DNA of 64,000 bases from Candidatus Woesearchaeota archaeon (GTDB lineage: Archaea > Nanobdellota > Nanobdellia > Woesearchaeales > JAFGLG01), in the NCBI GenBank assembly GCA_016928155.1, contig JAFGLG010000007.1, positions 1 to 64,000 on the forward strand, in the 5' to 3' direction. Below, in pieces: positions 1-64,000 of this stretch; positions within the stretch are counted from its first letter, which is position 1, and every line of letters begins with the position of its first letter. The notes below the pieces were generated by a model, which did not search any database, had not been told where the DNA came from, and worked only from the letters and a program-made list of their open reading frames with translations. Both the position numbers and the translations under genes were made by a program.

Positions 1-1922
1 TGACAATTATCGACTGTGCAGATATCCTGATCGTCGCATAAAGCATCATTAGGATTATGATCGCACCTGTCGAAGATTTCGTTGCATGTGTCGACTGTGC
101 ATCCCACTGCATCGCTGCAGTCCCTTGCAGGTCCTGATTGGCATGAGCCGCCTGCGCACTGGTCGTTGATTGTGCACCACTGGCCGTCACTGCATGGATC
201 ATTGTTATTGTTGTACTGGCAACCAAGAATCACATGGCAGACATCGTCTGTGCAGATATTATCATCATTGCACAGCGCATTGTCCGGAGTGTGGTCGCAT
301 ATGTCCTGCACCTCATTACAAGAATCGACAGTGCATGAAACACCATCAAAACAATCCCTGGCAGGACCAGAATGACAAGAACCACCGCTGCAGTAGTCAT
401 TCACAGTGCACCACTGGCCGTCATTGCACGGGTCGTTATTGTTTGTGTATTGGCAGTAGGATTGAGGTGTGCCGGGGTTTATGCAGGCATCGTCTGTACA
501 GACATTTGAGTCAGCACAGTCAGCATCATTGTAGCATTCTATCTCTTCTTCTTCACAATAGCCGTTGATGCATACCTCACCAGGAGGGCAGTCGCCGCAG
601 TAATAGCATCCGCTCGGTGAGTCGCCGCACTCGAAAGAACCGCAGTCATTCGGGACACTCATATAAAGGCATCCTTTTGCAATGTCGCAGCTGTCTGCTG
701 TGCAGATATCATTATCATCGCACAAATCATTATTCGGCAGATGGTCGCATCTGTCCTGAGCCTCATTGCATGAATCAACTGTGCAGTTCACCATATCAGC
801 GCAGTTCCTTGCATTGCCCGAATGGCATGATCCTACACTACAATAATCATTCACTGTACACCACTGGCCATCATTGCACGGATTGGAGTTGAAAGAATAT
901 ATGCAGCCCTGTACAAGACTGCAGACATCATTGGTGCAGACATTATTGTCATTGCACAGCGCATTGTCCGGGTTGTGATCGCACCTGTCGAGAGCCTCGT
1001 TGCAAGTATCGACTGTGCAGCTTACAGCATCACCGCAATCCCTTGCGCTTCCCTGGCACCAGCCTCCGCTGCACTGGTCATTGACTGTGCACCACTGGCC
1101 GTCATTGCACGGGTCGTTATTGTTATAGTACTGGCAGTAAGAGTTGGCTGTTCCCGGATTCATACATACATCATCTGTGCATGGGTTGAAATCAAAGCAG
1201 TCGGCATTATTGTAGCACTCTACATCACCAATCACTTCAAGTGTCCTGACCTCAATGTCTTCAGAGGATCCAGAGCATTCGCAGTTCTCGGAGTTCCTTA
1301 CAATTGTCCTGATCTTGAGTGAGTATGTGCCTGTTTCCCCGGGGGTGAAGGTAAACTGCACATTGTTTGAAGAGCTCCATCCTACATTAACAGTCTGGAC
1401 CTGGCGTGGAACGGTCTCAGAGTTGACATAGAACTCCACTCTGACATCATTTGAGTAATGCTGCTGGATCGCCATGGGGGCATATTGCGGTCCGCCAGCG
1501 TGAAAATCGAATACAGAATCCACTGTCACATAGACAACTACAGATTCACCCAGGTTTATCGTGTAATCAGATAGGCTCATCGAGTTTATGTTAGAATGAC
1601 AATTGGACTCCTTGGCGAAATCTACATTGTAGTTCCAAGGTCCGTTCCCTGTGCTTCCATCAACATAGTTGTAGTAAGCATGGGAGACGAAGCATTCGTC
1701 ATAGTCAAATTCCGGAATCGTCATGGAACCGGAACCTGATATGGAATACTGGTTAGGGTTCCCGTACAGTTCATAATGATTCAAACCGCCCATATCCACA
1801 TAGGTATGGAAAGGCCCCTGGTTTCCATGGATCCTGAAAGTCACAGGGTATGCTGAGACAGCTGTCGCCAAGATCAGCCAACAACAAATCAATATCGTAA
1901 TCACGCCAAATTTTTTGTTCAT
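1..1922 (-). CDS. Secreted cysteine-rich repeat protein, C-terminus outside window
   Basis: The frame is open from an ATG at 1922 to the window edge (640 residues, no stop), so the gene is partial. A GAGGGGG ribosome site lies 8 bases before the ATG. The N-terminus is a signal peptide with a hydrophobic core at about residues 8-24 ending AVSA. Residues 25-230 are Cys-poor and beta-rich. Four visible Cys-rich modules of about 95 residues follow. Each runs through CNDGQWCTVNDQCSGG, then ARDC, then CTVDxCNE, then CDHxPxNALC, then DDNICTDDVC. A different Cys block (ECGDSPSGCYYCGDCPPG) interrupts the array. The Cys pairs and Asp/Asn clusters suggest a disulfide- and perhaps calcium-stabilised stalk outside the cell. 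I cannot assign a named family. It is first in a run of surface-protein genes. Confidence 0.85.
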   Translation of the reverse strand, partial: MNKKFGVITILICCWLILATAVSAYPVTFRIHGNQGPFHTYVDMGGLNHYELYGNPNQYSISGSGSMTIPEFDYDECFVSHAYYNYVDGSTGNGPWNYNVDFAKESNCHSNINSMSLSDYTINLGESVVVYVTVDSVFDFHAGGPQYAPMAIQQHYSNDVRVEFYVNSETVPRQVQTVNVGWSSSNNVQFTFTPGETGTYSLKIRTIVRNSENCECSGSSEDIEVRTLEVIGDVECYNNADCFDFNPCTDDVCMNPGTANSYCQYYNNNDPCNDGQWCTVNDQCSGGWCQGSARDCGDAVSCTVDTCNEALDRCDHNPDNALCNDNNVCTNDVCSLVQGCIYSFNSNPCNDGQWCTVNDYCSVGSCHSGNARNCADMVNCTVDSCNEAQDRCDHLPNNDLCDDNDICTADSCDIAKGCLYMSVPNDCGSFECGDSPSGCYYCGDCPPGEVCINGYCEEEEIECYNDADCADSNVCTDDACINPGTPQSYCQYTNNNDPCNDGQWCTVNDYCSGGSCHSGPARDCFDGVSCTVDSCNEVQDICDHTPDNALCNDDNICTDDVCHVILGCQYNNNNDPCSDGQWCTINDQCAGGSCQSGPARDCSDAVGCTVDTCNEIFDRCDHNPNDALCDDQDICTVDNC

Positions 1923-1998
1923 TTTTTAAACCCCCTCGAATCTTTTCAAACCCTCCTAGCATTATCGGACAATCCGAATAATTGAAAAAATAAAAAAA

Positions 1999-4900
1999 TC
2001 ATTGGCCTCCGCCGCCTCCGCGCGGATCACCTGGGCCACCGCCCCTGCCAGGGGCATTTTCTCCCCCTACAGGGAACCAATCATCCCAGTAATGGCCGCC
2101 CATCCATCCGAGGCCCATGCCTGCGAGGAATGCAGCGAGCTCATGGCTCTGCCTGCCTACGCCGACACCAACCCTGGATATGTCAATGACATTGCCCTTG
2201 TCGTCATAATCATATCCCATCATGACATACTCATTAGGATGATCACCAGCAACTGATTCACCAGGCCTGACCTTGTCGAACTTGAACTGGATCTTATGCC
2301 CAGCAAGCTCATCGCAGTAAGGCTCTACACCTTTCTCAGGCTCTCCGACAATGGCATCAAGATGCTTCCCGTCCTTGATGAGGGTAGCCTCCTCAAGAAC
2401 AGAGCTTTCCATGGAATTGTAGTCGGAATTGAACTCGAACAGCCTGAACTCATCAACTGACTCTGACCTGAATGTCAGAAGGTCGTTGTGCCTTATCTGC
2501 ACATAATCCGGGCTTTCGAAGTCCTTCCCCTTAGGCCATACAGACCCATGCCACCATCCCCTATCCTTGTCGACAAGAGAATCCATCTCCTTGGCCTTGT
2601 CTCCCACTTCCACCAGGAGATGCAGTGTGTCATACCGGTTCTCGTGATCGACCCTTATCGCGATGTCATAGACATGCGTGAGATGATCCAAGCCCTGCGC
2701 AGGAGCATCCTTGAACGGGGTGACCTGGACAAGCTTATTTCCATCCATCTCGAAGAAGGTGCTCAAATCCTCGGATGTGGAATGGTATTTATGGCCGTCT
2801 GCAATAGCTGCCTCAAGCCCGGCATTGGCCATGACAGTGGCCTGCTGGAGCTCCCTGACATGAAGGATCTGATAATCTCCCTTCACACCCGGTGTCTCTA
2901 GTGTCAGAACCGCGTTCTCCTCTGAGGTGATGAACTGGATGTTATCCCCTGGGATGAGGTTCGGGTTGTACTCTATTGCAGGCTTCACAGGCACAATCGG
3001 CTCTGGAATTATATTCTGTGGTTCTTCAAATTTTATGACTAGCTTCTCAGGCTCGCCTTGTGCGATTGCTGTGTTTTCAGCGGGAGCCTCCGGTGTCACT
3101 GCAATCGCTGAGCTTTCAGCAGGAACTTCAGGAGTCACTGCAATTGCTGTGTCTTCAGCGGGAGCTTCCGGAGTCACTGCAATTGCTGTGTCTTCAGCGG
3201 GAGCTTCCGGAGTCACTACAATAGTCTCAGCGCTCTCAGGCAGTACAGGTCTGGTGTATCCAGGCAGGCAGCTTCCATGCTTGATTGAAGCGATATAATC
3301 GAATTCCATCCTCAATTTACCGCCATGCATGAATTCCAGATCCTCCCCCCTGACAGCACCTATCTGGAAGCATGTCGACGAGAAATCAACAGAATCATTT
3401 GAATATACATATTTCCCATCATCTGTCCTCAGCAGGAATGCGCTTGTATCCACTCTCTTGTCTCCGTCTGAATCCCATAATATCCTGACGAGATCTGTCT
3501 CTGCATTCAGATTCTCTGTCAGCTGGATCTCGATACTGTGGCTGTCTGCGCCGTACTTCCAGATGCCATTATAGAGATCAGGATCCTTTGTGTCAAATCC
3601 GATCCTCATGCTTGTCTCATCCCTGGTCCAGGTCTTGCTTATCAGCCTTTCGATATCCGGATCCATATCTGATCCAGATGTCAAAGGGGCCTGGGATGCT
3701 ACAGCAGCATCTGCCGGAACAACTGTCTCTGAAGAGACAGGTCCCTCAACCTGCGGTGTCTGCACTATGTCAGCGACGATAGAAACACCTGCATATGCCG
3801 GAGATGTCTCAAAAGATTGGGTCTCAATAACCGGCGTTGTTGCTTTGTCTGCCACTACAACAGTATCAATTACCGGTCTACTCAAACCAGATGATGTATC
3901 TGATGTATCCATAGATGCACTTCCAATAACTGCTGTATCCGTGGCCGGTGGTGTCAGATTCTGCACAGCCGGCGATTCCGCGGTTATATTCGTCACAGTT
4001 CTTGTCTCCGGATCGTATCGTATGCTGTCATCTGTCGAAGGTGTGGGTTCAGCATCCGATGCTGTGGTTGGTACATCAATTGTGATTGTTGCTGTTGGTT
4101 CTGCAGTTGTTGCTGTTAGGTCAGTAACTGCTTGGCTGACAATTGGTTTTGCTCCCGTATCAGCTATTGCAGATGTATCTGTCAATGGCTCAGAATCCTG
4201 AGCGAAAGCATTGCCTCCGATGCTGCCCATGAAATATCCTGCCAAACCTATCCCCAATATCTCAGAACCCAGCTGGAGCCTGCTGCTCTTCTTTATGTCC
4301 CCTGACAGCTCTGCTTCCAAGGCCTTGCTCTTCATCCTGTTCTGCACGTATGACACGGCGACAGTCGCTCCGAGTGTCATTGCAGCGCCTGCTGCAACAT
4401 TCGCAAAATCAGAGTCAGTGGCATAAGAGACACCGCCAAGCGTAGCCCTGATGCCGAGCCTTGAGGCGATATAACCTGCACCTGCTGTGACAGCGAGACC
4501 ATCGAATGCGAATGCGTTGATCTCTGATGACCGGGTAAGGTTCCTCTTCCATGCATTTGCAGCTGCGCCTTCTGTGCCCTGATATTTTGCGTCAGCTCCA
4601 TAGACTGAAAGACCGAGAACCTTATGCTCGCCGGTCTCTGCCAGATCAGAGACAGTCTCTGCCTGCGCGATGCCAGCTCCGACAGCATACTGCTTCAGGG
4701 CAGCGGTTGCCTGCTTTGATCTCGAATGGCCTATGATGTCTGCTGTCTCAACTGATGAAAGTGTGCTATGCTCCCCATAGGCATCCCTGAGCTCCTTCAG
4801 TCCAAGAGCGATCTCCCTCTGCTTATGGAAATTCATCCTGTAAGGATAAAGAGGATTCAATGCCTGAAGCCTCGATTTCTTGATGTTGGCTCTTGTGTTT

Positions 4901-5181
4901 TCAGCATCTGTATAGAATGCCACGATGGAATCTATGTTCTCCATGACAGCTGCAGCTGATGCTCCGATGGTCCCATCAGGGTTCAACCTGTTGTATCCAT
5001 CGACAAACCTCTCCAACTGCCTTTCAGCAAAATTCTGGTACATCTTCTGAAAAGGTCTTGATATGGTGTCTGCTATCGAACCTGCTATCGATGAAGCGGT
5101 ATCCTTGATCTGTCCCCACATGTCCACAGGATAGGGATTGTCGAGCGCTATCACCTCAGCCCTCGTCTTACTTCCGTACAT
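1999..5181 (-). CDS. Large membrane/surface protein with Pro-Glu-Ala repeats, unknown function
   Basis: This is a 1060-residue protein. The start at 5181 is fixed by a GGAGGTG ribosome site 6-7 bases upstream. The N-terminal third is helical and contains hydrophobic Ala/Gly-rich segments at about residues 222-245, 258-280 and 308-330. A Thr/Ala/Pro-rich linker follows. Around residue 650 there are four copies of a 15-residue repeat of the form VTPEAPAEDTAIA, and the last two full DNA copies are identical. The C-terminal third is a mixed beta region ending in a glycine-rich tail. There is no cleavable N-terminal signal, so the protein probably enters the membrane through the internal segments and exposes its C-terminal two-thirds. 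I do not recognise the family. Confidence 0.8.
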   Translation of the reverse strand: MYGSKTRAEVIALDNPYPVDMWGQIKDTASSIAGSIADTISRPFQKMYQNFAERQLERFVDGYNRLNPDGTIGASAAAVMENIDSIVAFYTDAENTRANIKKSRLQALNPLYPYRMNFHKQREIALGLKELRDAYGEHSTLSSVETADIIGHSRSKQATAALKQYAVGAGIAQAETVSDLAETGEHKVLGLSVYGADAKYQGTEGAAANAWKRNLTRSSEINAFAFDGLAVTAGAGYIASRLGIRATLGGVSYATDSDFANVAAGAAMTLGATVAVSYVQNRMKSKALEAELSGDIKKSSRLQLGSEILGIGLAGYFMGSIGGNAFAQDSEPLTDTSAIADTGAKPIVSQAVTDLTATTAEPTATITIDVPTTASDAEPTPSTDDSIRYDPETRTVTNITAESPAVQNLTPPATDTAVIGSASMDTSDTSSGLSRPVIDTVVVADKATTPVIETQSFETSPAYAGVSIVADIVQTPQVEGPVSSETVVPADAAVASQAPLTSGSDMDPDIERLISKTWTRDETSMRIGFDTKDPDLYNGIWKYGADSHSIEIQLTENLNAETDLVRILWDSDGDKRVDTSAFLLRTDDGKYVYSNDSVDFSSTCFQIGAVRGEDLEFMHGGKLRMEFDYIASIKHGSCLPGYTRPVLPESAETIVVTPEAPAEDTAIAVTPEAPAEDTAIAVTPEVPAESSAIAVTPEAPAENTAIAQGEPEKLVIKFEEPQNIIPEPIVPVKPAIEYNPNLIPGDNIQFITSEENAVLTLETPGVKGDYQILHVRELQQATVMANAGLEAAIADGHKYHSTSEDLSTFFEMDGNKLVQVTPFKDAPAQGLDHLTHVYDIAIRVDHENRYDTLHLLVEVGDKAKEMDSLVDKDRGWWHGSVWPKGKDFESPDYVQIRHNDLLTFRSESVDEFRLFEFNSDYNSMESSVLEEATLIKDGKHLDAIVGEPEKGVEPYCDELAGHKIQFKFDKVRPGESVAGDHPNEYVMMGYDYDDKGNVIDISRVGVGVGRQSHELAAFLAGMGLGWMGGHYWDDWFPVGGENAPGRGGGPGDPRGGGGGQ
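3063..3222 (-). repeat. Tandem 45-bp coding repeats
   Basis: Within the 1060-residue protein gene, four 45-base units encode the 15-residue VTPEAPAEDTAIA-type repeat. The two units nearest 3222 are almost identical at DNA level and the others have drifted, which suggests recent expansion by slippage or unequal recombination. The repeat probably forms an extended spacer. Confidence 0.75.
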
Positions 5182-5569
5182 TAAAACACCTCCAGGTTTA
5201 GTTCTTTGGATAAGAATGAGTCCTTCCTAATCAGGCCAATCAAGTTCATTCTAAAGATCATCTCATGGGAAAAATTAGTATATGAAAGCACGCTACAGAA
5301 GAGTTTAACCACATGTTTTTCCAATACCACATTCAATCCCCCAAATCAGCCCCAATTTCTTAAATTTTGAGACGATAAAGGGAATACACCAGAATATAAA
5401 AAGGTTTCCAGTTATGTTTATATAATGAACAGTGTAGTCATCGACGCCGGACAAAAGTTTGGATATTCACCCCAAACACGGATAAAAGGTTCCATGACAT
5501 GTTCCTGGAAAAAAATCAGAAAAATAGCAGTAAAAAAATTTAAAAAACTTTCTGAAATGATGCTGCAGC
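5182..5569. other. Intergenic region, promoter only
   Basis: These 388 bases lie between the 1060-residue gene and the next minus-strand gene. I see the ribosome site of the downstream gene next to 5181 and an AT-rich minus-strand element CATATACTAA near 5277-5286 that could be its TATA box. Plus-strand frames here have no start signals and look like chance. I see no RNA gene or mobile element. Confidence 0.5.
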
Positions 5570-6526
5570 CTAAAATATCTCCAGCAGGAAATAAAGAGTG
5601 GCACCTTCATACTGGGTGTCATAATGGTCTGCTGCAAACCAGAGCTCGAAATAGAGCTGTTCGCTGTAGCCTGCACCGCCGTCGGTCTCCATGTCTTCCT
5701 GGAGCAGGACGAACTGGTTCTCGTCAATATCCAAGTAGTTCCATTCCTCCTGTGTCCTCTTCCATCTGATGTCACTGGGGAGGATTATGTCCTCAGGATA
5801 ATGGATACCTACCAGATTTGTAGCCCTCATGCTCAGATTGCCGATTATGCCCTGCCCTTCCCTGTCATCGTTCGTGTTCAGCGTCACTGAGACAGGATAA
5901 TGGATGTTCTTGTTCCATTCGTTGTATGTGACGACGAAATCAAGGCCGTAGTTTACGTTAAAGTCGATGTTCGGATTGATGAGGAGGTCATTGACATTCT
6001 CATAGATCGGATCAGAGAGATCATCGAAGCCGACTGTATTTGAGGGATCTGTCATCCTGACACCCAGGATGCAGTTGCCCTGCATCTCATTCACATCCGG
6101 AGTCGTGAAATCGCCGGAGTAATGGGCCTCATACCTGTTGGTGAGCTCATTGTAAGTGACACCGCTTCCTGTCACGAAATAGAGCTGGGCATACTCCTTG
6201 CATCTTCCGCCTGCGCACGGGCAGTCTATCTCTACATCCACATCAAGGTTCTCAGCCTCATACACGCTCTGCTCATCGCACTCTGCGCCGAAATGGATCA
6301 CGTCACCTTCAAATGTGTATTCATAATAAGGATAGACATAGTTCCTCAATTCGTATCCTTCACCCAACGGATAGAAAGTCATGAAGCTCAACAGATTAGC
6401 TTCTCCTGTTGTCACATTCGCTGAACCATCCGGCCCAGGAAAATCCACGATTGTACCTGCGGAGAACCCGATGTTCATCAGCAGGATCGCTGCTACAGCG
6501 ATTATGTATATCACAAGGCTTTTCAT
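5570..6526 (-). CDS. Secreted protein, paralogue A of a tandem pair
   Basis: The 318-residue protein begins MKSLVIYIIAVAAILLMNIG, a signal peptide. I chose the ATG at 6526 because GGGGGT lies about 8 bases before it and the signal peptide starts there; a GTG at 6550 would add eight polar residues. The body is beta-rich with a Cys cluster (CPCAGGRC). It shares VTLNTNDDREGQGIIG, YENVNDLL and YSEQLYFELWFAA-type segments with the next gene (6982-8037), so the two are tandem duplicates. I do not recognise the family. An S-layer, pseudopilus or other exported structural role is possible but not shown. Confidence 0.8.
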   Translation of the reverse strand: MKSLVIYIIAVAAILLMNIGFSAGTIVDFPGPDGSANVTTGEANLLSFMTFYPLGEGYELRNYVYPYYEYTFEGDVIHFGAECDEQSVYEAENLDVDVEIDCPCAGGRCKEYAQLYFVTGSGVTYNELTNRYEAHYSGDFTTPDVNEMQGNCILGVRMTDPSNTVGFDDLSDPIYENVNDLLINPNIDFNVNYGLDFVVTYNEWNKNIHYPVSVTLNTNDDREGQGIIGNLSMRATNLVGIHYPEDIILPSDIRWKRTQEEWNYLDIDENQFVLLQEDMETDGGAGYSEQLYFELWFAADHYDTQYEGATLYFLLEIF

Positions 6527-6981
6527 ATCTTCCGACCCCCAATTAACCACTAATAAAATAATACGTGATGTTAGTACTTATTAGGGGAAATTTAGTTCTA
6601 TTTAAAGATTGCGGCTTCATACAGGCTATAAAGCCAGAATTCAGGGGTTTTGTTGTCTCAAAGATGTGACGAAAAAAAAGAATGAAATCAGAATCCCAGT
6701 CCTAATTTCGGACTTCTTGTTCAGAACTTTTTGTTCAGATGATCCCACCCTGATACCCTCCTAAGATTCAGATCTATTTGAGCAGAGTTTGCTTATCAAA
6801 TCTGCTTCGCAGATTTGGCTTTAAATTCATGCATCAGCAAAATCGCATCCATTCGGAATCAAGAAATCTCCATGCCCGTGACAGGATAGCAGCGCTGATA
6901 GGAAAAAGGAACCAGAAAAAAAGTTATTCTCTCTTCGGTCTTTTTTTTAAAAGAAAAAAAATAAAAAATTATTCACAGGTC
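6527..6981. other. Intergenic region between paralogues
   Basis: These 455 bases separate the two secreted paralogues. A short local repeat (TTGTTCAGA, twice near 6718-6737) is visible. A run of A and T near 6930-6970 downstream of the 6982 stop may end transcription. Plus-strand frames are low-complexity and lack start signals. I see no gene. Confidence 0.45.
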
Positions 6982-8037
6982 TTAGTAGATGGTGTACAAC
7001 AACCACAGATCGCCGCCGATGAACTGGCTGTCAATGTGGTTTGCAGCGTACCACAGCTCGAAATAGAACTGCTCGCTGTAACCTACGCCATCTGTCGCAA
7101 CCTCAGTATCGATGAGGGTCCATGCAGTAGGCATTGTGCCGTATGCATTGTCCTGCAGGTTGGTCCACACGCCGGATGCATCCTTCTTGACCCTGATATT
7201 GTGTGCATAGATTATATCAGTCGGGAAGGTTGCGCCGATCATGTTTGTTGCAGCCATGAACAAGTCACCGATGATACCCTGTCCTTCCTCATCATCATCT
7301 GTGTTCAAGGTGACGACAATCGGATAGGTATCTGCGTCATTGTACTGGTTGACAAGCACTCCTGTGAAGCTGAGCCCTGAGTTTGCAGTCAACAGGATTG
7401 TCGGATTGGACAATAGGTTGTTGACATTCTCGTACAATGGGTGGACTGATGTCGCAAGATCCAATGTACCGACATTCATTGCCGGATCTGTTGCCCTGAC
7501 ATCCCAGAATCCTAGACCGACCCTGTTTGCCTGGACAATGTAGTCACCGCAGAACTGAGCCCAGTACCTTCCGGTTGCTGAGTCATATGTGGCTCCTGTG
7601 CCTGAGCACATGTACATCTGGACTGCGTCAATCACGTTTGACTGATATCCTGCGCTTCCTGGTGTTCCGACCGGAACTGCCACTCCAGTAAGATCATTGT
7701 CCATCTGAATCGCTCCAGATAAGACTCCATCATACCATGTCAACATTGCATCAACATCCATGTTCTCAACATCGTATATTGTTGTGTCTGAAACCTTTGC
7801 ATACAAGTGCAGGACTTCTCCTGTAAATGCATACTCATACTCTGGCCAATCGCTGTTCCTACCATTGTAGCTTGGGTAGTCGTATGGGAATACGAGGAAC
7901 CAATCTTCAATTATAGGGCTGACATTGCCAGCTGTGGCACCTGATCCGTTGATTGGGCCTGTCCAATTGATACCTGCAAGGACTCCTGGCACAACCAAAA
8001 GCAAGGCAGCCATCAATATTGTCAATGCTTTCTTCAT
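6982..8037 (-). CDS. Secreted protein, paralogue B of a tandem pair
   Basis: The 351-residue protein begins MKKALTILMAALLLVVPGVL, a clear signal peptide cut near LAG. The start at 8037 is supported by GGAGGT at 8045-8050, seven bases upstream, and by a TATA box at 8078-8085; the in-frame ATG at 8070 would lie between them. The mature part is beta-rich and Asn/Thr-rich. It matches the neighbour at 5570-6526 in YENVNNLL, VTLNTDDDEEGQGIIGDL and YSEQFYFELWYAANH. Having both a strong TATA box and a strong ribosome site suggests high expression. Family not recognised. Confidence 0.82.
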   Translation of the reverse strand: MKKALTILMAALLLVVPGVLAGINWTGPINGSGATAGNVSPIIEDWFLVFPYDYPSYNGRNSDWPEYEYAFTGEVLHLYAKVSDTTIYDVENMDVDAMLTWYDGVLSGAIQMDNDLTGVAVPVGTPGSAGYQSNVIDAVQMYMCSGTGATYDSATGRYWAQFCGDYIVQANRVGLGFWDVRATDPAMNVGTLDLATSVHPLYENVNNLLSNPTILLTANSGLSFTGVLVNQYNDADTYPIVVTLNTDDDEEGQGIIGDLFMAATNMIGATFPTDIIYAHNIRVKKDASGVWTNLQDNAYGTMPTAWTLIDTEVATDGVGYSEQFYFELWYAANHIDSQFIGGDLWLLYTIY

Positions 8038-8077
8038 TTTGTTTACCTCCATTTGGTTTTTAGCCAACATAAGTTGG

Positions 8078-8085
8078 TTTATATA
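8078..8085 (-). promoter_or_regulatory. TATA box of the 8037 gene
   Basis: TATATAAA on the minus strand, about 44 bases before the ATG at 8037. It predicts a start of transcription near 8055 and a leader of about 18 bases that contains the GGAGGT site. It lies at the very end of a 75-codon minus-strand frame (8079-8306), which argues against that frame being a gene. Confidence 0.6.
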
Positions 8086-8929
8086 CAGACGTATGTCTGC
8101 ATATCGAAGAGAGTATGAAACTCCAGCAAAAACTGCTCACTGTCAAGACTGTCGAAATCAAGATCCGCAAACGGGTACTCAGGAACAGAATTTGCTCTCT
8201 GGAAGCTCTTGAATATGTGATTCACTAACAGATTAGAATTCAGATAACCAACCCTCTTATGCATTCTTATCTTAACCACCCAGCTAATTCTAGCTTTTCC
8301 TATCACCTCTCTCTTTTTGCTCTCTTTTTGACTGAAATTTCCTGATGAATATTAACTGTTATGTGACCAACCCAAACTAACAACTGAGTGATTAGGAACC
8401 TGAACGGGTATAAATACTTTGTTATCGGGCAGTGTATATTTCAAATCACAGAAAATCAGGATAACAAAGCGTCGTCAAGCATCAGTGAATACTCATTTCA
8501 AGCAGATCATATTATAAAACTTTCCAAAAAAATCCATGTCACTGCCGATGACAATAATATCTTCAGGGACGTTCTTCATCCTCTTCATCCAGCAATCCAA
8601 CAATCCTAACAATAGATATCTTATGGATCAGGATAAATCGGATAAATCATGATGAATCAGGATTGATATTGGTGGATGAGGTTTGATATTGGTGGATGAG
8701 GGTGGATAATGACAGATAAAGATGGATAAATATAACCCATAAGAGGGAATAATGATAGATAAATATGGATACTGGGCAAGGACGGACAAGGAAAACAATC
8801 TGATATGATCATCTTAGTAACTTATGCTATGTGACAAAAGTTTTTTATTTTCTACCTGCTTACTACCAGGAAATCATACAAACAGAAAATAAAAATATAA
8901 AAATCCAAAAAAAGCAGGGGGTGTCTCAA
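8086..8929. other. Long intergenic region with degenerate repeats
   Basis: About 840 bases separate the promoters of two diverging genes. From about 8620 to 8770 the sequence is a low-complexity series of GGATAAAT, GATGAATCA and GGTGGATGAG elements. One 20-base period, TTGATATTGGTGGATGAGG, occurs twice in a row (8663-8681 and 8683-8701). A TATA-like TATAAATA on the plus strand at 8410-8417 could start a transcript, but no convincing coding frame follows. Possible uses are regulator binding, an untranslated RNA or decayed sequence. Confidence 0.45.
8663..8701. repeat. Two-copy 20-bp tandem repeat
   Basis: TTGATATTGGTGGATGAGG occurs at 8663-8681 and 8683-8701, in phase at 20 bases. Looser relatives (GGTGGATAATGA, GATGGATAAAT) continue to about 8730. 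Confidence 0.7.
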
Positions 8930-9895
8930 TTGAGAACGAAACTTTTGATACTTACTTTTCTGGTACTATTATTATACCCTACGGCCTGCCTTGCGCAGTA
9001 CTCGATCGATGTCGATATCGACGAGGATGACCTGAAGCCAGGGGAGAGCCTGGACATCACAGTCACAATAGAGAATCCCAGCAGTGCCACACAGGATCTT
9101 GAGGACATCGATGTGACAGTTACCATAGAAGGGATCGACGATGGTGATGACCTGGATGAGGACAGCGAGGTCTCTGGTTCGATAAGGCCCGGAAGGGACA
9201 AGGATACCGATTTCACATTCACCATACCGCTGGAAGCAGAGGAAGGGGATTATGATGTTGTCATCGAGATAGACGGGGAATATGAGAACGGCACAGACTT
9301 CTCAGACTCAGTCACAGAATCAATAGAGGTCAGCAAGGACAAGCATGACATGGCTGTCAAGACACTGAGCCTTGACACAGACACGCTCTCCTGCAACAGG
9401 GACACGAGGCTTTCCCTGACACTTGTGAACATAGGGCAGGAAGATGAGGATGTGGATGTCGAGATATACAATACTCAGCTGAACATCAAAGAGACAGACT
9501 CATTTGACCTCGATGCAGATGCAGGCGACGACAGCAGGATAACAAGGACATATCTCCTCAGCATCCCAGAGAACACCCCGGCAGGCGCCTATGCAATCAA
9601 TGTCAAAGTCAAGTATGATGACGGCGACTCTGTTGAGAATGAGGACATTGTGCTGAATGTCAACAAGTGCGCAGCTGTCCAAGAGGAAGAGGAAGAAGAG
9701 GAGGAAGAGGATGAGATTGTAGTTGAGCCTCCTGTCACAAAGACAGAGACAACGACAGTGCAGCCCATCTTCTACTCACAGGCACAAGAGACATTCATAG
9801 ACAAGTACGGCTTCATAGCGCTGATTGTGCTTGCTGAACTGGTGCTCATCGTGATCATAGCATTCATCATAGCGGCACTTATGAAGAAGAAATAA
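8930..9895 (+). CDS. Membrane-anchored CARDB/NEW3-like surface protein
   Basis: The 321-residue protein is read from a TTG at 8930. Three facts support this start: an AGGGGGTG ribosome site 6-8 bases before it, a TATA-like element near 8892-8901, and the fact that MRTKLLILTFLVLLL begins a signal peptide exactly there. Two Ig-like domains of the CARDB/NPCBM-associated type follow (about residues 25-140 and 145-255), with LKPGESLDITVTIENPS and LTLVNIGQEDEDVDVE as typical strands. A run of acidic residues, a short linker and a C-terminal membrane helix with a KKK stop-transfer end complete the protein. This is the usual layout of a small archaeal envelope or adaptor protein. Confidence 0.8.
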   Translation: MRTKLLILTFLVLLLYPTACLAQYSIDVDIDEDDLKPGESLDITVTIENPSSATQDLEDIDVTVTIEGIDDGDDLDEDSEVSGSIRPGRDKDTDFTFTIPLEAEEGDYDVVIEIDGEYENGTDFSDSVTESIEVSKDKHDMAVKTLSLDTDTLSCNRDTRLSLTLVNIGQEDEDVDVEIYNTQLNIKETDSFDLDADAGDDSRITRTYLLSIPENTPAGAYAINVKVKYDDGDSVENEDIVLNVNKCAAVQEEEEEEEEEDEIVVEPPVTKTETTTVQPIFYSQAQETFIDKYGFIALIVLAELVLIVIIAFIIAALMKKK

Positions 9896-9903
9896 TTTAT
9901 TTC

Positions 9904-10104
9904 TTATTCTTTCAGAAATCTCTTTCTTGCAGACAGAACCATGATGGATCCTGCTGCAACATAGAAAAGCACGACAATCAGGCCTAGATGCCAGGGAAGG
10001 CCCTGGAGCACAGAGATGATGATCACCATCAGGAAGATCACTCCCATAATTAGTGTGTTGTAGAACACCAGCCTATACCTTCTCTGCACCAGCTCTTTCT
10101 GCAT
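9904..10104 (-). CDS. Small two-helix membrane protein
   Basis: The 66-residue frame begins MQKELVQRRYRLVF and has two hydrophobic helices (about residues 14-33 and 40-57) with basic ends. I prefer the ATG at 10104 because AGGTC sits just before it and a TATA-like TTTTATATAC lies at 10122-10131; the longer frame to 10236 crosses that promoter. It is convergent with the CARDB-like gene and divergent from 10198. Function unknown. Confidence 0.6.
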   Translation of the reverse strand: MQKELVQRRYRLVFYNTLIMGVIFLMVIIISVLQGLPWHLGLIVVLFYVAAGSIMVLSARKRFLKE

Positions 10105-10197
10105 GACCTGAAAATGAGTAAGGGTATATAAAAAACTTCTCAAAAATCCACAGGATGTCAAAAAGTTTTTATACCCCTCCCCAATCCCTTCCGGCTC

Positions 10198-10791
10198 ATG
10201 CCTTCGCTGCAAAAATACAAGCAGACATACAAGCACGGACCCTACAGAGTAACATTTCTCAATGCTCCAATCTCCTTTGCTGAGAATGCAGGACAGCTCG
10301 AGACAATGCTCAGGCCATACTGCTCAGACTGCTGCCCGACAGAAGAGAGATATCCACTGGCTTCAGATATCCTTGACGGTCCATGGCTGATCGTCGACCA
10401 CGTTGTCAAGGGAAGGAACAAGCCTCCGACACCTGTAGGGCTGATGTTGCTGGATCCCATGGGCAGCGAGATAAAGAAGATACATCTCAGAGGAGGCTAT
10501 GGCAAGAAGCCTGCGCCAGAGAAAGCTAAGATAATAGAAGCGATGCTCGGCGCAATAGCAACATGCCTCAATGGGCATGAATGCGCAGGCGCATATGTCG
10601 GATCAGTATACTGGCCCACTGAAAACCTTGATGAAGACACAATCCAGGCCGCCCTTGCTGCATTCAAGGGAACAGAAGAACCTCCTGTGAATCCAGCTGA
10701 AAGAACAGACGGCCTGCTGTGCTTTGACTTCAACTCAGGAACAGGGACCATCCCTGTCCAGTCTATAGACGTTAAACTTGATCAATCATGA
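10198..10791 (+). CDS. Conserved-looking protein of unknown function
   Basis: A 197-residue soluble protein. A TATA-like TTTTTATA about 27 bases before the ATG predicts a leaderless transcript. It contains a compact Cys group (YCSDCCP) at residues 42-48 and a central alpha/beta region with GPWLIVDHVV, PVGLMLLDP and IHLRGGYGKKP followed by a helix and GAYVGSVYWPTE. That strand-strand-basic-turn-helix pattern loosely resembles a GNAT acyltransferase core, but I cannot confirm it. Confidence 0.7.
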   Translation: MPSLQKYKQTYKHGPYRVTFLNAPISFAENAGQLETMLRPYCSDCCPTEERYPLASDILDGPWLIVDHVVKGRNKPPTPVGLMLLDPMGSEIKKIHLRGGYGKKPAPEKAKIIEAMLGAIATCLNGHECAGAYVGSVYWPTENLDEDTIQAALAAFKGTEEPPVNPAERTDGLLCFDFNSGTGTIPVQSIDVKLDQS

Positions 10792-11019
10792 TGTATCAAT
10801 CATGATGGATCAATTATGGTGTATTAATCATGGTGGATTGATCATGGGAATCACTTCTGCCGGAATGGTCCTCCGGCCATCTGTACTTCATGACGCCGAA
10901 CAGCCCCGCCTGACAGGACTTACATAAACAGAATCTACATCAACAGGATCAACGTCATCAGAATCTACATCATCAGAATCGGCCACATCCGGCTACATCC
11001 AGCCACATTCAATCGTTCA
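10792..11019. repeat. Low-complexity repeats between convergent genes
   Basis: The first 55 bases hold three or four drifting copies of a TATCAATCATGATGG-like unit. From about 10925 a second family appears, built on CATCAGAATCTACATC, CATCAACAGGATCAA and CCACATCCGGC. No coding frame or start signal is visible. The two ends of the spacer carry different repeat families. Confidence 0.6.
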
Positions 11020-12024
11020 TCATAATGCATTCAGATACAATGCCTGCGACCAACCAAGCGGCGAGTTGGGATTATGCCTTGAAGTATCCCCATAATACAA
11101 TTCCGGCAGCTCCATCTTCCAGTTCATGACATCATGGGTCTTGCTGAGATAATATCCATGCTTCTTCGGGTCACCAAGCGATCTATAGATCACAGCGAGC
11201 CATGGGAAACCCATGGTCCACTCTGCTTCGCGGCCATTGTTATAATACCTGTCGCCGATGTAACGGATCACGCCGTTCTTCCTGACAAGATGCCTCTCGA
11301 CATTCCTCAGGATCTGCCTGGCCTGCGCCGGGTTTGCTATATTGTAAGGATAGATCAGGGAAAGAAGCGCCAGGTCCACCTTCTTTGTGGCTGATTCATG
11401 CGGGAGCAGGCTGTCAAGAACCTGCTGGCCGACATCAATAAGATCCTTCGGGACTGATATGTACCTGCTGATCTTCCTGAGTCCTGCGACACAGGCACCC
11501 ACACTCGAGGCGTGGACCTCCTCATTCTCCTCCCACATACCATTGTCCTCATCATGCCAGTACTCGATGCTCCAGAGATACTTCACAAGCTTCTCCAATA
11601 TCCTCAGATCATTCCTGTCCCTGATGACCATGACATTCCTGTCAAGAAGATCACCGACCTTGAAAAGAAAAGCGCCGATGGCATCATTCTGCTTGTTACC
11701 CCATTCCTCGTGGAACTCCCTGAATGTCAGGGGATGAAATCTTGCGTGGATATACTTGAATGCCCGGTCAGGCTTCTCCCTGATAGCCCAATCTATCTTC
11801 TCCTCATGCTTCAGGAAGATGTCAAACAGTGAATTATAAGTCCTGACCAATGACTTTCTATGGCCGACCTTCTCCAGCCCCAGGGCTTCATAGACATTAT
11901 CCCTTATCCAGGCCTTATTGTATCCAGTGCTCACCTGCTTCTTTGAGGCTGCAAACAGGCCTGACCTGTACCTGAGCCCCTTGAGAATATTGATTGATCT
12001 AATCTTCCTTAATCTGTCCAGCAT
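11020..12024 (-). CDS. GH15-like glycoside hydrolase (glucoamylase/phosphorylase-kinase-alpha type)
   Basis: The 334-residue protein has the (alpha/alpha)6 signatures of family GH15 and the phosphorylase-kinase alpha/beta group. These are GYNKAWIRDNVYEALGLE near residue 34, NDAIGAFLFKVGDLL near 112, DNGMWEENEEVHASSVG near 161, and NSPLGWSQALYLNAL at the end. The Glu in GMWEE is where GH15 enzymes keep the general acid. The protein is shorter than bacterial GH15 enzymes (over 600 residues) because it lacks the N-terminal beta domain. It is cytoplasmic by sequence. Likely role: alpha-glucan or trehalose cleavage, or a glucan-sensing relative. A TATA-like AAATATATAAATCC lies about 35-45 bases upstream. 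Confidence 0.75.
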   Translation of the reverse strand: MLDRLRKIRSINILKGLRYRSGLFAASKKQVSTGYNKAWIRDNVYEALGLEKVGHRKSLVRTYNSLFDIFLKHEEKIDWAIREKPDRAFKYIHARFHPLTFREFHEEWGNKQNDAIGAFLFKVGDLLDRNVMVIRDRNDLRILEKLVKYLWSIEYWHDEDNGMWEENEEVHASSVGACVAGLRKISRYISVPKDLIDVGQQVLDSLLPHESATKKVDLALLSLIYPYNIANPAQARQILRNVERHLVRKNGVIRYIGDRYYNNGREAEWTMGFPWLAVIYRSLGDPKKHGYYLSKTHDVMNWKMELPELYYGDTSRHNPNSPLGWSQALYLNAL

Positions 12025-12213
12025 AGTTGCACCTGGCCAGAAAGGGGAATCTGGATTTATATATTTTGTGGATTTTTATTACTTTGTAGTGGTGTATTTA
12101 TTATATTTCTATATAGAAAATATTTATATTAAGACAACTCCATATATATCCGGACTCTGCTGTGTAACCTGAAACCGCATTATCAGGTCATATCTGGGTG
12201 CAATAATCCAGAA

Positions 12214-12417
12214 TCAGCGGTAATAGAAATCATAATGGGTCTCAACACCAAGCACGACAATGAAAGTCAGGAGAAAAGTCAATAAGGAGTATAAAATCTT
12301 GAGGACAAACGAGGCATTTATGCTTTCAATGAAGAAAAAATACAGGACAACTGCGCCTATCAAAGCCACTATAATGGAAACCACAAGATTCCTATCATCT
12401 GACCTCATTTTTGCCAT
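12214..12417 (-). CDS. Small two-helix membrane protein
   Basis: The 67-residue protein starts MAKMRSDDRNLVVS, with two hydrophobic helices (about residues 11-30 and 36-58) and a Tyr-rich end. A TATA-like TTTATAAATAG is directly upstream, so the transcript is probably leaderless; the second Met (codon 4) is an alternative start. It diverges from the basic-protein gene at 12493. Function unknown. Confidence 0.6.
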   Translation of the reverse strand: MAKMRSDDRNLVVSIIVALIGAVVLYFFFIESINASFVLKILYSLLTFLLTFIVVLGVETHYDFYYR

Positions 12418-12492
12418 AAATCACTATTTATAAACAATTATTTAAATATTTTCCCATAAAATTTATAAAACACCTAAAAAAATCTCTCTGAT

Positions 12493-12693
12493 ATGTCCAG
12501 AGCCAAACGAAGGAAGGAGAAGAAAAAGGCCAATCCGCAGAAGCTAGAGCATAAGCAGAAAGTGGATGAAAGGCTGAAATCAGTACCAAGCTCCTCAGAT
12601 GTTGACATGGATCTTGTGAGATACAATGAGAACAACATAGATTATTTCTGGAGAACCACAAGATTCATGAGAGACAAAGAAAAGAAGAAGTGA
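12493..12693 (+). CDS. Small highly basic protein
   Basis: The 66-residue protein has more than 20 Lys/Arg, concentrated in the first 30 residues (MSRAKRRKEKKKANPQKLEH) and the last five, around a short DVDMDLVRYNENNIDYFW core. A TATA-like AATTTATAAAA lies about 28 bases before the ATG, so the gene is probably leaderless. Charge and size suggest RNA, DNA or ribosome binding. It is convergent with the acyltransferase gene. I do not recognise the family. Confidence 0.6.
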   Translation: MSRAKRRKEKKKANPQKLEHKQKVDERLKSVPSSSDVDMDLVRYNENNIDYFWRTTRFMRDKEKKK

Positions 12694-12717
12694 TATAAGA
12701 AGTGGTCATCCAAGTGA

Positions 12718-13749
12718 TCACCTGGCTGCGTCTGCCCTTCTCTTGCTGTAGACCGGATTGGCATACATATCCAGAATAAAAGGCTGAAGTTCAGCAGGAT
12801 ATTCGGATATGCGTCTCTTCAACGGCACATCTGCCTGCGGGTCTTCCTTAAGCCTGACAGCATCATGATTTGACGGAAAAAGGAGATATCCTGATCTTAT
12901 CTGCATATCAATCTCGTCTGCAACAGCTCTCGGAGTCTCAAACATACCTTTCAAGGGAGTGCCGAATGAGAGATGGATCCTCCCCTTGTAATCAGTCAAT
13001 CCCAACAGGATGCTCTTCAGGTCCTCTGTGGCTGATTTCTCATACGAACCATGCTTGTCCCTCAGATAGAGTTCCCTGGCCTTTGACATCTCACATGGAT
13101 CGAATTCATAGGACACAGCAAGAGGCACAATGCTCAGCCTGCTGACAAAGGCATCAAAAGGGATGGCCCTGTGCGCAGAATAAAGATGCTTGATGAGCGA
13201 GGGGTTTGTCCTGTCAATACCATCCTTCGCCCTCCCATCCCGCTGGGCAATCCATACATGATGGTCCAGGCCTATTGAATCCAGAATGAAATATGAAAGA
13301 TCCCTGAAAGAACCTGCCTTCTCCCTGCCAGACCCTGAACGGACAAGCATATATCCCCTGTTCGCCCTCAGCAGATGACCGGCCAGTCCTCCGGCAAGAT
13401 TGTCCCCGAATATGTTAAATGCTGTCTCATGCTTATGCCTGCCAAGCTCAAGGCTCAGCAAGGCAGGGTCAAGGACAATATCCCTGTGATTGGAGACAAA
13501 AAGATGGCCTCTTGACATGTCAATATCCTGGATGCCTGAGGAGGTGAATCCGTCAGATGTCTTCCTGAGGACAATTTCCAGGAATCTCCTGCTCAGCCTC
13601 TGGAAATCGCAGACATTGTCCACTCCAGATAAATCTTTGCCGACGTCAAATCCAGAATATCCCGAAAGCTTATCGACCAGGCTGTCATCCATCATAAGGT
13701 CCTGGCTGAGCTGTTTCACTTCACCATCATTCATAGGGAGATGATCCAT
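12718..13749 (-). CDS. PlsC-type (LPLAT) acyltransferase
   Basis: This 343-residue protein has the acyltransferase motifs in order: block I SNHRDIVLDP (HX4D box), block III VWIAQRDGRAKDGIDRT, and block IV IVPLAVSYEFDP. It resembles large bacterial glycerol-phosphate or lysophospholipid acyltransferases that share the WIAQRxGRAKDG signature. An ATG at 13794 is also in frame, but a TATA-like TTATTTATATG at about 13774-13784 sits between it and the ATG at 13749, so I choose 13749. Archaeal membrane lipids are ether-linked, so the acyl acceptor is unclear. It could acylate a scavenged or host lipid, a protein or a glycan. No membrane helix is obvious. Confidence 0.75.
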   Translation of the reverse strand: MDHLPMNDGEVKQLSQDLMMDDSLVDKLSGYSGFDVGKDLSGVDNVCDFQRLSRRFLEIVLRKTSDGFTSSGIQDIDMSRGHLFVSNHRDIVLDPALLSLELGRHKHETAFNIFGDNLAGGLAGHLLRANRGYMLVRSGSGREKAGSFRDLSYFILDSIGLDHHVWIAQRDGRAKDGIDRTNPSLIKHLYSAHRAIPFDAFVSRLSIVPLAVSYEFDPCEMSKARELYLRDKHGSYEKSATEDLKSILLGLTDYKGRIHLSFGTPLKGMFETPRAVADEIDMQIRSGYLLFPSNHDAVRLKEDPQADVPLKRRISEYPAELQPFILDMYANPVYSKRRADAAR

Positions 13750-13803
13750 CGATGCAGGGTGCAAAAGAACATATAAATAATTTATGAGACTCATTTATAT
13801 ATG

Positions 13804-16365
13804 CTAAACAATCTTCTTCACGAACAGCAGATAATAACCGACAGATCCCGTGAGCAGAAAGATCACTGCAATGCCGATTATCGCCATCAATGGGTCCTTC
13901 TCAGGAACAGGTCCGGGCAGAGGGACATCAACAACCCCTGTGCCGACTTTCCCCTGGGGAGTCTTGCCTGGCTGAGCAGGTTCTGCAATCCTCTGGTCCT
14001 TATCCATCTCCCCTGTTCCAGGCGTAATCCTGAGAATGACTTCGTCGCCGACAATATCAACAAGCTCGATGATGATGTCCTCCTCGCTGTCCATGTCAAT
14101 ATCATAAGCGAGGCTGTCCCCCTTCTCAATGCTGAATCTCTCATCCTCAAGGATGAAGAAAGCGCTCACCCCATCAGTTCTCAGAAGGCTGAGATGATAA
14201 GTGATGCCGTTGAAGTTTATCCTGAAGAAACTGCCCTGCTTTGCAGTCGAGTCGCTGAGGTCGAAATAGCTCCCTGTGGTGCTGTCAGAGCCAGTCCCTC
14301 CTTTCATCATCAAAGGAGAACTCCCGCCTCTGCTGCCAGAGCCTTCGACAACAGGCTCCTTATTCACTGTGAGATCACCGGAAAGGCTTCTCGGGAAGAA
14401 AATGGTTGAGTTGCATTCGATATCATACCTGTAATCCCCTTCTGCAGGGAAGCTCCTGTTGAATCCATATATCAATGATATGTTGTCATATGCCATGGTG
14501 CCATCCAGGTCAGCGAATAAGATCCTGCATTCTCCTATCGAGTCATTTATTGATGAGCCATCGCTGAGATTGGAATAATCTGCATAAAAGTGTATCTGCG
14601 TGTTAGGGTAAGTGGCCGAGGAAGAGTCATCCCATATGATCAGATCCGAATCCTGGTCAGTGATGTTGAAGAATGCTGTGCTGGACCAAGCTGAATTGTT
14701 GTATCCGTCGATGCAATAGATGCTCCAATTGTAAGCGCCTAAGCCCAGGGATTGGTTTATTGTGAGAGTTGTCTGTGTTGCCGGATCTTGGATAGATGAC
14801 TGATATGTGCTGTTGATGTAAAGAGAGCAATTTTTTATTGAGCTTGTGTCATTGACACTGAACCTGAAACTGATGTTCCTGATATCAGTCAGGAGGTTGA
14901 TGGGGTGGATAAGGGTTATTGATGGGGGGGTTATGTCATACAATGTGATGAAGGACTGGTTGTTGCCTGCCAGGCCGATAGTGTCATTGCCTGCATTGAT
15001 TCCATTAGATGCGAAGATGGTGTAAGGGGAGTAGTAGGCATAATTGTAATTAGTGTATCCACTGGAATGGTTAATTGTAAAATAGGTTAGGGCGACATCA
15101 GACAATTGACCTTGGGAGTCTGTAACTCCTTGATGAGCAAGAGAATCAAATGAGTCAGTTATGTTTATGTTAGTACTATCAGCAGGATAGTTGTCTGAAT
15201 AATTTGCCTGGACATCCAGATAATATTGTCTATACATTGTTGAGAAGTCATCTCCAAACCACACAGCAGAGGAAGTAGTTGGTATAGAACCATTAATGAA
15301 AAAGATATCACTGTTTCCAGTGAACCAAGCATAATATTGTGTGGAAAAGAAGGTGGAATCATAGAAGTAAGTTACAGGGCTGGTTTCAACATCTAGTAAA
15401 TATGCTATTGTGTTTGGCAGGTGTGATCCAATATGGCTCGAGTTGAAAATTGTGTTGTTGCTGCTGACTACTTGAATATTTGTCCTATCAAAAACATATG
15501 GGTTTGTGTCATTATAAAATCCGCATCCTTCAAAGTAAGTATTATCACTCTGGAAAATCACAGCATTAGGATCCTCATTGTATGATATTGTGTCTTTGAA
15601 GAATTGATTCCCCTCACTTGATTCAATATGTAACCCTTCCTCATTGTGATGTATTTCATTGTTATTGAATGTGTTGTCGTTGCATTGGCTGTAAAAGAAT
15701 ACCCCATACTTGAAATTGTATATGTTATTGCTGCTGAAATTATTATTTGATGTATTAAACTCCATGTCAATCCCATAACCATAGGCAGGATCAGAGTAAT
15801 TGTAAATGTCATTATTGTATATCCTGTTCTGAGAATTATCATATAACATCTGGAGGCCTACTGCTCCGCTGTATGCAATAGTGCAATTATCAACAGTGTT
15901 ATTATTTGCTCCAATGAATGTCAAACCCATGTAGTTGTTGATGAAATCAGAGTTCAGGAAAAGATTATTGTCTGAGTAAACTTCCAAACCAAATCTCGTG
16001 TTTGCATTTGCATAACCAGCATCACTTATCCTTGAATCAATTATCTCTATGTGTGATCCTTCCAATACAAGGAACTCATATCTTGCTGATGTGTTGGATT
16101 CTATGACTGAATCATTGAGTATGTAGAGCTCTGAGTTGTTGAGCACAGTTATCCTGAACTGGCCGTTCGATGATGAATTCATCTGCAGAGTTGTGTTCCT
16201 CAGTATCAGTGTGCTGTTGACAGTCAGATCGCCTCTGAGGATGATGTCAGTGTCGTTGCATTCCACTGACTCATTTATCAGCCAATTGCCGGAAGATGGA
16301 GGTTCACAGAGCGCACAGGAAAAAACAGGAAACAGCAAGAAGACTATCAAAAACCCTTTTTTCAT
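13804..16365 (-). CDS. Anchored beta-helix (PbH1/NosD-like) surface protein
   Basis: The 853-residue protein has a signal peptide (MKKGFLIVFLLFPVF). Residues 30-330 form a right-handed parallel beta-helix of short Asn-rich turns (NNTVDNC, NRIYNND, NNNFSSN, NNTFNNN) typical of PbH1 repeats. About residues 490-570 and 580-660 are Ig-like. A motif SSPLMMKGG near residue 680 is shared with the subtilase at 17421-22055. A further beta domain, a Pro-rich linker and a C-terminal membrane helix ending VKKIV follow. The beta-helix part is markedly more AT-rich than the neighbouring genes. A TATA-like CATATATATTAATG about 25 bases upstream indicates a leaderless start. Likely a cell-surface carbohydrate-binding or adhesin protein. 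Confidence 0.82.
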   Translation of the reverse strand: MKKGFLIVFLLFPVFSCALCEPPSSGNWLINESVECNDTDIILRGDLTVNSTLILRNTTLQMNSSSNGQFRITVLNNSELYILNDSVIESNTSARYEFLVLEGSHIEIIDSRISDAGYANANTRFGLEVYSDNNLFLNSDFINNYMGLTFIGANNNTVDNCTIAYSGAVGLQMLYDNSQNRIYNNDIYNYSDPAYGYGIDMEFNTSNNNFSSNNIYNFKYGVFFYSQCNDNTFNNNEIHHNEEGLHIESSEGNQFFKDTISYNEDPNAVIFQSDNTYFEGCGFYNDTNPYVFDRTNIQVVSSNNTIFNSSHIGSHLPNTIAYLLDVETSPVTYFYDSTFFSTQYYAWFTGNSDIFFINGSIPTTSSAVWFGDDFSTMYRQYYLDVQANYSDNYPADSTNINITDSFDSLAHQGVTDSQGQLSDVALTYFTINHSSGYTNYNYAYYSPYTIFASNGINAGNDTIGLAGNNQSFITLYDITPPSITLIHPINLLTDIRNISFRFSVNDTSSIKNCSLYINSTYQSSIQDPATQTTLTINQSLGLGAYNWSIYCIDGYNNSAWSSTAFFNITDQDSDLIIWDDSSSATYPNTQIHFYADYSNLSDGSSINDSIGECRILFADLDGTMAYDNISLIYGFNRSFPAEGDYRYDIECNSTIFFPRSLSGDLTVNKEPVVEGSGSRGGSSPLMMKGGTGSDSTTGSYFDLSDSTAKQGSFFRINFNGITYHLSLLRTDGVSAFFILEDERFSIEKGDSLAYDIDMDSEEDIIIELVDIVGDEVILRITPGTGEMDKDQRIAEPAQPGKTPQGKVGTGVVDVPLPGPVPEKDPLMAIIGIAVIFLLTGSVGYYLLFVKKIV

Positions 16366-16438
16366 AAGGCGAAAAATGAGTCATTAATATATATGTTTTT
16401 CCACAAACTATATAATGGGGTATACAGCCCATTCGGGC

Positions 16439-16843
16439 ATGAAATGGATAATGCCCATGATGATGCTGATTTTGGCCCTTACAGCCTGCAAGCCCCCGGA
16501 AATCGAGGAAAACGGGCTCGTGCAGTATGAGAACTACACAAGCACTGACCTTTTCGCCATCTGCCTGGCCAGCACCGGGATGCAGCTGTTCGGCTCAAGC
16601 ACCTGCGGAGGCTGTGTCTACCAGAAAAACCTCTTCGGGGAGGCTTTCAAGCATATAAATTATGTCGAATGCAACCTGAATGAGCCAAACCACAACTTCG
16701 AATACTGCAGGGAGATGAATATAACACATTATCCCAGCTGGGTGAAAGATGAAGTGCTTTATCCTGGTTCCAAGACATTCCAGGAGCTTTCTATAATATC
16801 CGGATGCGCTTATCCAGGCGGCTCTGTCCGGAATGTAGGTTAG
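16439..16843 (+). CDS. Thioredoxin-fold lipoprotein, VKOR-associated type
   Basis: The 134-residue protein is read from the ATG at 16439 (MKWIMPMMMLILALTAC). A TATA-like ACTATATAATG at about 16407-16416 predicts a leaderless start there; the ATG at 16415 overlaps the TATA box. LTAC with Cys17 is a lipobox-like signal. Residues 46-110 match the thioredoxin domain that partners vitamin K epoxide reductases: a CGGC redox pair (Cys56, Cys59) followed by VYQKNLFGEAF, YVECN, and a cis-Pro region HYPSW. It probably works outside the membrane in disulfide chemistry. That would suit the Cys-rich secreted proteins nearby. No VKOR gene is in the window. Confidence 0.8.
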   Translation: MKWIMPMMMLILALTACKPPEIEENGLVQYENYTSTDLFAICLASTGMQLFGSSTCGGCVYQKNLFGEAFKHINYVECNLNEPNHNFEYCREMNITHYPSWVKDEVLYPGSKTFQELSIISGCAYPGGSVRNVG

Positions 16844-16996
16844 TGGCATCAGGTCAAAGTCCGGATGAGCGATTTTCTGGCTGACAAAGGGGAAGCTCCC
16901 TACGGGAAATGTCAGCTTTGAATTGGTTATAACCGGGACTTTGAAGCCACTAACCCAAGCGTTAGCGAGATTCTGGACAGAGCCTATCCAGGCTAA
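16838..16996. ncRNA. Candidate structured RNA (or MITE-like element) upstream of the cold-shock gene
   Basis: GGTTAGTGGC at 16838-16847 is a perfect reverse complement of GCCACTAACC at 16946-16955. Inside it TCAAAGTCC (16854-16862) pairs with GGACTTTGA (16936-16944). Inside that GCTGACA (16880-16886) pairs with TGTCAGC (16910-16916). Within the apical part GGG-AAGCT-CCC and CCC-TAC-GGG are two mutually exclusive hairpins sharing the same CCC. A second stem-loop, TTAGC..CTGGA/TCCAGGCTAA, spans 16962-16996. The element begins at the stop codon of the previous gene and ends just before a TATA-like AGATTTAAAAAGG. It could be a free RNA, a long mRNA leader, or a 118-bp inverted-repeat element. The strand is not settled. 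I recognise no known RNA family. Confidence 0.55.
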
Positions 16997-17065
16997 AGAT
17001 TTAAAAAGGAGAGCCAATTCTGCAGAACCAACTGCCCATGAAGGGCGCGTTCGGAGGAAAGTAAA

Positions 17066-17392
17066 ATGGAAGGAAGTGTTAAGTGGTTCAATAGGACCAA
17101 AGGATATGGTTTTGTACAAGGAGAAGACGGCAACGAGTATTTTGTGCATAAGACAGGACTGGCAAAGGGCACATTCATAAGAGATAATGACCGTGTATCC
17201 TTTGATCCTGCAGAAGGTGAGAAAGGAAAACAGGCACAGAATGTCGTGCTGCTCCAGAAAGGAAGCGAGATAGCACAGTCAGCTAAACCTGCTGCATCAG
17301 AGCCTGAAGAATCTGATGAGTCTACAGAAGATAATTCTGATGAGTCTACAGAAGAAGAATCTGATGAGTCTACAGAAGAAAATTCTGAATAA
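17066..17392 (+). CDS. Cold-shock-domain protein with acidic repeat tail
   Basis: The 108-residue protein starts after GGAGGAAAGTAAA. Residues 1-66 are a cold-shock OB fold with both RNA-binding motifs (KGYGFV and YFVHK, RNP1 and RNP2), beginning GSVKWFNRTKG as in bacterial CspA. Residues 67-108 are a disordered acidic tail with three SDESTEEN-like repeats. Cold-shock proteins are rare in archaea, and an acidic tail could modulate nucleic-acid affinity. The folded element 70-230 bases upstream recalls the long structured leaders of bacterial cspA messages, but a TATA-like element between the two could also give a short leader. Likely an RNA chaperone. Confidence 0.88.
   Translation: MEGSVKWFNRTKGYGFVQGEDGNEYFVHKTGLAKGTFIRDNDRVSFDPAEGEKGKQAQNVVLLQKGSEIAQSAKPAASEPEESDESTEDNSDESTEEESDESTEENSE
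17312..17383 (+). repeat. Three 24-bp coding repeats in the cold-shock tail
   Basis: Units start at 17312, 17336 and 17360. Each encodes SDESTE plus two residues and they are nearly identical at DNA level, which suggests recent slippage. Confidence 0.8.
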
Positions 17393-17420
17393 GCGATTCT
17401 GCAATTTTTATTTTTTATGA

Positions 17421-20400
17421 TTATTTTTCTTTCAGGAGCCTATTTATCGTCTTATCCATCGGATTCCTGTCATCTTTCCTGCGCAAAACAGCATAACCGC
17501 AGATAAAAACAATCAAGATTATCCCCAACACGAGATAAATGCCTTTCACTTCAAGAAATCCGCCTGACATGATATCTTTCCCGGCTGTGAACATCCTCCC
17601 CACAAGATTCCCAGGCTCTTCAACAGCAGGCTCCCGCTTCTCAGGCTCCTCCATGAATCCATTGTCAGATGATATATCATCTGTCTCCACCTCATCCGAG
17701 ACATTCTCTTCGACAGCCATCTCATCTGCTGCAGTGTCATTCACAGGGGCTATCCCTGATGAAGGCGCAAGCGATCCCCCGCCGCCTTTCAGCACCAAAG
17801 GAGAACCGCCTCCTTTCAGAACCAAGGGAGAGCCGCCAGTATCTGTCCTGCACCTTTCCTCAGCTGAACAGTCAGAGCAAGTGCATGGCTCGAAATCCTC
17901 ACAGACAAGATCACCGCAACCGCCTAAGCTGTATGCAGTAAAACTGCTGACATTGAATGTCACAGATGTGCTGATATGGGAGATGACTGCGCAGTCAGCG
18001 CACACTGCATCATCCTTAAGGACAAAAACATCAGTGTATGTGATATTGTGCAGGGTGATATTGGCGCTCTTGTTCAGCTCATGGACTGTTGAATTGACAA
18101 AGACATGATTATGGCTTATATTCACATTCTCATCAAGATTTACTGCAATCAGGTTGATGCCCTGCGTGAAAGAGATAATCCCTTTATCATTCCCCAGGAC
18201 AAGGCCCGTGGCATTCTCCCAGTCCATTCCTGTTATATTGCTCGACATTGGGTTCTCAAAATTGGTGTAGACAGGATAGCATGGCAGGCCCACTCCCTTC
18301 CCCAAAGGATCATACTGATCAGGGTTTGCTACGGGCGGGCAGTTGTCGCAGGCATCTCCTATAAGGTCTAAGTCCAGGTCAGATTGGTTCTGATTATCAA
18401 CAAATGGGCAGTTGTCAAGGCCTGCCCAGACTGTATCGTTGTCGTCGACATACCAATTGCTGTTGGAATTATCATAATAAAGCCTCGGCCACACCATCCC
18501 TGACTCATTATATGTTGTGTTGAAGGTCATGACATAAATCAGATTGCTGTCATCTGAAGCTATGGCCATATCTGTGAGATTGTCCTTATCGAAATCACCT
18601 ATGAGCGGAGTCACCCAGCTTGAGATATACTCCAGATAGAAAGGATAATGGCCATATCTGGTGCCGTCATCATTCCAGACACTTATCGTGCCCAAATGAT
18701 GTGTGGACATGATCTCGACATGGCCGTCATTGTCTAAGTCAGCAGCGACAGTGCCTCTCTGGACCCAGGTATTCACATAATCCATGCTTGCCGGGAAGCC
18801 GGAAACATTGCTGCCGTCGTGATGAAGCGCATAGATCCTCTTATAAGGCTTGGCAATGCCCCCGCTTCCGAAAATAACCTCAAGATCGCCATCGCTGTCC
18901 AGGTCTGCAAGAGAAGCAGTGGCCAGAGTAGATGCCTGGGTCATGATAGGCCAATCCCCAGGGAGGATGTTACCATAAGGATCAAATGCAAAGAGAGATT
19001 CCTGCCACATTATGGAGCCGATCATTATCTCCTGCACACCGTCATTATCCATATCTGCCACCAATGGCGTCGACCTGAAACCATAGGAAGAGATGTCGAC
19101 AGGCCAGCCCGGAAGCATAGTCCCGTTGGGGTAATTCACGAATATCTCGCCAGTCTCTGTGCCTGTGATTATCACCTTCTTACCATCACCGAACAGGTCA
19201 GCCACACCAGGATTCCCCCAGAGCACCTGATTGTCCTGCATCGGGGAGGCATAGCTGTGAAGCAGAGTGCCATTCCAGGAAAAGGTATAAACCATCTCCA
19301 TGTCCTGCACAATCACCTCTTTCCATCCATCCTGGTTGACCTCTGCGATGACTGGCTGTGAGCCAGTGTAATAAGAGAGCTGCTGAGGCCATCCGCCAAG
19401 CACTGTGCCGTCATGATTATATACATAGACATCCGCCCTGCTGTTCATGTCGGTTCCGCTCGTCATGATCACTATCTCAGGCATGCCATCCTTGTCTATG
19501 TCATCTATTGCAGGAGTCGCAAAATCAACCCTTCCAGGATAGACCGGCCAGCCAGGAAGATATGAACCATTGGGCAGGAAAGCATGCATGGCCCCGCTGT
19601 AAGTCGGTACAAACAGGACATGCCTGCCATCAATCTCTGCAGATGCTATGCCCGAGGCCCAATAATTGCCGAGCGGTCTCGGCCAGCCTTCAAACATTAT
19701 AGGATTATAATTGCTTATCTTGATGAATGAATAATCAAAATGATTGCTCCATTCGTCTGTATCCCACCCTACAAGACCGCTCCTCTCTGTGACAAGAAGG
19801 AGTGTCATTATGGTATTGTTGAAAGGCCTGGTATCAAACTCATAAAGCATGTCTGAAGGAGTCCCTGATGCAAGAAGAGTCCAGTTTTCGAGACTTGACC
19901 TGTTGATATCTGCTGGATATTTAAGCTGATAATAAAGACGGAACTGGCCGAAACCTGAATCAAAAGAGGCAGTGATGTTCACTATGCCTTTCAGGATATC
20001 CCTATAATCATTATCCGGATAAATCAGTCTATAATTGTCGATGTGGAAATCAATGCTTGAGTTCTCTGAGTTAGAGCCAGTGTCTGAGAAAAGGGTGAGA
20101 GTGTATTCCCCGTCAGGATAGAGGGATGTGTTGAGCTCCATGAATGTGCTGTCTGATACCCCACCTGTACCATTCCCTATCTGCACCACAGCATAAGGGG
20201 ATACATGCTGCTTCATGCTGAGAGTCCAGTTCTGCGCACCTTCAAGCGTGCTTCCATTTATCGGCACAACACCTGACACGACCTGATTGTCCTCAGGATA
20301 GCTTATGATGCTGTTCTTTATGTCCAGCAGGTAATAATCAATGCTTGAGGTGTTGGAGTTCGTGACATTAAACATGAGCAGATGAAGGCCTGAACCATAT

Positions 20401-22055
20401 GATACTGTATCCATGGAAGCAAGTGCAGCATCGTGGACTTCTGATGACCCTGAGCCTATCAGTGTGAAAGAAGGGGCAGAGTCAGGATCAAACAAGTCAT
20501 CATCAATGAACAATGAGTATGAGACGAGGCCATCATATGATCCTGCAGTGCCGTTGATATCGATATCCCCTTTTGCAGTCGCCATATCCTTTATGACCGC
20601 CACAGGAGGTCTTGAGAAATTTATCAGGGCAGATGCATTTATCCTGCCGTGACCCTGAGTGAGGAGATTGTATCCGATATCTGCGGCAGTATCCCTGATC
20701 GCTGCCTTGATCTCTGCAGGAGACCAGTCAGGATGAAGCTGCTTGACAAGCGCTGCCAGCCCTGAGACATGAGGGCAGGCCATTGAGGTGCCGCTGAGAT
20801 ATGCATATCCTGACGGGACAGAGCTGTATATGTTCACACCAGGGGCAGTGACATCAGGCTTAATGTGGCCCTGCAGTGTCGGCCCCCTTGAGCTGAAACT
20901 TGCCATCTGATCATCCTTTGATGAAGCCCCGACAGTCATCGCAAGCCTTGAGGTGCCAGGTGAACCCAGAGTATAATAACCAGGCCCGTTGTTCCCAGAA
21001 GATATCGATATGAAGACACCTGCTTCCACTGCAGCGTCAACTGCAAGGCTCAATGGGTCATCGGCGTCTGCCAGACCGCCTCCCAGGCTTATGCTGGCAA
21101 TATCATAATGATCAGAGAAGTCATCATCACCATCCGGATCGGCTGTCGCATCCAAGGCCTCCATGATGTCCGAGGTCGGGCAGGAGCCATACAGGTCACA
21201 GACCTTGAAGGCGACAAGCTTAGCAGAGGGGGCCATGCCTTTCAGCGAATGATTTGCCGCGATTATCCCACTTACATGGGTGCCATGCTTATTATCGTCA
21301 AAAGGATCGCTGTCCTCATTGTAAAAATCATAACCTGCAATCACCTTAGAGCATGAGCCTGACAGGAACTCTGCCTGGGTGCAATTCCCCAGCTCAGGAT
21401 GGGTATAATCTATCCCTGTGTCAATGACAGCGACTGTGATATCCTGGCCAGTCGTGTTCAGTCCGGATGTGTTGATCCTCCAGATGTCAGGAGCTCCAAC
21501 TTTAGGGACACTTTCCTGAAGCTGGATGCTCATAAGATAATCAGGCACGATCCTCTTCACATCAGGGTCCTTTGTCCTCTCAAGTATCGACGAAGGCGAC
21601 ATCCATGCAGCAGAGGCCCTTATCAGCCTGAAATGATGCTCATCCTCTGCAGTGCTTGCTGTGATGAATCCCTGTTTTTGGGATTCCATGAGCTCCTGCA
21701 AGTCTTCTGATATCTTTGAGGGGTCAGCCTTCTTCTCCTCAAGAGCACCCATATCCATCTGGATACCCTCTGTCATGCCAGACAATCCAAGAGATGATGC
21801 CTCAAAGGATCCGGGTGATCCAGGAGGAACATCGGCTTCTGGGACAGGCCCGTCGTGATATAAGACAATCACCCTTATCATGCCATCCCTGATCTGGCAG
21901 ATCTCTCCTGCATCATCTGCTGCTCCAAAATTGTCTTCCTGGCCCCCCTCAAGAGTGACCATGCCGATGAGGCCAGGCCCGTAGAGGAATATGGCTGTTG
22001 CCAGGGACAGGATAAGAAATGCGGAAACAACAGTCGGAATCATTTCTTTTCTCAT
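17421..22055 (-). CDS. Giant surface-anchored subtilisin-like protease (S8) with FG-GAP/VCBS propeller
   Basis: The 1544-residue protein has an N-terminal membrane or signal segment (residues 8-32), a prodomain (about 60-190) and an S8 catalytic domain. Asp212 lies in [13 protein letters not shown], His257 in KHGTHVSG, Asn355 in SSGNNGP and Ser424 in [11 protein letters not shown], so the triad is complete. Ig-like segments follow, then several FG-GAP/VCBS-type propeller blades ([17 protein letters not shown] and similar), a thrombospondin-type-3-like calcium segment ([14 protein letters not shown]) and a Cys cluster. Two tandem SPLVLKGGG motifs and an acidic linker precede the C-terminal membrane helix. 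The start overlaps the stop of the TrmB-like gene by 4 bases, so the two are coupled. Likely a secreted protease for envelope maturation or prey and host proteins. Confidence 0.9.
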
Positions 22056-22651
22056 CTTGCATAACCCCTGTACTGCTCTGCCAGAGCCTTGCTCTTTATC
22101 ACATTTATCCAGGGCTCTTCTTCATCTGCATCATCTGCCAGCTGTATCACATGATCATCTGCGACGAGAGTGGTGCATGGAAGAGAGCGATCTGACCTGA
22201 CAATCCTCCTCATACTGAAAAGCGGGAGATGGGATTCATCCTTCAGGAAGATCAGGAAGCTCCTGCTCCTGAGACTGCCAAGGAAAGAGATGATGCCTTC
22301 CTGGCCTTTGATGATCGCAGATGATACAGGATCCTGCTGATACCCTGATTCAAGCTTCGGGATGATCCTTTTCAGCTGTCGCTCCCTTGTCTCCAATTCC
22401 AGCTTCTGCGCTTTCAGAAGACTGAACAGGTTCCTGGGGTCTGAAGCCTGGAAATACCTTGTCCGCCTCTTTGTGAATTCAGAGACAAGGTCCTTTCTCA
22501 TGAGCCTCTCGAGAATCTCATAGACCTTGGATGAGGATATGCCTGCCCTGTCTATTATAGGCCCGGTTGTTGTGGGGCCAAGTTCCAGCAGGGCCAGATA
22601 GATCCTTGCCTCCCCGTTTGTGAGGCCTATGCCTGCCAGCTGACTGATCAT
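22052..22651 (-). CDS. TrmB-family transcriptional regulator
   Basis: The 199-residue protein starts at the ATG at 22651, which a TATA-like AATATTTATAAACC at 22671-22684 makes leaderless; a TTG one codon earlier is less likely. The N-terminal winged helix ([20 protein letters not shown], then [20 protein letters not shown]) is the TrmB signature, followed by a coiled coil (about residues 80-105). The sugar-binding C-terminal domain of long TrmB proteins is reduced to about 90 residues. Its stop overlaps the protease start (ATGA), so it probably regulates its own operon including the subtilase. Confidence 0.88.
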
Positions 22652-22818
22652 CAATGCTGACAGTATGCCCTGGTTTATAAATATTGCTCCTCACTAAGGG
22701 GGGGAGTATATATCAGAGGCATAGACTGAACAGGCCATGACTGAAATCAAAAGAAAAAATCACGCTAAAAACCCAGATCCGGTTCTTAGCATCATGAAAT
22801 CCGCTGAGATTACGAATT

Positions 22819-23058
22819 TCAGGACATAGAACCAATTGCTTTCTGCATCACAGGGACCACTTTCTCAGCCTCTTCCTTGGTCATCCTGCCGAGCTTGCTG
22901 AATCTCCACTCACCATTTGATGGCTGAAGATTCTCCCTTGAGACCTGAAGCTTAGGCGCCCCGTCATTATAAGAGAAAACACTGACCCTCAATTTTGTGG
23001 TCTCAAACTCTATTGTCTCGCCGAACAATTCCTTGTCAAGATTCTTGTCAAATGCCAT
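22819..23058 (-). CDS. Small conserved-looking protein, possibly PC4-like
   Basis: The 79-residue protein starts at the ATG at 23058 with GGAGGT seven bases upstream. The pattern is a short acidic helix, strands KLRVSVFSYN and APKLQVSREN, then NGEWRFSKLGRMT and a helix KEEAEKVVPVMQKAI. Strands followed by a basic GEW-type turn and a C-terminal helix resemble PC4/YdbC single-strand-binding proteins. This is a guess. It may be transcribed with the two deoxyhypusine-synthase-like genes upstream. Confidence 0.6.
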   Translation of the reverse strand: MAFDKNLDKELFGETIEFETTKLRVSVFSYNDGAPKLQVSRENLQPSNGEWRFSKLGRMTKEEAEKVVPVMQKAIGSMS

Positions 23059-23139
23059 TATCAAAACCTCCTAAAATCATATCTTCCTAACTCCCTAAAA
23101 GATGAACTCGCTGAGCCCTTTTTAAATATTTTGGTGGCC

Positions 23140-24120
23140 TCAGTCTTCAGCCATGATATAAGCGAACATCAATGGGGCCACAATCGTGGCATCAGACTCA
23201 ATGACAAACTTTGGAGTGTCAATGGCCAGTTTCTCCCAAGTGATCTTCTCATTGGGGATAGCACCGCTATAAGATCCATAAGATGTTGTAGAGTCTGATA
23301 TCTGGCAGAAATAGCTCCATAATGGGACTTCAGTCTCCATGTCCTGCCTGATAAGCGGCACAACACATATGGGAAAGTCTCCAGCAATGCCGCCTCCGAT
23401 CTGGAAGAAACCGATCCTCTTATCCTTTGTGTTTTCGGTGTACCAGTCAATAAGCCATGACATTGTCTCAGGGCCTGATTTCACTGTGTCGATCCGCTTT
23501 ATGACGCCGCGCTTGACAGCAGCCACAAACATATTCCCTGTGGTGCAGTCCTCCCAGCCCGGCACAAATATCGGGAGATCCTTCTCGCATGCAGCTATCA
23601 CCCATGAATCCTTCGGGTCAATCTGATAAGATCCCTCCAATACTCCAGACTTGATAAGCTGGTAGATGAACTCATAAGGGAAATACCTCCTGCCCTCCTG
23701 CTCTGCCTTCTTCCAGACGACATGGAGCTGCTTCTCAATCCTCCTCATGGCCTCCTCTTCAGGGATGCAGGTGTCTGTCACCCTGTTCATGTGCCTGTCC
23801 AGCAGAGCCTGCTCATCATCAGGAGACAGGTCACGATAATGCGGGACACGCTCATAGAAATCATGCGCCACAAGATTGAAGATATCCTCCTCAAGATTCG
23901 CTGCAGTGCAGGTTATCGCATGGACCTTGCCCTGCCTTATCATCTCAGCAAGTGTCTTGCCAAGCTCAGCAGTGCTCATTGCTCCAGCCATGGTGATCAT
24001 CATCAGATTACCTTTCTTCAGCTGAGCAATGTACCCTTCAGCAGCATCCTTGACAACAGCTGCATTGAAATGAAGAAAATTTTCCTGTATGAACCTCTTT
24101 ATTGTCCTGAAATCCCCCAT
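23140..24120 (-). CDS. Deoxyhypusine synthase-like protein, copy 1
   Basis: The 326-residue protein starts at the ATG at 24120 (GGGGTGG just upstream); the open frame to 24237 adds residues with no family match. It carries the deoxyhypusine-synthase core: AGAMSTAELGKTLAEM, HAITCTAANLEED, RVTDTCIPEEEA, FVPGWEDCTTGN, FFQIGGGIAGDFPICVVPL and the catalytic-lysine region NEKITWEKL (Lys297). In copy 2 and in the family the residue before this Lys is Gly; here it is Glu. The sequence follows the bacterial DHS-like branch (SDSTTSYGSYSGAxPNEKITW). It may modify aIF5A, or act as a homospermidine-synthase-like enzyme. It lies 79 bases downstream of copy 2. Confidence 0.87.
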   Translation of the reverse strand: MGDFRTIKRFIQENFLHFNAAVVKDAAEGYIAQLKKGNLMMITMAGAMSTAELGKTLAEMIRQGKVHAITCTAANLEEDIFNLVAHDFYERVPHYRDLSPDDEQALLDRHMNRVTDTCIPEEEAMRRIEKQLHVVWKKAEQEGRRYFPYEFIYQLIKSGVLEGSYQIDPKDSWVIAACEKDLPIFVPGWEDCTTGNMFVAAVKRGVIKRIDTVKSGPETMSWLIDWYTENTKDKRIGFFQIGGGIAGDFPICVVPLIRQDMETEVPLWSYFCQISDSTTSYGSYSGAIPNEKITWEKLAIDTPKFVIESDATIVAPLMFAYIMAED

Positions 24121-24199
24121 TTTTCCACCCCATGATTTTTCTGGATGCAAAACACAAGCCCAATATAAATCTATCCTTTTATCCTGATATTTATCCCAC

Positions 24200-25207
24200 T
24201 CAGGATGCAAGGACATATGCGAAGATAAGCGGTGCAACTATCGTGGCATCTGACTCAATAACGAACTTCGGTGTATCGACACCAAGCTTGCCCCAAGTGA
24301 TCTTCTCATTCGGGACTGCTCCGCTGTAGGAGCCATAAGATGTTGTGCTGTCAGAAATCTGGCAGAAAAATGACCACAATTGCGCGGGCCTGTTCAGCCT
24401 GGGCAGATCATGATTTATCAGCGGCACCACACAGATGGCGAAATCGCCTGCAATCCCCCCACCGATCTGGAAGAATCCGATCCCTGAGTCTTTTGAATTT
24501 TCCCAATACCAGTTCACCAGGGCATGCATGTACTCGAGCCCGCTCCTGACAGTGTCAATCTTAGTCATCTTATCATTCATCAGGATCTCTGAAACAAATG
24601 AATTGCCGAGAGTGGAATCCTCCCAGCCCGGCACAAAGATGGGCAGATTTTTCTCGCAGGCAGCAATGATCCACGAATCCTTCGGATCAATCTGGAACTT
24701 CCCTTCAAGCACTCCGGACCTGATGATATTATAGATGAATTCATGCGGGAACATCCTCTTCCCTGATTTCTCTGCCCTTGACCATTCATCCACAATCTCC
24801 CTGTCAATTACCATCATCGCTTCCTCTTCAGGGATGCAAGTGTCTGTGACCCGGTTCATCCCATTCTCAAGGAGCCGGAGTTCATCATCGGGTGTAAGAT
24901 CCTTATAATCCGGGACCCTTCTATAATGATCATGAGCTACAAGGTTGAACAGATCCTCTTCAAGATTGGCACCAGTGCAGGTTATTGCGTGGACCTTGCC
25001 CTGCCTGATCATCTCAGCAAGTGTCTTGCCAAGCTCAGCAGTGCTCATGGCTCCGGCAAGGGTAATCATCATCTTATTGCCTTTCTTCAGCTGGTCCACA
25101 TATCCCTTTGCAGCGTCTTTGACAACTGCTGCGTTGAAATGAAGGAAATTATTATCTATGAATGACTTAATGACCTTGAAATCAGCTTTTTTATTCTCAA
25201 AATCCAT
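24200..25207 (-). CDS. Deoxyhypusine synthase-like protein, copy 2
   Basis: The 335-residue protein starts at 25207 after GGAGGTG, with a TATA-like ATATTTATAAAAA further upstream. All core motifs are present: AGAMSTAELGKTLAEMIRQG, CTGANLEEDLFNLVAHD, FVPGWEDSTLGN, GFFQIGGGIAGDF and NEKITWGKL, with Lys307 as the expected catalytic lysine. It is about 60-65 percent identical by eye to copy 1, and stretches of DNA near 25010-25060 are almost the same as in copy 1, which suggests tandem duplication with some conversion. This copy keeps the family-typical Gly before Lys, so it is the better candidate for the housekeeping enzyme. Confidence 0.88.
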   Translation of the reverse strand: MDFENKKADFKVIKSFIDNNFLHFNAAVVKDAAKGYVDQLKKGNKMMITLAGAMSTAELGKTLAEMIRQGKVHAITCTGANLEEDLFNLVAHDHYRRVPDYKDLTPDDELRLLENGMNRVTDTCIPEEEAMMVIDREIVDEWSRAEKSGKRMFPHEFIYNIIRSGVLEGKFQIDPKDSWIIAACEKNLPIFVPGWEDSTLGNSFVSEILMNDKMTKIDTVRSGLEYMHALVNWYWENSKDSGIGFFQIGGGIAGDFAICVVPLINHDLPRLNRPAQLWSFFCQISDSTTSYGSYSGAVPNEKITWGKLGVDTPKFVIESDATIVAPLIFAYVLAS

Positions 25208-25289
25208 TTTTTCACCTCCCTGATAATTTTAATCAGAAAAAAACCTTTTTTTATAAATATTATGGTTTTTGATTGAATCTAGAAACAAA

Positions 25290-25934
25290 CTATCTATTTT
25301 GAGAGATGTATTTCTGCAGATAAGCAGCAGTAGGGAACCGCTGGGCAAGCTGAGCTCTTTGAACATCATTCAAGTATCTAAAACCGCCAATAATCCCGTT
25401 GCACCTGTCCTGACGGCACCTGCATACGAACGGGGAGGCCATATCCATCTCAGTGGTCAGGTAATTGAAGCTGATTATCTCTCCCGGCAAAATAGCCCTC
25501 CTTGCCACCAGATTGTCTGTGTCGGGATCCACTATGCAGGTGGGGTCAGAGCAGCTGTGATCTATCGCTCCCCTGCCGACGACATGGACAGAGTCATCAA
25601 TCTGCCTCGAATACCTCAGCGGCCTTGAGATCTTCGAGCCGGTCGCATAGGAAATCACTTCACCTTCACCGATGCGCGCTGTGGCTATCGTGGCCCTCCC
25701 TGTCTCAGGCCTCACTATGAATTCAAGGTTATGGTTGAGCGTGGCTGTCGCAAGGAATTCCGGGAACTGGTCGACGCTGTCGCAGCTGTTCAGATAGGCC
25801 TGAAGCCGGGGTGATATATGCACCACTCCATCCCGGATAACTGCCATGACAGCTGCTGCTTCAGCGGGCCTGCTGCCTGGCCAAATATCCCTATGCCCCT
25901 GTCCAGATTTCCTGTATGCGATCCCTGATGCCAT
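25290..25934 (-). CDS. SET-domain protein (lysine methyltransferase type) with post-SET cysteines
   Basis: The 214-residue protein has a C-terminal SET half. DHSCSDP at residues 125-131 corresponds to the NHSCxPN motif (first Asn is Asp here). GEIISFNYLTTE at 151-162 corresponds to GEEITxDY, and VCRCRQDRCNG at 170-180 is a post-SET zinc cluster. GEGEVISYATGS and LEFIVRPETGRATIATARIG earlier match the first SET strands. The start at 25934 has AGGGGAT just before it. Archaeal SET proteins are uncommon; possible targets are chromatin or ribosomal proteins. Transfer from bacteria or eukaryotes is possible. No histone gene is in the window. Confidence 0.78.
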   Translation of the reverse strand: MASGIAYRKSGQGHRDIWPGSRPAEAAAVMAVIRDGVVHISPRLQAYLNSCDSVDQFPEFLATATLNHNLEFIVRPETGRATIATARIGEGEVISYATGSKISRPLRYSRQIDDSVHVVGRGAIDHSCSDPTCIVDPDTDNLVARRAILPGEIISFNYLTTEMDMASPFVCRCRQDRCNGIIGGFRYLNDVQRAQLAQRFPTAAYLQKYISQNR

Positions 25935-26078
25935 GCTGTAATCCCCTGAATATCATTCTCCCTGAATTTTGGTAATTATTAACTTGAAAGTTGGAAAAAT
26001 TTATGATTAATAATAAAATCGGTCAATTATTTTGTGAAAAAGAAAATTATTTATATCAAAAGTAAAAATATACAAAAA

Positions 26079-27059
26079 ATGGCGGGTCTCAGGGATATCG
26101 AAAGGAAGGTCATCGCAGGACTGGAAAGGGATGCGAGGGCGCATTTCTCAAAGATAGGCAAGAAGATGAGGAAGAGCCAGCAGCAGGTGAGCTATACTGT
26201 GAACTCGCTTGAGAAGCAGGGCATCATAAAGGGCTATTACACAATAATAGACTATTCCAAGCTGGATGTGCTCCATTTCAGGGCATATTTCAAAGTGAGC
26301 TACATAAGCGAGAAGAAGATGGAGGAGCTTGCCAGATCCATGGCTTCAGAGCCCATGACATGCTTTGTTGCCACATGCGGCGGGGAATATGACCTCATTG
26401 CAACTTTTTTGGCAAAGAACCCTTCCCAGTTCAACAAGGCGCTCCACAAGATAATGGAGAAGCATCCCAGGCATCTGCAGAATTTCACAGTCCTGACGAC
26501 AGTCGTGGCAAGAGGATCCGGAAGGAAGTACCTGTTCTCGAATACAAACACGCTCACAGAAGACATCTACGGCGGGGACAGGGAGGCTGAGAAGATCGAT
26601 GAGCTGGACATGAGACTGCTGGAGAGGCTATCTGCAAATGCGCGTGAGAGCGCGCTCAAGCTTGCAGCAAAGCTCGGCACGACGTCAAAGACAGTGATAG
26701 AAAGGATCAAGAGGATGCAGGACAGGCTAGTGATAAGATCATTCAGGCCATTGCTTGACCTCCAGAGCGCAGGATACAAGAGAAGCCTCCTGACAATAAG
26801 ATACCATAACATAACAGCAGAGAAAGAGAATGAGCTGATCAATTTCCTGAATGCCCATCCAAATGTGCTTCGCCTCTTCAAGACAATAGGCGAATGGGAT
26901 GTGGAAGTGGAGCTTGAGGGAGAAGATGCGCAGAAGCTGAGGAAGATAGAGATGGAGATAAGAGAGAGATTCGCTGCACTGATACAGACCATCAGGATAA
27001 TACCTCTCTATGATGTCCATAAGATAAACTATTTCCCAAAAATCCTGGAACAACATTAA
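26079..27059 (+). CDS. Double Lrp/AsnC-type transcriptional regulator
   Basis: The 326-residue protein consists of two full Lrp/AsnC units. HTH 1 is residues 1-50 (LRDIERKVIAGLERDARAHF, SQQQVSYTVNSLEKQGII) followed by a RAM-like domain with HFRAYFKVSY and CGGEYDLIATFLAK. HTH 2 starts near 170 (IDELDMRLLERLSANARESA, TSKTVIERIKRMQ), followed by a second RAM with IGEWDVEVELEGEDAQ. I chose the ATG at 26079 because TTATTTATATC at 26047-26057 would give a leaderless start there. Fused pairs like this can bind DNA with both HTHs in one chain. The effector is unknown. Confidence 0.85.
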   Translation: MAGLRDIERKVIAGLERDARAHFSKIGKKMRKSQQQVSYTVNSLEKQGIIKGYYTIIDYSKLDVLHFRAYFKVSYISEKKMEELARSMASEPMTCFVATCGGEYDLIATFLAKNPSQFNKALHKIMEKHPRHLQNFTVLTTVVARGSGRKYLFSNTNTLTEDIYGGDREAEKIDELDMRLLERLSANARESALKLAAKLGTTSKTVIERIKRMQDRLVIRSFRPLLDLQSAGYKRSLLTIRYHNITAEKENELINFLNAHPNVLRLFKTIGEWDVEVELEGEDAQKLRKIEMEIRERFAALIQTIRIIPLYDVHKINYFPKILEQH

Positions 27060-27095
27060 TAAACAGCAATATGCTCATTGCTGGCTTGACCTCAG

Positions 27096-27467
27096 ATGAG
27101 TGACATATACATCCTGCTGATTGACAAGAACAAAGGGAACGGCTCAAATGGGAAGGGCGGATGCCTGGACCAGGAGCGCTTAGAGCTTGAGGCAGCTGGC
27201 TTCCGAGTAGGCGATTTTGTGATGTGCCCTGAAACGCTTTCTCTGTATGATATTGTCATAGCCAACCCGAGGCCTGAAAGCGTAGAGAAGCTCTCCTATT
27301 TCCATAGGAACCACCCTGAAGTGCCCTTAATCGTTTATGGGGGCCTTATGAAAGATAATGTGGAGATCTGCAGTATCAATAAAGACCAAGCAGGGGTTTA
27401 TATACCTGTATTCTCTAGAATGGAAGATTTTGTTGCCTTTATACAGTCATTAGCGTATTATAACTAA
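27096..27467 (+). CDS. Small receiver-like/flavodoxin-like protein, unknown
   Basis: The 123-residue protein begins with strand IYILLIDKN, a glycine-rich loop, then a helix and GFRVGDFVM, YDIVIANPRPESVEKLSYF and VPLIVYGG. The alternating strand-helix order is like a response-regulator receiver or flavodoxin, but the phosphoacceptor position falls at VIANP, with no Asp. It starts 36 bases after the Lrp-type gene stop, with its own TATA-like TTAATAAA. No assignment is made. Confidence 0.65.
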   Translation: MSDIYILLIDKNKGNGSNGKGGCLDQERLELEAAGFRVGDFVMCPETLSLYDIVIANPRPESVEKLSYFHRNHPEVPLIVYGGLMKDNVEICSINKDQAGVYIPVFSRMEDFVAFIQSLAYYN

Positions 27468-27537
27468 ATTTATAAATATGTTTTTTTCTAGTGCTGATTA
27501 CCTATTGCGGGCAAGCGGAAATTATAAATTTCCGGGT

Positions 27538-27581
27538 CCGCAAAATTGAATATTAATACAAAAAGCTACTCAATTTTGCGG
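27538..27581. repeat. 12-bp perfect inverted repeat around the tRNA-Leu promoter
   Basis: CCGCAAAATTGA at 27538-27549 is the exact reverse complement of TCAATTTTGCGG at 27570-27581. The right arm includes the first four bases of tRNA-Leu and the loop holds the predicted TATA element. A separate 8-bp hairpin (CGGAAATT/AATTTCCG, 27516-27534) lies just upstream. The DNA palindrome could be a regulator site or could come from duplication of the tRNA 5' end. Confidence 0.7.
27549..27558 (+). promoter_or_regulatory. TATA-like element for tRNA-Leu
   Basis: AATATTAATA ends about 20 bases before the mature 5' end at 27578, the spacing expected if transcription starts at or a few bases before the tRNA. 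Confidence 0.5.
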
Positions 27582-27601
27582 GGGTAGCAAAGCCTGGTCA
27601 A

Positions 27602-27650
27602 TCGAAAATCGTTGATTTTCGGTGGTCTAAAATCTTCGATTTCAGACCAA
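27602..27650 (+). other. tRNA-Leu intron 1 (D loop, 49 nt)
   Basis: BHB geometry: central helix GGTC (27596-27599) with GACC (27645-27648), bulges AAT (27600-27602) and AAA (27649-27651). Removal restores GGTCAAATGC in the D arm. Inside are two hairpins, CGAAAATC/GATTTTCG and AAATC/GATTT. A second GGTC at 27624 can compete for the same GACC. Confidence 0.88.
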
Positions 27651-27666
27651 ATGCGCAGGACTCAGA

Positions 27667-27729
27667 AAAGGTCTTGCAAAGCGCAAGGCAAGAGTGCGAA
27701 ACTTAAGACCGGCAGAACGCCGTTGAGAG
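27667..27729 (+). other. tRNA-Leu intron 2 (anticodon loop 37/38, 63 nt)
   Basis: This is the canonical archaeal position. Central helix CTCA (27661-27664) with TGAG (27724-27727), bulges GAA (27665-27667) and AGA (27728-27730). The intron folds internally through GGTCTT/AAGACC (27670-27675 with 27705-27710). Confidence 0.9.
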
Positions 27730-27761
27730 ATCCTGTCTCTTAGTGGGTTCGAGGGTTCAAA

Positions 27762-27792
27762 AGGCATGCAGAGAGATCTGGTGTCATGAGAT
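27762..27792 (+). other. tRNA-Leu intron 3 (T loop 59/60, 31 nt)
   Basis: Central helix TTCA (27756-27759) with TGAG (27787-27790, one G-U pair), bulges AAA (27760-27762) and ATT (27791-27793). Removal restores the T loop TTCAAAT exactly. The class II tRNA at 30146 has an intron of the same length at the same position. Confidence 0.88.
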
Positions 27793-27806
27793 TCCCTTCC
27801 CCCGCA

Positions 27807-27817
27807 TTTTTTCTTTT
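27807..27817 (+). terminator. T-rich terminator after tRNA-Leu
   Basis: TTTTTTCTTTT directly follows the discriminator base, the usual archaeal termination signal. Confidence 0.6.
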
Positions 27818-27863
27818 ATCATAAATGTTGAAGCACCTGAATCCGGGGGTTTAAGATCTGAAC

Positions 27864-27887
27864 TTGCAATACTCGCAGTCTTCTGAT
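27864..27887 (+). repeat. Left copy of a 24-bp imperfect direct repeat flanking vapBC
   Basis: It matches 28671-28694 at 21 of 24 bases (TTGCAATACTYGCASTCTTC core). The right copy runs into a truncated XRE regulator tail. The left copy is followed about 20 bases later by CTTCTTTGAGT, like the end of that tail, so it may be a more decayed fragment of the same gene. Confidence 0.65.
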
Positions 27888-27978
27888 TGGAGCCGGGCAG
27901 TCTTCTTTGAGTTTTCTGGAGATCTTCTGTATCCCCCAGCGAAAGCTTTAAATATTATTTATGTTATAAATATTATTT

Positions 27979-28224
27979 ATGGTATCAATATCAGTCTCAG
28001 TGCCTGAAGAGCTCAGGCAGAGGATGGAGAAGCACCCTGACATAAACTGGTCAGCGGTAGCACGAAAGGCCTTTGAGGATCATGTAGAGAAGATAGAATT
28101 CTTCAAGAAACTGGTCAGCAAGAGCAAGCTCACAGAGAAAGACGCAAAGGAGATAGCTGATAAGATAAATGAGAATGTCGGCAAAAGACTTCTTGCGAAA
28201 ATGAAGCAGAAAAAGCGGAAATGA
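27979..28224 (+). CDS. Ribbon-helix-helix antitoxin-like protein (VapB type)
   Basis: The 81-residue protein begins VSISVSVPEELRQRMEKHP and INWSAVARKAFEDHVEK, the strand-helix-helix of an RHH DNA-binding domain. A Lys-rich tail (about residues 45-81) could contact the toxin. Tandem TATA-like TTTAAATATTATTTATG elements end about 20 bases before the ATG, so the transcript is leaderless. It precedes the PIN-domain gene by 51 bases, the usual VapB-VapC order. Confidence 0.8.
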   Translation: MVSISVSVPEELRQRMEKHPDINWSAVARKAFEDHVEKIEFFKKLVSKSKLTEKDAKEIADKINENVGKRLLAKMKQKKRK

Positions 28225-28275
28225 TACGGTTTTTTCTCAGTCAATAATATCAAGGCCTTCCTGATATCATTAGAT

Positions 28276-28665
28276 ATGAAACTTGTTGTTGATGCCAACC
28301 CTATAATATCTATGCTGATAGCAGAGAGTCCTGCCATTGATATCATCTTTGACAAGCGATTCGAGATCTTTGCACCAAGGCTGATACTTGATGAGATCAG
28401 TAGGAATATGGGTGTGATCAGGTCAAAAAGCAGGCTATCAAATATGGAGCAGATATTCAGGATGATAAAGAATGAGATCCAGCTGGTGCCTTCAGAGGAG
28501 TATGAATGCTGTGTTCCAGATGCCGAGCAGATATGCCCTGATCCCAAAGATATTGCTTATTTCGCTCTTGCACTGCATTTAGGGTGTGGTATATGGTCAA
28601 ATGAGAAATGGGAGCAGAATCTTGTCAGAGTATATATGACACATGAGCTCATCTCAATGATCTAG
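28276..28665 (+). CDS. PIN-domain ribonuclease toxin (VapC type)
   Basis: The 129-residue protein starts MKLVVDANPIISMLI with the first catalytic Asp (residue 6). It continues with RLILDEISRNM (conserved Glu), DPKDIAYFALALHLG (Asp pair) and GIWSNEKWEQNL, where the fourth acidic position is Asn-Glu rather than Asn-Asp. VapC toxins cleave tRNA or rRNA. Here the gene lies between a three-intron tRNA and another intron-containing tRNA. The pair is flanked by a direct repeat. Confidence 0.82.
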   Translation: MKLVVDANPIISMLIAESPAIDIIFDKRFEIFAPRLILDEISRNMGVIRSKSRLSNMEQIFRMIKNEIQLVPSEEYECCVPDAEQICPDPKDIAYFALALHLGCGIWSNEKWEQNLVRVYMTHELISMI

Positions 28666-28670
28666 AGTAA

Positions 28671-28694
28671 TTGCAATACTTGCACTCTTCAGAT
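28671..28694 (+). repeat. Right copy of the 24-bp direct repeat flanking vapBC
   Basis: Partner of 27864-27887, differing at three positions. Together they enclose the antitoxin-toxin pair, consistent with cassette insertion into, or duplication of, an XRE regulator gene. Confidence 0.65.
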
Positions 28695-28758
28695 GGGGCT
28701 GGCATTCAACATAGCGGAAGTGTTAGATGCGAAGGTGGATGAGTTGTTCTTTGAGTGA
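28693..28758 (+). pseudogene. C-terminal fragment of an XRE-type regulator
   Basis: This fragment reads [21 protein letters not shown] and then stop. That is the end of a small Cro/CI-type helix-turn-helix regulator, whose family usually ends in a PSLxLAxxIAKVLxVxxDELF-like helix. The HTH part is missing. A second, longer fragment with nearly identical DNA is at 29068-29166. Confidence 0.65.
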
Positions 28759-28810
28759 GATGAGGGTTTTAGGGATAAGATTTAAATATCTGTTAGGGGG
28801 TTGTGTGGGT

Positions 28811-29065
28811 ATGAAAAAAGTGGAGAAAAAGCAAGTATGGATTTTCATGATCATCGGGTTGTTCTTAGTTCTCATGTGTGCATGGAGCCTGTATGATTAT
28901 TATGTCAAAGGAGAGGTCCATGTCTCAGTATTTCCCATACCTCAGGCAATAGGCACTCCAGGTATGGAATATTTTGGGCTTGTGCTTGGAGGCCTGTTCA
29001 TATTCATTTCCTTCATCTCCTTCGGTGATGTTGGAGCTAATAAGAGGAACAAGGAGAGATTATAA
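28811..29065 (+). CDS. Small two-helix membrane protein
   Basis: The 84-residue protein starts [20 protein letters not shown] at 28811. A TATA-like AGATTTAAATATC centred near 28784 gives a leaderless start; the longer frame from 28727 overlaps the XRE fragment. Two membrane helices (about residues 10-27 and 53-70) flank an external loop. In archaea such proteins are often encoded beside a small XRE regulator, and fragments of one lie on both sides here. Confidence 0.7.
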
Positions 29066-29067
29066 TA

Positions 29068-29166
29068 GGCTTCTTAGAGCAGAACAAATACAACCCATCT
29101 TTGAAATTAGCATTTGATGTTGCGAAAGTGCTAGATGCGAAGGTGGATGAATTGTTCTTTGAGTGA
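29068..29166 (+). pseudogene. Larger C-terminal fragment of an XRE-type regulator
   Basis: It reads [20 protein letters not shown] followed by [12 protein letters not shown] and stop. This is the recognition-helix exit and last helices of a compact XRE regulator. The first 30-odd residues are replaced by the end of the membrane-protein gene. The DNA of the last 45 bases nearly repeats 28714-28758. Confidence 0.7.
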
Positions 29167-29220
29167 ATTTCCGCTTTCCTGAGCGATATCTTTAAATACA
29201 AGATATATCTTACTTATCTT

Positions 29221-29457
29221 ATGATAGACATAGGCAAGGTGAGCTCAAGAGGACAGATCGCGATACCTTCAGAGATCAGGCAGAGATTAGACCTCAAGGA
29301 AGGCAACAAGATACTATTCATATTAGATGAAGATACATTGATCATGAAAAAAGTCACTTCTGAAACATTTTCTGCATTAACAAAACCATTACGGAAGAAG
29401 ACCAAGAAGATTAAAGAAGGCCAAGTCAACAGACTGATACACAATCTCAGGAAATAG
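29221..29457 (+). CDS. AbrB/SpoVT-type antitoxin
   Basis: The 78-residue protein has the swapped-hairpin barrel in GKVSSRGQIAIPSEIRQRLD and LKEGNKILFILDEDTLIMKK, followed by a basic linker and tail for toxin binding. A TATA-like CTTTAAATACAAG centred near 29194 makes the ATG at 29221 leaderless. The stop is one base before the GTG of the PIN gene, a tight toxin-antitoxin operon. Confidence 0.85.
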   Translation: MIDIGKVSSRGQIAIPSEIRQRLDLKEGNKILFILDEDTLIMKKVTSETFSALTKPLRKKTKKIKEGQVNRLIHNLRK

Positions 29458-29458
29458 A

Positions 29459-29864
29459 GTGACTCTGGATACTAATGTATTGGTCTCAGGCATGGACAGG
29501 AGACTCATTCAGGATACTTGACTTGATAGACAGAAAAGAATTAAAATGCATCCTGTCAATGGAGATCATAAAAGAATATAACAGAGTGATGAGCAGCGGA
29601 GAGATAATAGAGAAATCAAGGAAGAACAATCTCAAGATATCAAACATAATCAGGAAAGTAATAATGAATTCTATCATTGTGGAACCAAAGACAAGAATAA
29701 ACATTGTGGAAGACAAGGATGACAACAAGTTCATAGAAGCAGCAGTTGAAGGCAAAGCAGATTACATAATAAGCCAGGATAATCATCTATTAAAGATCAA
29801 AGAGTACAGGGGTATAAGAATAATGACTCCAAGGGAGTTCTTGGATGAGCTGTTCTTTGAGTAA
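29459..29864 (+). pseudogene. PIN-domain toxin broken by a frameshift
   Basis: From the GTG at 29459 the frame reads VTLDTNVLVSGM, the first PIN strand with its catalytic Asp, and then hits a stop at 29519. The rest of the domain is in the next frame, open from 29475: WTGDSFRILDLIDRKELKCI through VEDKDDNKFIEAAVEGKADY and ISQDNHLLKI. The two pieces fit if about two bases (or five) were lost near 29495-29505. The shorter frame alone would start MYWSQAW and lack the first catalytic Asp. So the toxin is probably inactive, unless the shift is bypassed or is a sequencing error, while its antitoxin gene is intact. Confidence 0.75.
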
Positions 29865-29896
29865 GATTCAAATATCTTAACAGTACCAGAGGTTGG

Positions 29897-29995
29897 ATGG
29901 AAAAGCTTTATATTGTGATGATAATTGCGGCCATAATATTAGCAGTCATTTTCTTAATATTACTTGCGATACCTCTTATCTATAAGTATGTTTAA
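29897..29995 (+). CDS. Single-helix membrane mini-protein (32 aa)
   Basis: The frame MEKLYIVMIIAAIILAVIFL continues with LLAIPLIYKYV and stop: one long membrane helix with a basic end. A TATA-like ATTCAAATATC centred near 29873 places a leaderless start at this ATG, and GGTTGG precedes it. The hydrophobic composition plus the promoter make it more than a chance frame. Small hydrophobic peptides also occur as type I toxins, which would suit the neighbourhood, but I see no antisense RNA. Confidence 0.5.
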   Translation: MEKLYIVMIIAAIILAVIFLILLAIPLIYKYV

Positions 29996-30145
29996 AAAAA
30001 TTCGAGTGAATGAGAAATATTCTCATTTTCTGTTTCTTATCCCAACATCTTTTCTCTGTAGTTGAATGTTTCTGATTTCTTAGAGAATATTGCAGATATT
30101 TCTCAGAAGGGCATAAGAAGGATCAAAAGAAAAAATAAAATATGC

Positions 30146-30259
30146 GCCGGCATTGGCTAACCGGTAAGCCGCAAGGTTGATACCCTTGTGTCCTTAGGGA
30201 CTTCGGGGTTCAAATAACTTTCGGTTTTTGCCGGTAGTTTGGAATTACCCGTGCCGGCG
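30146..30259 (+). tRNA. Class II tRNA with anticodon GAT and a T-loop intron (Ser-like body)
   Basis: The exons are 30146-30214 and 30246-30259. The acceptor is GCCGGCA/TGCCGGC with discriminator G. The D stem is GGCT/AGCC with loop AACCGGTA. The anticodon stem is CAAGG/CCTTG with loop TTGATAC, so the anticodon is GAT (Ile). The variable arm is 15 bases long with a GTCC-TTAG-GGAC hairpin. The T stem is CGGGG/ACCCG with loop TTCAAAT after splicing. The long variable arm plus G73 are tRNA-Ser traits, and GAT is one base from the Ser anticodon GCT. The pair at 53-61 is G against A, which is odd. It may be a functional chimera, a decaying gene or an assembly error. Confidence 0.8.
30215..30245 (+). 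other. T-loop intron (59/60, 31 nt) of the GAT tRNA
   Basis: Central helix TTCA (30209-30212) with TGGA (30240-30243, one G-U), bulges AAT (30213-30215) and ATT (30244-30246). Same position and length as intron 3 of tRNA-Leu, with unrelated interior sequence. Confidence 0.8.
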
Positions 30260-30370
30260 CACATCATTATCATGAGCTGTTCTATAGGTGATCAGGTATG
30301 TAGTTGCGGATTTCGGAAAAATGCAGCCAGAAGCTGGTCCTGCATAAGATGCAGAGAGAATATACTCTAC

Positions 30371-30730
30371 CTAATCTGACAATGCTTCTGTATCTAATCT
30401 GCTCTTTGCTTTATGGCATCTCTTGCAGAGGGTTCTGAGATTTGCTTTCTCGAATGGCTTGCCTCCCATCTGGATAGGGATGATGTGATCCACATCCAAG
30501 AGTTTCTTGTTATACCTCTTGTTGCAAATACTGCATCTGAACTCATCTCTTCGCAAGACGTCCAAACGTACAAAGAACCAAGTGTTGTTGCGATTGAACT
30601 CATCCATGCACTTCCTGGAGCAATAATGCCTGCGTCCCTCAGCAACAGCATTATCACAGTTCCTGCAGAGCTTATTCCCCTGACTATCAAACCTCTCAGG
30701 TGTGTCCCTGATTCTTGGATAGCGTGCCAT
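30371..30730 (-). CDS. HNH endonuclease with N-terminal zinc finger
   Basis: The 119-residue protein starts MARYPRIRDTPERF at 30730. A TATA-like TCTAAAAAAGAG 25-30 bases upstream favours this Met over the one at 30745. The zinc finger CRNCDNAVAEGRRHYCSRKC is followed by the HNH fold: CSICNKRYNKKLLDVDHIIP, then GGKPFEKANLRTLCKRCHKAK, with catalytic His in DVDHI, Asn in ANL and His in RCH. Stand-alone HNH proteins of this size occur as homing or restriction-like nucleases. It lies next to an intron-bearing tRNA, but archaeal BHB introns do not need it for splicing. Confidence 0.82.
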   Translation of the reverse strand: MARYPRIRDTPERFDSQGNKLCRNCDNAVAEGRRHYCSRKCMDEFNRNNTWFFVRLDVLRRDEFRCSICNKRYNKKLLDVDHIIPIQMGGKPFEKANLRTLCKRCHKAKSRLDTEALSD

Positions 30731-30785
30731 GAAATAGTATTTCATGCTCTCTTTTTTAGATTTTGCGCTTTTGTCAGAAATAGGA

Positions 30786-31055
30786 TCAAAGCTCGAACTC
30801 CTCTATGAACCCGAGGATCGATGAATATTTCTCAAGATAATTGAAGCCCTTGTCAGTCAGGGTGATATGCTCCCGGCCTTTGACTTTTATCTTCCTTATC
30901 ATATCCTTTGATTCAAGCTCCTCGACATATTCAATGAAACTCTGGGAGCTCAGATTGGAGTAACGCAGAAGAGGGGTCGGCTTAATGGAATTGTTATGCT
31001 TCTGGATCACCCTCAAGATGTCGTATATGACCTTAAGCCTGTCTCTTTTTGCCAT
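30786..31055 (-). CDS. Archaeal winged-helix regulator
   Basis: The 89-residue protein reads RLKVIYDILRVIQKHNNSIK, PTPLLRYSNLSSQSFIEYVE, then ELESKDMIRKIKVKGREHIT and LTDKGFNYLEKY. This is the compact archaeal wHTH (recognition helix SSQSFIEYVEEL, wing around IKVKGREHITLTDKG). It overlaps the end of the membrane-protein gene by 23 bases, so the two are translated together. Likely a partner regulator for that membrane protein, in the manner of archaeal membrane-sensor/wHTH pairs. Confidence 0.8.
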   Translation of the reverse strand: MAKRDRLKVIYDILRVIQKHNNSIKPTPLLRYSNLSSQSFIEYVEELESKDMIRKIKVKGREHITLTDKGFNYLEKYSSILGFIEEFEL

Positions 31056-31737
31056 TCCCCGATAACCTCTTGCTGACCTTATAGTAGATGTAGACGAATA
31101 TTGCCAAAGAAAGTATGTTCAAGGTGATTTTCATTGGGGATATGAAGAAATATTGGGCCAATGAAACAAGATTGATTATATAGAATACAAACAAGAAAAA
31201 ATAAGTGAGGGTCATCTTTGAGAAAAATGAGATCCGCTTCTCTTTATGGCAGATGAATCCCTTGATCATTAGGAGCACGAGCATTATGAGCCCGAGCAGG
31301 ACAAGGATGATCTGGAATCCTGCAAAGAAAGTCAGGACAGCAAAGAACAATGATATCAAGTGAAGAGTGGACTCCCAATCATCACCAACCTTGTCAGAGA
31401 ACATCGATGAGAGCAGGGAAAGGATCGCAAGAATGCTGAAATAAGATACAAGGAAGAGACTAGTGCGGACGATAATCTGATATGTGCCGAAAGTGACCAA
31501 CTGCTGATTGAATATCAGGACAATAGGGAGGATCCTGAAAAGGAAGACGACAGCAAAATACATGAATGCATTCCTGAAATACTTGATGCCTTTATGCTTT
31601 GAAAGGTCATAGGCATCCTTTGTCTTGAAATATATCAGAAGGCAGAGGATGATGACTGCCAAAGAATACACCAGCTCAATGCTGATAAACTCCAATGGAG
31701 GCATCGGAAGCTGCCTGCGGACCATCAATCGCATCAT
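31033..31737 (-). CDS. Seven-helix membrane protein, probable sensor partner
   Basis: The roughly 234-residue protein has about seven hydrophobic helices (near residues 20-37, 58-77, 88-110, 125-142, 143-160, 172-192 and 202-222) and no large soluble domain. A TATA-like TTATTTATAAAGG near 31764-31776 gives a start at the ATG at 31737 or the GTG at 31743. It is coupled by overlap to the winged-helix gene. This layout is common in archaea as a predicted signal-transduction pair; the ligand is unknown. Confidence 0.72.
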   Translation of the reverse strand: MMRLMVRRQLPMPPLEFISIELVYSLAVIILCLLIYFKTKDAYDLSKHKGIKYFRNAFMYFAVVFLFRILPIVLIFNQQLVTFGTYQIIVRTSLFLVSYFSILAILSLLSSMFSDKVGDDWESTLHLISLFFAVLTFFAGFQIILVLLGLIMLVLLMIKGFICHKEKRISFFSKMTLTYFFLFVFYIINLVSLAQYFFISPMKITLNILSLAIFVYIYYKVSKRLSGNGKKRQA

Positions 31738-31911
31738 TTTCACTATGTCAGGATTCTATCCTTTATAAATAATATGGATTTCAGATGCACATTTCGGCTT
31801 CTTCCTGCTTAAATATGAGCATAGCCTTACATGTCTAAAAATGAGGCTGGCAGGATCAAGGTCCTCCCTCCTCCAGAGAGGTGAATCAATTGCCTCAAAA
31901 TCAAAAGGTGA

Positions 31912-32325
31912 ATGAAAATGAAAAAAACAACAATAGGATTATTGGCGCTCATGATTGTGGGAGTTGTTGCTTCAGCAGGAATCGCATCAGCCTTCATGGG
32001 ACAAGGAATTGGAAAGCAGCTCAGCGATGAAGAGAGAGAAGCAATGCATGATGCAATGGAATCAGGGGATTATGATGCCTGGCATCAGGCAATGACTGAT
32101 ACGCTCACAGAAGAGAGATTCAACGAACTTGTTGAAATGCACGCCCAAAAGCAAGCAATAGAAGAAGCCATTGAGAACAAAGACTACGATGCATGGGTCA
32201 ATGCAATGCAAGAGATGTTCGATGAAGAGCATTTTGACATGATGCAACGCCCAAGATCAAACAAATCAAACCCCGATGGTAGACCTCCTCTTGGCGGACC
32301 CATGCATCGTTGCTCTAATCAGTAA
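31912..32325 (+). CDS. Small secreted helical protein with DYDAW repeats
   Basis: The 137-residue protein has a signal peptide (KKTTIGLLALMIVGVVASAG, cut near ASA). The mature part has two related units, SGDYDAWHQAMTDTLTEERF and NKDYDAWVNAMQEMFDEEHF, each a DYDAW turn followed by an acidic amphipathic helix. A Pro/Asn-rich end closes the protein. AAAGGTGA precedes the ATG. I do not recognise the family; the acidic helices could bind cations. Confidence 0.75.
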   Translation: MKMKKTTIGLLALMIVGVVASAGIASAFMGQGIGKQLSDEEREAMHDAMESGDYDAWHQAMTDTLTEERFNELVEMHAQKQAIEEAIENKDYDAWVNAMQEMFDEEHFDMMQRPRSNKSNPDGRPPLGGPMHRCSNQ

Positions 32326-32407
32326 AATTAATCTTTTTTTTTTCAGGTAGCATGGCTGATGATCCAACTGCAAAAAATATTTAAACTCATGGATGAAAAC
32401 ATGGATA

Positions 32408-33010
32408 ATGCTCAAGAAAGACCAGTGGCCCATCGCGATCTTCGCACTCCTGATGCTGATAGTGTACGGCATGATATTCTTCTCAAGAAAAAACTATGAA
32501 TTCATAGGATACATAGTTGTTGTCGTCTTCTTTGCAGCGCTGATTGTCTTCACGAATGACAAGGTCAAGTTCCCTAATTTCGTGCTCTGGTGGCTGGCCA
32601 TATGGGCGTTCCTGCATCTTTCAGGCGGCGGGATAAGCAGCGGGGGATGGAGACTGTATGACTGGATAATTGTCGATATTGTCGGCGAACCATACCTGAT
32701 ATTCAAGTATGACCAGTTTGTCCATATAATAGGATTCTTTGCTGCGACACTTGCGATGTACTATCTGATCAAACCTAAGCTGAAGCCGGATCACAAATGG
32801 GCTGCACTTGGCATAGTTGTTGTGATGGCAGGATTAGGAGCAGGAGCGCTCAATGAGATAATAGAATTCACAGCAACAGTAATGGTGCCAAGCACAGGCG
32901 TCGGAGGATATGAGAACACATCACTAGATCTTGTATCTGACATGATTGGAGCATTAATTGCATTCTTTTATATAAAATATAAAGAAAAACCCAAAATAAG
33001 TGCCAAATAA
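32408..33010 (+). CDS. DUF2238-like integral membrane protein
   Basis: The 200-residue protein has five to six membrane helices and the conserved block KYDQFVHIIGFFAATLAMYY with ALNEIIEFTATVMV and ENTSLDLVSDMIGAL. These conserved His, Glu and Asp-rich intramembrane segments mark the YjdF/DUF2238 group. A TATA-like AATATTTAAA at 32377-32386 gives a leaderless start at the ATG at 32408; the ATG at 32393 adds five residues. Biochemical role unknown. Confidence 0.75.
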   Translation: MLKKDQWPIAIFALLMLIVYGMIFFSRKNYEFIGYIVVVVFFAALIVFTNDKVKFPNFVLWWLAIWAFLHLSGGGISSGGWRLYDWIIVDIVGEPYLIFKYDQFVHIIGFFAATLAMYYLIKPKLKPDHKWAALGIVVVMAGLGAGALNEIIEFTATVMVPSTGVGGYENTSLDLVSDMIGALIAFFYIKYKEKPKISAK

Positions 33011-33060
33011 TATAAATAAGCTAATCCCACTTTCTATATAGCTTTTTTAAGGGGGTTTGG

Positions 33061-34605
33061 ATGGACAAGAAAGACACACCTTATCAGGGACTTGAAGGGA
33101 AAATAATCCCATTCGGCAAGCAGCCGGCTGATGGAATGAGATACCAGCCATTTGAACTATATGAACTAATGGCAAATGCCTCGTCTTCAGCCATGACACT
33201 CATAGAGCCTGTAAAAGGCGACTTCATCTACAGGGCAGCCAATGAGAGATTCCTCGAACAGCTCGGTGCAGAGAGCCATGAGGTCATAGGAAGCCCGCTA
33301 TCAGATGTATGGCAGAGCTCATACTGCAATGTGAGAAACCATCTCATAACCGCAAGGACAGGCGAGAAAGTGCAATATGATGCCAGGTTCGCCTTTCCCA
33401 ATGGCGCGGAGAGGCACTATGAGATCATCCTGCATCCGATAAAAGACGACAGGGGAAGAGTGATATACCTAATGGGTGAGATATCTGACATCACACGGCA
33501 GAAGATCCTTGAAGAGAGCGTGCAAAGGGTGCAGAGACATGAGCTCGAGGCAGAAGTCGCGCACATGATGGCGCATGATTTCAGGGGACAGCTCACTGCA
33601 ATCATAGGCAATCTCGAAGTCGCAAGGAACTACGGGGATCCCCTAAAAATCAGGAGATGCATCGAGAATGCCTTCGAGGTATCCCTGCAGGCAGCAGACC
33701 AGGTGAACCAATACATGACAGACGCGACTGACAAAGGGAAAGAGGAAGAGGCAGACCTCAACAGCCTTGTCAGGAACAGCTTCAGGATAATGCAGGGTTT
33801 CAGGAAAGACATAACAATACATGCAGACCTCTGCCCTGATATCTGGGGGATAATGGCGAACCCGGTGAACATTAACAGGATGTTCATGAACCTGTACAAG
33901 AACGCATCAGAAGCCATGACAAGGAGCGGCGAACTGTTTGTGACGACGTGGAATACAGTGCTCGAATCAAGGCACATAACAGGATTCAAGGCAAGGCCCG
34001 GAGAGTATGCCGCTGTATCGATAAGGGATACAGGGCCGGGCATGGGGCCTGAAGTCTCAAAGCGTGCATTTGACCTGAATTTCACGACAAAAAGAGAGAA
34101 AGGGGGATCAGGTCTCGGATTATACTCAGTATTCACGATAGTGACGCAGCATCATGGCATGATAACCCTCAGCACAGCAGAAGGCAAAGGAGCAGAATTC
34201 ACCATATGCCTGCCGGCAAGAGCGCAAGCCGCACCTGACAAGCCAGCACAAGGTCTTGTCATGATTGTCGACAAGAACCAGGAGACACTGAAAGGTGCAG
34301 CGAGATTATTGGAGGATCTGGGATACAGGGCCATCACTGCAGAGAACAATTTCGAGGCACTGCACGGGACACTGACAAACAAGGATGATATGGATGCGAT
34401 ACTCATCGAAGCGGACTTCGCAGGATCATTCACAGGAAGTCTCGTTGATTCACTGAAGCTGGCGACAACACCTGAAACTAGGATATTGCTTGCAGGAAAC
34501 ACTGACAGCCCAAGACGCGGCCGGCTGAATATCATAAAACCTTATACATCCATCTCCTTAAGAAAATTATTCCAGAAGGCACAAGAGGGTGCCTCTCAAG
34601 GATAG
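33061..34605 (+). CDS. PAS-domain hybrid histidine kinase with degenerate receiver
   Basis: The 514-residue soluble protein has a PAS domain (about 35-150, ending EISDITRQK), an H box MMAHDFRGQLTAIIG with His172, and an ATPase domain. The N box is MNLYKNASEAM (Asn281), G1 is IRDTGPGMG (Asp323) and G2 is GGSGLGLYSVF. A C-terminal receiver-like domain (398-505) keeps one acidic residue (Asp404) and the Lys in IIKPY (Lys493). At the phosphoacceptor position it has Glu450 (AILIEADF), so it probably cannot be phosphorylated and may mimic the active state. GGGGGTTTGG precedes the ATG. No separate response regulator is encoded nearby. Confidence 0.87.
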   Translation: MDKKDTPYQGLEGKIIPFGKQPADGMRYQPFELYELMANASSSAMTLIEPVKGDFIYRAANERFLEQLGAESHEVIGSPLSDVWQSSYCNVRNHLITARTGEKVQYDARFAFPNGAERHYEIILHPIKDDRGRVIYLMGEISDITRQKILEESVQRVQRHELEAEVAHMMAHDFRGQLTAIIGNLEVARNYGDPLKIRRCIENAFEVSLQAADQVNQYMTDATDKGKEEEADLNSLVRNSFRIMQGFRKDITIHADLCPDIWGIMANPVNINRMFMNLYKNASEAMTRSGELFVTTWNTVLESRHITGFKARPGEYAAVSIRDTGPGMGPEVSKRAFDLNFTTKREKGGSGLGLYSVFTIVTQHHGMITLSTAEGKGAEFTICLPARAQAAPDKPAQGLVMIVDKNQETLKGAARLLEDLGYRAITAENNFEALHGTLTNKDDMDAILIEADFAGSFTGSLVDSLKLATTPETRILLAGNTDSPRRGRLNIIKPYTSISLRKLFQKAQEGASQG

Positions 34606-34682
34606 GCCCTTATTGATCACCCCTGGTCTGAATGGTGCAGAAATTGCTGTTCTATTGCCTCCAATCCAATTCGCTTTGCTGA

Positions 34683-34755
34683 TGGGGTTGGGAGGATTTG
34701 AACCCCCATCGCCACCTCCCGAAGGTGGAATGATACCAAGTTACACCACAACCCC
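34683..34755 (-). tRNA. tRNA-Pro(CGG), no intron
   Basis: 73 bases. The acceptor is GGGGTTG/CAACCCC with discriminator A, the anticodon stem CCACC/GGTGG with loop TTCGGGA (anticodon CGG), and the T loop TTCAAAT. CCA is not encoded. Its first 25-26 bases plus the preceding TTTAA are repeated exactly 106 bases upstream on the same strand. The best promoter-like element lies upstream of that repeat. Confidence 0.93.
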
Positions 34756-34835
34756 TTAAATACTTGGCTAACTAAAGCGGTCCGCGGGATTGCTAAATCC
34801 CGCTTGAACAGGGTGCAGCGTGACCTTACACGCTT

Positions 34836-34866
34836 ATGATACCAAGTTACACCACAACCCCTTAAA
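34836..34866 (-). repeat. Duplicate of the tRNA-Pro 5' end (31-bp perfect direct repeat)
   Basis: 34836-34866 is identical to 34730-34760, which covers the acceptor 5' strand and D arm of tRNA-Pro plus five leader bases. The 75 bases between the copies fold on their own: AGCGTG/CACGCT and a perfect 8-bp GCGGGATT/AATCCCGC hairpin inside AAGCG/CGCTT. Options are a scar of an element inserted at the tRNA, a tandem duplication whose first copy decayed, or a tRNA half. I found no BHB that would join copy 2 to the real tRNA. Confidence 0.8.
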
Positions 34867-34900
34867 GCTGTATATGGGAACGGGATTCTGACAATTATTA

Positions 34901-34910
34901 TATAAATATT
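34901..34910 (-). promoter_or_regulatory. TATA-like element for the tRNA-Pro transcript
   Basis: AATATTTATA on the minus strand, about 44 bases before the duplicated tRNA 5' end. It suggests that the repeat, the folded insert and the true tRNA-Pro are in one precursor. Confidence 0.5.
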
Positions 34911-34943
34911 ATGAAGAAAAAGGAGAAAAAAAGAAAAAATTAA

Positions 34944-35498
34944 CTATATGTACCCCGGCCAGGCAGTCTCTCCGTAAGGAGTCGCTGAGACCCTGATCTT
35001 GCACTTGAGATCTCCGTCACCAGGCATGTTCAGATGAAGTGTGTCCATCTTCTTCATGTTATAGACCTGGTTCCCGCAGATAAGCTCGTACTTGGTGAAA
35101 GGATCAAATCCATACTTGTTCCAGGTAAAAGTATACCTCTCTCCTGCAGGCCCATTCGCCTTAACCACAAACTCCTTGACATCCTGATAGATCAGCGGAT
35201 ATCTCTTGTACTGCTGGGAGTATTTTCCCTTGTAATATATGTGGTCACTCGGATCCGCTTTCACATCCTCACCAGGCACATTTGCGTCATTGTAATGCCA
35301 GCTGACCCCGAAATATGTCGCTAACGGTGTGCCGCCATTGAAATAACCCCAAAGCATATTCATTGGAGATGACATTCTCTGGAGCCATGGATAAAAAACG
35401 CCAGGCGTACAGCCAGGTTGCTGAACAGCAGCCAATGCTGTTGGCACAAGCATCAGAGAAAGCAATCCAACAATTGCTAAAGCCAATATCTTTTTCAT
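34944..35498 (-). CDS. Small secreted beta-rich protein
   Basis: The 184-residue protein has a signal peptide (MKKILALAIVGLLSLMLVPT, cut after ALA) and a Tyr/Trp-rich mature part with two Cys in the visible body (CTPG early, ICGNQ and LKCKI late). TGAGGTGATTAA precedes the ATG. It contains KYSQQYKRYPLIYQDVKEFV and GERYTFTWNKYGFDPFTKYE, strand-like and soluble. No family recognised. Confidence 0.78.
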   Translation of the reverse strand: MKKILALAIVGLLSLMLVPTALAAVQQPGCTPGVFYPWLQRMSSPMNMLWGYFNGGTPLATYFGVSWHYNDANVPGEDVKADPSDHIYYKGKYSQQYKRYPLIYQDVKEFVVKANGPAGERYTFTWNKYGFDPFTKYELICGNQVYNMKKMDTLHLNMPGDGDLKCKIRVSATPYGETAWPGYI

Positions 35499-35747
35499 TT
35501 AATCACCTCATGGTGTTTTGTTAGTCAATCCCTAGTCAATTCCGCATCATTATATAAATTTTACATGTCTAGCCACAGTGGTTACAGACGATATCAAATT
35601 AACTTTCAAGTTACAAATCTGCTTCATCACTAAAAACAGGAAAAGGTTTTGGATACAGGATAGGCATCTATCAAGATGAACAAAGACAAGCTGAACAAAA
35701 ACAGGCAGGAAGGGCTGAACAAGATGTGATAAGGGCCGGAGCGCTGA

Positions 35748-36161
35748 TCATTGTCTGATATCTATGCTGACTTTCGAATTAAGGGGGATATCACCCTGCA
35801 GTTCAGCTGTTATATTGTAGATACCTTCGGGGATTCCAGAGCATTTGTTGCATGCCGGCGCCTGGTACTGGAAAAAGAAATCATTCTCCCCGGGCGATAC
35901 CAGCACATCCCTCTTCAGATTCAGCCTGTTGATGCCTGAAAAAATCCCGTAGACACTCATGGTGCCATTGAATCCAAGTGTCGAGTTGACCTGGACAGAG
36001 ATGTTCACAGTCTCGCCGGAATGATAGAGGCCCTTATCTGTGCTCAAAGACATCTCAGCATGAGACGGCTGTTCTGCTGTGCAGGCTGCGAGAAACAATG
36101 AGCATACGAGCAGACACAAAACATACAATGCTTCCGTGATATTCAAGGATAATGCTTTCAT
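35748..36161 (-). CDS. Ig-like lipoprotein
   Basis: The 137-residue protein starts MKALSLNITEALYVLCLLVC at 36161. A TATA-like CATTTAAAAAGG 20-30 bases upstream makes that Met leaderless rather than the one at 36170. LFLAAC is a lipobox, and the mature part is one Ig-like domain (KGLYHSGETVNISVQVNSTL, FFFQYQAPACNKC). A Cys pair CNKC may be a disulfide. Extracytoplasmic accessory protein; partner unknown. Confidence 0.75.
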   Translation of the reverse strand: MKALSLNITEALYVLCLLVCSLFLAACTAEQPSHAEMSLSTDKGLYHSGETVNISVQVNSTLGFNGTMSVYGIFSGINRLNLKRDVLVSPGENDFFFQYQAPACNKCSGIPEGIYNITAELQGDIPLNSKVSIDIRQ

Positions 36162-36249
36162 GACAGTCATGGATATCTAACCTTTTTAAATGGTTTTTGA
36201 ATCTGATGGCACAATATTTAAAAAGGGGGTAGGAATCGTAGGCTTCAAT

Positions 36250-36337
36250 GCCCCTGTAGCATAGCGGTTGGTGCGCGTCCTTGGTATAAACAGCCACAAA
36301 AAGGACGAGGTCGGGAGTTCAAATCTCCCCAGGGGCT
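36250..36337 (+). tRNA. tRNA-Thr(GGT) with a 15-nt intron
   Basis: The acceptor is GCCCCTG/CAGGGGC with discriminator T, the anticodon stem CGTCC/GGACG, the anticodon GGT in loop TTGGTA-A, and the T arm GGGAG/CTCCC with loop TTCAAAT. The bases between A37 (36286) and A38 (36302) are extra and form a very short intron. The gene is otherwise a clean class I tRNA. Confidence 0.92.
36287..36301 (+). other. tRNA-Thr intron (anticodon loop 37/38, about 15 nt)
   Basis: TAAACAGCCACAAAA. The pairing is a reduced BHB: TTG at 36281-36283 with CAA at 36297-36299, with a G-A mismatch in the fourth position, or alternatively TGGT with GCCA one base over. The A run leaves the exact 3' cut uncertain by a base or two. 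It is near the minimum intron size. Confidence 0.75.
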
Positions 36338-36446
36338 TTATACTCCAGATCCGGATAAATCTTTCCCAAGTTTCTTTCTCAAGAATCTTTCATAAGAATC
36401 TTTCTCAAATATCCCAGATAAAGACATCATCATACAGGCGGTCATC

Positions 36447-39400
36447 TCACTTCAGTCTTGACAACTGTCGGGATACATCGGGCTGATTGGGTTTGATATT
36501 TAGAGATTTCTCATAATAGAGCCTCGCGTTGCCCACATCACCCATATCTTTGTAAATATCGCCCAAGACCCCCAAAGCCCAGTAATTATCAGGCGCGAGC
36601 TCAACTGATCTGGTCAGGCAATGTATCGCTTCCTCATACTCGGCCTGTCTCCTGAGAGCAACTCCCAGATGATGCCAGGCCCAGGGATTATTGCGATAAT
36701 TATCATCATCCCTGCCGATCGATGCCCGGAAGAAACCGACAGCATCCTCACTGAGCTCTGATGAGACTTTTCTGTAAAGCTCATGGAACTTGAATACTAA
36801 TGCCTCTCTTGATCTATCAGGAACATTCTTCAATCCCTTTATGAGGCTGTTCTCTGCCATGTCATAGAAACCTGTGTTGATGAAGAAATCGCAAGCTGAA
36901 GTATACCTCCGTGGATCTTCAGCGCCGTATACAGAAGTAATAATCAGGTCATAGACAGACTTGAGCTTCCCAAGATCAGAGGCAGTCCTTTCCAGGTTGC
37001 GTCTGAGGTCAGAGATGTCCTTCTCAGTCCTTGCAATATACTCAGGATCAATGCTTCCTGACCTAGTCTGGCGAGCAGCTTCTGCAGCGGCCTTCGCATT
37101 TGCGACCTCTTCCTCAAGGCCTGAAATCTTCTGGGTCATCTCCTCTTCCGTCATCCTCTGCTGTGCAAGATCAGCTTCAAGGCTCTCAATCCTGCTTTCC
37201 TTTGCCCTGTCTGAGCGCCTGTGACTATCACCCTGATCTTTCAGCCTGCTTTCCAGGAGACCCAGCTTATCAGAATAGACCCCATTCATCATCTCTACAG
37301 ATGCTGAGGCACTGCTGCAAGCTGCAAGAAGCTCTGTTGCCTCGACATGCTCTGATGATCTTCCCACTTTGCCATAAGCTGTCCTTGAAACATCATTGAT
37401 CCTCGATAGGGCGGCTTCGGCTAGATCCCTCTGCTCCTTAAGCTCTGATTCCAGCGTCCCCTTCCTGTCCAGGAGTTCCGCAATCTCTTCCTGATATGAT
37501 CCTATCCTCACTGAGATGCGCCCAATGAGCTCAAGCATGGCATCCTTCCTCTGTTCATATCCACCATCAAGGCTGACATCATCAGCTGTTGCTCCGATAC
37601 CTGAGAGTACCCCGACAAGACTTGCACTCACCTGATCATAAGAAGAGATTATCCTCTCCCTCAGCTTTTCCTCATCCTGCAATCTCTTCGCAAGAGATTC
37701 CTTTTCGCCTTTCTCCCTGCCAAGTTCTCTATCAAGGTCTTTCCTGTAGCTTTCAAGATTATCAGCCTTGGACCTGAACTGATCCCTCTCTGCCTTGACA
37801 GCATCTATCTCATTGTCAGCCATCTCAACCCTGCCCACCAGACGGCTGATGAGCTGTTCAAGCCTGGCGACATCCCGTGAATAAACAGTGTTGTTGACAG
37901 CAGAATTGACAACCATCCCTGAGACTGTCCTGCAAAGCTTCTGATACTCAGCAGGGGTCAGCCCGGCTGAATCGATAATGGGCTGCATCCTCGCAAGCAC
38001 TATGCTCACATCACCTGCAAGCTCAAGGAATTCGGCATAGGTATCCTTCACATTTTCCAACTGCAGCTGCAGCTTCTCAAGCCTTCTCCTTTCTGCCTCG
38101 CCCTCATAATGGGTCGTGGGATTCTCGACCTCAAAAGCATACCTCTCCTCAAGCCTGTTCAGTCTTCTGTGTTCCTCATTGCAGATGTCATTCAGACGAT
38201 TCTTGAATTCAGCAAAAGTATATGTGCCTGACATCAGAGTATGGGTGATGAGTGAGAAATTAGTGAGCCTCTGCTTCTTCTCGAGCCTCTGCCAGAGATC
38301 ATCAATGACCCTCTTTGCTTTTGGCTGTGTCGAGGAAAGATAATCAAGGCGGTCGCCCAAGGTCTTCACCAACTGCACATCAGGCATCTCAAGGATACGG
38401 AAATCCCAGCCCTGACTGAGCGGGACACGCTCAAGATTGATGTAGCAGGCTGACACAGGAGAATGATGATCATCGACCTGACGCGCAATATCGATAAGGC
38501 GGTCAACCACAGCAGGAGACTTCTTCTTAGTCTCCAGTGCAATGACAAGATTCTCTACCAGAGAGGTATCTGAAGAGTTCCTGCCCTGCCACAAGCCAGG
38601 AGTGCCCGCAAGAATGCCTCTCGAGTAATCGACTGGGAATGCGATGTCATCAACGACAGGATCCTCATGCCTGCCGAGGCCCGGGGAATATGCCTGCTCA
38701 TCCCTGGTATGGTGCGTCATCTTCCTGTCATAATCAAAAGTGGCAACCCTTCCTTGGCCTGCATGAGCGCCATTGACAAAACCATCCGGGGAAACCAGGA
38801 TAATGTCAACTGAAGCTGAGACAACTGCCTTCCTGAGATCCTCTGACCTAAATCTTGAGATCTCCCTGGCAAGCTCAGCCTTTGCATCCTGTTCAGCATT
38901 GAGAAGCTCTTCAGGACTCCTTCCTGCATTTTCATCCTTGAGAGCACTTAACAAGCTGTCAAGATTTCCATTCGGCTCTTCAGACATATGCTCAAGAACA
39001 TATGCCGCCATGTCCTCCATGTCTTTCTTATGCTTGGTCTTATCACCATAAATGATATCCAGCTGATCCCCAAATCTTGAGATCACATCATCTTTCCTTA
39101 TCACTCCTGCGACAGATGAGATATTGTTCTGATATATCCTATTATTCTCAGAATACACCACATCATGGATCATCTCCATGACGACAGCGCTGAAATGTCT
39201 CCTGTAGTATCCCCTGAGGTCCACTGATCTGCCTGACTGCCTTAGGCCTTCGTGTGTGAGGACAAACTCAAAACGCCTTCCAGGATCATCCCTGTCAGAA
39301 ATCGTGAACGGCCTTCCGTGCTCTGCGATGCCTGATTCCTTCGGGCCATCGCCGAAATCCAGGACATAATCCGGATGCATGCTGCGGACCTCAAAATGCC

Positions 39401-40061
39401 CGTCTGACCTCGCAAGTGTGGCGCCCACAGAAGGAGAATTCCCAATCGGCATAGAAATATCAGCCTGGCTGTTGTTGCCGAACCTCATGGAGGCGCTTGA
39501 GAGATAATCATCCAGCATAAGACGCTCCCTCAGGCCATCCTGCAATGCCTCCCTGATGTTGTCGACAATGCTGACTGCACTGATTTTCTCATCAGGTTTA
39601 CCCTCCAGGCTGGCCTGGACATAGACAATCATGTTCGGGTGCAGAAAGCTGCTGTTGGACTGGAATCCTGGGAATATATAATCAGGTGCAGGAAGGGCGA
39701 ACAGTGCCATATCCTCCAATGCTTTTGGGATATGATAAAGAGTCCTGGCACCGGCTGAGGCATTGATAAGAGGGCTGAGTTTTGCATCTACAGATTCAGC
39801 ATGGTTGTGGTCATCCTGACTGACAGCTGTCATCGGCGCATCCTGTTCTGAAGATTTCGCCATGATCATGGCAGGTATCCCACGCAAGCGTTCTAGAGCT
39901 GACTTGCGGTCAAGCCTGCCAGTGTCAATCCCCAGAATAGTGAGGAAATCTTCGTCCAGCTTCATATCATGCTGAGTAGCGAACAGAGCCTCGATTATAT
40001 CCCTCGGCCTTGTCTCTCCAAGATCCAAAAGAGCTGAAACAGGTATTCCTATATTAAACAA
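36447..40061 (-). CDS. Giant cytoplasmic coiled-coil protein with C-terminal TPRs
   Basis: The 1204-residue protein has no signal or membrane helix. Residues 1-430 are a mixed globular region (Asp/His/Arg-rich, motif-free to my eye) and 430-640 a second globular region. 640-1010 is mainly coiled coil (ERDQFRSKADNLESYRKDLD and similar). The last 130 residues contain TPR-like helices (PWAWHHLGVALRRQAEYEEA, NYWALGVLGDIYKDMGDVGN). The start is a TTG at 40061 immediately after GGGGG, so it is uncertain. It diverges from the unknown gene at 40234 across a 170-base AT-rich promoter region. A scaffolding or structural role is plausible; function unknown. Confidence 0.78.
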   Translation of the reverse strand: MFNIGIPVSALLDLGETRPRDIIEALFATQHDMKLDEDFLTILGIDTGRLDRKSALERLRGIPAMIMAKSSEQDAPMTAVSQDDHNHAESVDAKLSPLINASAGARTLYHIPKALEDMALFALPAPDYIFPGFQSNSSFLHPNMIVYVQASLEGKPDEKISAVSIVDNIREALQDGLRERLMLDDYLSSASMRFGNNSQADISMPIGNSPSVGATLARSDGHFEVRSMHPDYVLDFGDGPKESGIAEHGRPFTISDRDDPGRRFEFVLTHEGLRQSGRSVDLRGYYRRHFSAVVMEMIHDVVYSENNRIYQNNISSVAGVIRKDDVISRFGDQLDIIYGDKTKHKKDMEDMAAYVLEHMSEEPNGNLDSLLSALKDENAGRSPEELLNAEQDAKAELAREISRFRSEDLRKAVVSASVDIILVSPDGFVNGAHAGQGRVATFDYDRKMTHHTRDEQAYSPGLGRHEDPVVDDIAFPVDYSRGILAGTPGLWQGRNSSDTSLVENLVIALETKKKSPAVVDRLIDIARQVDDHHSPVSACYINLERVPLSQGWDFRILEMPDVQLVKTLGDRLDYLSSTQPKAKRVIDDLWQRLEKKQRLTNFSLITHTLMSGTYTFAEFKNRLNDICNEEHRRLNRLEERYAFEVENPTTHYEGEAERRRLEKLQLQLENVKDTYAEFLELAGDVSIVLARMQPIIDSAGLTPAEYQKLCRTVSGMVVNSAVNNTVYSRDVARLEQLISRLVGRVEMADNEIDAVKAERDQFRSKADNLESYRKDLDRELGREKGEKESLAKRLQDEEKLRERIISSYDQVSASLVGVLSGIGATADDVSLDGGYEQRKDAMLELIGRISVRIGSYQEEIAELLDRKGTLESELKEQRDLAEAALSRINDVSRTAYGKVGRSSEHVEATELLAACSSASASVEMMNGVYSDKLGLLESRLKDQGDSHRRSDRAKESRIESLEADLAQQRMTEEEMTQKISGLEEEVANAKAAAEAARQTRSGSIDPEYIARTEKDISDLRRNLERTASDLGKLKSVYDLIITSVYGAEDPRRYTSACDFFINTGFYDMAENSLIKGLKNVPDRSREALVFKFHELYRKVSSELSEDAVGFFRASIGRDDDNYRNNPWAWHHLGVALRRQAEYEEAIHCLTRSVELAPDNYWALGVLGDIYKDMGDVGNARLYYEKSLNIKPNQPDVSRQLSRLK

Positions 40062-40233
40062 CCCCCATTTATTTACTCGGGAGTGGTCTATATTATTTTA
40101 ATCTTTCGTATTATAAATCTATTTTTTTACTATATAGAAATTTAATTTATATATAAATCTTGTCACTATAAATTCTGTTACTACCAAAAAGAAAAGAAAA
40201 TATTTAAATATCATTTTGTAAACCCCTTTTTGA

Positions 40234-41937
40234 ATGTCCCATCCGAAAAATGATCATGCGGAAACTAAAATTGGAACCAGAATGATGTTCCATCCTGCTA
40301 TTCCCAGTCCCGGAAATAATGGGAGCAGCTGGGTTAGGGATGCAAGCAGGATCAGGGATGCATATACTGAAAGGGATACTGATATAATCTATCTTCCTGA
40401 ATACTGGAGACAGAAAGGGCAGAATGTCGGCACAATCAGGCTGCCTGAAGCAGAATTCGACTGGCAGACAGGCCTCCCTGAAATGACAAACCCGCCCAGA
40501 TCTGTTGACATATTCCTGATACATGACAGGCTGGTATCAAGCTCTCTCAGCGAAAAGATCGGTCAGGCCAGGAAACAGATCAGCCAAAGCACACTCGAGA
40601 CACTGAACAGAAGGACAGAGGCAATCATCCGGCTGGCATCCGGCGAAATAAACGGAAGGGTGTATGACATAGTGGTGCCGGCAAACGGAGTCCCTGCAAG
40701 AAGATATGAAGGTAAGCTCGAGAATCTGGTTGATGCAGCTCTTGGACAGACGAATTCCATAGAGCATTTCTCAGGAATGATGATACAAACATTATCACGC
40801 GGGCTGCTACCAAGAGAGAGGGCAGAGCAGTACTTCGGCCTGGTGCCAAACACTGTGAATTTCACGACAGAAGTGCTCAGGGAGATGGACAGGGCTGCAA
40901 AGATAGACACAAGGATCACAAGAGGAGAATTCCTGAAGCTCAGCATAGGTACTGACATCGGGAGATACACTTGTGCTGACAGTGCAAAGCCGGCTGAAGG
41001 ACCAAGTGATTTCCAGCCGGGCCAGCTTCTTCAGGATACTGGGGCTTATAGCAAATCAATATTGTCAAACATTGATGATATCAAGGTATCCATCAAGGAA
41101 CCTATCGATGGATCCATCAATGGATCCCAAAGCAGAACAGTCAGGGCATATGCGATAGCCGAGCGCATCAGAGACATGGTGATAGATGAGATCAGGGCAT
41201 ATGACAGATATATAGTGTCGGCAAATCTGACTGAAAAAGCCCATCTTGCAGAGAACCTGAGAAGCCTGAAAAGAACAATAACATCAGAAAGGGAAGAGCT
41301 CGTGGGAATTAGTGATATCTCCTGCAAAGAAATATTCGACAACCTTGATAGAAGGATTGAAGCCAGATTACCTTTCTATATCCCCGCCATAACCAAGAAA
41401 GATGAAACAGGCACACCAATCCCGATACAATATGTCAGGAAGAGACCGACTTGGGTGTCACAGAAATTATCTGCTCTTGCAGACAGGATAAACCCAAAAC
41501 CAAGGGATTATGACCGGATGATGAAATCTCTCTTTGACAGCACAATGGATAGTGCAATGGCAAAAACCCAAGAGGGATACAGAAGTCCGGGAGCCCAAAG
41601 AGTGATGGAAAAGGCACTCGGAAGAATCGAGCGTTTCGTCAACAAGCAGCTGAGCAGCGCATACAGAGGAGAACTGGATGCAGGGAGCATATCAAACCTG
41701 AGAGACTCCTTCATCAGGCATTATGAATCAGCAGTCAAAGATGCTCACTCTCTTGAGGGTCATGATATGATATGCCCAAATATGATATGCCCTGATTACG
41801 AGACCGGCCCAGCCAAGGAGATGCATGACAGGATCCTGAACAGGCTGGACCACAATGCGGAAAAATTCTCAGGAAAGAAAAGCATGAGATCAAGTCTTGC
41901 GAAAATGTTCAGGTCAGTGAGCGATTATCTGTCATAA
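40234..41937 (+). CDS. Large soluble protein of unknown function
   Basis: The 567-residue protein has a leaderless start set by TATA-like AAATATTTAAATATC at about 40198-40210. It is polar, rich in Arg and Ile, and helical after residue 110 (SLSEKIGQARKQISQSTLET, TVRAYAIAERIRDMVIDEIR, TEKAHLAENLRSLKRTITSE). There is a near-perfect short duplication HDMICPNMICPD near residue 515. It shares no visible motif with the divergent 1204-residue protein, but the common promoter region suggests they are regulated together. Confidence 0.75.
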   Translation: MSHPKNDHAETKIGTRMMFHPAIPSPGNNGSSWVRDASRIRDAYTERDTDIIYLPEYWRQKGQNVGTIRLPEAEFDWQTGLPEMTNPPRSVDIFLIHDRLVSSSLSEKIGQARKQISQSTLETLNRRTEAIIRLASGEINGRVYDIVVPANGVPARRYEGKLENLVDAALGQTNSIEHFSGMMIQTLSRGLLPRERAEQYFGLVPNTVNFTTEVLREMDRAAKIDTRITRGEFLKLSIGTDIGRYTCADSAKPAEGPSDFQPGQLLQDTGAYSKSILSNIDDIKVSIKEPIDGSINGSQSRTVRAYAIAERIRDMVIDEIRAYDRYIVSANLTEKAHLAENLRSLKRTITSEREELVGISDISCKEIFDNLDRRIEARLPFYIPAITKKDETGTPIPIQYVRKRPTWVSQKLSALADRINPKPRDYDRMMKSLFDSTMDSAMAKTQEGYRSPGAQRVMEKALGRIERFVNKQLSSAYRGELDAGSISNLRDSFIRHYESAVKDAHSLEGHDMICPNMICPDYETGPAKEMHDRILNRLDHNAEKFSGKKSMRSSLAKMFRSVSDYLS

Positions 41938-42048
41938 AATCTCTTATTATCTGTTTATCGTATAACTTTTTATTATCTGTTTATCACAACACTTCTTATT
42001 ATATATAATTGAACAACATTTATAAACCTATTTCAATTTTTTCTGCCT

Positions 42049-42783
42049 ATGAAAAAAAGAGGACAGATAACACCATTCATAATCATGGGGATCCTGATAT
42101 TGATACTGATGAGCCTTATCTTCTACATATCAAGCATATCCAAGGCAGGGACACTGCCCACAGAGCATGTCGAAGCCACAAGGATGCAGCTGAACACCCA
42201 TATCCAGGAATGCGTTGAGATGGTGAGCGCCGATTCTGTGTATGTCCTCGGACTGCAGGGAGGATACATCAGCAGGCCTGAAAAAGTATTCTGGCATAAC
42301 CAGATGGGCACAAGCATCCTCTATTCAGAGAACAAGACATACATGCCAACACTCCAGGCCATGGAAGCGAACCTGTCTGCCTATGTCGAGACCTTCCTCC
42401 CATACTGCGTCAATTTCTCATTTTTCCCAGGATATGAAATAACTGCTGACAAGGCAGATGTCCGGGTGCAGGCAGAAGACGGAAGAATCCTCTTTGACAT
42501 CAACTGGCCCATAACATACAGCCAGGGCGGAACCTCAACCATGATATCCGAATGGTCAACACCTGTGCCGATAGACCTGAAGAAATTCCATAACATAACT
42601 GCCAGCATCGTGGTCAAGACACAAAAAGACCCTTCATACATAGACCATATCTTCCTGCTGTCGCACGCCATGAACATATCCTATTCTGTCTACAATAACA
42701 CAGTTGTCTATGACCTCAGGGATGTTGCACTATACAAGGATGAGACAGACTATGTGTTCATATTTGCGGTGGAGACAAAATGA
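42049..42783 (+). CDS. RGQIT-type pilin-like surface protein, locus A
   Basis: The 244-residue protein begins MKKRGQITPFIIMGILILIL: a basic KKRGQ followed directly by a hydrophobic helix, like the class III signal peptides of archaellins and archaeal pilins. The ectodomain has HIQECVEMVSADSVYVLGLQ then GGYIS and AYVETFLPYCVNF. It is paralogous to the first 200 residues of the protein at 56198-58174 (YIETCLGDVAEDGLVLIGEQ, GGYLN, AYVKQNLPVCL). A TATA-like ATTTATAAACC gives a leaderless start. It overlaps the next gene by 4 bases (ATGA). Likely the membrane-anchored head of a surface complex. Confidence 0.83.
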   Translation: MKKRGQITPFIIMGILILILMSLIFYISSISKAGTLPTEHVEATRMQLNTHIQECVEMVSADSVYVLGLQGGYISRPEKVFWHNQMGTSILYSENKTYMPTLQAMEANLSAYVETFLPYCVNFSFFPGYEITADKADVRVQAEDGRILFDINWPITYSQGGTSTMISEWSTPVPIDLKKFHNITASIVVKTQKDPSYIDHIFLLSHAMNISYSVYNNTVVYDLRDVALYKDETDYVFIFAVETK

Positions 42784-44609
42784 GCAAGGCTATGTCATCA
42801 TTCATCTGGATGATCCTCCTGCTCATCATCACCCCTGTCTGCTTTTCGCAGTCTGATGGAGAAGGCAATGGTACAGATTACCCAGAAGACTGGGACACAG
42901 CAGCGATAATGGGAAACATCGGCGGAGCCAATACCTACCTCCAGCAGAAGGGATTCGATGTATCCATATCCGGATGCACGGACTGTGAGATAACAGGAGG
43001 GAACACGCTAATCATCTCATCAGGAAAAGCGAGCATAAACGGGAACCCTGTCTCTGCACCAGGCCCCATATCCTGCAGCCCTGACTCATGCACATTCGAC
43101 GGCTCGTCAATAGGGAATATGAAGGGCGCCAGAGGAACACAGCAGGACGGCACCCTTTCCTTAGACTATGCGCGCATGGGAAACACTGAGATATACAATC
43201 TTGATGATGTCACCCAGAATCCTGATGGAACAATCCACGGATCATCCCTCGGAGGCTCTATGATACTCGGTGAAACCACTCTCCAAATACCATCTGACGC
43301 AGAAGTGATAGTCACAGAAGACAGGATGGGGGCCGACATCCCTGAAGGGAAATCACTGCAGAGCTGCGTATCCATGACTGACTGCACAGACTTTCTTTCT
43401 GAAGGACAACTGCTGTTCACCATATCATCTGAAGGTGATTATGTAGCATTCGGGGGAGGCAGCATAGCAAATGACCTCTTCAGATTCGAGCTCTTCGAGG
43501 AAGACCGCAGCTATCTCATTGACACATCAGGCAGGACAAGCGGGGCAGGTGTAACAGGAGATATCACCATATCCCATGAAGTGATGCTTGGAGATGGATT
43601 CATCTTCTCACAAGGAGAAGGCAAGGTTATCTTCAAAGAGACCCCGAGCGAGGGGACTTCTTCCCTGTCACAGCTGGTCGAAGATACAGGTCTTCAGGCA
43701 GGCAACAAGATTGTCGCAGGACTTCCCCCTGAATTCAGGATAGCAGCCCAACAGTATTCTACAGGTGTATTGCACGATAGCCCTTCATCTGAGGATACTG
43801 AAAGCGATCTGGAATCCCCTATCAGCCCTAATCTTGATGAGGACAAAGTAAGAGATGCATTCTACAAAGCACTGCAGAAAGAGCTGCTCGATATGCCTGA
43901 AATAAAGGGATTAAAAGAATCTTTTCTTGACAAAATTGAGCCTATCAAGATAAGTGTAGAAGAGATGTGGGCCGGGGATATCGGTCAGAAAGCGCTTGCA
44001 GGGTTCATAGCCACACCATACCTGCTCGGAAGCCTTTACCTCGGAGAAGAGCTCAATACAGGTGAGGCTGAATTCCTTGGCACAGCACATTCAGCCAATG
44101 TAAAACGCGTCCAGGATGGCATAGCCTTCACGATAAAAGGCCGTGAGTTGCCGGGAAAGACAATGGATTTCGATACAATCCTCAGCTGGAATGTAGCATA
44201 CATGACATCCGGCCATTTCTCAGGGCAGTTGGTGATAAACACAGACATCGGGCCGGTCACAGTGGGATACAATTCCAACAACAACCAGATAATCAGCTCA
44301 CTGAAAACACAAATAATGGGGGCAGATTCCCTATTGTCAGTAAGCTATTCAGAAGTCAGCAATAAGATGACCCAGCAGATGGACAACATGTGGATAGGGC
44401 AATACCAGATGAACCATGACAGATTCGGCGCCTATATCCGCGCAGCGATCCGTGAAGGCGATCCTGGGCTCGTATTCGGCATCGTGATACCACTCGGCGG
44501 CAGACCGAGCGGCATGCCCATGGAGCCTATGGGGATGAATCCCATGCAGCAGACGCTCGGAGGAGGATCAGGTCTGCAACCCCAGAGCGGCGGATCTCTC
44601 TTAAAATGA
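42780..44609 (+). CDS. Large secreted beta-rich protein, locus A
   Basis: The 609-residue protein has a signal peptide (SSFIWMILLLIITPVCFSQ). The first 350 residues are Gly/Ser/Asp-rich with short beta repeats and Cys pairs (CTDCEITGG, CSPDSCTFDG). After an acidic linker and helices (about 355-420), the last 170 residues show alternating hydrophobic strands (HFSGQLVINTDIGPVTVGYN, RFGAYIRAAIREGDPGLVFG) reminiscent of a barrel, then a Met/Pro/Gly tail. It is translationally coupled to the genes on both sides (ATGA overlaps). Its counterpart at locus B would be the 2096-residue Fn3 protein. Confidence 0.78.
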   Translation: MSKAMSSFIWMILLLIITPVCFSQSDGEGNGTDYPEDWDTAAIMGNIGGANTYLQQKGFDVSISGCTDCEITGGNTLIISSGKASINGNPVSAPGPISCSPDSCTFDGSSIGNMKGARGTQQDGTLSLDYARMGNTEIYNLDDVTQNPDGTIHGSSLGGSMILGETTLQIPSDAEVIVTEDRMGADIPEGKSLQSCVSMTDCTDFLSEGQLLFTISSEGDYVAFGGGSIANDLFRFELFEEDRSYLIDTSGRTSGAGVTGDITISHEVMLGDGFIFSQGEGKVIFKETPSEGTSSLSQLVEDTGLQAGNKIVAGLPPEFRIAAQQYSTGVLHDSPSSEDTESDLESPISPNLDEDKVRDAFYKALQKELLDMPEIKGLKESFLDKIEPIKISVEEMWAGDIGQKALAGFIATPYLLGSLYLGEELNTGEAEFLGTAHSANVKRVQDGIAFTIKGRELPGKTMDFDTILSWNVAYMTSGHFSGQLVINTDIGPVTVGYNSNNNQIISSLKTQIMGADSLLSVSYSEVSNKMTQQMDNMWIGQYQMNHDRFGAYIRAAIREGDPGLVFGIVIPLGGRPSGMPMEPMGMNPMQQTLGGGSGLQPQSGGSLLK

Positions 44610-45100
44610 ATGCACAGCACCATCTTGGGATGAACATAATAATTACATCTGCATCACTTTTCATTCTTGACAGTCTCGGCATGATTGATTTCTGGTCACT
44701 CAATATACTGCATCTAGTCATAGCTGTCTATGTGTTCAGCAACCTACCTGACATAGACAATGCCAACTCAAAGATGAGCTACACTTTCTTCCTTTTCTAC
44801 ATTATTTTCTTCATGCTCGGCCTCTCTGATCACAAGTCAAATCCGCTGCTGAGCATAGGAAAGATGATGCTTGCAATGCTCATGGGATGGTATCATGTGA
44901 TGGTCATGGAGAAAGGGAGAAAACACAGGAAATTCCCACACACTTTCACATTCGGCATACTGGCCTCTCTTATCTTGTGGTTGTATACATCGCTTCCCAT
45001 CGCATTGACAGGATTCTTCTGCTTCTTCCTGCACCTGCTGTTCGACAGGCATGTCAGTGCAGCATTAAGGAATGATATGCATATGTGGCTGAGAAAATGA
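44606..45100 (+). CDS. YdjM/DUF457-like membrane-bound metal-dependent hydrolase
   Basis: The 164-residue protein has four to five membrane helices and the histidine/aspartate signature of the LexA-regulated YdjM family: an early NAQHHLG, NLPDIDNANS at about residue 46, and a basic HRKFPHTFTFG. These residues would bind a metal at the membrane face. It overlaps the preceding gene by 4 bases and closes locus A. Members are often next to surface or phage-defence genes; the substrate is not known. Confidence 0.8.
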   Translation: MNAQHHLGMNIIITSASLFILDSLGMIDFWSLNILHLVIAVYVFSNLPDIDNANSKMSYTFFLFYIIFFMLGLSDHKSNPLLSIGKMMLAMLMGWYHVMVMEKGRKHRKFPHTFTFGILASLILWLYTSLPIALTGFFCFFLHLLFDRHVSAALRNDMHMWLRK

Positions 45101-45115
45101 AGAAGGGGTTCTTGT

Positions 45116-45619
45116 TCATCTATACTTGTGCATATTGAGATATGATTTTATCAGGCGTGCAAGAGTGTTGACGTCATCCACAAGGCTTCCTGTGAACTTG
45201 TCAGTGTATATCTTATAGATGAACTTGTCGAAAATGGTCCTGATGAAATAATATATTGCCTTAGATTCCCACCTGTTCTCATAATCAGTCTCCAGATACC
45301 CTGTGAAAGCGAACTCGACCTCGCCCTGATTGAGCCTGACCTTGACGCCGTCACGCTCCACCTCGACCTCCTTGACATTCGACATGGCGCATTCTATCTT
45401 GATAATATGCCTCGCATAATCAGTTATCTTCTTCCAGGGATAGAACTGCCACCAGATATGCTTGCCTGAAGGGGTCACCTGCTCAGAATTGGCCTTCTCG
45501 AACTTATCATAGTTCTTCTCCTCAAGCCAGGAATCCACAAGATTATAAAGCTCAGACATGTTGAAGAGGCCCTCATACCTCAGCTTCATCTTGTCGACAA
45601 TAATCCTAAGCTCTACCAT
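45116..45619 (-). CDS. Conserved-looking protein, member 1 of a two-gene paralogue pair
   Basis: The 167-residue protein has AGGTCAGG directly before the ATG. It shares with the upstream neighbour (45639-46187) the order KxxYEGLFNMxELYNLVDSW, LEEKNYD, IKIECAMSNVKEVEVERDGV with KVRLNQGEVEFAFTGYLE, and a C-terminal helix ending in LARLIKSYLN. The aromatic and charged alternation suggests a START/heat-shock-like alpha/beta fold. No catalytic motif is evident. Soluble. Confidence 0.75.
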   Translation of the reverse strand: MVELRIIVDKMKLRYEGLFNMSELYNLVDSWLEEKNYDKFEKANSEQVTPSGKHIWWQFYPWKKITDYARHIIKIECAMSNVKEVEVERDGVKVRLNQGEVEFAFTGYLETDYENRWESKAIYYFIRTIFDKFIYKIYTDKFTGSLVDDVNTLARLIKSYLNMHKYR

Positions 45620-45638
45620 CCTGACCTCTTTTCTCGGC

Positions 45639-46187
45639 TCACCATCTTGTTATGTAGATGTTCGATGATGCCTCCATATTTAAAAATTTCTTTATTTCGC
45701 CATGCAGCTTGAGCATGATGTAGTATATATAATCCCCCCAGATGGTATCAATCTCTTTCTTGACAATGAACTCATTATAGAAATTCCTGACCTTCTCCAT
45801 GAACTTTGAGGTCTCAAAAGCGCTCTTCCAGTCAAGCTCAAGGACACACCACATCTCAATCCTGATCCTCCCTTTCTGCATCTTGACCTTCCTGCCGTCC
45901 TTGATGACCTCGACATCCTGCATATCCCAGGCCTTGAACTGGACATGGATCTCAAAAGCGACATAGGTATCCATCCTGCGTCTTCCGAAAGCATGGTAAT
46001 CCTCCTCTACACCTTTCGGGGTGGGCACCTTGTGCTTATACTTCTTCTCTTGATAAGCATATTGGTTCTCTTCCAGCCAGCTCTGTATGAGCTGTATCAT
46101 GCCGGCAAGGTCAAATAGGCCTTTGTACCAGATGACATTCGGCCTGTTGACATGGCCCAGGTATCTCCAGTCTATCCTCTGTGACAT
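45639..46187 (-). CDS. Conserved-looking protein, member 2 of a two-gene paralogue pair
   Basis: The 182-residue protein starts MSQRIDWRYLGHVNRPNVIW. A TATA-like CTTTATAAAT 21-30 bases upstream makes it leaderless. It shares WYKGLFDLAGMIQLIQSWLE with ENQYAYQEKKY, VEVIKDGRKVKMQKGRIRIE and a final helix LKLHGEIKKFLN with member 1, 19 bases downstream. Function unknown; the pair lies just after the double nucleotidyltransferase gene on the same strand. Confidence 0.75.
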   Translation of the reverse strand: MSQRIDWRYLGHVNRPNVIWYKGLFDLAGMIQLIQSWLEENQYAYQEKKYKHKVPTPKGVEEDYHAFGRRRMDTYVAFEIHVQFKAWDMQDVEVIKDGRKVKMQKGRIRIEMWCVLELDWKSAFETSKFMEKVRNFYNEFIVKKEIDTIWGDYIYYIMLKLHGEIKKFLNMEASSNIYITRW

Positions 46188-46262
46188 GGAGAAGATTATT
46201 TAAATATGGATTTATAAAGGTATCGGTGGGGAAGAAGAGAGATTAAAAACAAAATAAGAATC

Positions 46263-48116
46263 TCAGTAAGAGATCATTATCTCCACATCCTTGCCGAAAA
46301 AGGCTTTCAGGTTCTCAAAGATAGGCTCCTTCAGGAAGACCCTCTTCGGGATGACAGCGCCAGCAAGATGCTTCTCAAATTCCTCAATAGAAGACTTATG
46401 CGTCGTGCCCAGGCTTCCGTCATCCCTTATCTCAGCCTTGGTTATCTCCTTCTCCTCATGATCTATGTCATGGATGATGAAGGCAACCCTGTCGAGCAGG
46501 ATGACCTCTCCATAACGGCTGCCGTGCTTCACCCTTATCCTGGCACGCTCAAGCTCAAGGCCCCTCCTCCTCTGCATGTGCTCGACCAGGAACTTGATCA
46601 GATCAGAAGAGGTCTTGCGGACATTCTCTACCTCTGCCTTTGTCAGCTTTCCGGCATCATAGTCCTTCTTGGCCTTCTCCACATTCTTGAGCATCCTCAA
46701 ATACTTCTCCGGGACTTTGCCTGTATGCACAAGCTCATCCTCAAACACCCTGACAGCGTCGATATCCTTGACCTTCTCAATGTGCTCCATCTTCAGGATG
46801 TCCCTGATTATCGTGACACAGCTCTCATAGATGTGGACCATGGATTCCTCTTCCTTTATCTTCTCGATCTGGGTGAAGAGACGCCTTATCCTCTTGAGAT
46901 ATTTCTGGGCAGATTCAAGCAGCTCGTCGACCTCCTTGCCGGTGATCTCTTTCACTTCCCCATGCTCAATATCCTTGTAGTATTTCCTGATCTTCTTCAG
47001 GATCTCGATATATTGGGGCTCGAGAAGCTTCTCCTTCTTCACAAAGATATCCTCGAGCAGCTGGATGGTCTCATTAGGTGTCGGCGGGGGAAGCCCGAAA
47101 AGCATGATAGCAGCCTGGGTCGGAGTCAGGGTGGCCCAGTATATATCAGCCTCGACAATCTCCTTCAGCCTGAACTTAATCCTCGAGATCATCTGCTCGC
47201 CTGTTGCCATGAACATGTCGATGGCCTCGCTGCTCGGCTTGATCTTGCCCATCTTGAGCAGCTGTTTCCAGGGCATGAACATGCCCCTGTCATACAACGG
47301 AACACCATCCCTCAGCACAGTGAAGATGACAGGATTGGCCTCCTTGATTGAATCCCAGAAATCAGTCAGTATATATACCTGGATATTGAGCTTGTTCTTG
47401 ATGCCGGTTATCTCGCCAGCCTCAATGCCCATCCCGATTATTATTGCGCGCAGCTTGTCCTTGAGCTCTGCCCTTGTCATGCGCTTAACATCTGTATCAT
47501 CAATTATGATGGCGACATCGATGTCAGACTTGGGCGTGGCCTGGCCCCTTGTCAGGGAGCCGAAGAGGACATAAGAGACGATGTATTTCTCGAACTTCTT
47601 CAAGACCATTGTCCTGTGTATCTCAGCAATCTTTATCGCAGCGAGCATGCCCTTGTCGAATACAGGCGCAGAGATGGCCATCAGGGAAAGGAGATCATAC
47701 TTCGCATCATAGCAGCTCTGCCAGAGCTCACTTGTTATGAGGACCTGGGGCACAAGATTCTTGTCGATATCCTGCGCTATCTTGTCGATTATGGTAGAAA
47801 GCTTTGACTTCAGCTCACCCTTTGACATCTTCTTCGAATCAGAATCATCAACAAGGACCATCAGGCTGACCTGATCCTTGTTATAATCCTTTGGCTGAGG
47901 CTGTCCGGGCTGCATCTTTGGGGGAGGCAGGAGCGAGATGCCAAGGACATATTTATCAAACTTCTCAAGAACCTGTTTCTGGAACTTCTCCATCTTGTCC
48001 TTCAGCTCCTTAAGCTTCTCCTGGGTCTCCTTAGGAAGATCCTTCAGGTTAGGGATCTGTGGAGGGGGGTTTTGTGTATTGTCTGCATCCTTCTGATTAT
48101 CATCTTTCTTTGCCAT
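46263..48116 (-). CDS. Protein with two nucleotidyltransferase-like domains
   Basis: The 617-residue protein is read from the ATG at 48116 (AGGTGAT upstream). Domain 2 (about 170-290) is a minimal nucleotidyltransferase: VLFGSLTRGQ with Gly186-Ser187, and SDIDVAII with Asp198 and Asp200. Domain 1 (about 50-160) repeats the fold without the GS motif (LGISLLPPP) but keeps the later part (MVLVDDSDSKKMSKGELKSK, compare IIIDDTDVKRMTRAELKDK), so it is a degenerate duplicate. A long helical region (330-560) and a C-terminal beta domain follow. It may transfer NMP to a protein or tRNA, or act as an antitoxin-like MNT protein. Partner unknown. Confidence 0.8.
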   Translation of the reverse strand: MAKKDDNQKDADNTQNPPPQIPNLKDLPKETQEKLKELKDKMEKFQKQVLEKFDKYVLGISLLPPPKMQPGQPQPKDYNKDQVSLMVLVDDSDSKKMSKGELKSKLSTIIDKIAQDIDKNLVPQVLITSELWQSCYDAKYDLLSLMAISAPVFDKGMLAAIKIAEIHRTMVLKKFEKYIVSYVLFGSLTRGQATPKSDIDVAIIIDDTDVKRMTRAELKDKLRAIIIGMGIEAGEITGIKNKLNIQVYILTDFWDSIKEANPVIFTVLRDGVPLYDRGMFMPWKQLLKMGKIKPSSEAIDMFMATGEQMISRIKFRLKEIVEADIYWATLTPTQAAIMLFGLPPPTPNETIQLLEDIFVKKEKLLEPQYIEILKKIRKYYKDIEHGEVKEITGKEVDELLESAQKYLKRIRRLFTQIEKIKEEESMVHIYESCVTIIRDILKMEHIEKVKDIDAVRVFEDELVHTGKVPEKYLRMLKNVEKAKKDYDAGKLTKAEVENVRKTSSDLIKFLVEHMQRRRGLELERARIRVKHGSRYGEVILLDRVAFIIHDIDHEEKEITKAEIRDDGSLGTTHKSSIEEFEKHLAGAVIPKRVFLKEPIFENLKAFFGKDVEIMISY

Positions 48117-48359
48117 ACTATCACCTGCAAAAGTCAATACACCCATACCTATTTTTAAACTATTTAAATAAATGTGTGCTAAATGGGCAGATTGTGGGAC
48201 AAAATAATCATACTGATTTTTTCTATATGACTTTTATGTCACACATGAGGGTCCTTAAGTTTGAGCTTATTTTTATTCAGGAAAGACATAATCACTCCAG
48301 GATGATTAAATTATCTCAATATATAAAAATCGACGAAAAGTTTATATGGAAGTGAGAAT

Positions 48360-49067
48360 ATGGAAATGCCATACACAACAATTGATGGAAAGGTGACTCA
48401 AATGGGTGATATTGACTTTACAGACATACCTTCTGCATATAAACATATCAAGCATGTACACTCAAAGAAATACGAAGAAGGGCTCCAGAAAAAATACCTC
48501 AACCTTGAACAGGAAGTCAGGAAAGAGCTGGAAGGAGGCATACCCGCACCTGAAAAAAGAGAAGCGCATGTAAGAGGCTTCATGAAAAAATATTTCGGGA
48601 AGATGCTCAGCACTGACTTCGACAAGGCAGACGAGGACATGATAGACAACCTCTACAACAGCTCCATCGTGAATGCAGTCAATGCCATCACGAATGCAGA
48701 CATCCAAGACATAAGACAGGCATACCAGGTCATCAAGGATATGGATCAAAACCAGTTCAGCAAATTCGTCAATCTACTGCCGCAAGCAGTCCAGGGAGAG
48801 CATCTCAGCAAGAAAAGGAAGAATGTCTGGCACAAATTCTACACAGCACATGAAGCGAAAGACATCGACAGGTATGATGCACAGAAGCTGCTGTATGACC
48901 ACTGGGAAAAGGATGCTGTCACTCCCGGATTCAAGGAGAACTATAATGGGGATCTGAAGGCTCAGAACATCGAAGCGCTGGTGTCTGCCAGCCTTAACTA
49001 TGAGCATACACTTGCGGCCCACGGCAAGAAAGGCAGGAGAGAGCTCCAGTACGACAAGGCTGCCTGA
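48360..49067 (+). CDS. Soluble helical protein of unknown function
   Basis: The 235-residue protein is strongly charged and helical (SKKYEEGLQKKYLNLEQEVR, KRKNVWHKFYTAHEAKDIDR). It has no signal or membrane segment. TATA-like ATATATAAAAA near 48319-48329 and TTTATATGG near 48342 precede the ATG, and GTGAG is just before it. It diverges from the nucleotidyltransferase gene. No family recognised. Confidence 0.7.
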   Translation: MEMPYTTIDGKVTQMGDIDFTDIPSAYKHIKHVHSKKYEEGLQKKYLNLEQEVRKELEGGIPAPEKREAHVRGFMKKYFGKMLSTDFDKADEDMIDNLYNSSIVNAVNAITNADIQDIRQAYQVIKDMDQNQFSKFVNLLPQAVQGEHLSKKRKNVWHKFYTAHEAKDIDRYDAQKLLYDHWEKDAVTPGFKENYNGDLKAQNIEALVSASLNYEHTLAAHGKKGRRELQYDKAA

Positions 49068-49083
49068 TCCCTCATCCTATTTC

Positions 49084-49917
49084 TTATCTTATTATCTTAT
49101 TCGCGACAAGGTTGATATATATCCTCGAGAAGCTGAAGAGCGGCAGGAAGAAGACAAGGCCTGCTATCAGCCACATCACAGGATGAGCCATGCTTGTCAG
49201 GAGCAGGATGAAATCAGCGATCAGGAACAAAAAGACAAGCAGAAGATACATCGGGAAGAAGACATTGATATCCCTGAAAGGCAGCACAAAAGCTTTCCTT
49301 ACAAAACCATTATGCATCAGGATCGAGTACGAGATCGGCGCGAGGTAAGTGATGACCAATGCGAAAAGGAAAGCGAAGACAATAACGATGATCTGGATGA
49401 GCTTCGGCGTGATGACAAAAGCCTTAAGATAAGAAAGCCTGACAGTCACTGCAAAGACAATTGTCATGGAAGAGAACCATAGAAGATTTATGGCAAAGAA
49501 TCTCCCTAAATACCTCCAGAAACCCAGCTTCTCATTTTCAATCTGTTTAGTGAGGTACCAATTGATGCCCTGGAACAACGAATACAGCAGATAGACTGCG
49601 CAGACAAGCACGAAGAAATACATGAAAAGCCTTGTGCGATGCTGGAAAAATACAACCTGGCCCACTTCAGTGAACTGGCCCGGATTGAACAGGAAATCCA
49701 TGCCCATGCCTATCTTGGCCATCATGTCGAACAGTATGATCATCTCATTGATGATCCTGTTAACTATCTCAGAGCCGAAGAATCCCAGGAAGAATAACAT
49801 GACAAAATCCAGGATGACCATTGTCAGGAAAAGCTTCAGGTTCTTTCTCACAATATGCAAAGCCTTCTTTGCCTCCCTGATGACAAGAAACTCCCTCATG
49901 TTAGCTGATCTCAGCAT
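49084..49917 (-). CDS. Polytopic membrane protein, last gene of locus B
   Basis: The 277-residue protein has about six hydrophobic helices (near 30-50, 98-118, 140-163, 172-195, 220-240 and 245-265) and a basic N-terminus (REAKKALHIVRKNLKLF). Its ATG at 49917 overlaps the stop of the 2096-residue gene (ATGCTGA), so it is translationally coupled; a second ATG at 49899 is possible. Its helical layout resembles the 353-residue membrane protein at 58384-59445 at the other end of the locus. It may help insert or export the giant protein. Confidence 0.75.
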   Translation of the reverse strand: MLRSANMREFLVIREAKKALHIVRKNLKLFLTMVILDFVMLFFLGFFGSEIVNRIINEMIILFDMMAKIGMGMDFLFNPGQFTEVGQVVFFQHRTRLFMYFFVLVCAVYLLYSLFQGINWYLTKQIENEKLGFWRYLGRFFAINLLWFSSMTIVFAVTVRLSYLKAFVITPKLIQIIVIVFAFLFALVITYLAPISYSILMHNGFVRKAFVLPFRDINVFFPMYLLLVFLFLIADFILLLTSMAHPVMWLIAGLVFFLPLFSFSRIYINLVANKIIR

Positions 49918-52900
49918 GTTGCAGTGGTCCCGTCGACAACCCTGACTTTTATGACAGGGGATATCTGTGTGTGGCCGGCATTGTCAGATGCCTTGATAGT
50001 GAACTGCTTGAATGCCTCATTCCCTGAAGCCAATGTGATTGATGCTGCCGGTATCATGCAGGAATAAGTCGCCCCGCCTGTGTTCGAGCATGACTGGAGA
50101 TCATTAGATCCTTCCAGCAGCTTGACATTGGACAGGTCGCCATCAGTGTCTGTGACATCAATCTCGGCGCGCACATTAGAAGCTGCAGAAACCACACAGG
50201 TCACTGAAGTCGCGTCATATGAATTGGAGCCGATATACAGGGTCGGGCTGTTCGTGAACTGGGGCGCGTTCCCTCCTGTCCCTGTGCCGCTGCAAGCATT
50301 AGTGGTGGCAACACCTGCGCAGCAGTACTTGGTGCTCACATCACCTGCCTGTATGTCCATACCATCAATATCACCATCCTTATCACAATCGCAGGCACGG
50401 GTGTTCTTCCCTTCCTGGCAGGCAGGAGATGCCTCGCATCTTGTGCGGTACTGACCCTGCGGCGCGCTGGAGTGCTCATAGCAGAACTGCTTTGATGTCC
50501 CATCACAATCATCGACATCTGTCATGCCACTGTTGCCATTGCAGTCACAGCGCTGGGTATTCGGGGTGTATCCTGTAAGATCACATCTGTTTGAACCTGC
50601 TCCTCCGGCAACGCACCTGACCTGCAGAGGCACTGTATGCTGCTGCTTGGCACCGCGATATGATGATATGATCCTGTTCCCATCGCTGGTCTCCTCATAA
50701 AGGGTCATTACAGCATTCCAAGGCCTTGGAGTGGCGTCATTGCATGTGCTTGTCGTCGAGCCAGTCGAAGTGCAGGCGATGACCATCTCGCCTGAGGTCG
50801 GGTCTGTAGAGAACCTTATCTCGACATTGGCGCATTTTAGGGTCCTTGTCTGGGCATTCCAGCCAGAGCTTCCTGTCTCGCATACAGCCGGGGTCGAGCC
50901 CATTGGTGTGAAGACACCGCTGTTCATGGTGCCGAACAGGTATTTCCATACAGAGCTGTCATATGTGAATTTGAGGACGCCGTTCTGGTTGTTGTTCTTC
51001 ACAGGATCGATGATATTGAAATTGGAGTTCTGCATCACTGTGCATGTGCTCTGCGGGCCAGCAACCTCAAACATCCACTGTTCAACCTTGAACTCAGGTC
51101 CGGGCTTAGTCAGCTCATGCAGGCCTTCATAAGCTAGGACATAAGATGATGGTGCAGAAGCCCTCTGTGTCCCGTCTCCGAGAGAAGCCCCGTTCTGGTT
51201 CCTCACATCGACCTCGAGCCAGTACTGCCTGAAATCATCTCCGGGGTAATCTATTATTATCCTTGAGTTTATATTGAGGGCATCATCCAGCCCATACATG
51301 CTCTGGACAGCTGACGGCGGAACCTCGAACCTCGCAGAGCCGTTCGCATCATTCGCAGACGGACACTGGTAAGATGCGGTGCCGATGTCAAAGCTGCACT
51401 CAGCAGGCGAATCGCCTATCTCAGATATCTCCTGTTCAACGAATCCAGTTTCCCAGTCGCCACGGCTTGTGGAGTCTGTAGATGTACGGTATTCATATTC
51501 AACCCTTACCTTGTCATAGCGCACTTGGTTTCTTGGCTCAGTCGATATATCGACGAACTTCTCGACATTCAGCACCTGGCTGTCTGTCAGCCCACCATTG
51601 CCGAAGAAAGATGTCACTTCAACCTCCTTCTCACCTGACCTGAAAGCGCAGTCACAATAACCCCCTTCGAAATCAGGGCACTCATCGCTCGAGGAGCAAA
51701 TGAGCTTCACATGATACCTCAGCTCGTCAGCGCCAGGCAGGATGAAAAGGCCAACATGATATATGTGGCTTGCGTAGCCTGAAATCGGGTCATAGGTCAT
51801 GAACCTCCTGGTCGCAGGGAACACAGCAACAGTCGGATTGAGCGGTATCTCGACAGCAGAGTCGACAATCCCCTCCCAGTCGATGTCCCAGTCACCTGTG
51901 AAGGCAGCCACGCACACAGCATGCACGAGCTTCTTCTCGACAAATATAGCCTTTACCAGGTTGGTGTCACCATACCTGCCCTGGATACCCTGCCTAACCT
52001 CAGCACCTGCGTTCCCGATGAACTGGAGCATGCCAAGGCCTCCCTCATAAGACTGGCCCAGGCCGTAATTAGGCCTCTCTGTGATGCAGGCAATAGAATA
52101 GTATATGAGATCGCAAATGTAAGTCGATATCGCAGCCTGGCAGATCCCTGAGCTTCCATCACCAGTGTAAAGGATCTGCTGGAAGCAGTTCATTATGACC
52201 TGAAGGATTCTCCTGTAATGCCCAAGATAAGAGGTTATGCCCGACAGGCAGACACATTGTATTGTCCTGAGAAGGCCTGAGGTCGGGTCAACCACATACT
52301 TCCTCATGGTGGTCTGGCCAGTGCACACCTGCCTCACAATCGATTCAGGGACCTTCTTCTCGACGCCCCCTGTGGTGCCGGTCTGCTGGGTCTGGCCTGA
52401 ACCGAGTATAGTTATCACCATGTCAGAAGTCGTGGTATACTTCGGCCACGAATTGCTCGTATACTTAAGCTTCCCCTCGGCATACTGGTCGCAGACAGTG
52501 CTTGTTATTGGTATCTCTCCGACAATCGCGACATCATCACTCTCATCAATCTTATTGCCTTCACTGTTCAGAACAACCCTCTTCTCTGTCTTCGCAGTAT
52601 AAGCTTTCCAGCTCGGGCCTGTCGCAGTCTCGGTCTTCTTCATGACGAACAGCTGATCCTCTATGGTGATCCGGACCTCGCTGCCCTCTTCACCGCCCTT
52701 GCACAGCTTGAAATCAGCCAGGTACCTGAAAAGGGATTTCCAGCCACCGCACTCCTGCTTCTGTGCTTCCTCATTGAAGCCTTTGGTATAATAATTCTTG
52801 GACTGGTTCGCAGGAGCGTTTGCAGCAGCCAGGCACTGTGATTCCTTGAACTCATCCATGCCCCAGCATCCTGAGCTCCACTCCATTATGTACTCGTCAT

Positions 52901-55900
52901 CACAGCAATCAGGGTCAGCCTCTCCCTGAGGCAGGACACGCCTGACCTTGCAGTGATCCTGGAGCTTCTGCTCCTGCTGGTAATACTTGTATGTCTCCAG
53001 ATAGTTGACCCCTTCGCAATGGGACAGCTTCCTCTCTTTCGATGCAGATGAACCTTTATTTTCTGATGAAGACGAGCCTGTCCCATCATTGTTCTTCTCC
53101 CTGATGTAAGCCTCGAAAGACGGCACAGGAGGACATGAGACACGGTCACAGACCCAGTGGAGGGCATCCCAGACGCTAAGTGTGGAAAGCTTTGCCTTAT
53201 AGCACTGTGTGCACTTGTCGTCGTCAGCCCCGTTCTTCTGGCAGACGATATTATCCTTTGTGCTCCGGCCGCAATAGCAGTCCTGGAAACCTGCACCCTT
53301 GCATTCGAATATCTCAAGCACCTTCTTGACCAGCCAGGCAGCCCAGAGCCCGATGCAGGCAACGATGGTGTATTGAGTTATTTTCCTGATGGGTTCATAT
53401 ATAGCATCAATCGCCTCAATAGTCTGATTAAGAGCATGTATGGACCAATTAAGGAACTCCTCGGGGATAACACCTGGGTCAATCCTCGGCTCTATCATGA
53501 GCTCGACATTCCAGCACTGCTTCTGGGGCCTGCTGTATGTCCTTGTCGGATCCCAGGAGTCGTTGTTCTGATAGGTGATGGTTATCATCAGGGGCAGCCT
53601 GACACAGCCAATCTCCTCAGGGGCGTAACCCCATTCAGTATAAGGAAGATCGAAGCACTCGCCCATCCTGTGATTGCTGATGTTCTCCTCCCTCTGATAA
53701 TAAGTCCAGTTTGAGCCTGCAGGATTAGGATCATGCTTGAAAGTGAGAGTCACATAGCCGTACTTCCTGTCAGCCGACCACCTGTTGTCATCAATCCTCT
53801 GCACCCAGTCGACATCATAGTTCATTGTCAAGTCTTCCTGAGACAGCGGGGGCTCGCTTATATCCACACCGCTAATCCTCGGCTCATTCCCATAACCCTG
53901 CCATGAAAGATTCACTGAGAAACCTACCTGGGCCATCCCCTCAAGGATGAGCCTCGGGTTGAGTGAACCAGGTGTTATGTCGCCTACGCGGATATTCCAG
54001 TCAGAGCCCTGGCCGCAGAGCGTATAGCGGACATTCGAGCTCTGCACTGCAGTCAGACCGACCCTGTCTATCACTATTATCTTGACATCATTGTCCCAGA
54101 ACTCGCCTTCATCATTGTATGAACTGCCCTGCCCATACCCTCCTGTGCCGCTGTAGCCGCTGCTGGAATTGTAGACCCTGTCCAGGACGACTTCAATCTC
54201 GAAATAGCCTTCAGCGTCAGTATGAGAAACATAATCATAGTCGCCGTCATCCACATCGCATTCCTTCTTTATGATATCCAGAATCCCGCCCGATGTCAGG
54301 TGCTGGAGGAGATCAGAGCTGTCGATTATCACCTTACCGTTCACGCAGACAGCAACTGTCGCATTCTCATTCACCTTCCCTCTTATGGTAATCTCAGGTA
54401 TATACGCTGGAGAGAGGCTCGCCAGGTTGCTCTCGATTATCGTAGGCGGGCTGCTGTCGGCATAGACATCATAAGTGCCTTCCCATGTATTGCCTGTATC
54501 ATCAGTGGCTATTATCCTGAGGATGTTCGAGCCCTGCTTCATAGGCACTGATTCAGAGAATGGTCCATTGGCCTCGAAAGTGTGTGAAGGGATCCGGACA
54601 TCACATGTCTCATTTATGGTCTCAGCCTCGTTGGCCACAGAGATCCCGGTCAGAGTCACAGAGACGCTGCCAGATGGCTCGCCGATATTGCATGCATCAT
54701 CCATCGCCCTTATCTGATATGAATATGTTGCATTGGTGACCTTGACATCAAGGAAATTTGTCTGGGTGGATTCTGCCATGAGGCCAACATCAGACCTGTA
54801 GATGAGATATTTCGCCAGATCCTCTGTACCGTTCGGTGCTTCCCATTGGAGAGAGGCTCCCTGGCCTGACTGGATGACCTGAAGAGTCCTTATCTTGCCC
54901 GGAGCTAGCGTATCCTGCTCGTCGACAAGCGTGACAAAGGCCTCAATCCGGACATGCTCATTGGAAGATCCCTTTAGATCGAGAGTTGACGAGCCAAGGA
55001 CCTCAGGGATATCCTCGATACTGATCTTAGGAGCAACAACATCTACCCGGATAGTATAAGTCTTGGAATTCGAGTTCTGATTGGCATCCTTCACCTCAAT
55101 CTTCAGTGTGTTCTGCGGCTTGGATGTGTCGAGCGTGACCTGCACAGCAAATTCGCCTGAAGCTCCAACCTCAGGGACAAAAGACCGCTGGACATTCTCC
55201 ACATAGATCTTCACAGAGCTGTAAGGCCTTGTCGAGCCCCTAATAACAATCGTGGCTGTATTGGCAGTCGCAGGCACATCAGCCTCTATAGGCGGCGGAG
55301 TCAGGTCAGAGCCTGCAATGAAATTATATACCTGAGAATCTGCGCAGTTGCCCTTCCTGTCGCATGATCTGGCTTTATAATAATATTTGGAATGCTCCTG
55401 GAGATTGGAAAGGGATACTGAATGTACCTTCGAGAAAGCAGACTGATAGCTGACAAGGTTCATCAGAGGCCCATCTGAATAATACACTGTCGAGTTCGCA
55501 TCCTCATCAGTTGTCCAGCCGATGGTCGCTGAATTCAGGCTGATCGATGTGGGGCTGACATTGGTCAGCACAGGAGCAGTGACATCAGGGGCCTGCGTGT
55601 GGATTGTCAGGGGATCTGATTTCATCCCCTCATTATCATCTGTATCAACAGCAGAGACCTGATAATTGTAGGCGCGGCCCGGTTCAAGGCCATTCTGGGA
55701 GAACTGGGTCTGGGAAGTCTCATGTATCTTTGCACTGTCCCTGTAGACATGATAGCGCGCAAGGTCATCGACAGAGACAGCATCCCACACAATGGTCACA
55801 GAATCCTCACCTATTGATGTATTCCTCAGGTTGAGGACCTGGGGAGGGGGAGTGGTGTCCTTTGTCTTGAAACTCTGCGAAGATGATTCGGCCTTATAGC

Positions 55901-56201
55901 CGCTGGAATTCGTCGAAGCCACCTTGAACTGGTAGGTTGTGTCCTCCTGGAGATTCCTTATCGTGATCTGGTGGTTTATCACCATCTCGGAATTGGATTC
56001 ATGCTGATCCAGGTTGCCAGGACCATATGCGATCAGGCTGTCAGCCTGCTGGTCAGTACGCCATGTGATTGTGACGCTTGATGTCTGCGGGTCGGCCTTC
56101 ACATCTGCTATCTGCAGTGCAGATGATATCGGGAGGAGTATTATGAAATAGCATAAGAACAGTGCGACAATGCCGGTCATCCTTTTCATCAGTCCATTCA
56201 T
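49911..56201 (-). CDS. 2096-residue Fn3/Ig-repeat secreted protein with internal membrane helix, locus B
   Basis: A signal peptide (IVALFLCYFIILLPISSALQ) is followed by at least three Fn3 domains in residues 30-300 (TWRTDQQADSLIAYGPG, TIVWDAVSVDDLARYHVYRD, TIGWTTDEDANSTVYYSDGP), Ig-like domains, and another Fn3 with an inserted segment. Near residue 950 there is a membrane helix (YTIVACIGLWAAWLVKKVLE) and a Cys-rich cluster (CYCGRSTKDNIVCQ). The second half has many Cys pairs and ends with EF-hand/dockerin-like CDCDKDGDIDGMD and an Ig domain. The ATG overlaps the stop of the RGQIT gene (ATGA). Likely a very large adhesin or contact protein with parts on both sides of the membrane. Confidence 0.87.
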   Translation of the reverse strand: MNGLMKRMTGIVALFLCYFIILLPISSALQIADVKADPQTSSVTITWRTDQQADSLIAYGPGNLDQHESNSEMVINHQITIRNLQEDTTYQFKVASTNSSGYKAESSSQSFKTKDTTPPPQVLNLRNTSIGEDSVTIVWDAVSVDDLARYHVYRDSAKIHETSQTQFSQNGLEPGRAYNYQVSAVDTDDNEGMKSDPLTIHTQAPDVTAPVLTNVSPTSISLNSATIGWTTDEDANSTVYYSDGPLMNLVSYQSAFSKVHSVSLSNLQEHSKYYYKARSCDRKGNCADSQVYNFIAGSDLTPPPIEADVPATANTATIVIRGSTRPYSSVKIYVENVQRSFVPEVGASGEFAVQVTLDTSKPQNTLKIEVKDANQNSNSKTYTIRVDVVAPKISIEDIPEVLGSSTLDLKGSSNEHVRIEAFVTLVDEQDTLAPGKIRTLQVIQSGQGASLQWEAPNGTEDLAKYLIYRSDVGLMAESTQTNFLDVKVTNATYSYQIRAMDDACNIGEPSGSVSVTLTGISVANEAETINETCDVRIPSHTFEANGPFSESVPMKQGSNILRIIATDDTGNTWEGTYDVYADSSPPTIIESNLASLSPAYIPEITIRGKVNENATVAVCVNGKVIIDSSDLLQHLTSGGILDIIKKECDVDDGDYDYVSHTDAEGYFEIEVVLDRVYNSSSGYSGTGGYGQGSSYNDEGEFWDNDVKIIVIDRVGLTAVQSSNVRYTLCGQGSDWNIRVGDITPGSLNPRLILEGMAQVGFSVNLSWQGYGNEPRISGVDISEPPLSQEDLTMNYDVDWVQRIDDNRWSADRKYGYVTLTFKHDPNPAGSNWTYYQREENISNHRMGECFDLPYTEWGYAPEEIGCVRLPLMITITYQNNDSWDPTRTYSRPQKQCWNVELMIEPRIDPGVIPEEFLNWSIHALNQTIEAIDAIYEPIRKITQYTIVACIGLWAAWLVKKVLEIFECKGAGFQDCYCGRSTKDNIVCQKNGADDDKCTQCYKAKLSTLSVWDALHWVCDRVSCPPVPSFEAYIREKNNDGTGSSSSENKGSSASKERKLSHCEGVNYLETYKYYQQEQKLQDHCKVRRVLPQGEADPDCCDDEYIMEWSSGCWGMDEFKESQCLAAANAPANQSKNYYTKGFNEEAQKQECGGWKSLFRYLADFKLCKGGEEGSEVRITIEDQLFVMKKTETATGPSWKAYTAKTEKRVVLNSEGNKIDESDDVAIVGEIPITSTVCDQYAEGKLKYTSNSWPKYTTTSDMVITILGSGQTQQTGTTGGVEKKVPESIVRQVCTGQTTMRKYVVDPTSGLLRTIQCVCLSGITSYLGHYRRILQVIMNCFQQILYTGDGSSGICQAAISTYICDLIYYSIACITERPNYGLGQSYEGGLGMLQFIGNAGAEVRQGIQGRYGDTNLVKAIFVEKKLVHAVCVAAFTGDWDIDWEGIVDSAVEIPLNPTVAVFPATRRFMTYDPISGYASHIYHVGLFILPGADELRYHVKLICSSSDECPDFEGGYCDCAFRSGEKEVEVTSFFGNGGLTDSQVLNVEKFVDISTEPRNQVRYDKVRVEYEYRTSTDSTSRGDWETGFVEQEISEIGDSPAECSFDIGTASYQCPSANDANGSARFEVPPSAVQSMYGLDDALNINSRIIIDYPGDDFRQYWLEVDVRNQNGASLGDGTQRASAPSSYVLAYEGLHELTKPGPEFKVEQWMFEVAGPQSTCTVMQNSNFNIIDPVKNNNQNGVLKFTYDSSVWKYLFGTMNSGVFTPMGSTPAVCETGSSGWNAQTRTLKCANVEIRFSTDPTSGEMVIACTSTGSTTSTCNDATPRPWNAVMTLYEETSDGNRIISSYRGAKQQHTVPLQVRCVAGGAGSNRCDLTGYTPNTQRCDCNGNSGMTDVDDCDGTSKQFCYEHSSAPQGQYRTRCEASPACQEGKNTRACDCDKDGDIDGMDIQAGDVSTKYCCAGVATTNACSGTGTGGNAPQFTNSPTLYIGSNSYDATSVTCVVSAASNVRAEIDVTDTDGDLSNVKLLEGSNDLQSCSNTGGATYSCMIPAASITLASGNEAFKQFTIKASDNAGHTQISPVIKVRVVDGTTATC

Positions 56202-58174
56202 CTTATCTCAGGCCTCAGGGTCTCATGCAATGTTGCATTTGTTGAGATATAATCTATCAGGTTGTAGATATCTTCGTCATCCTGCGGAGCAGGGACCTGC
56301 TCATAGACATGGAACACTATCTCATCCCTGCCGACAAGCTCTTCATACCGCACAGTCCAGTTGGCCATGTAGCCTCCGAGCAATGTGTCCCCGCTGTCCA
56401 TCAGAAGCACATGTAGGAAATAAGTCCTTCCCTCCTCGAACAGGTCCAGTGTGATGTTCTCGCCGTCCCTTGTGAAGACAGCGTAATCCCCGAAAGTCGA
56501 ATTATCCTCAATGCTTATGAGCACCTGCTCATCGCTCTTGAGGTCGATAGGCATGCCGATATTCGTAGAGACATGCTTCTTCGCCTTGACGTCCATTGTC
56601 TTGAGCTTGTCGATGCTGATGTAGACAATATCATCAGGGCCAAGCTGGACCTCGTTCTCCTGATAGCCCTCCTTCTCAGCGATCAGGAATCCGTTGAGGC
56701 AACCGTCAGGCAGGTTTGTCACCAGCCGGTACATGCCTCCATCCTGCTTTGTCTGCCCAAGAGGACAGCCGAACTTAATGCAATTGTAGAAGATGTCGAC
56801 ATCCTTGAGCTCCATATTCGCGATTCCTCCCCCAGGGCCTGGCTGGAGTCCAGTGACACGTATATCGACCTGCCTCTCACCCGGCTCGCATGCAGCCTCT
56901 TCTGTGGCGGGTATATCAAATACATTAATGCCGAAATCAGACTTGTCTCCTTCATTGTGGTTTATTGTGACAGGCAGGGCGAACCTGAAATTATATCCTT
57001 TCCCATGCAGTGCATCCGGATCATGTATGACAATCTGGACCGGGAAGAGCACATCATACGTGAAGTGGTAGATGTTGATGCAGAGGAACCTGAGATATTT
57101 TGCCGGCCCGCTCATGGAGCCTGATTTCAGGATACCCCTGCTGCTAGGCCTCGCATATATATCCATGTCCCATTCAGGCCTGTAGATCACCATGGCATTG
57201 AGATCCTTGTACTGGCTTTGCGAGACATTGATCAGGAAATGATTATAGGAGTAGGCATCCCTGGGAAGACCGCTGTCAGGGAAATTCCTGTCATAGAAAT
57301 CCTGCATCTTGTATTGGCGCAGATCCTCATAGACCTCAACCGGCTCAAGGAAAGGCATATGGTCTGTCTCCCTGAACCTGATCTCAGGAGCCATCGCTGT
57401 CATCATATCCTGGACCTCCTGCTTGATATCCCTAAGATCCCACATGAGACTGCCGCACCTGAACTCCATCCCTGTGAAAGGTATCTTGGGATTCATGGCC
57501 ATGAGGTCTATGGTGATCCTCTCAAGGAACATATCAGACTTCTCAGTGACTGCAATCTCCCTTGCGAGGTCATACATCCTCCTGAGGCTAAGCCCTATCA
57601 CAGCACGGCTTCTCCCTATATCGACAGAAGATACAGTGCGGTCCTGTGAGTAGACCCTCAGATTGTAATCAGCCTGGAAAGCCACATCTGACCTTCCTAT
57701 CTTCACATCGATCTCAAGGTCCTGGAGCTGATTGATGCTGAACTCATCCCTGAAATCTTCAAGATTGTCCAGACAGACAGGAAGATTCTGCTTCACATAA
57801 GCCTCAAGCTGGGCTGAGATGACCTCAAAAGAGGGTGTCCTGTCCTGTCCCTTGTAAAACCAAAGGGGGACAACCGCCAGCCCTTTCGGGTCAAGCCAGA
57901 TTGCTGCTTTCCTGTTCCTCCTGACAGATTCAGGGATGTTCAGGTAGCCGCCCTGCTCTCCAATAAGCACAAGGCCGTCCTCAGCCACATCACCCAGACA
58001 GGTTTCGATATACCTTGAGATGGGTGTAGTCTTTGTGCTGAAAAAACCTGCTGTGCCAAATATTGTGACCTCTTCCTTCAGATATAAAATCAGGCCAACA
58101 GCGAACAAGATGATTATGCCCAGAATGATAAATACAGTTATCTGCCCTCTCACTCCTCTTTTTTTAAAAAGCAT
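56198..58174 (-). CDS. RGQIT-type pilin-like surface protein, locus B
   Basis: The 658-residue protein begins MLFKKRGVRGQITVFIILGI, the same basic-RGQIT-helix N-terminus as the protein at 42049-42783. The first 200 ectodomain residues match it (YIETCLGDVAEDGLVLIGEQ and GGYLN; AYVKQNLPVCL). The rest (about 200-640) is a large beta-rich extension with Cys pairs (NCIKFGCPLGQ) and two or three beta domains. A TATA-like TTTATATAGG at 58196-58205 gives a leaderless start. Four ATCTGAAAT boxes lie upstream. Coupled to the giant Fn3 gene by a 4-base overlap. Confidence 0.85.
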   Translation of the reverse strand: MLFKKRGVRGQITVFIILGIIILFAVGLILYLKEEVTIFGTAGFFSTKTTPISRYIETCLGDVAEDGLVLIGEQGGYLNIPESVRRNRKAAIWLDPKGLAVVPLWFYKGQDRTPSFEVISAQLEAYVKQNLPVCLDNLEDFRDEFSINQLQDLEIDVKIGRSDVAFQADYNLRVYSQDRTVSSVDIGRSRAVIGLSLRRMYDLAREIAVTEKSDMFLERITIDLMAMNPKIPFTGMEFRCGSLMWDLRDIKQEVQDMMTAMAPEIRFRETDHMPFLEPVEVYEDLRQYKMQDFYDRNFPDSGLPRDAYSYNHFLINVSQSQYKDLNAMVIYRPEWDMDIYARPSSRGILKSGSMSGPAKYLRFLCINIYHFTYDVLFPVQIVIHDPDALHGKGYNFRFALPVTINHNEGDKSDFGINVFDIPATEEAACEPGERQVDIRVTGLQPGPGGGIANMELKDVDIFYNCIKFGCPLGQTKQDGGMYRLVTNLPDGCLNGFLIAEKEGYQENEVQLGPDDIVYISIDKLKTMDVKAKKHVSTNIGMPIDLKSDEQVLISIEDNSTFGDYAVFTRDGENITLDLFEEGRTYFLHVLLMDSGDTLLGGYMANWTVRYEELVGRDEIVFHVYEQVPAPQDDEDIYNLIDYISTNATLHETLRPEIR

Positions 58175-58195
58175 GGCTCTTATTTTTATAATATC

Positions 58196-58205
58196 CTATA
58201 TAAAT
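58196..58205 (-). promoter_or_regulatory. TATA box of locus B
   Basis: TTTATATAGG on the minus strand, centred about 26 bases before the ATG at 58174. Confidence 0.6.
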
Positions 58206-58222
58206 TTTATTATATAAATTTT

Positions 58223-58314
58223 ATCTGAAATATCAAGGATTCAATCTGAAATTATCCGGAATCACAAAGAATACAAGAGATTTAATCTGAAATATGGGGT
58301 ATTCCATCTGAAAT
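58223..58314. repeat. Four phased ATCTGAAAT boxes upstream of locus B
   Basis: ATCTGAAAT occurs at 58223, 58244, 58285 and 58306, spaced 21, 41 and 21 bases, that is one or two steps of about 20.5. All are on the plus strand and lie 49-140 bases upstream of the locus B ATG. Two-helical-turn phasing upstream of a TATA box suggests a regulator array. Confidence 0.6.
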
Positions 58315-58383
58315 ATCAAAAAAATTGCATAAAAACCCTAAAATCCAGGTAATGCCAAAGAAAACTATGGTCCTAAAGGAAAA

Positions 58384-59445
58384 TCACTTTTGTTTCTTTC
58401 TGATGCTCTTTGTCACTACCCTTGATGATTCATGGTGTTCATGGCTGTTGCGCTTTCTACGATCATCATGAGGTCTTCCATGCATTTTAATGCCCGATAT
58501 CAGCCTTTGCTTGTGCTTCTCCTTGGGGGTCTCATGAACAGGATGGACAATAGGGCGAACATTAGGGTGAACAACAGGACGAACAGGGAAATTGGATTTA
58601 AGTACTAAGGCATAGTAAAAAATTGCCCATGCAAGGAAAATTGATAATACCAGGATGAAGAATCCATCTGCGAAACCAGCCAGATAAGAGATCAAGTGAG
58701 GGACCAGGAACCAGAAGATGAGCAGATAGAAAACAAAGATGACAGCATAAGGGACAATTAACCTGTGGAGCCGGATACCTGACGAGAAGGCTTTCCCTAT
58801 AGATGCACCGAACCTGTGCAGGTTCCTGAGATAATAGAATGAAAGCAGCATGAAATGAAGCATGATGGACAGGATGATGCCCAAGGCTATCATCGGCCCC
58901 TTTATCCCTGAGAAATCATATACACTCACTGTCTTCAGCAGGTATAGCAAAGGGAAGAGAATCGGTATGATGAATATCAGCAGCCATGTGAAGCCCAGGC
59001 CGAGACCTTTGAGATAATAAACAGGCTCAGAGAATATCTGCTTCAGGGCAGATATAAGTCTATCAAGGAATGCCTGCCTGTGCCCACCTGCATGAGATGT
59101 CATCCTGGATGCAAATGTGATCTTAGATGCTGAGGTTATCAGAAGAAATGATATCACAAGAGAATAAATGGCCAGCAGGATACCATACATCACGATCTTT
59201 GATGCAACATCCTTTATCTGCTTCTCGATGGAATTTATGAGGGCAATGTTCTGGGAGGAGACAGCCTGGGCAATGTCCACTGTAGCCACTTTCTGCACCA
59301 TATGGTCTATGGCCTGGCTTGTCGTCGATATGCCAAACCTGAAAAGCGCAAAGAATGCGATGAAGAGAAGGACAACAAACAAGGCCCTGGCAGGATCGAT
59401 CCTGAATGATCCCAGGAAATCCCCCACAACTCTTTTATGCCTCAT
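58384..59445 (-). CDS. Polytopic membrane protein with basic His-rich tail
   Basis: The 353-residue protein has six hydrophobic helices (near 22-42, 80-105, 148-170, 183-205, 230-255 and 262-282). A C-terminal cytoplasmic tail of about 65 residues follows, rich in His, Arg and Lys, with a short repeat VRPVVHPNVRPIVHPVHE. A TATA-like ACATTTAAATACC at 59468-59480 makes the ATG at 59445 leaderless. It is on the same strand as locus B, 209 bases upstream, so it could be part of the same regulon. The tail could bind metal or nucleic acid. Confidence 0.75.
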   Translation of the reverse strand: MRHKRVVGDFLGSFRIDPARALFVVLLFIAFFALFRFGISTTSQAIDHMVQKVATVDIAQAVSSQNIALINSIEKQIKDVASKIVMYGILLAIYSLVISFLLITSASKITFASRMTSHAGGHRQAFLDRLISALKQIFSEPVYYLKGLGLGFTWLLIFIIPILFPLLYLLKTVSVYDFSGIKGPMIALGIILSIMLHFMLLSFYYLRNLHRFGASIGKAFSSGIRLHRLIVPYAVIFVFYLLIFWFLVPHLISYLAGFADGFFILVLSIFLAWAIFYYALVLKSNFPVRPVVHPNVRPIVHPVHETPKEKHKQRLISGIKMHGRPHDDRRKRNSHEHHESSRVVTKSIRKKQK

Positions 59446-59540
59446 GCACCGCTTTTTGGCAAGGGGGTATTTAAATGTTTTTCAAAACCTGCGCAAGAGC
59501 ATTCAAAAATTTTATTAATCCGAAAGACCGGAGACTAATC

Positions 59541-60236
59541 ATGGGCTTCCAACAGAACCTGAAACAATTGGAACGAGAGCTTTCTGACAGCATGAAACAG
59601 AAACCTCAGAAGAGATTCAGTTTCATGAACCATGACAGGAGGATACAGAACGCGTATACATCAGTAAGGAGCTCGCTATGGGAGACTGCAGCAGTCTTCG
59701 GGCCGAAGCATGAGAAAAGGATGAAGGAGCTGATCGACCTGGTGCTCGGCATAGATCCTGAAGAGAAAGAGAAAGCGCTTGAGAAGGTGAGGAAAGCCCA
59801 GATGATGAGCGCGGATCTCTCCACAGACACTGACTCAGGAGCGCTGAAGCTTCCCAAATTCAACCTGCCGTCAGCTATATGCGATGAGGTGAGGGCGGAT
59901 CTCGCTGAGATGATGAGCTGCCATGAGAACAGGAATTACAGGAGCGCTGTCATACTCTGCGGGAGAGTGCTTGAGACCTGCCTCTTCAGGAAATATTTTG
60001 AAGTGACAGGAAAAGATCTTCTTGTGACATCACCAGGGCTCGGGCTGGGAAAGTTGATTGCGAAGCTTTCTGAGGCAAATTTCAAATTCGATCCAGGACT
60101 CTCCCAGCAGGTCCATCTCATAAACCAGGTGAGGATAGGCTCTGTGCACACAAAATCAGATGTGTTCAGGCCGTCTGGCGAGCAGGCTCATGCCATAATG
60201 CTTTTCACATTCGATGCTGTCAAAAAGCTATTCTGA
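59541..60236 (+). CDS. DUF4145/HEPN-like protein
   Basis: The 231-residue protein is read from MGFQQNLKQLERELSDSMKQ at 59541, where a TATA-like TTTTATTAATCC 20-30 bases upstream predicts a leaderless start; the longer frame to 59475 crosses it. The C-terminal 100 residues match the DUF4145/HEPN-like pattern: YRSAVILCGRVLETCLFRKY, PGLGLGKLIAKLSE, NQVRIGSVHTKSDVFRPSGE with QAHAIM. These helices often dimerise and in some families cut RNA; here the RxxxxH motif is not obvious. It diverges from the membrane-protein gene. Confidence 0.72.
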   Translation: MGFQQNLKQLERELSDSMKQKPQKRFSFMNHDRRIQNAYTSVRSSLWETAAVFGPKHEKRMKELIDLVLGIDPEEKEKALEKVRKAQMMSADLSTDTDSGALKLPKFNLPSAICDEVRADLAEMMSCHENRNYRSAVILCGRVLETCLFRKYFEVTGKDLLVTSPGLGLGKLIAKLSEANFKFDPGLSQQVHLINQVRIGSVHTKSDVFRPSGEQAHAIMLFTFDAVKKLF

Positions 60237-60344
60237 CCTTAAGCCAAGACCCTGGCAGAATCACCTGGATAAATCCTTCTGACCCCAAGATTTAATAATC
60301 ACCCCTAAATTCTTGTCAGAATCCCATCCTAAGGAGGTATAACC

Positions 60345-60851
60345 ATGAAAGACGTTTGGCTTACACAAGAACAGATTGCAGGAATCGCAGGCAGCGATAT
60401 AATACTTGACATGCAAGGATACAGCACAATACTCAGACGCAACCCTTCAAAGCAGACAATCCCCGGAAACATCTATCTGGGGTATGCGCCGCTGGTCTCT
60501 GCCGGAGCCCTCGAGGCAGAGACAATAAGAGCTCTCAGAGACAATCCAGAATTCTCAAAGCTTGTCCATACATTGACATTGCATTATGCACAGGATCCAG
60601 GAGCATTGCCGGACACACTGATCTCTGTGACATCAGCTTCAGGGCCTAACCTGCGTGAGAGCTCGCTGCTGTCAGACCTGGCGAGCCTGCTGATAATCCC
60701 CAACATACAACTCAATCTGGCGGAATCGGCAAACCCAGGAGAGTCAACAGCAGTATACAACTCTGTGAAGCTGATCGTGCAGCCGTACAATCCTGCAAGC
60801 CGCTATCATGATGTATTCAAGGCTGCAAGACCTCAGTTCAGGCTCTGGTGA
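60345..60851 (+). CDS. Small soluble protein of unknown function
   Basis: The 168-residue protein has a strong AAGGAGGTATAACC site before its ATG. The N-terminus contains WLTQEQIAGIAGSDIILDMQ, and the middle has an Ala/Leu-rich helix and ISVTSASGPNLRESSLLSDL. The C-terminus contains STAVYNSVKLIVQPYNPASR. No family recognised. The strong ribosome site suggests good expression. Confidence 0.7.
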   Translation: MKDVWLTQEQIAGIAGSDIILDMQGYSTILRRNPSKQTIPGNIYLGYAPLVSAGALEAETIRALRDNPEFSKLVHTLTLHYAQDPGALPDTLISVTSASGPNLRESSLLSDLASLLIIPNIQLNLAESANPGESTAVYNSVKLIVQPYNPASRYHDVFKAARPQFRLW

Positions 60852-60891
60852 CCAGAAAGATTAATATATGATGAAGCACTCTTGATCCATC

Positions 60892-61473
60892 ATGACATGG
60901 AAAAAGATTTCTGACTCAGGGGACCTCAAGATCTTCGAGAAGAGCAGCAGCAGGCTGAACATCAGGATAGAGGCGAGGCTGACTGACAGGGGCTGGGAGA
61001 TATACAAGAATTACAATGACGGCGAGAACAACAAGCTCATAGAGGAGTATGCTGTCGAGAACGAGAAAGAGCTCGACGAGCTCATGGAGAGCCTGAAGAG
61101 GGACAGGGACCTGTCCGAGAAGGATATAGACGTGATAAACAGGCTGAAGAAAGCAGAGCACAAGTTCGCATTCAAGAGATTATACAAGGGCAATGACTCC
61201 GAGAAATGGAGCATCGTGGTGAACGGGGGCAATGAGAATTTTGTCCTCGTGAAATACGGCGAGAACCTGGTGATAGACCTCCTGCTCCATGAGAAATACA
61301 GATTCATAGCAGAGAGGTTCATGGATGAGATATACAAGACACTCATCGACGACGATTCTGCGCTGAAGATAACAGAGAACATCCACTACTTCACAAAATC
61401 GACGACAAGGCGGGAAGAACTGCCCAAGAATGTGTATGTCAACAACATCGAGATGACATTCGGGGACCTATAA
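60892..61473 (+). CDS. Conserved-looking charged protein, unknown
   Basis: The 193-residue protein starts MTWKKISDSGDLKIFEKSSS; a TATA-like GATTAATATATG centred near 60865 gives a leaderless ATG. The first half has three strands and a helix (WEIYKNYNDGENNKLIEEYA). The second half contains KFAFKRLYKGNDSEKWSIVV with NGGNENFVLVKYGENLVIDL and LLHEKYRFIAERFMDEIYKT. It overlaps the convergent gene at 61468 by six bases. No family recognised. Confidence 0.72.
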   Translation: MTWKKISDSGDLKIFEKSSSRLNIRIEARLTDRGWEIYKNYNDGENNKLIEEYAVENEKELDELMESLKRDRDLSEKDIDVINRLKKAEHKFAFKRLYKGNDSEKWSIVVNGGNENFVLVKYGENLVIDLLLHEKYRFIAERFMDEIYKTLIDDDSALKITENIHYFTKSTTRREELPKNVYVNNIEMTFGDL

Positions 61474-61797
61474 GAATTCCCTGATGAACTCAGGCTGCTC
61501 AACCTGCTGCCTCATGAGATCAAGCCTTCTTTTCAGGACATCGCGCGATTCCGCGAGCTCCTTCCATTCCTTATGGCCGATGCTCCCTATCTTCTGGAAT
61601 GAATCCACTTCGAACCTGTCGGAATACATGACCTTCTTCCCGAAGTGCTCATGATCCGGGTCAGCCATGATGAAATGAGATTCTGTGTGAGGGGCATATT
61701 CCCTTGTGCCGACATACAATAATGTCTGCAGAGTGCCATCCTTGAGCTTCAGGTCGATTATGTCCCCCTCCAAAAGATGCTCCCTTGCTTTCTTCAT
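61468..61797 (-). CDS. Small soluble protein of unknown function
   Basis: The 109-residue protein starts MKKAREHLLEGDIIDLKLKD at 61797 with a TATA-like ACATTAAATACC about 26 bases upstream (leaderless). The first 70 residues form an SH3-like barrel pattern (EGDIIDLKLKDGTLQTLLYV, SHFIMADPDHEHFGKKVMYS). A C-terminal helix (HKEWKELAESRDVLKRRLDL) may be a coiled coil. Function unknown. Confidence 0.7.
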   Translation of the reverse strand: MKKAREHLLEGDIIDLKLKDGTLQTLLYVGTREYAPHTESHFIMADPDHEHFGKKVMYSDRFEVDSFQKIGSIGHKEWKELAESRDVLKRRLDLMRQQVEQPEFIREFL

Positions 61798-61842
61798 GGA
61801 ACAGGAAATTGAGAAAGAGGTATTTAATGTTTTCCGTTGATA

Positions 61843-62790
61843 TCAGTGATTCCCGTTGAAATGCCTGGCATTCGCCCTTGCCTGCCAAGCCGAGTAAGGT
61901 ATCGCCGTTGTAGTCAAGGCTTCGACATTAAGGTCAAGCTTCTTTGCGATAGTCACATAATCAGGACTGCCTGACATCACACTGGCCACAAGCTGCCTGG
62001 TCCTGTTGAGAGTGAGAGTATGATCATATTCAGTCATATAAGCAGCGCTGAGATTCACTATTGCGCAGACCTTATCCCTCCCGAGCAGGCTCACCCCTTC
62101 CTCATTTATCCTGACGATAGATGGAGTGCCGCCGACACCATGGTTAAGCTGAGCATCTGAATATGCATTAGCACCAAAGAACATCAAGTCTGATAGACCA
62201 AGCTTATTTGTGTCAAGGCCCTGAAGCTTCTTGGCAAAATACAGCTGGGATGCGTCGCTCCCTGATCCTATCGGAAGATTCGAGTCAGTGCTTTCATGAG
62301 CTCCGCTCGCACTCACCTGGAACTGCCTTATCTTACTCTTGCTCTTATCATAAGCCACCACAATGATCCCGGTCTGTACAGTATTCATGCAGTCTTCTGC
62401 TTCCTTCAGCGCTTTTGACGTCTCGGTCTCAATATACTTCTGCCTTGTTTCGATAATAGGTATGGCTTCTGCCCTGAGCATGATCCTTTCAGATGCATCC
62501 TTGGCCACCTGTTCCACAGCATCCTTACGATAATCATGCAACATGCTCTCAATCTGCTTCACATAACTCTCTATGAAGAATTTCTGCCCTGAGCCAGGTT
62601 CAGGAAGATTCTCAAGAACCCTTGAAAGGAACTCACCGTTACCTGCTCCATAAAGGACCCCATGGAATGTCTCATGCTCAAATGCACCCACTTTCTGCCA
62701 CCTGTCAGACTCCCTGAACCCCATCGATACTTTTGCATCTGCCACAACAATCGCTTCCAATCCATTGTGCATAGAGATCCCGACTGTCAT
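61843..62790 (-). CDS. Proteasome-fold Ntn-hydrolase candidate
   Basis: The 315-residue protein, read from the ATG at 62790, begins MTVGISMHNGLEAIVVADAK. Removal of Met would expose Thr as residue 1. The following pattern is that of proteasome beta/HslV subunits: TxxxI, then VVADAKVSMG (Asp17-like), then KVGAF where the catalytic Lys is expected, and LYGAGNGEFLSRVLENL like the conserved GxxxD region. A long helical insert (about 85-140) separates the halves, and the C-terminal half carries more strands (NTVQTGIIVVAYD, GGTPSIVRINEEGVSLLG). A TATA-like ATATTTATATAACC at about 62815-62828 fits a leaderless start here rather than at 62808 or 62841. No ATPase partner is in the window. Confidence 0.72.
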   Translation of the reverse strand: MTVGISMHNGLEAIVVADAKVSMGFRESDRWQKVGAFEHETFHGVLYGAGNGEFLSRVLENLPEPGSGQKFFIESYVKQIESMLHDYRKDAVEQVAKDASERIMLRAEAIPIIETRQKYIETETSKALKEAEDCMNTVQTGIIVVAYDKSKSKIRQFQVSASGAHESTDSNLPIGSGSDASQLYFAKKLQGLDTNKLGLSDLMFFGANAYSDAQLNHGVGGTPSIVRINEEGVSLLGRDKVCAIVNLSAAYMTEYDHTLTLNRTRQLVASVMSGSPDYVTIAKKLDLNVEALTTTAIPYSAWQARANARHFNGNH

Positions 62791-62937
62791 TTTAGGAAGG
62801 ACACCCATCCGGGTTATATAAATATTATGGTGATTAATCACTAATAAGTAGCTAATAGATGATTTAATAAATTATTTACAATAATGAAAATATATTGTGT
62901 GATGTCTCAGAAAACTCTTTTACCATAAATGGTCTTG

Positions 62938-64000
62938 TCAATTGTGTTCATGCATAGGATGTTCATGGCCCATGCCTTTCCTATGCCCTATATTCTCTAT
63001 ATGGATAATCTTCTCTTTCAGGAACTTGTTCATGCTCATCCTGTTCTTCTCAATCATGGTCGAGAAATGCTTGCCTCCCAAGAAATGGGGCATGATGACA
63101 TAGGTGGCACCGGCATCGTAAAGCTTGACAGCATCATCTATCTGATGGGAGACCACTGTGATTATCACCTTGCTGTTCACCTCTTTCACTTTGCTGATGA
63201 TGAGAAGATTGGTCTCAGTTATCGGGATGGTTGATATTATCATCTTTGCTGAGGCATAATCAAGCTCGTTGAGAAGCTCTGAATCATTCGCGTCCCCATA
63301 CCTGCATTCATACCCTTCCTTTGACAGGTTGGTGATGACTTCAGGATCATAATCCACAATAAGGAACCTCTTCTTTATCTTCTTCAATGACTCGAGGATA
63401 TCAAAGCCGATCCTGTTGTAGCCGAAAAGGATGATGTCATGCTTGTCCTCCCTATGATGCCTGTGCTCGTCAACCTTCTTCCCTTCTCTTTCGAACAATG
63501 AAAGATATGGGGAAAGGATCGGATAGATCCTGTTGGAATACAATATCATGTAAGTGGAGCCAGCAAAGGTTATCAGGCCGACAGCTGTGACCAAAGAGAG
63601 GATTTCATTGCTCACATGGCCGACAGAGACTCCCATTGTCACGACAATCAATGAGAACTCGCTTATCTGGGCCACAGTCAGGCCTGCAAGGAAGCTGTTC
63701 CTCTTAGTATAACCAAGAAGGCCCATCAGGATCATCACAATGATAGGGTTGCCGATAAGCACAAACAAGGAGAGCAGGATGATGATGCCCATGTTCTGGA
63801 GAATATTCGAGAAGACCATCTGCGAGCCGATCATGATGAAGAACAGGATGATGAAGAAATCCCTCAGCGGCTTCAGCTTTGAGCTTATCTCAAAATGATA
63901 AGGGGACAATGAAAGGGTGATGCCTGCAAGCAGGGCGCCAGCCTCTATCGAGAAGTTCAAGTAATAGAATACAGAGGAGACAGCAAAGCACCAGCTTATA
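62938..64000 (-). CDS. Kef-type cation:proton antiporter with TrkA-N domain, N-terminus outside window
   Basis: The frame is open from the stop at 62938 to the window edge (353 residues visible; the upstream codons read ISWCFAVSSVFYYLNFSIEA). The membrane part has helices with EAGALLAGITLSLSPYHFEI, LRDFFIILFFIMIGSQMVF and FLAGLTVAQISEFSLIVVTM, as in KefB/CPA2 antiporters. A cytosolic TrkA-N Rossmann domain follows (IILFGYNRIGFDILESLKKI, VDYDPEV, YGDANDSELLNEL, TETNLLI), then a His/Met-rich tail (GMGHEHPMHEHN). It exchanges K+ or Na+ for protons under nucleotide control. The tail might sense metal. Confidence 0.9.
   Translation of the reverse strand, partial: ISWCFAVSSVFYYLNFSIEAGALLAGITLSLSPYHFEISSKLKPLRDFFIILFFIMIGSQMVFSNILQNMGIIILLSLFVLIGNPIIVMILMGLLGYTKRNSFLAGLTVAQISEFSLIVVTMGVSVGHVSNEILSLVTAVGLITFAGSTYMILYSNRIYPILSPYLSLFEREGKKVDEHRHHREDKHDIILFGYNRIGFDILESLKKIKKRFLIVDYDPEVITNLSKEGYECRYGDANDSELLNELDYASAKMIISTIPITETNLLIISKVKEVNSKVIITVVSHQIDDAVKLYDAGATYVIMPHFLGGKHFSTMIEKNRMSMNKFLKEKIIHIENIGHRKGMGHEHPMHEHN

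Follow-up and report, generated by a model that had tools for sequence, protein, structure and literature searches.

A single leucine tRNA gene in a genome of the Woesearchaeales very probably yields tRNA-Leu(UAA) by removal of four introns and, as we judge on balance, also yields tRNA-Leu(CAG) by alternative splicing in cis, with two mutually exclusive anticodon exons; both judgements were reached by comparison of sequences. This design would appear to be common to at least 17 Woesearchaeales genomes in 7 families, with a switch between two folds deciding, as seems rather the better reading, which product is made. The gene lies in the window (the whole stretch of DNA that was analysed, 64,000 nt, contig C7) of a host genome of 1.48 Mb that is 99.7% complete, and its parts are listed in Table 1. 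An interrupted class II tRNA-Leu had been placed here by the initial annotation, and both place and identity were confirmed by splicing and by intronless relatives; its assignment of the host to the DPANN archaea was likewise correct, the nearest relatives of the host splicing endonuclease (EndA) being found in Woesearchaeota and Nanoarchaeota genomes. The unspliced gene (27578-27806) was not reported by ARAGORN or Rfam, and after in silico splicing ARAGORN called it as Leu(taa) or Leu(cag); automatic annotation of such genomes may give a wrong anticodon or a missing tRNA. No group I core was found by the Rfam gathering scan of the window, which returned two tRNAs only, and group I introns were ruled out on this result and on the intron lengths of 22-63 nt. 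Elsewhere in the window a further tRNA-like gene, missed by ARAGORN, was seen at 30146-30236 and on to about 30260. Its T loop is split by an intron of about 32 nt, its variable arm is long, and its anticodon loop seems to read GAU, which is odd for class II. Two adjacent overlapping genes of the deoxyhypusine synthase family lie at 23140-25207 on the minus strand.

Table 1. Parts of the interrupted tRNA-Leu gene, with positions in the window
Feature	Position	Strand	Remarks
TATA-like TTATAAAT, putative, upstream of the gene	27522..27529	+	from sequence; another at 27470-27479
Interrupted tRNA-Leu gene, precursor (229 nt)	27578..27806	+	
Exon 1, acceptor 5' strand to D loop; CTGGTC 27594-27599	27578..27601	+	identical to intronless relatives
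D-loop intron, 49 nt; central helix GGTC 27596-27599 / GACC 27645-27648	27602..27650	+	
Exon 2 ATGCGCAGG; CGCA 27654-27657	27651..27659	+	
Intron 30/31, proposed Leu(UAA) path, 41 nt; TGCG 27695-27698	27660..27700	+	
ACTCAGA, candidate alternative anticodon-loop exon (CAG), retained on Leu(CAG) path only	27660..27666	+	
Intron of 63 nt, proposed Leu(CAG) path (the anticodon intron of the initial annotation)	27667..27729	+	
Exon 3 ACTTAAG, anticodon loop UAA	27701..27707	+	32/32 genomes
Intron 37/38, proposed Leu(UAA) path, 22 nt; TGAG 27724-27727	27708..27729	+	
Exon 4, base 38 to 59: rest of anticodon arm, variable arm, T-arm 5' part	27730..27761	+	
T-loop intron 59/60, 31 nt; TTCA 27756-27759 / TGAG 27787-27790	27762..27792	+	
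Exon 5, T-stem and acceptor 3' strand, discriminator A	27793..27806	+	

The 49-nt D-loop and 31-nt T-loop introns stand as initially annotated, on their geometry and on comparison with intronless relatives, and removal of these two together with 63 nt of the anticodon arm does give, as had been claimed, a valid 86-nt tRNA-Leu(CAG) (in silico splice, ARAGORN). The further claim that the middle is one 63-nt intron was not borne out, an exon ACTTAAG lying inside it between conserved splice elements; introns in the D, anticodon and T loops were retained from that annotation, and its Leu(CAG) product with three introns only is probably incomplete. Intronless tRNA-Leu(UAA) genes were found in the relatives G019, G059, G050 and G055, with the anticodon loop ACTTAAG, and since this loop lies within the 63-nt stretch the middle was read as two introns of 41 and 22 nt, the 63-nt intron being rejected as the only path once the relatives had revealed the exon. 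Removal of four introns (D loop, 30/31, 37/38 and 59/60) gives an 86-nt tRNA-Leu(UAA) identical to the intronless gene of G019 at 84 of 86 positions, the three-intron CAG product being identical to it at 81 of 86; the spliced-exon sequence to be expected is GCAGGACTTAAGATCCTG on the UAA path and GCAGGACTCAGAATCCTG on the CAG path. A central helix is present at all four sites (CGCA/TGCG for the 30/31 intron, with cuts between GG and A and between AA and A; CTTA/TGAG for the 37/38 intron), with outer or inner helices relaxed at the D loop, 30/31 and 37/38, and the T-loop intron is a nearly canonical bulge-helix-bulge (BHB). Judged by their anatomy the introns appear to be of the ordinary archaeal BHB type. 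Other four-intron readings of the Leu gene were noted in G233 (L175), with an extra intron in the variable arm, and in G156 (L159), with one near 9/10, each including 30/31, 37/38 and 59/60.

Conservation of the arrangement was assessed with a 16-base probe around ACTTAAG, excluding ACTCAGA, in 352 genomes of the order, of which 36 were matched (a handful with a reversed control); after protein-coding and other non-matching probe matches had been dropped, 32 genes were kept, a gene of variant layout in G345 being left out. The layout of the 32 genes is CGCAGG, an intron ending in TGCGAN (GGCGAA in one), the exon ACTTAAG, an intron starting with RCY, and ATCCTG. ACTTAAG is invariant (32/32) and the intron base just before it varies, which supports the cut at that site. 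A helix between CTGGTC in the D loop and GACCAG at the start of the 37/38 intron (in the window gene GACCGG 27707-27712 with CTGGTC 27594-27599) covaries, with three pairs changed on both sides; in the covariation test 97.8% of cells were paired over the whole structure, and the covariation score was reached in 0 of 500 shuffles and in 0 of 5000 in another run. The recurrence of the layout in 32 genomes together with the covarying helix places the 30/31 + 37/38 arrangement beyond chance. Since this helix is long-range, the 30/31 intron is likely to be folded by way of the 37/38 intron, which implies an order of removal, and since the D-loop intron uses the same GGTC it would have to leave first in the window gene. 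The D-loop intron has counterparts at the same site and of similar sequence in the relatives G049 and G007, and T-loop introns were also found in Leu genes of relatives. A recent spread of the gene was considered and found unsupported, the intron remainders being about 37% identical between families. The D-loop intron (27602-27650) belongs to a sequence family GAAAATC...GATTTTC...AAATCTTCGATTT, also seen in tRNA-Leu(UAA) of G049, in tRNA-Leu(CAA) of G117 and, in a different tRNA and at another position, in G058, which suggests that the family spreads by intron transposition.

The second anticodon loop was recognized at the start of the 30/31 intron, where 17 of the 32 genes, from 7 families, share an invariant ACTCAGA; the remaining 15 show 5-6 mismatches of 7, with no intermediates. 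Read as tRNA, the block consists of A31 (which pairs with U39), C32, U33, CAG and A37, that is, a full CAG anticodon loop, and it runs from the splice point to base 37, exactly at the canonical 37/38 cut. Bases from +8 onward are variable, the rest of the intron being only about as similar between families as given above. Two complete conserved anticodon loops are thus found in each of these 17 genes, ACTCAGA in 17/17 and ACTTAAG in 32/32. The A at 37 speaks somewhat against a CAG product, most separate Leu(CAG) genes having G37, although A occurs in 6 of 30. The strongest competing explanation, which we regard as possible and less probable than two products, is that only tRNA-Leu(UAA) is made by removal of four introns, and that ACTCAGA is kept for some other reason, for example the folding or cutting of the 30/31 intron. 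All of the UAA evidence (four-intron splice, 32-gene layout, covariation) holds equally under that explanation, and CTCAG does have a partner within the intron in some genomes, such as CTGAG in G249. However, ACTCAGA is kept even where the whole 30/31 intron measures 15-18 nt, and inner-helix pairing was ruled out as the cause of its conservation for such short introns, which lack a partner; UAA production alone also leaves it unexplained that the conserved block coincides exactly with an anticodon loop, in which C32 and U33 are joined by a purine at 37 and by an A31 able to pair with U39. A further point against it is the partner strand. Of the 17 ACTCAGA genes, 11 have TGAG or TGGG as 3' strand of their last intron, which allows full pairing with both CTCA and CTTA (in the window gene, TGAG 27724-27727 with CTTA 27702-27705 or CTCA 27661-27664), whereas full CTCA pairing was found in 0 of the 15 genes without ACTCAGA (Fisher p 1e-4, kinship ignored). 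Against a CAG product, some TGGG strands may pair inside the intron instead (G008, G156, G158), and the CTCA helix is mismatched in f52, G308, G317, G147 and G212.

For the census, Leu genes were sought with a leucine covariance model and a 3'-half pattern, in searches and targeted stretches, so that a Leu gene with introns in each of its halves may have gone unseen. Four Leu loci were found in this way in the host genome, namely GAG (C12:13519), TAG (C2:21383), CAA (C9:163112) and the window gene, and no other Leu(UAA) or Leu(CAG) gene was found there with the model or the pattern; another intact Leu(CAG), a possibility raised by the initial annotation, was among the genes looked for. The window gene is therefore the sole source found both of UAA, needed for UUA codons, and of CAG. 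The same four Leu genes were found in G147, G157, G164, G249 and G308. A separate Leu(CAG), with the loop UUCAG, was matched by pattern in 79 genomes, at least one match being false (G104); it was seen in 0 of the 17 ACTCAGA genomes and in about 76 of 319 without the arrangement (p 0.016, kinship ignored). Seeming separate CAG genes in G104 (C45) and G317 proved to be protein-coding sequence. Several related genomes, as production of UAA alone would allow, likewise show no CAG gene: none was found in at least five that have a 30/31 intron without ACTCAGA (G117, G102, G104, G030 and G190), and G207, with all five Leu genes, is alone among the 15 such genomes in having a separate one. In genomes with neither ACTCAGA nor a CAG gene Leu(UAG) presumably reads CUG, so that a missing separate CAG gene is not decisive, and its use as sole proof of two products was dropped. 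The census is compatible with and fits a second product, as distinct from proving it. In G190 (C25:4150-4500, L398) a lone tRNA-Leu-like 3' half was noted near tRNA-Leu(CAA), a fragment or an integration scar. As to codon usage, CUG is the commonest Leu codon of the window (27.7 per 1000) and UUA stands at 2.8 per 1000, reaching 33 per 1000 in the relative G212, whose gene is of the same type. Some 20 kb were taken per genome for the CUG/CUA bias, with a correction for the G/A bias of the other boxes. This bias was higher in ACTCAGA genomes than in other genomes with a 30/31 intron (Mann-Whitney p 0.03) and not different from that of genomes in which CAG has a gene of its own (p 0.17), at about 2 s.e. 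and with kinship ignored, which weakly backs a second product.

Folding energies were calculated for the window gene after removal of the D intron, and the CAG fold was defined by the anticodon stem and CTCA/TGAG. The CAG fold had -26.4, the minimum -27.0 and the UAA fold -21.1 kcal/mol; in G249 the values were -24.3, -24.9 and -22.3 kcal/mol, so that the CAG fold lay 0.6 kcal/mol or less from the minimum in both genomes (G000 and G249). The UAA fold is favoured in f9 genomes such as G148, with the CAG fold 11 kcal/mol above the minimum, and for most relatives the UAA fold reaches the minimum or comes close to it, which agrees with UAA as the only product. If both products are made, the UAA/CAG ratio should vary between lineages. 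The near-minimal CAG fold of the window gene and the valid tRNA that it would give are also what the initial annotation would predict in taking Leu(CAG) as the only product, from three introns and with the inner ACTTAAG as no exon; this is very improbable, as conservation of ACTTAAG with its flanks extends to 32 genomes, including 15 that lack CTCAG, and as UUA codons are in use and, no other UAA gene having been found, would be left without a tRNA. A decayed, unused gene, which heavy interruption and the failure of standard finders might suggest, is least credible of all, the stems and conserved bases of the tRNA being all intact, the design conserved across families, and an essential anticodon having been found nowhere else in a genome so nearly complete.

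With both products preferred, the following scheme of cutting by EndA, ligation, and making and use of two tRNAs is proposed from the sequences, their census, conservation and covariation and the foldability of the precursors. On the UAA path the D loop would pair with the start of the last anticodon intron (CTGGTC/GACCAG) and CGCA with TGCG, whereupon EndA would excise the 41-nt intron at 30/31; the anticodon arm would next form around CUUAAG and the 22-nt intron at 37/38 would leave, and with removal of the D- and T-loop introns as well, tRNA-Leu(UAA) would result from four excisions. On the CAG path the ordinary anticodon stem CAGGA/UCCUG would form first and CUCA would pair with UGAG, a single 63-nt intron would be excised with ACTCAGA retained as the loop, and tRNA-Leu(CAG) would result from three excisions. 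The choice of product would lie between the D loop/intron helix and the anticodon stem. Concerning the enzyme, whose subunit type the initial annotation had singled out for checking, one PF01974 gene was found (C17:108065; G000:C17, L001 1264-1788), a single-unit EndA of the type of the Nanoarchaeum catalytic subunit, with N and C domains and, by alignment, the catalytic Tyr-His-Lys. Among proteins of solved structure the Nanoarchaeum equitans catalytic subunit is nearest to it (3iey_A, E 8e-38). Specificity loops of EndA are known (PMC12397907); the Nanoarchaeum insertion between GVxP and the catalytic His is missing from the host enzyme, so that the known loops are not obvious in it. Many relaxed introns at unusual positions were noted in the host genome despite such an EndA, and the question is raised whether highly relaxed motifs can be cleaved by a single-unit EndA that lacks the known specificity loops.

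A separate origin of such introns, or their transfer from Thermoproteales, as suggested initially, is unsupported, such introns being widespread in Woesearchaeales. Multi-intron tRNAs have already been listed for Nanoarchaeum and ARMAN (PMC4033280), most of the D loop, 30/31, 37/38 and 59/60 are known intron sites (PMC4090602), and some introns of multi-intron tRNAs can be removed only in order (PMC4033280, PMC4090602, PMC8450103). Thermoproteales (Pyrobaculum, Thermofilum), Nanoarchaeum and ARMAN likewise have BHB introns in one tRNA at the same positions; three introns are the maximum per tRNA gene in reviews (PMC4033280, PMC8450103), in contrast to the four of the window gene, which exceed the number given there for archaea. 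In the tri-split tRNA-Gly of Caldivirga maquilingensis anticodon-bearing pieces can be exchanged to give synonymous tRNAs (PMC4033280). Those pieces are separate transcripts joined in trans, whereas the anticodon exons of the window gene would be parts of one transcript, chosen in cis. Neither four introns on one path, nor two conserved anticodon exons in one gene, nor a second anticodon within a tRNA intron was met in searches of open-access literature. We know of no earlier case in which alternative splicing of one tRNA gene alters the codon read; if both products are made, this would be the first known to us, in archaea of small genome, where gene economy matters. In eukaryotic mRNAs, mutually exclusive exons compete for one place, with competing RNA pairings. 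By analogy the window gene would have two competing exons and pairings, but here the molecule is a tRNA, the enzyme would be a protein endonuclease and not the spliceosome, and the exchanged part would be an anticodon and not a protein segment.
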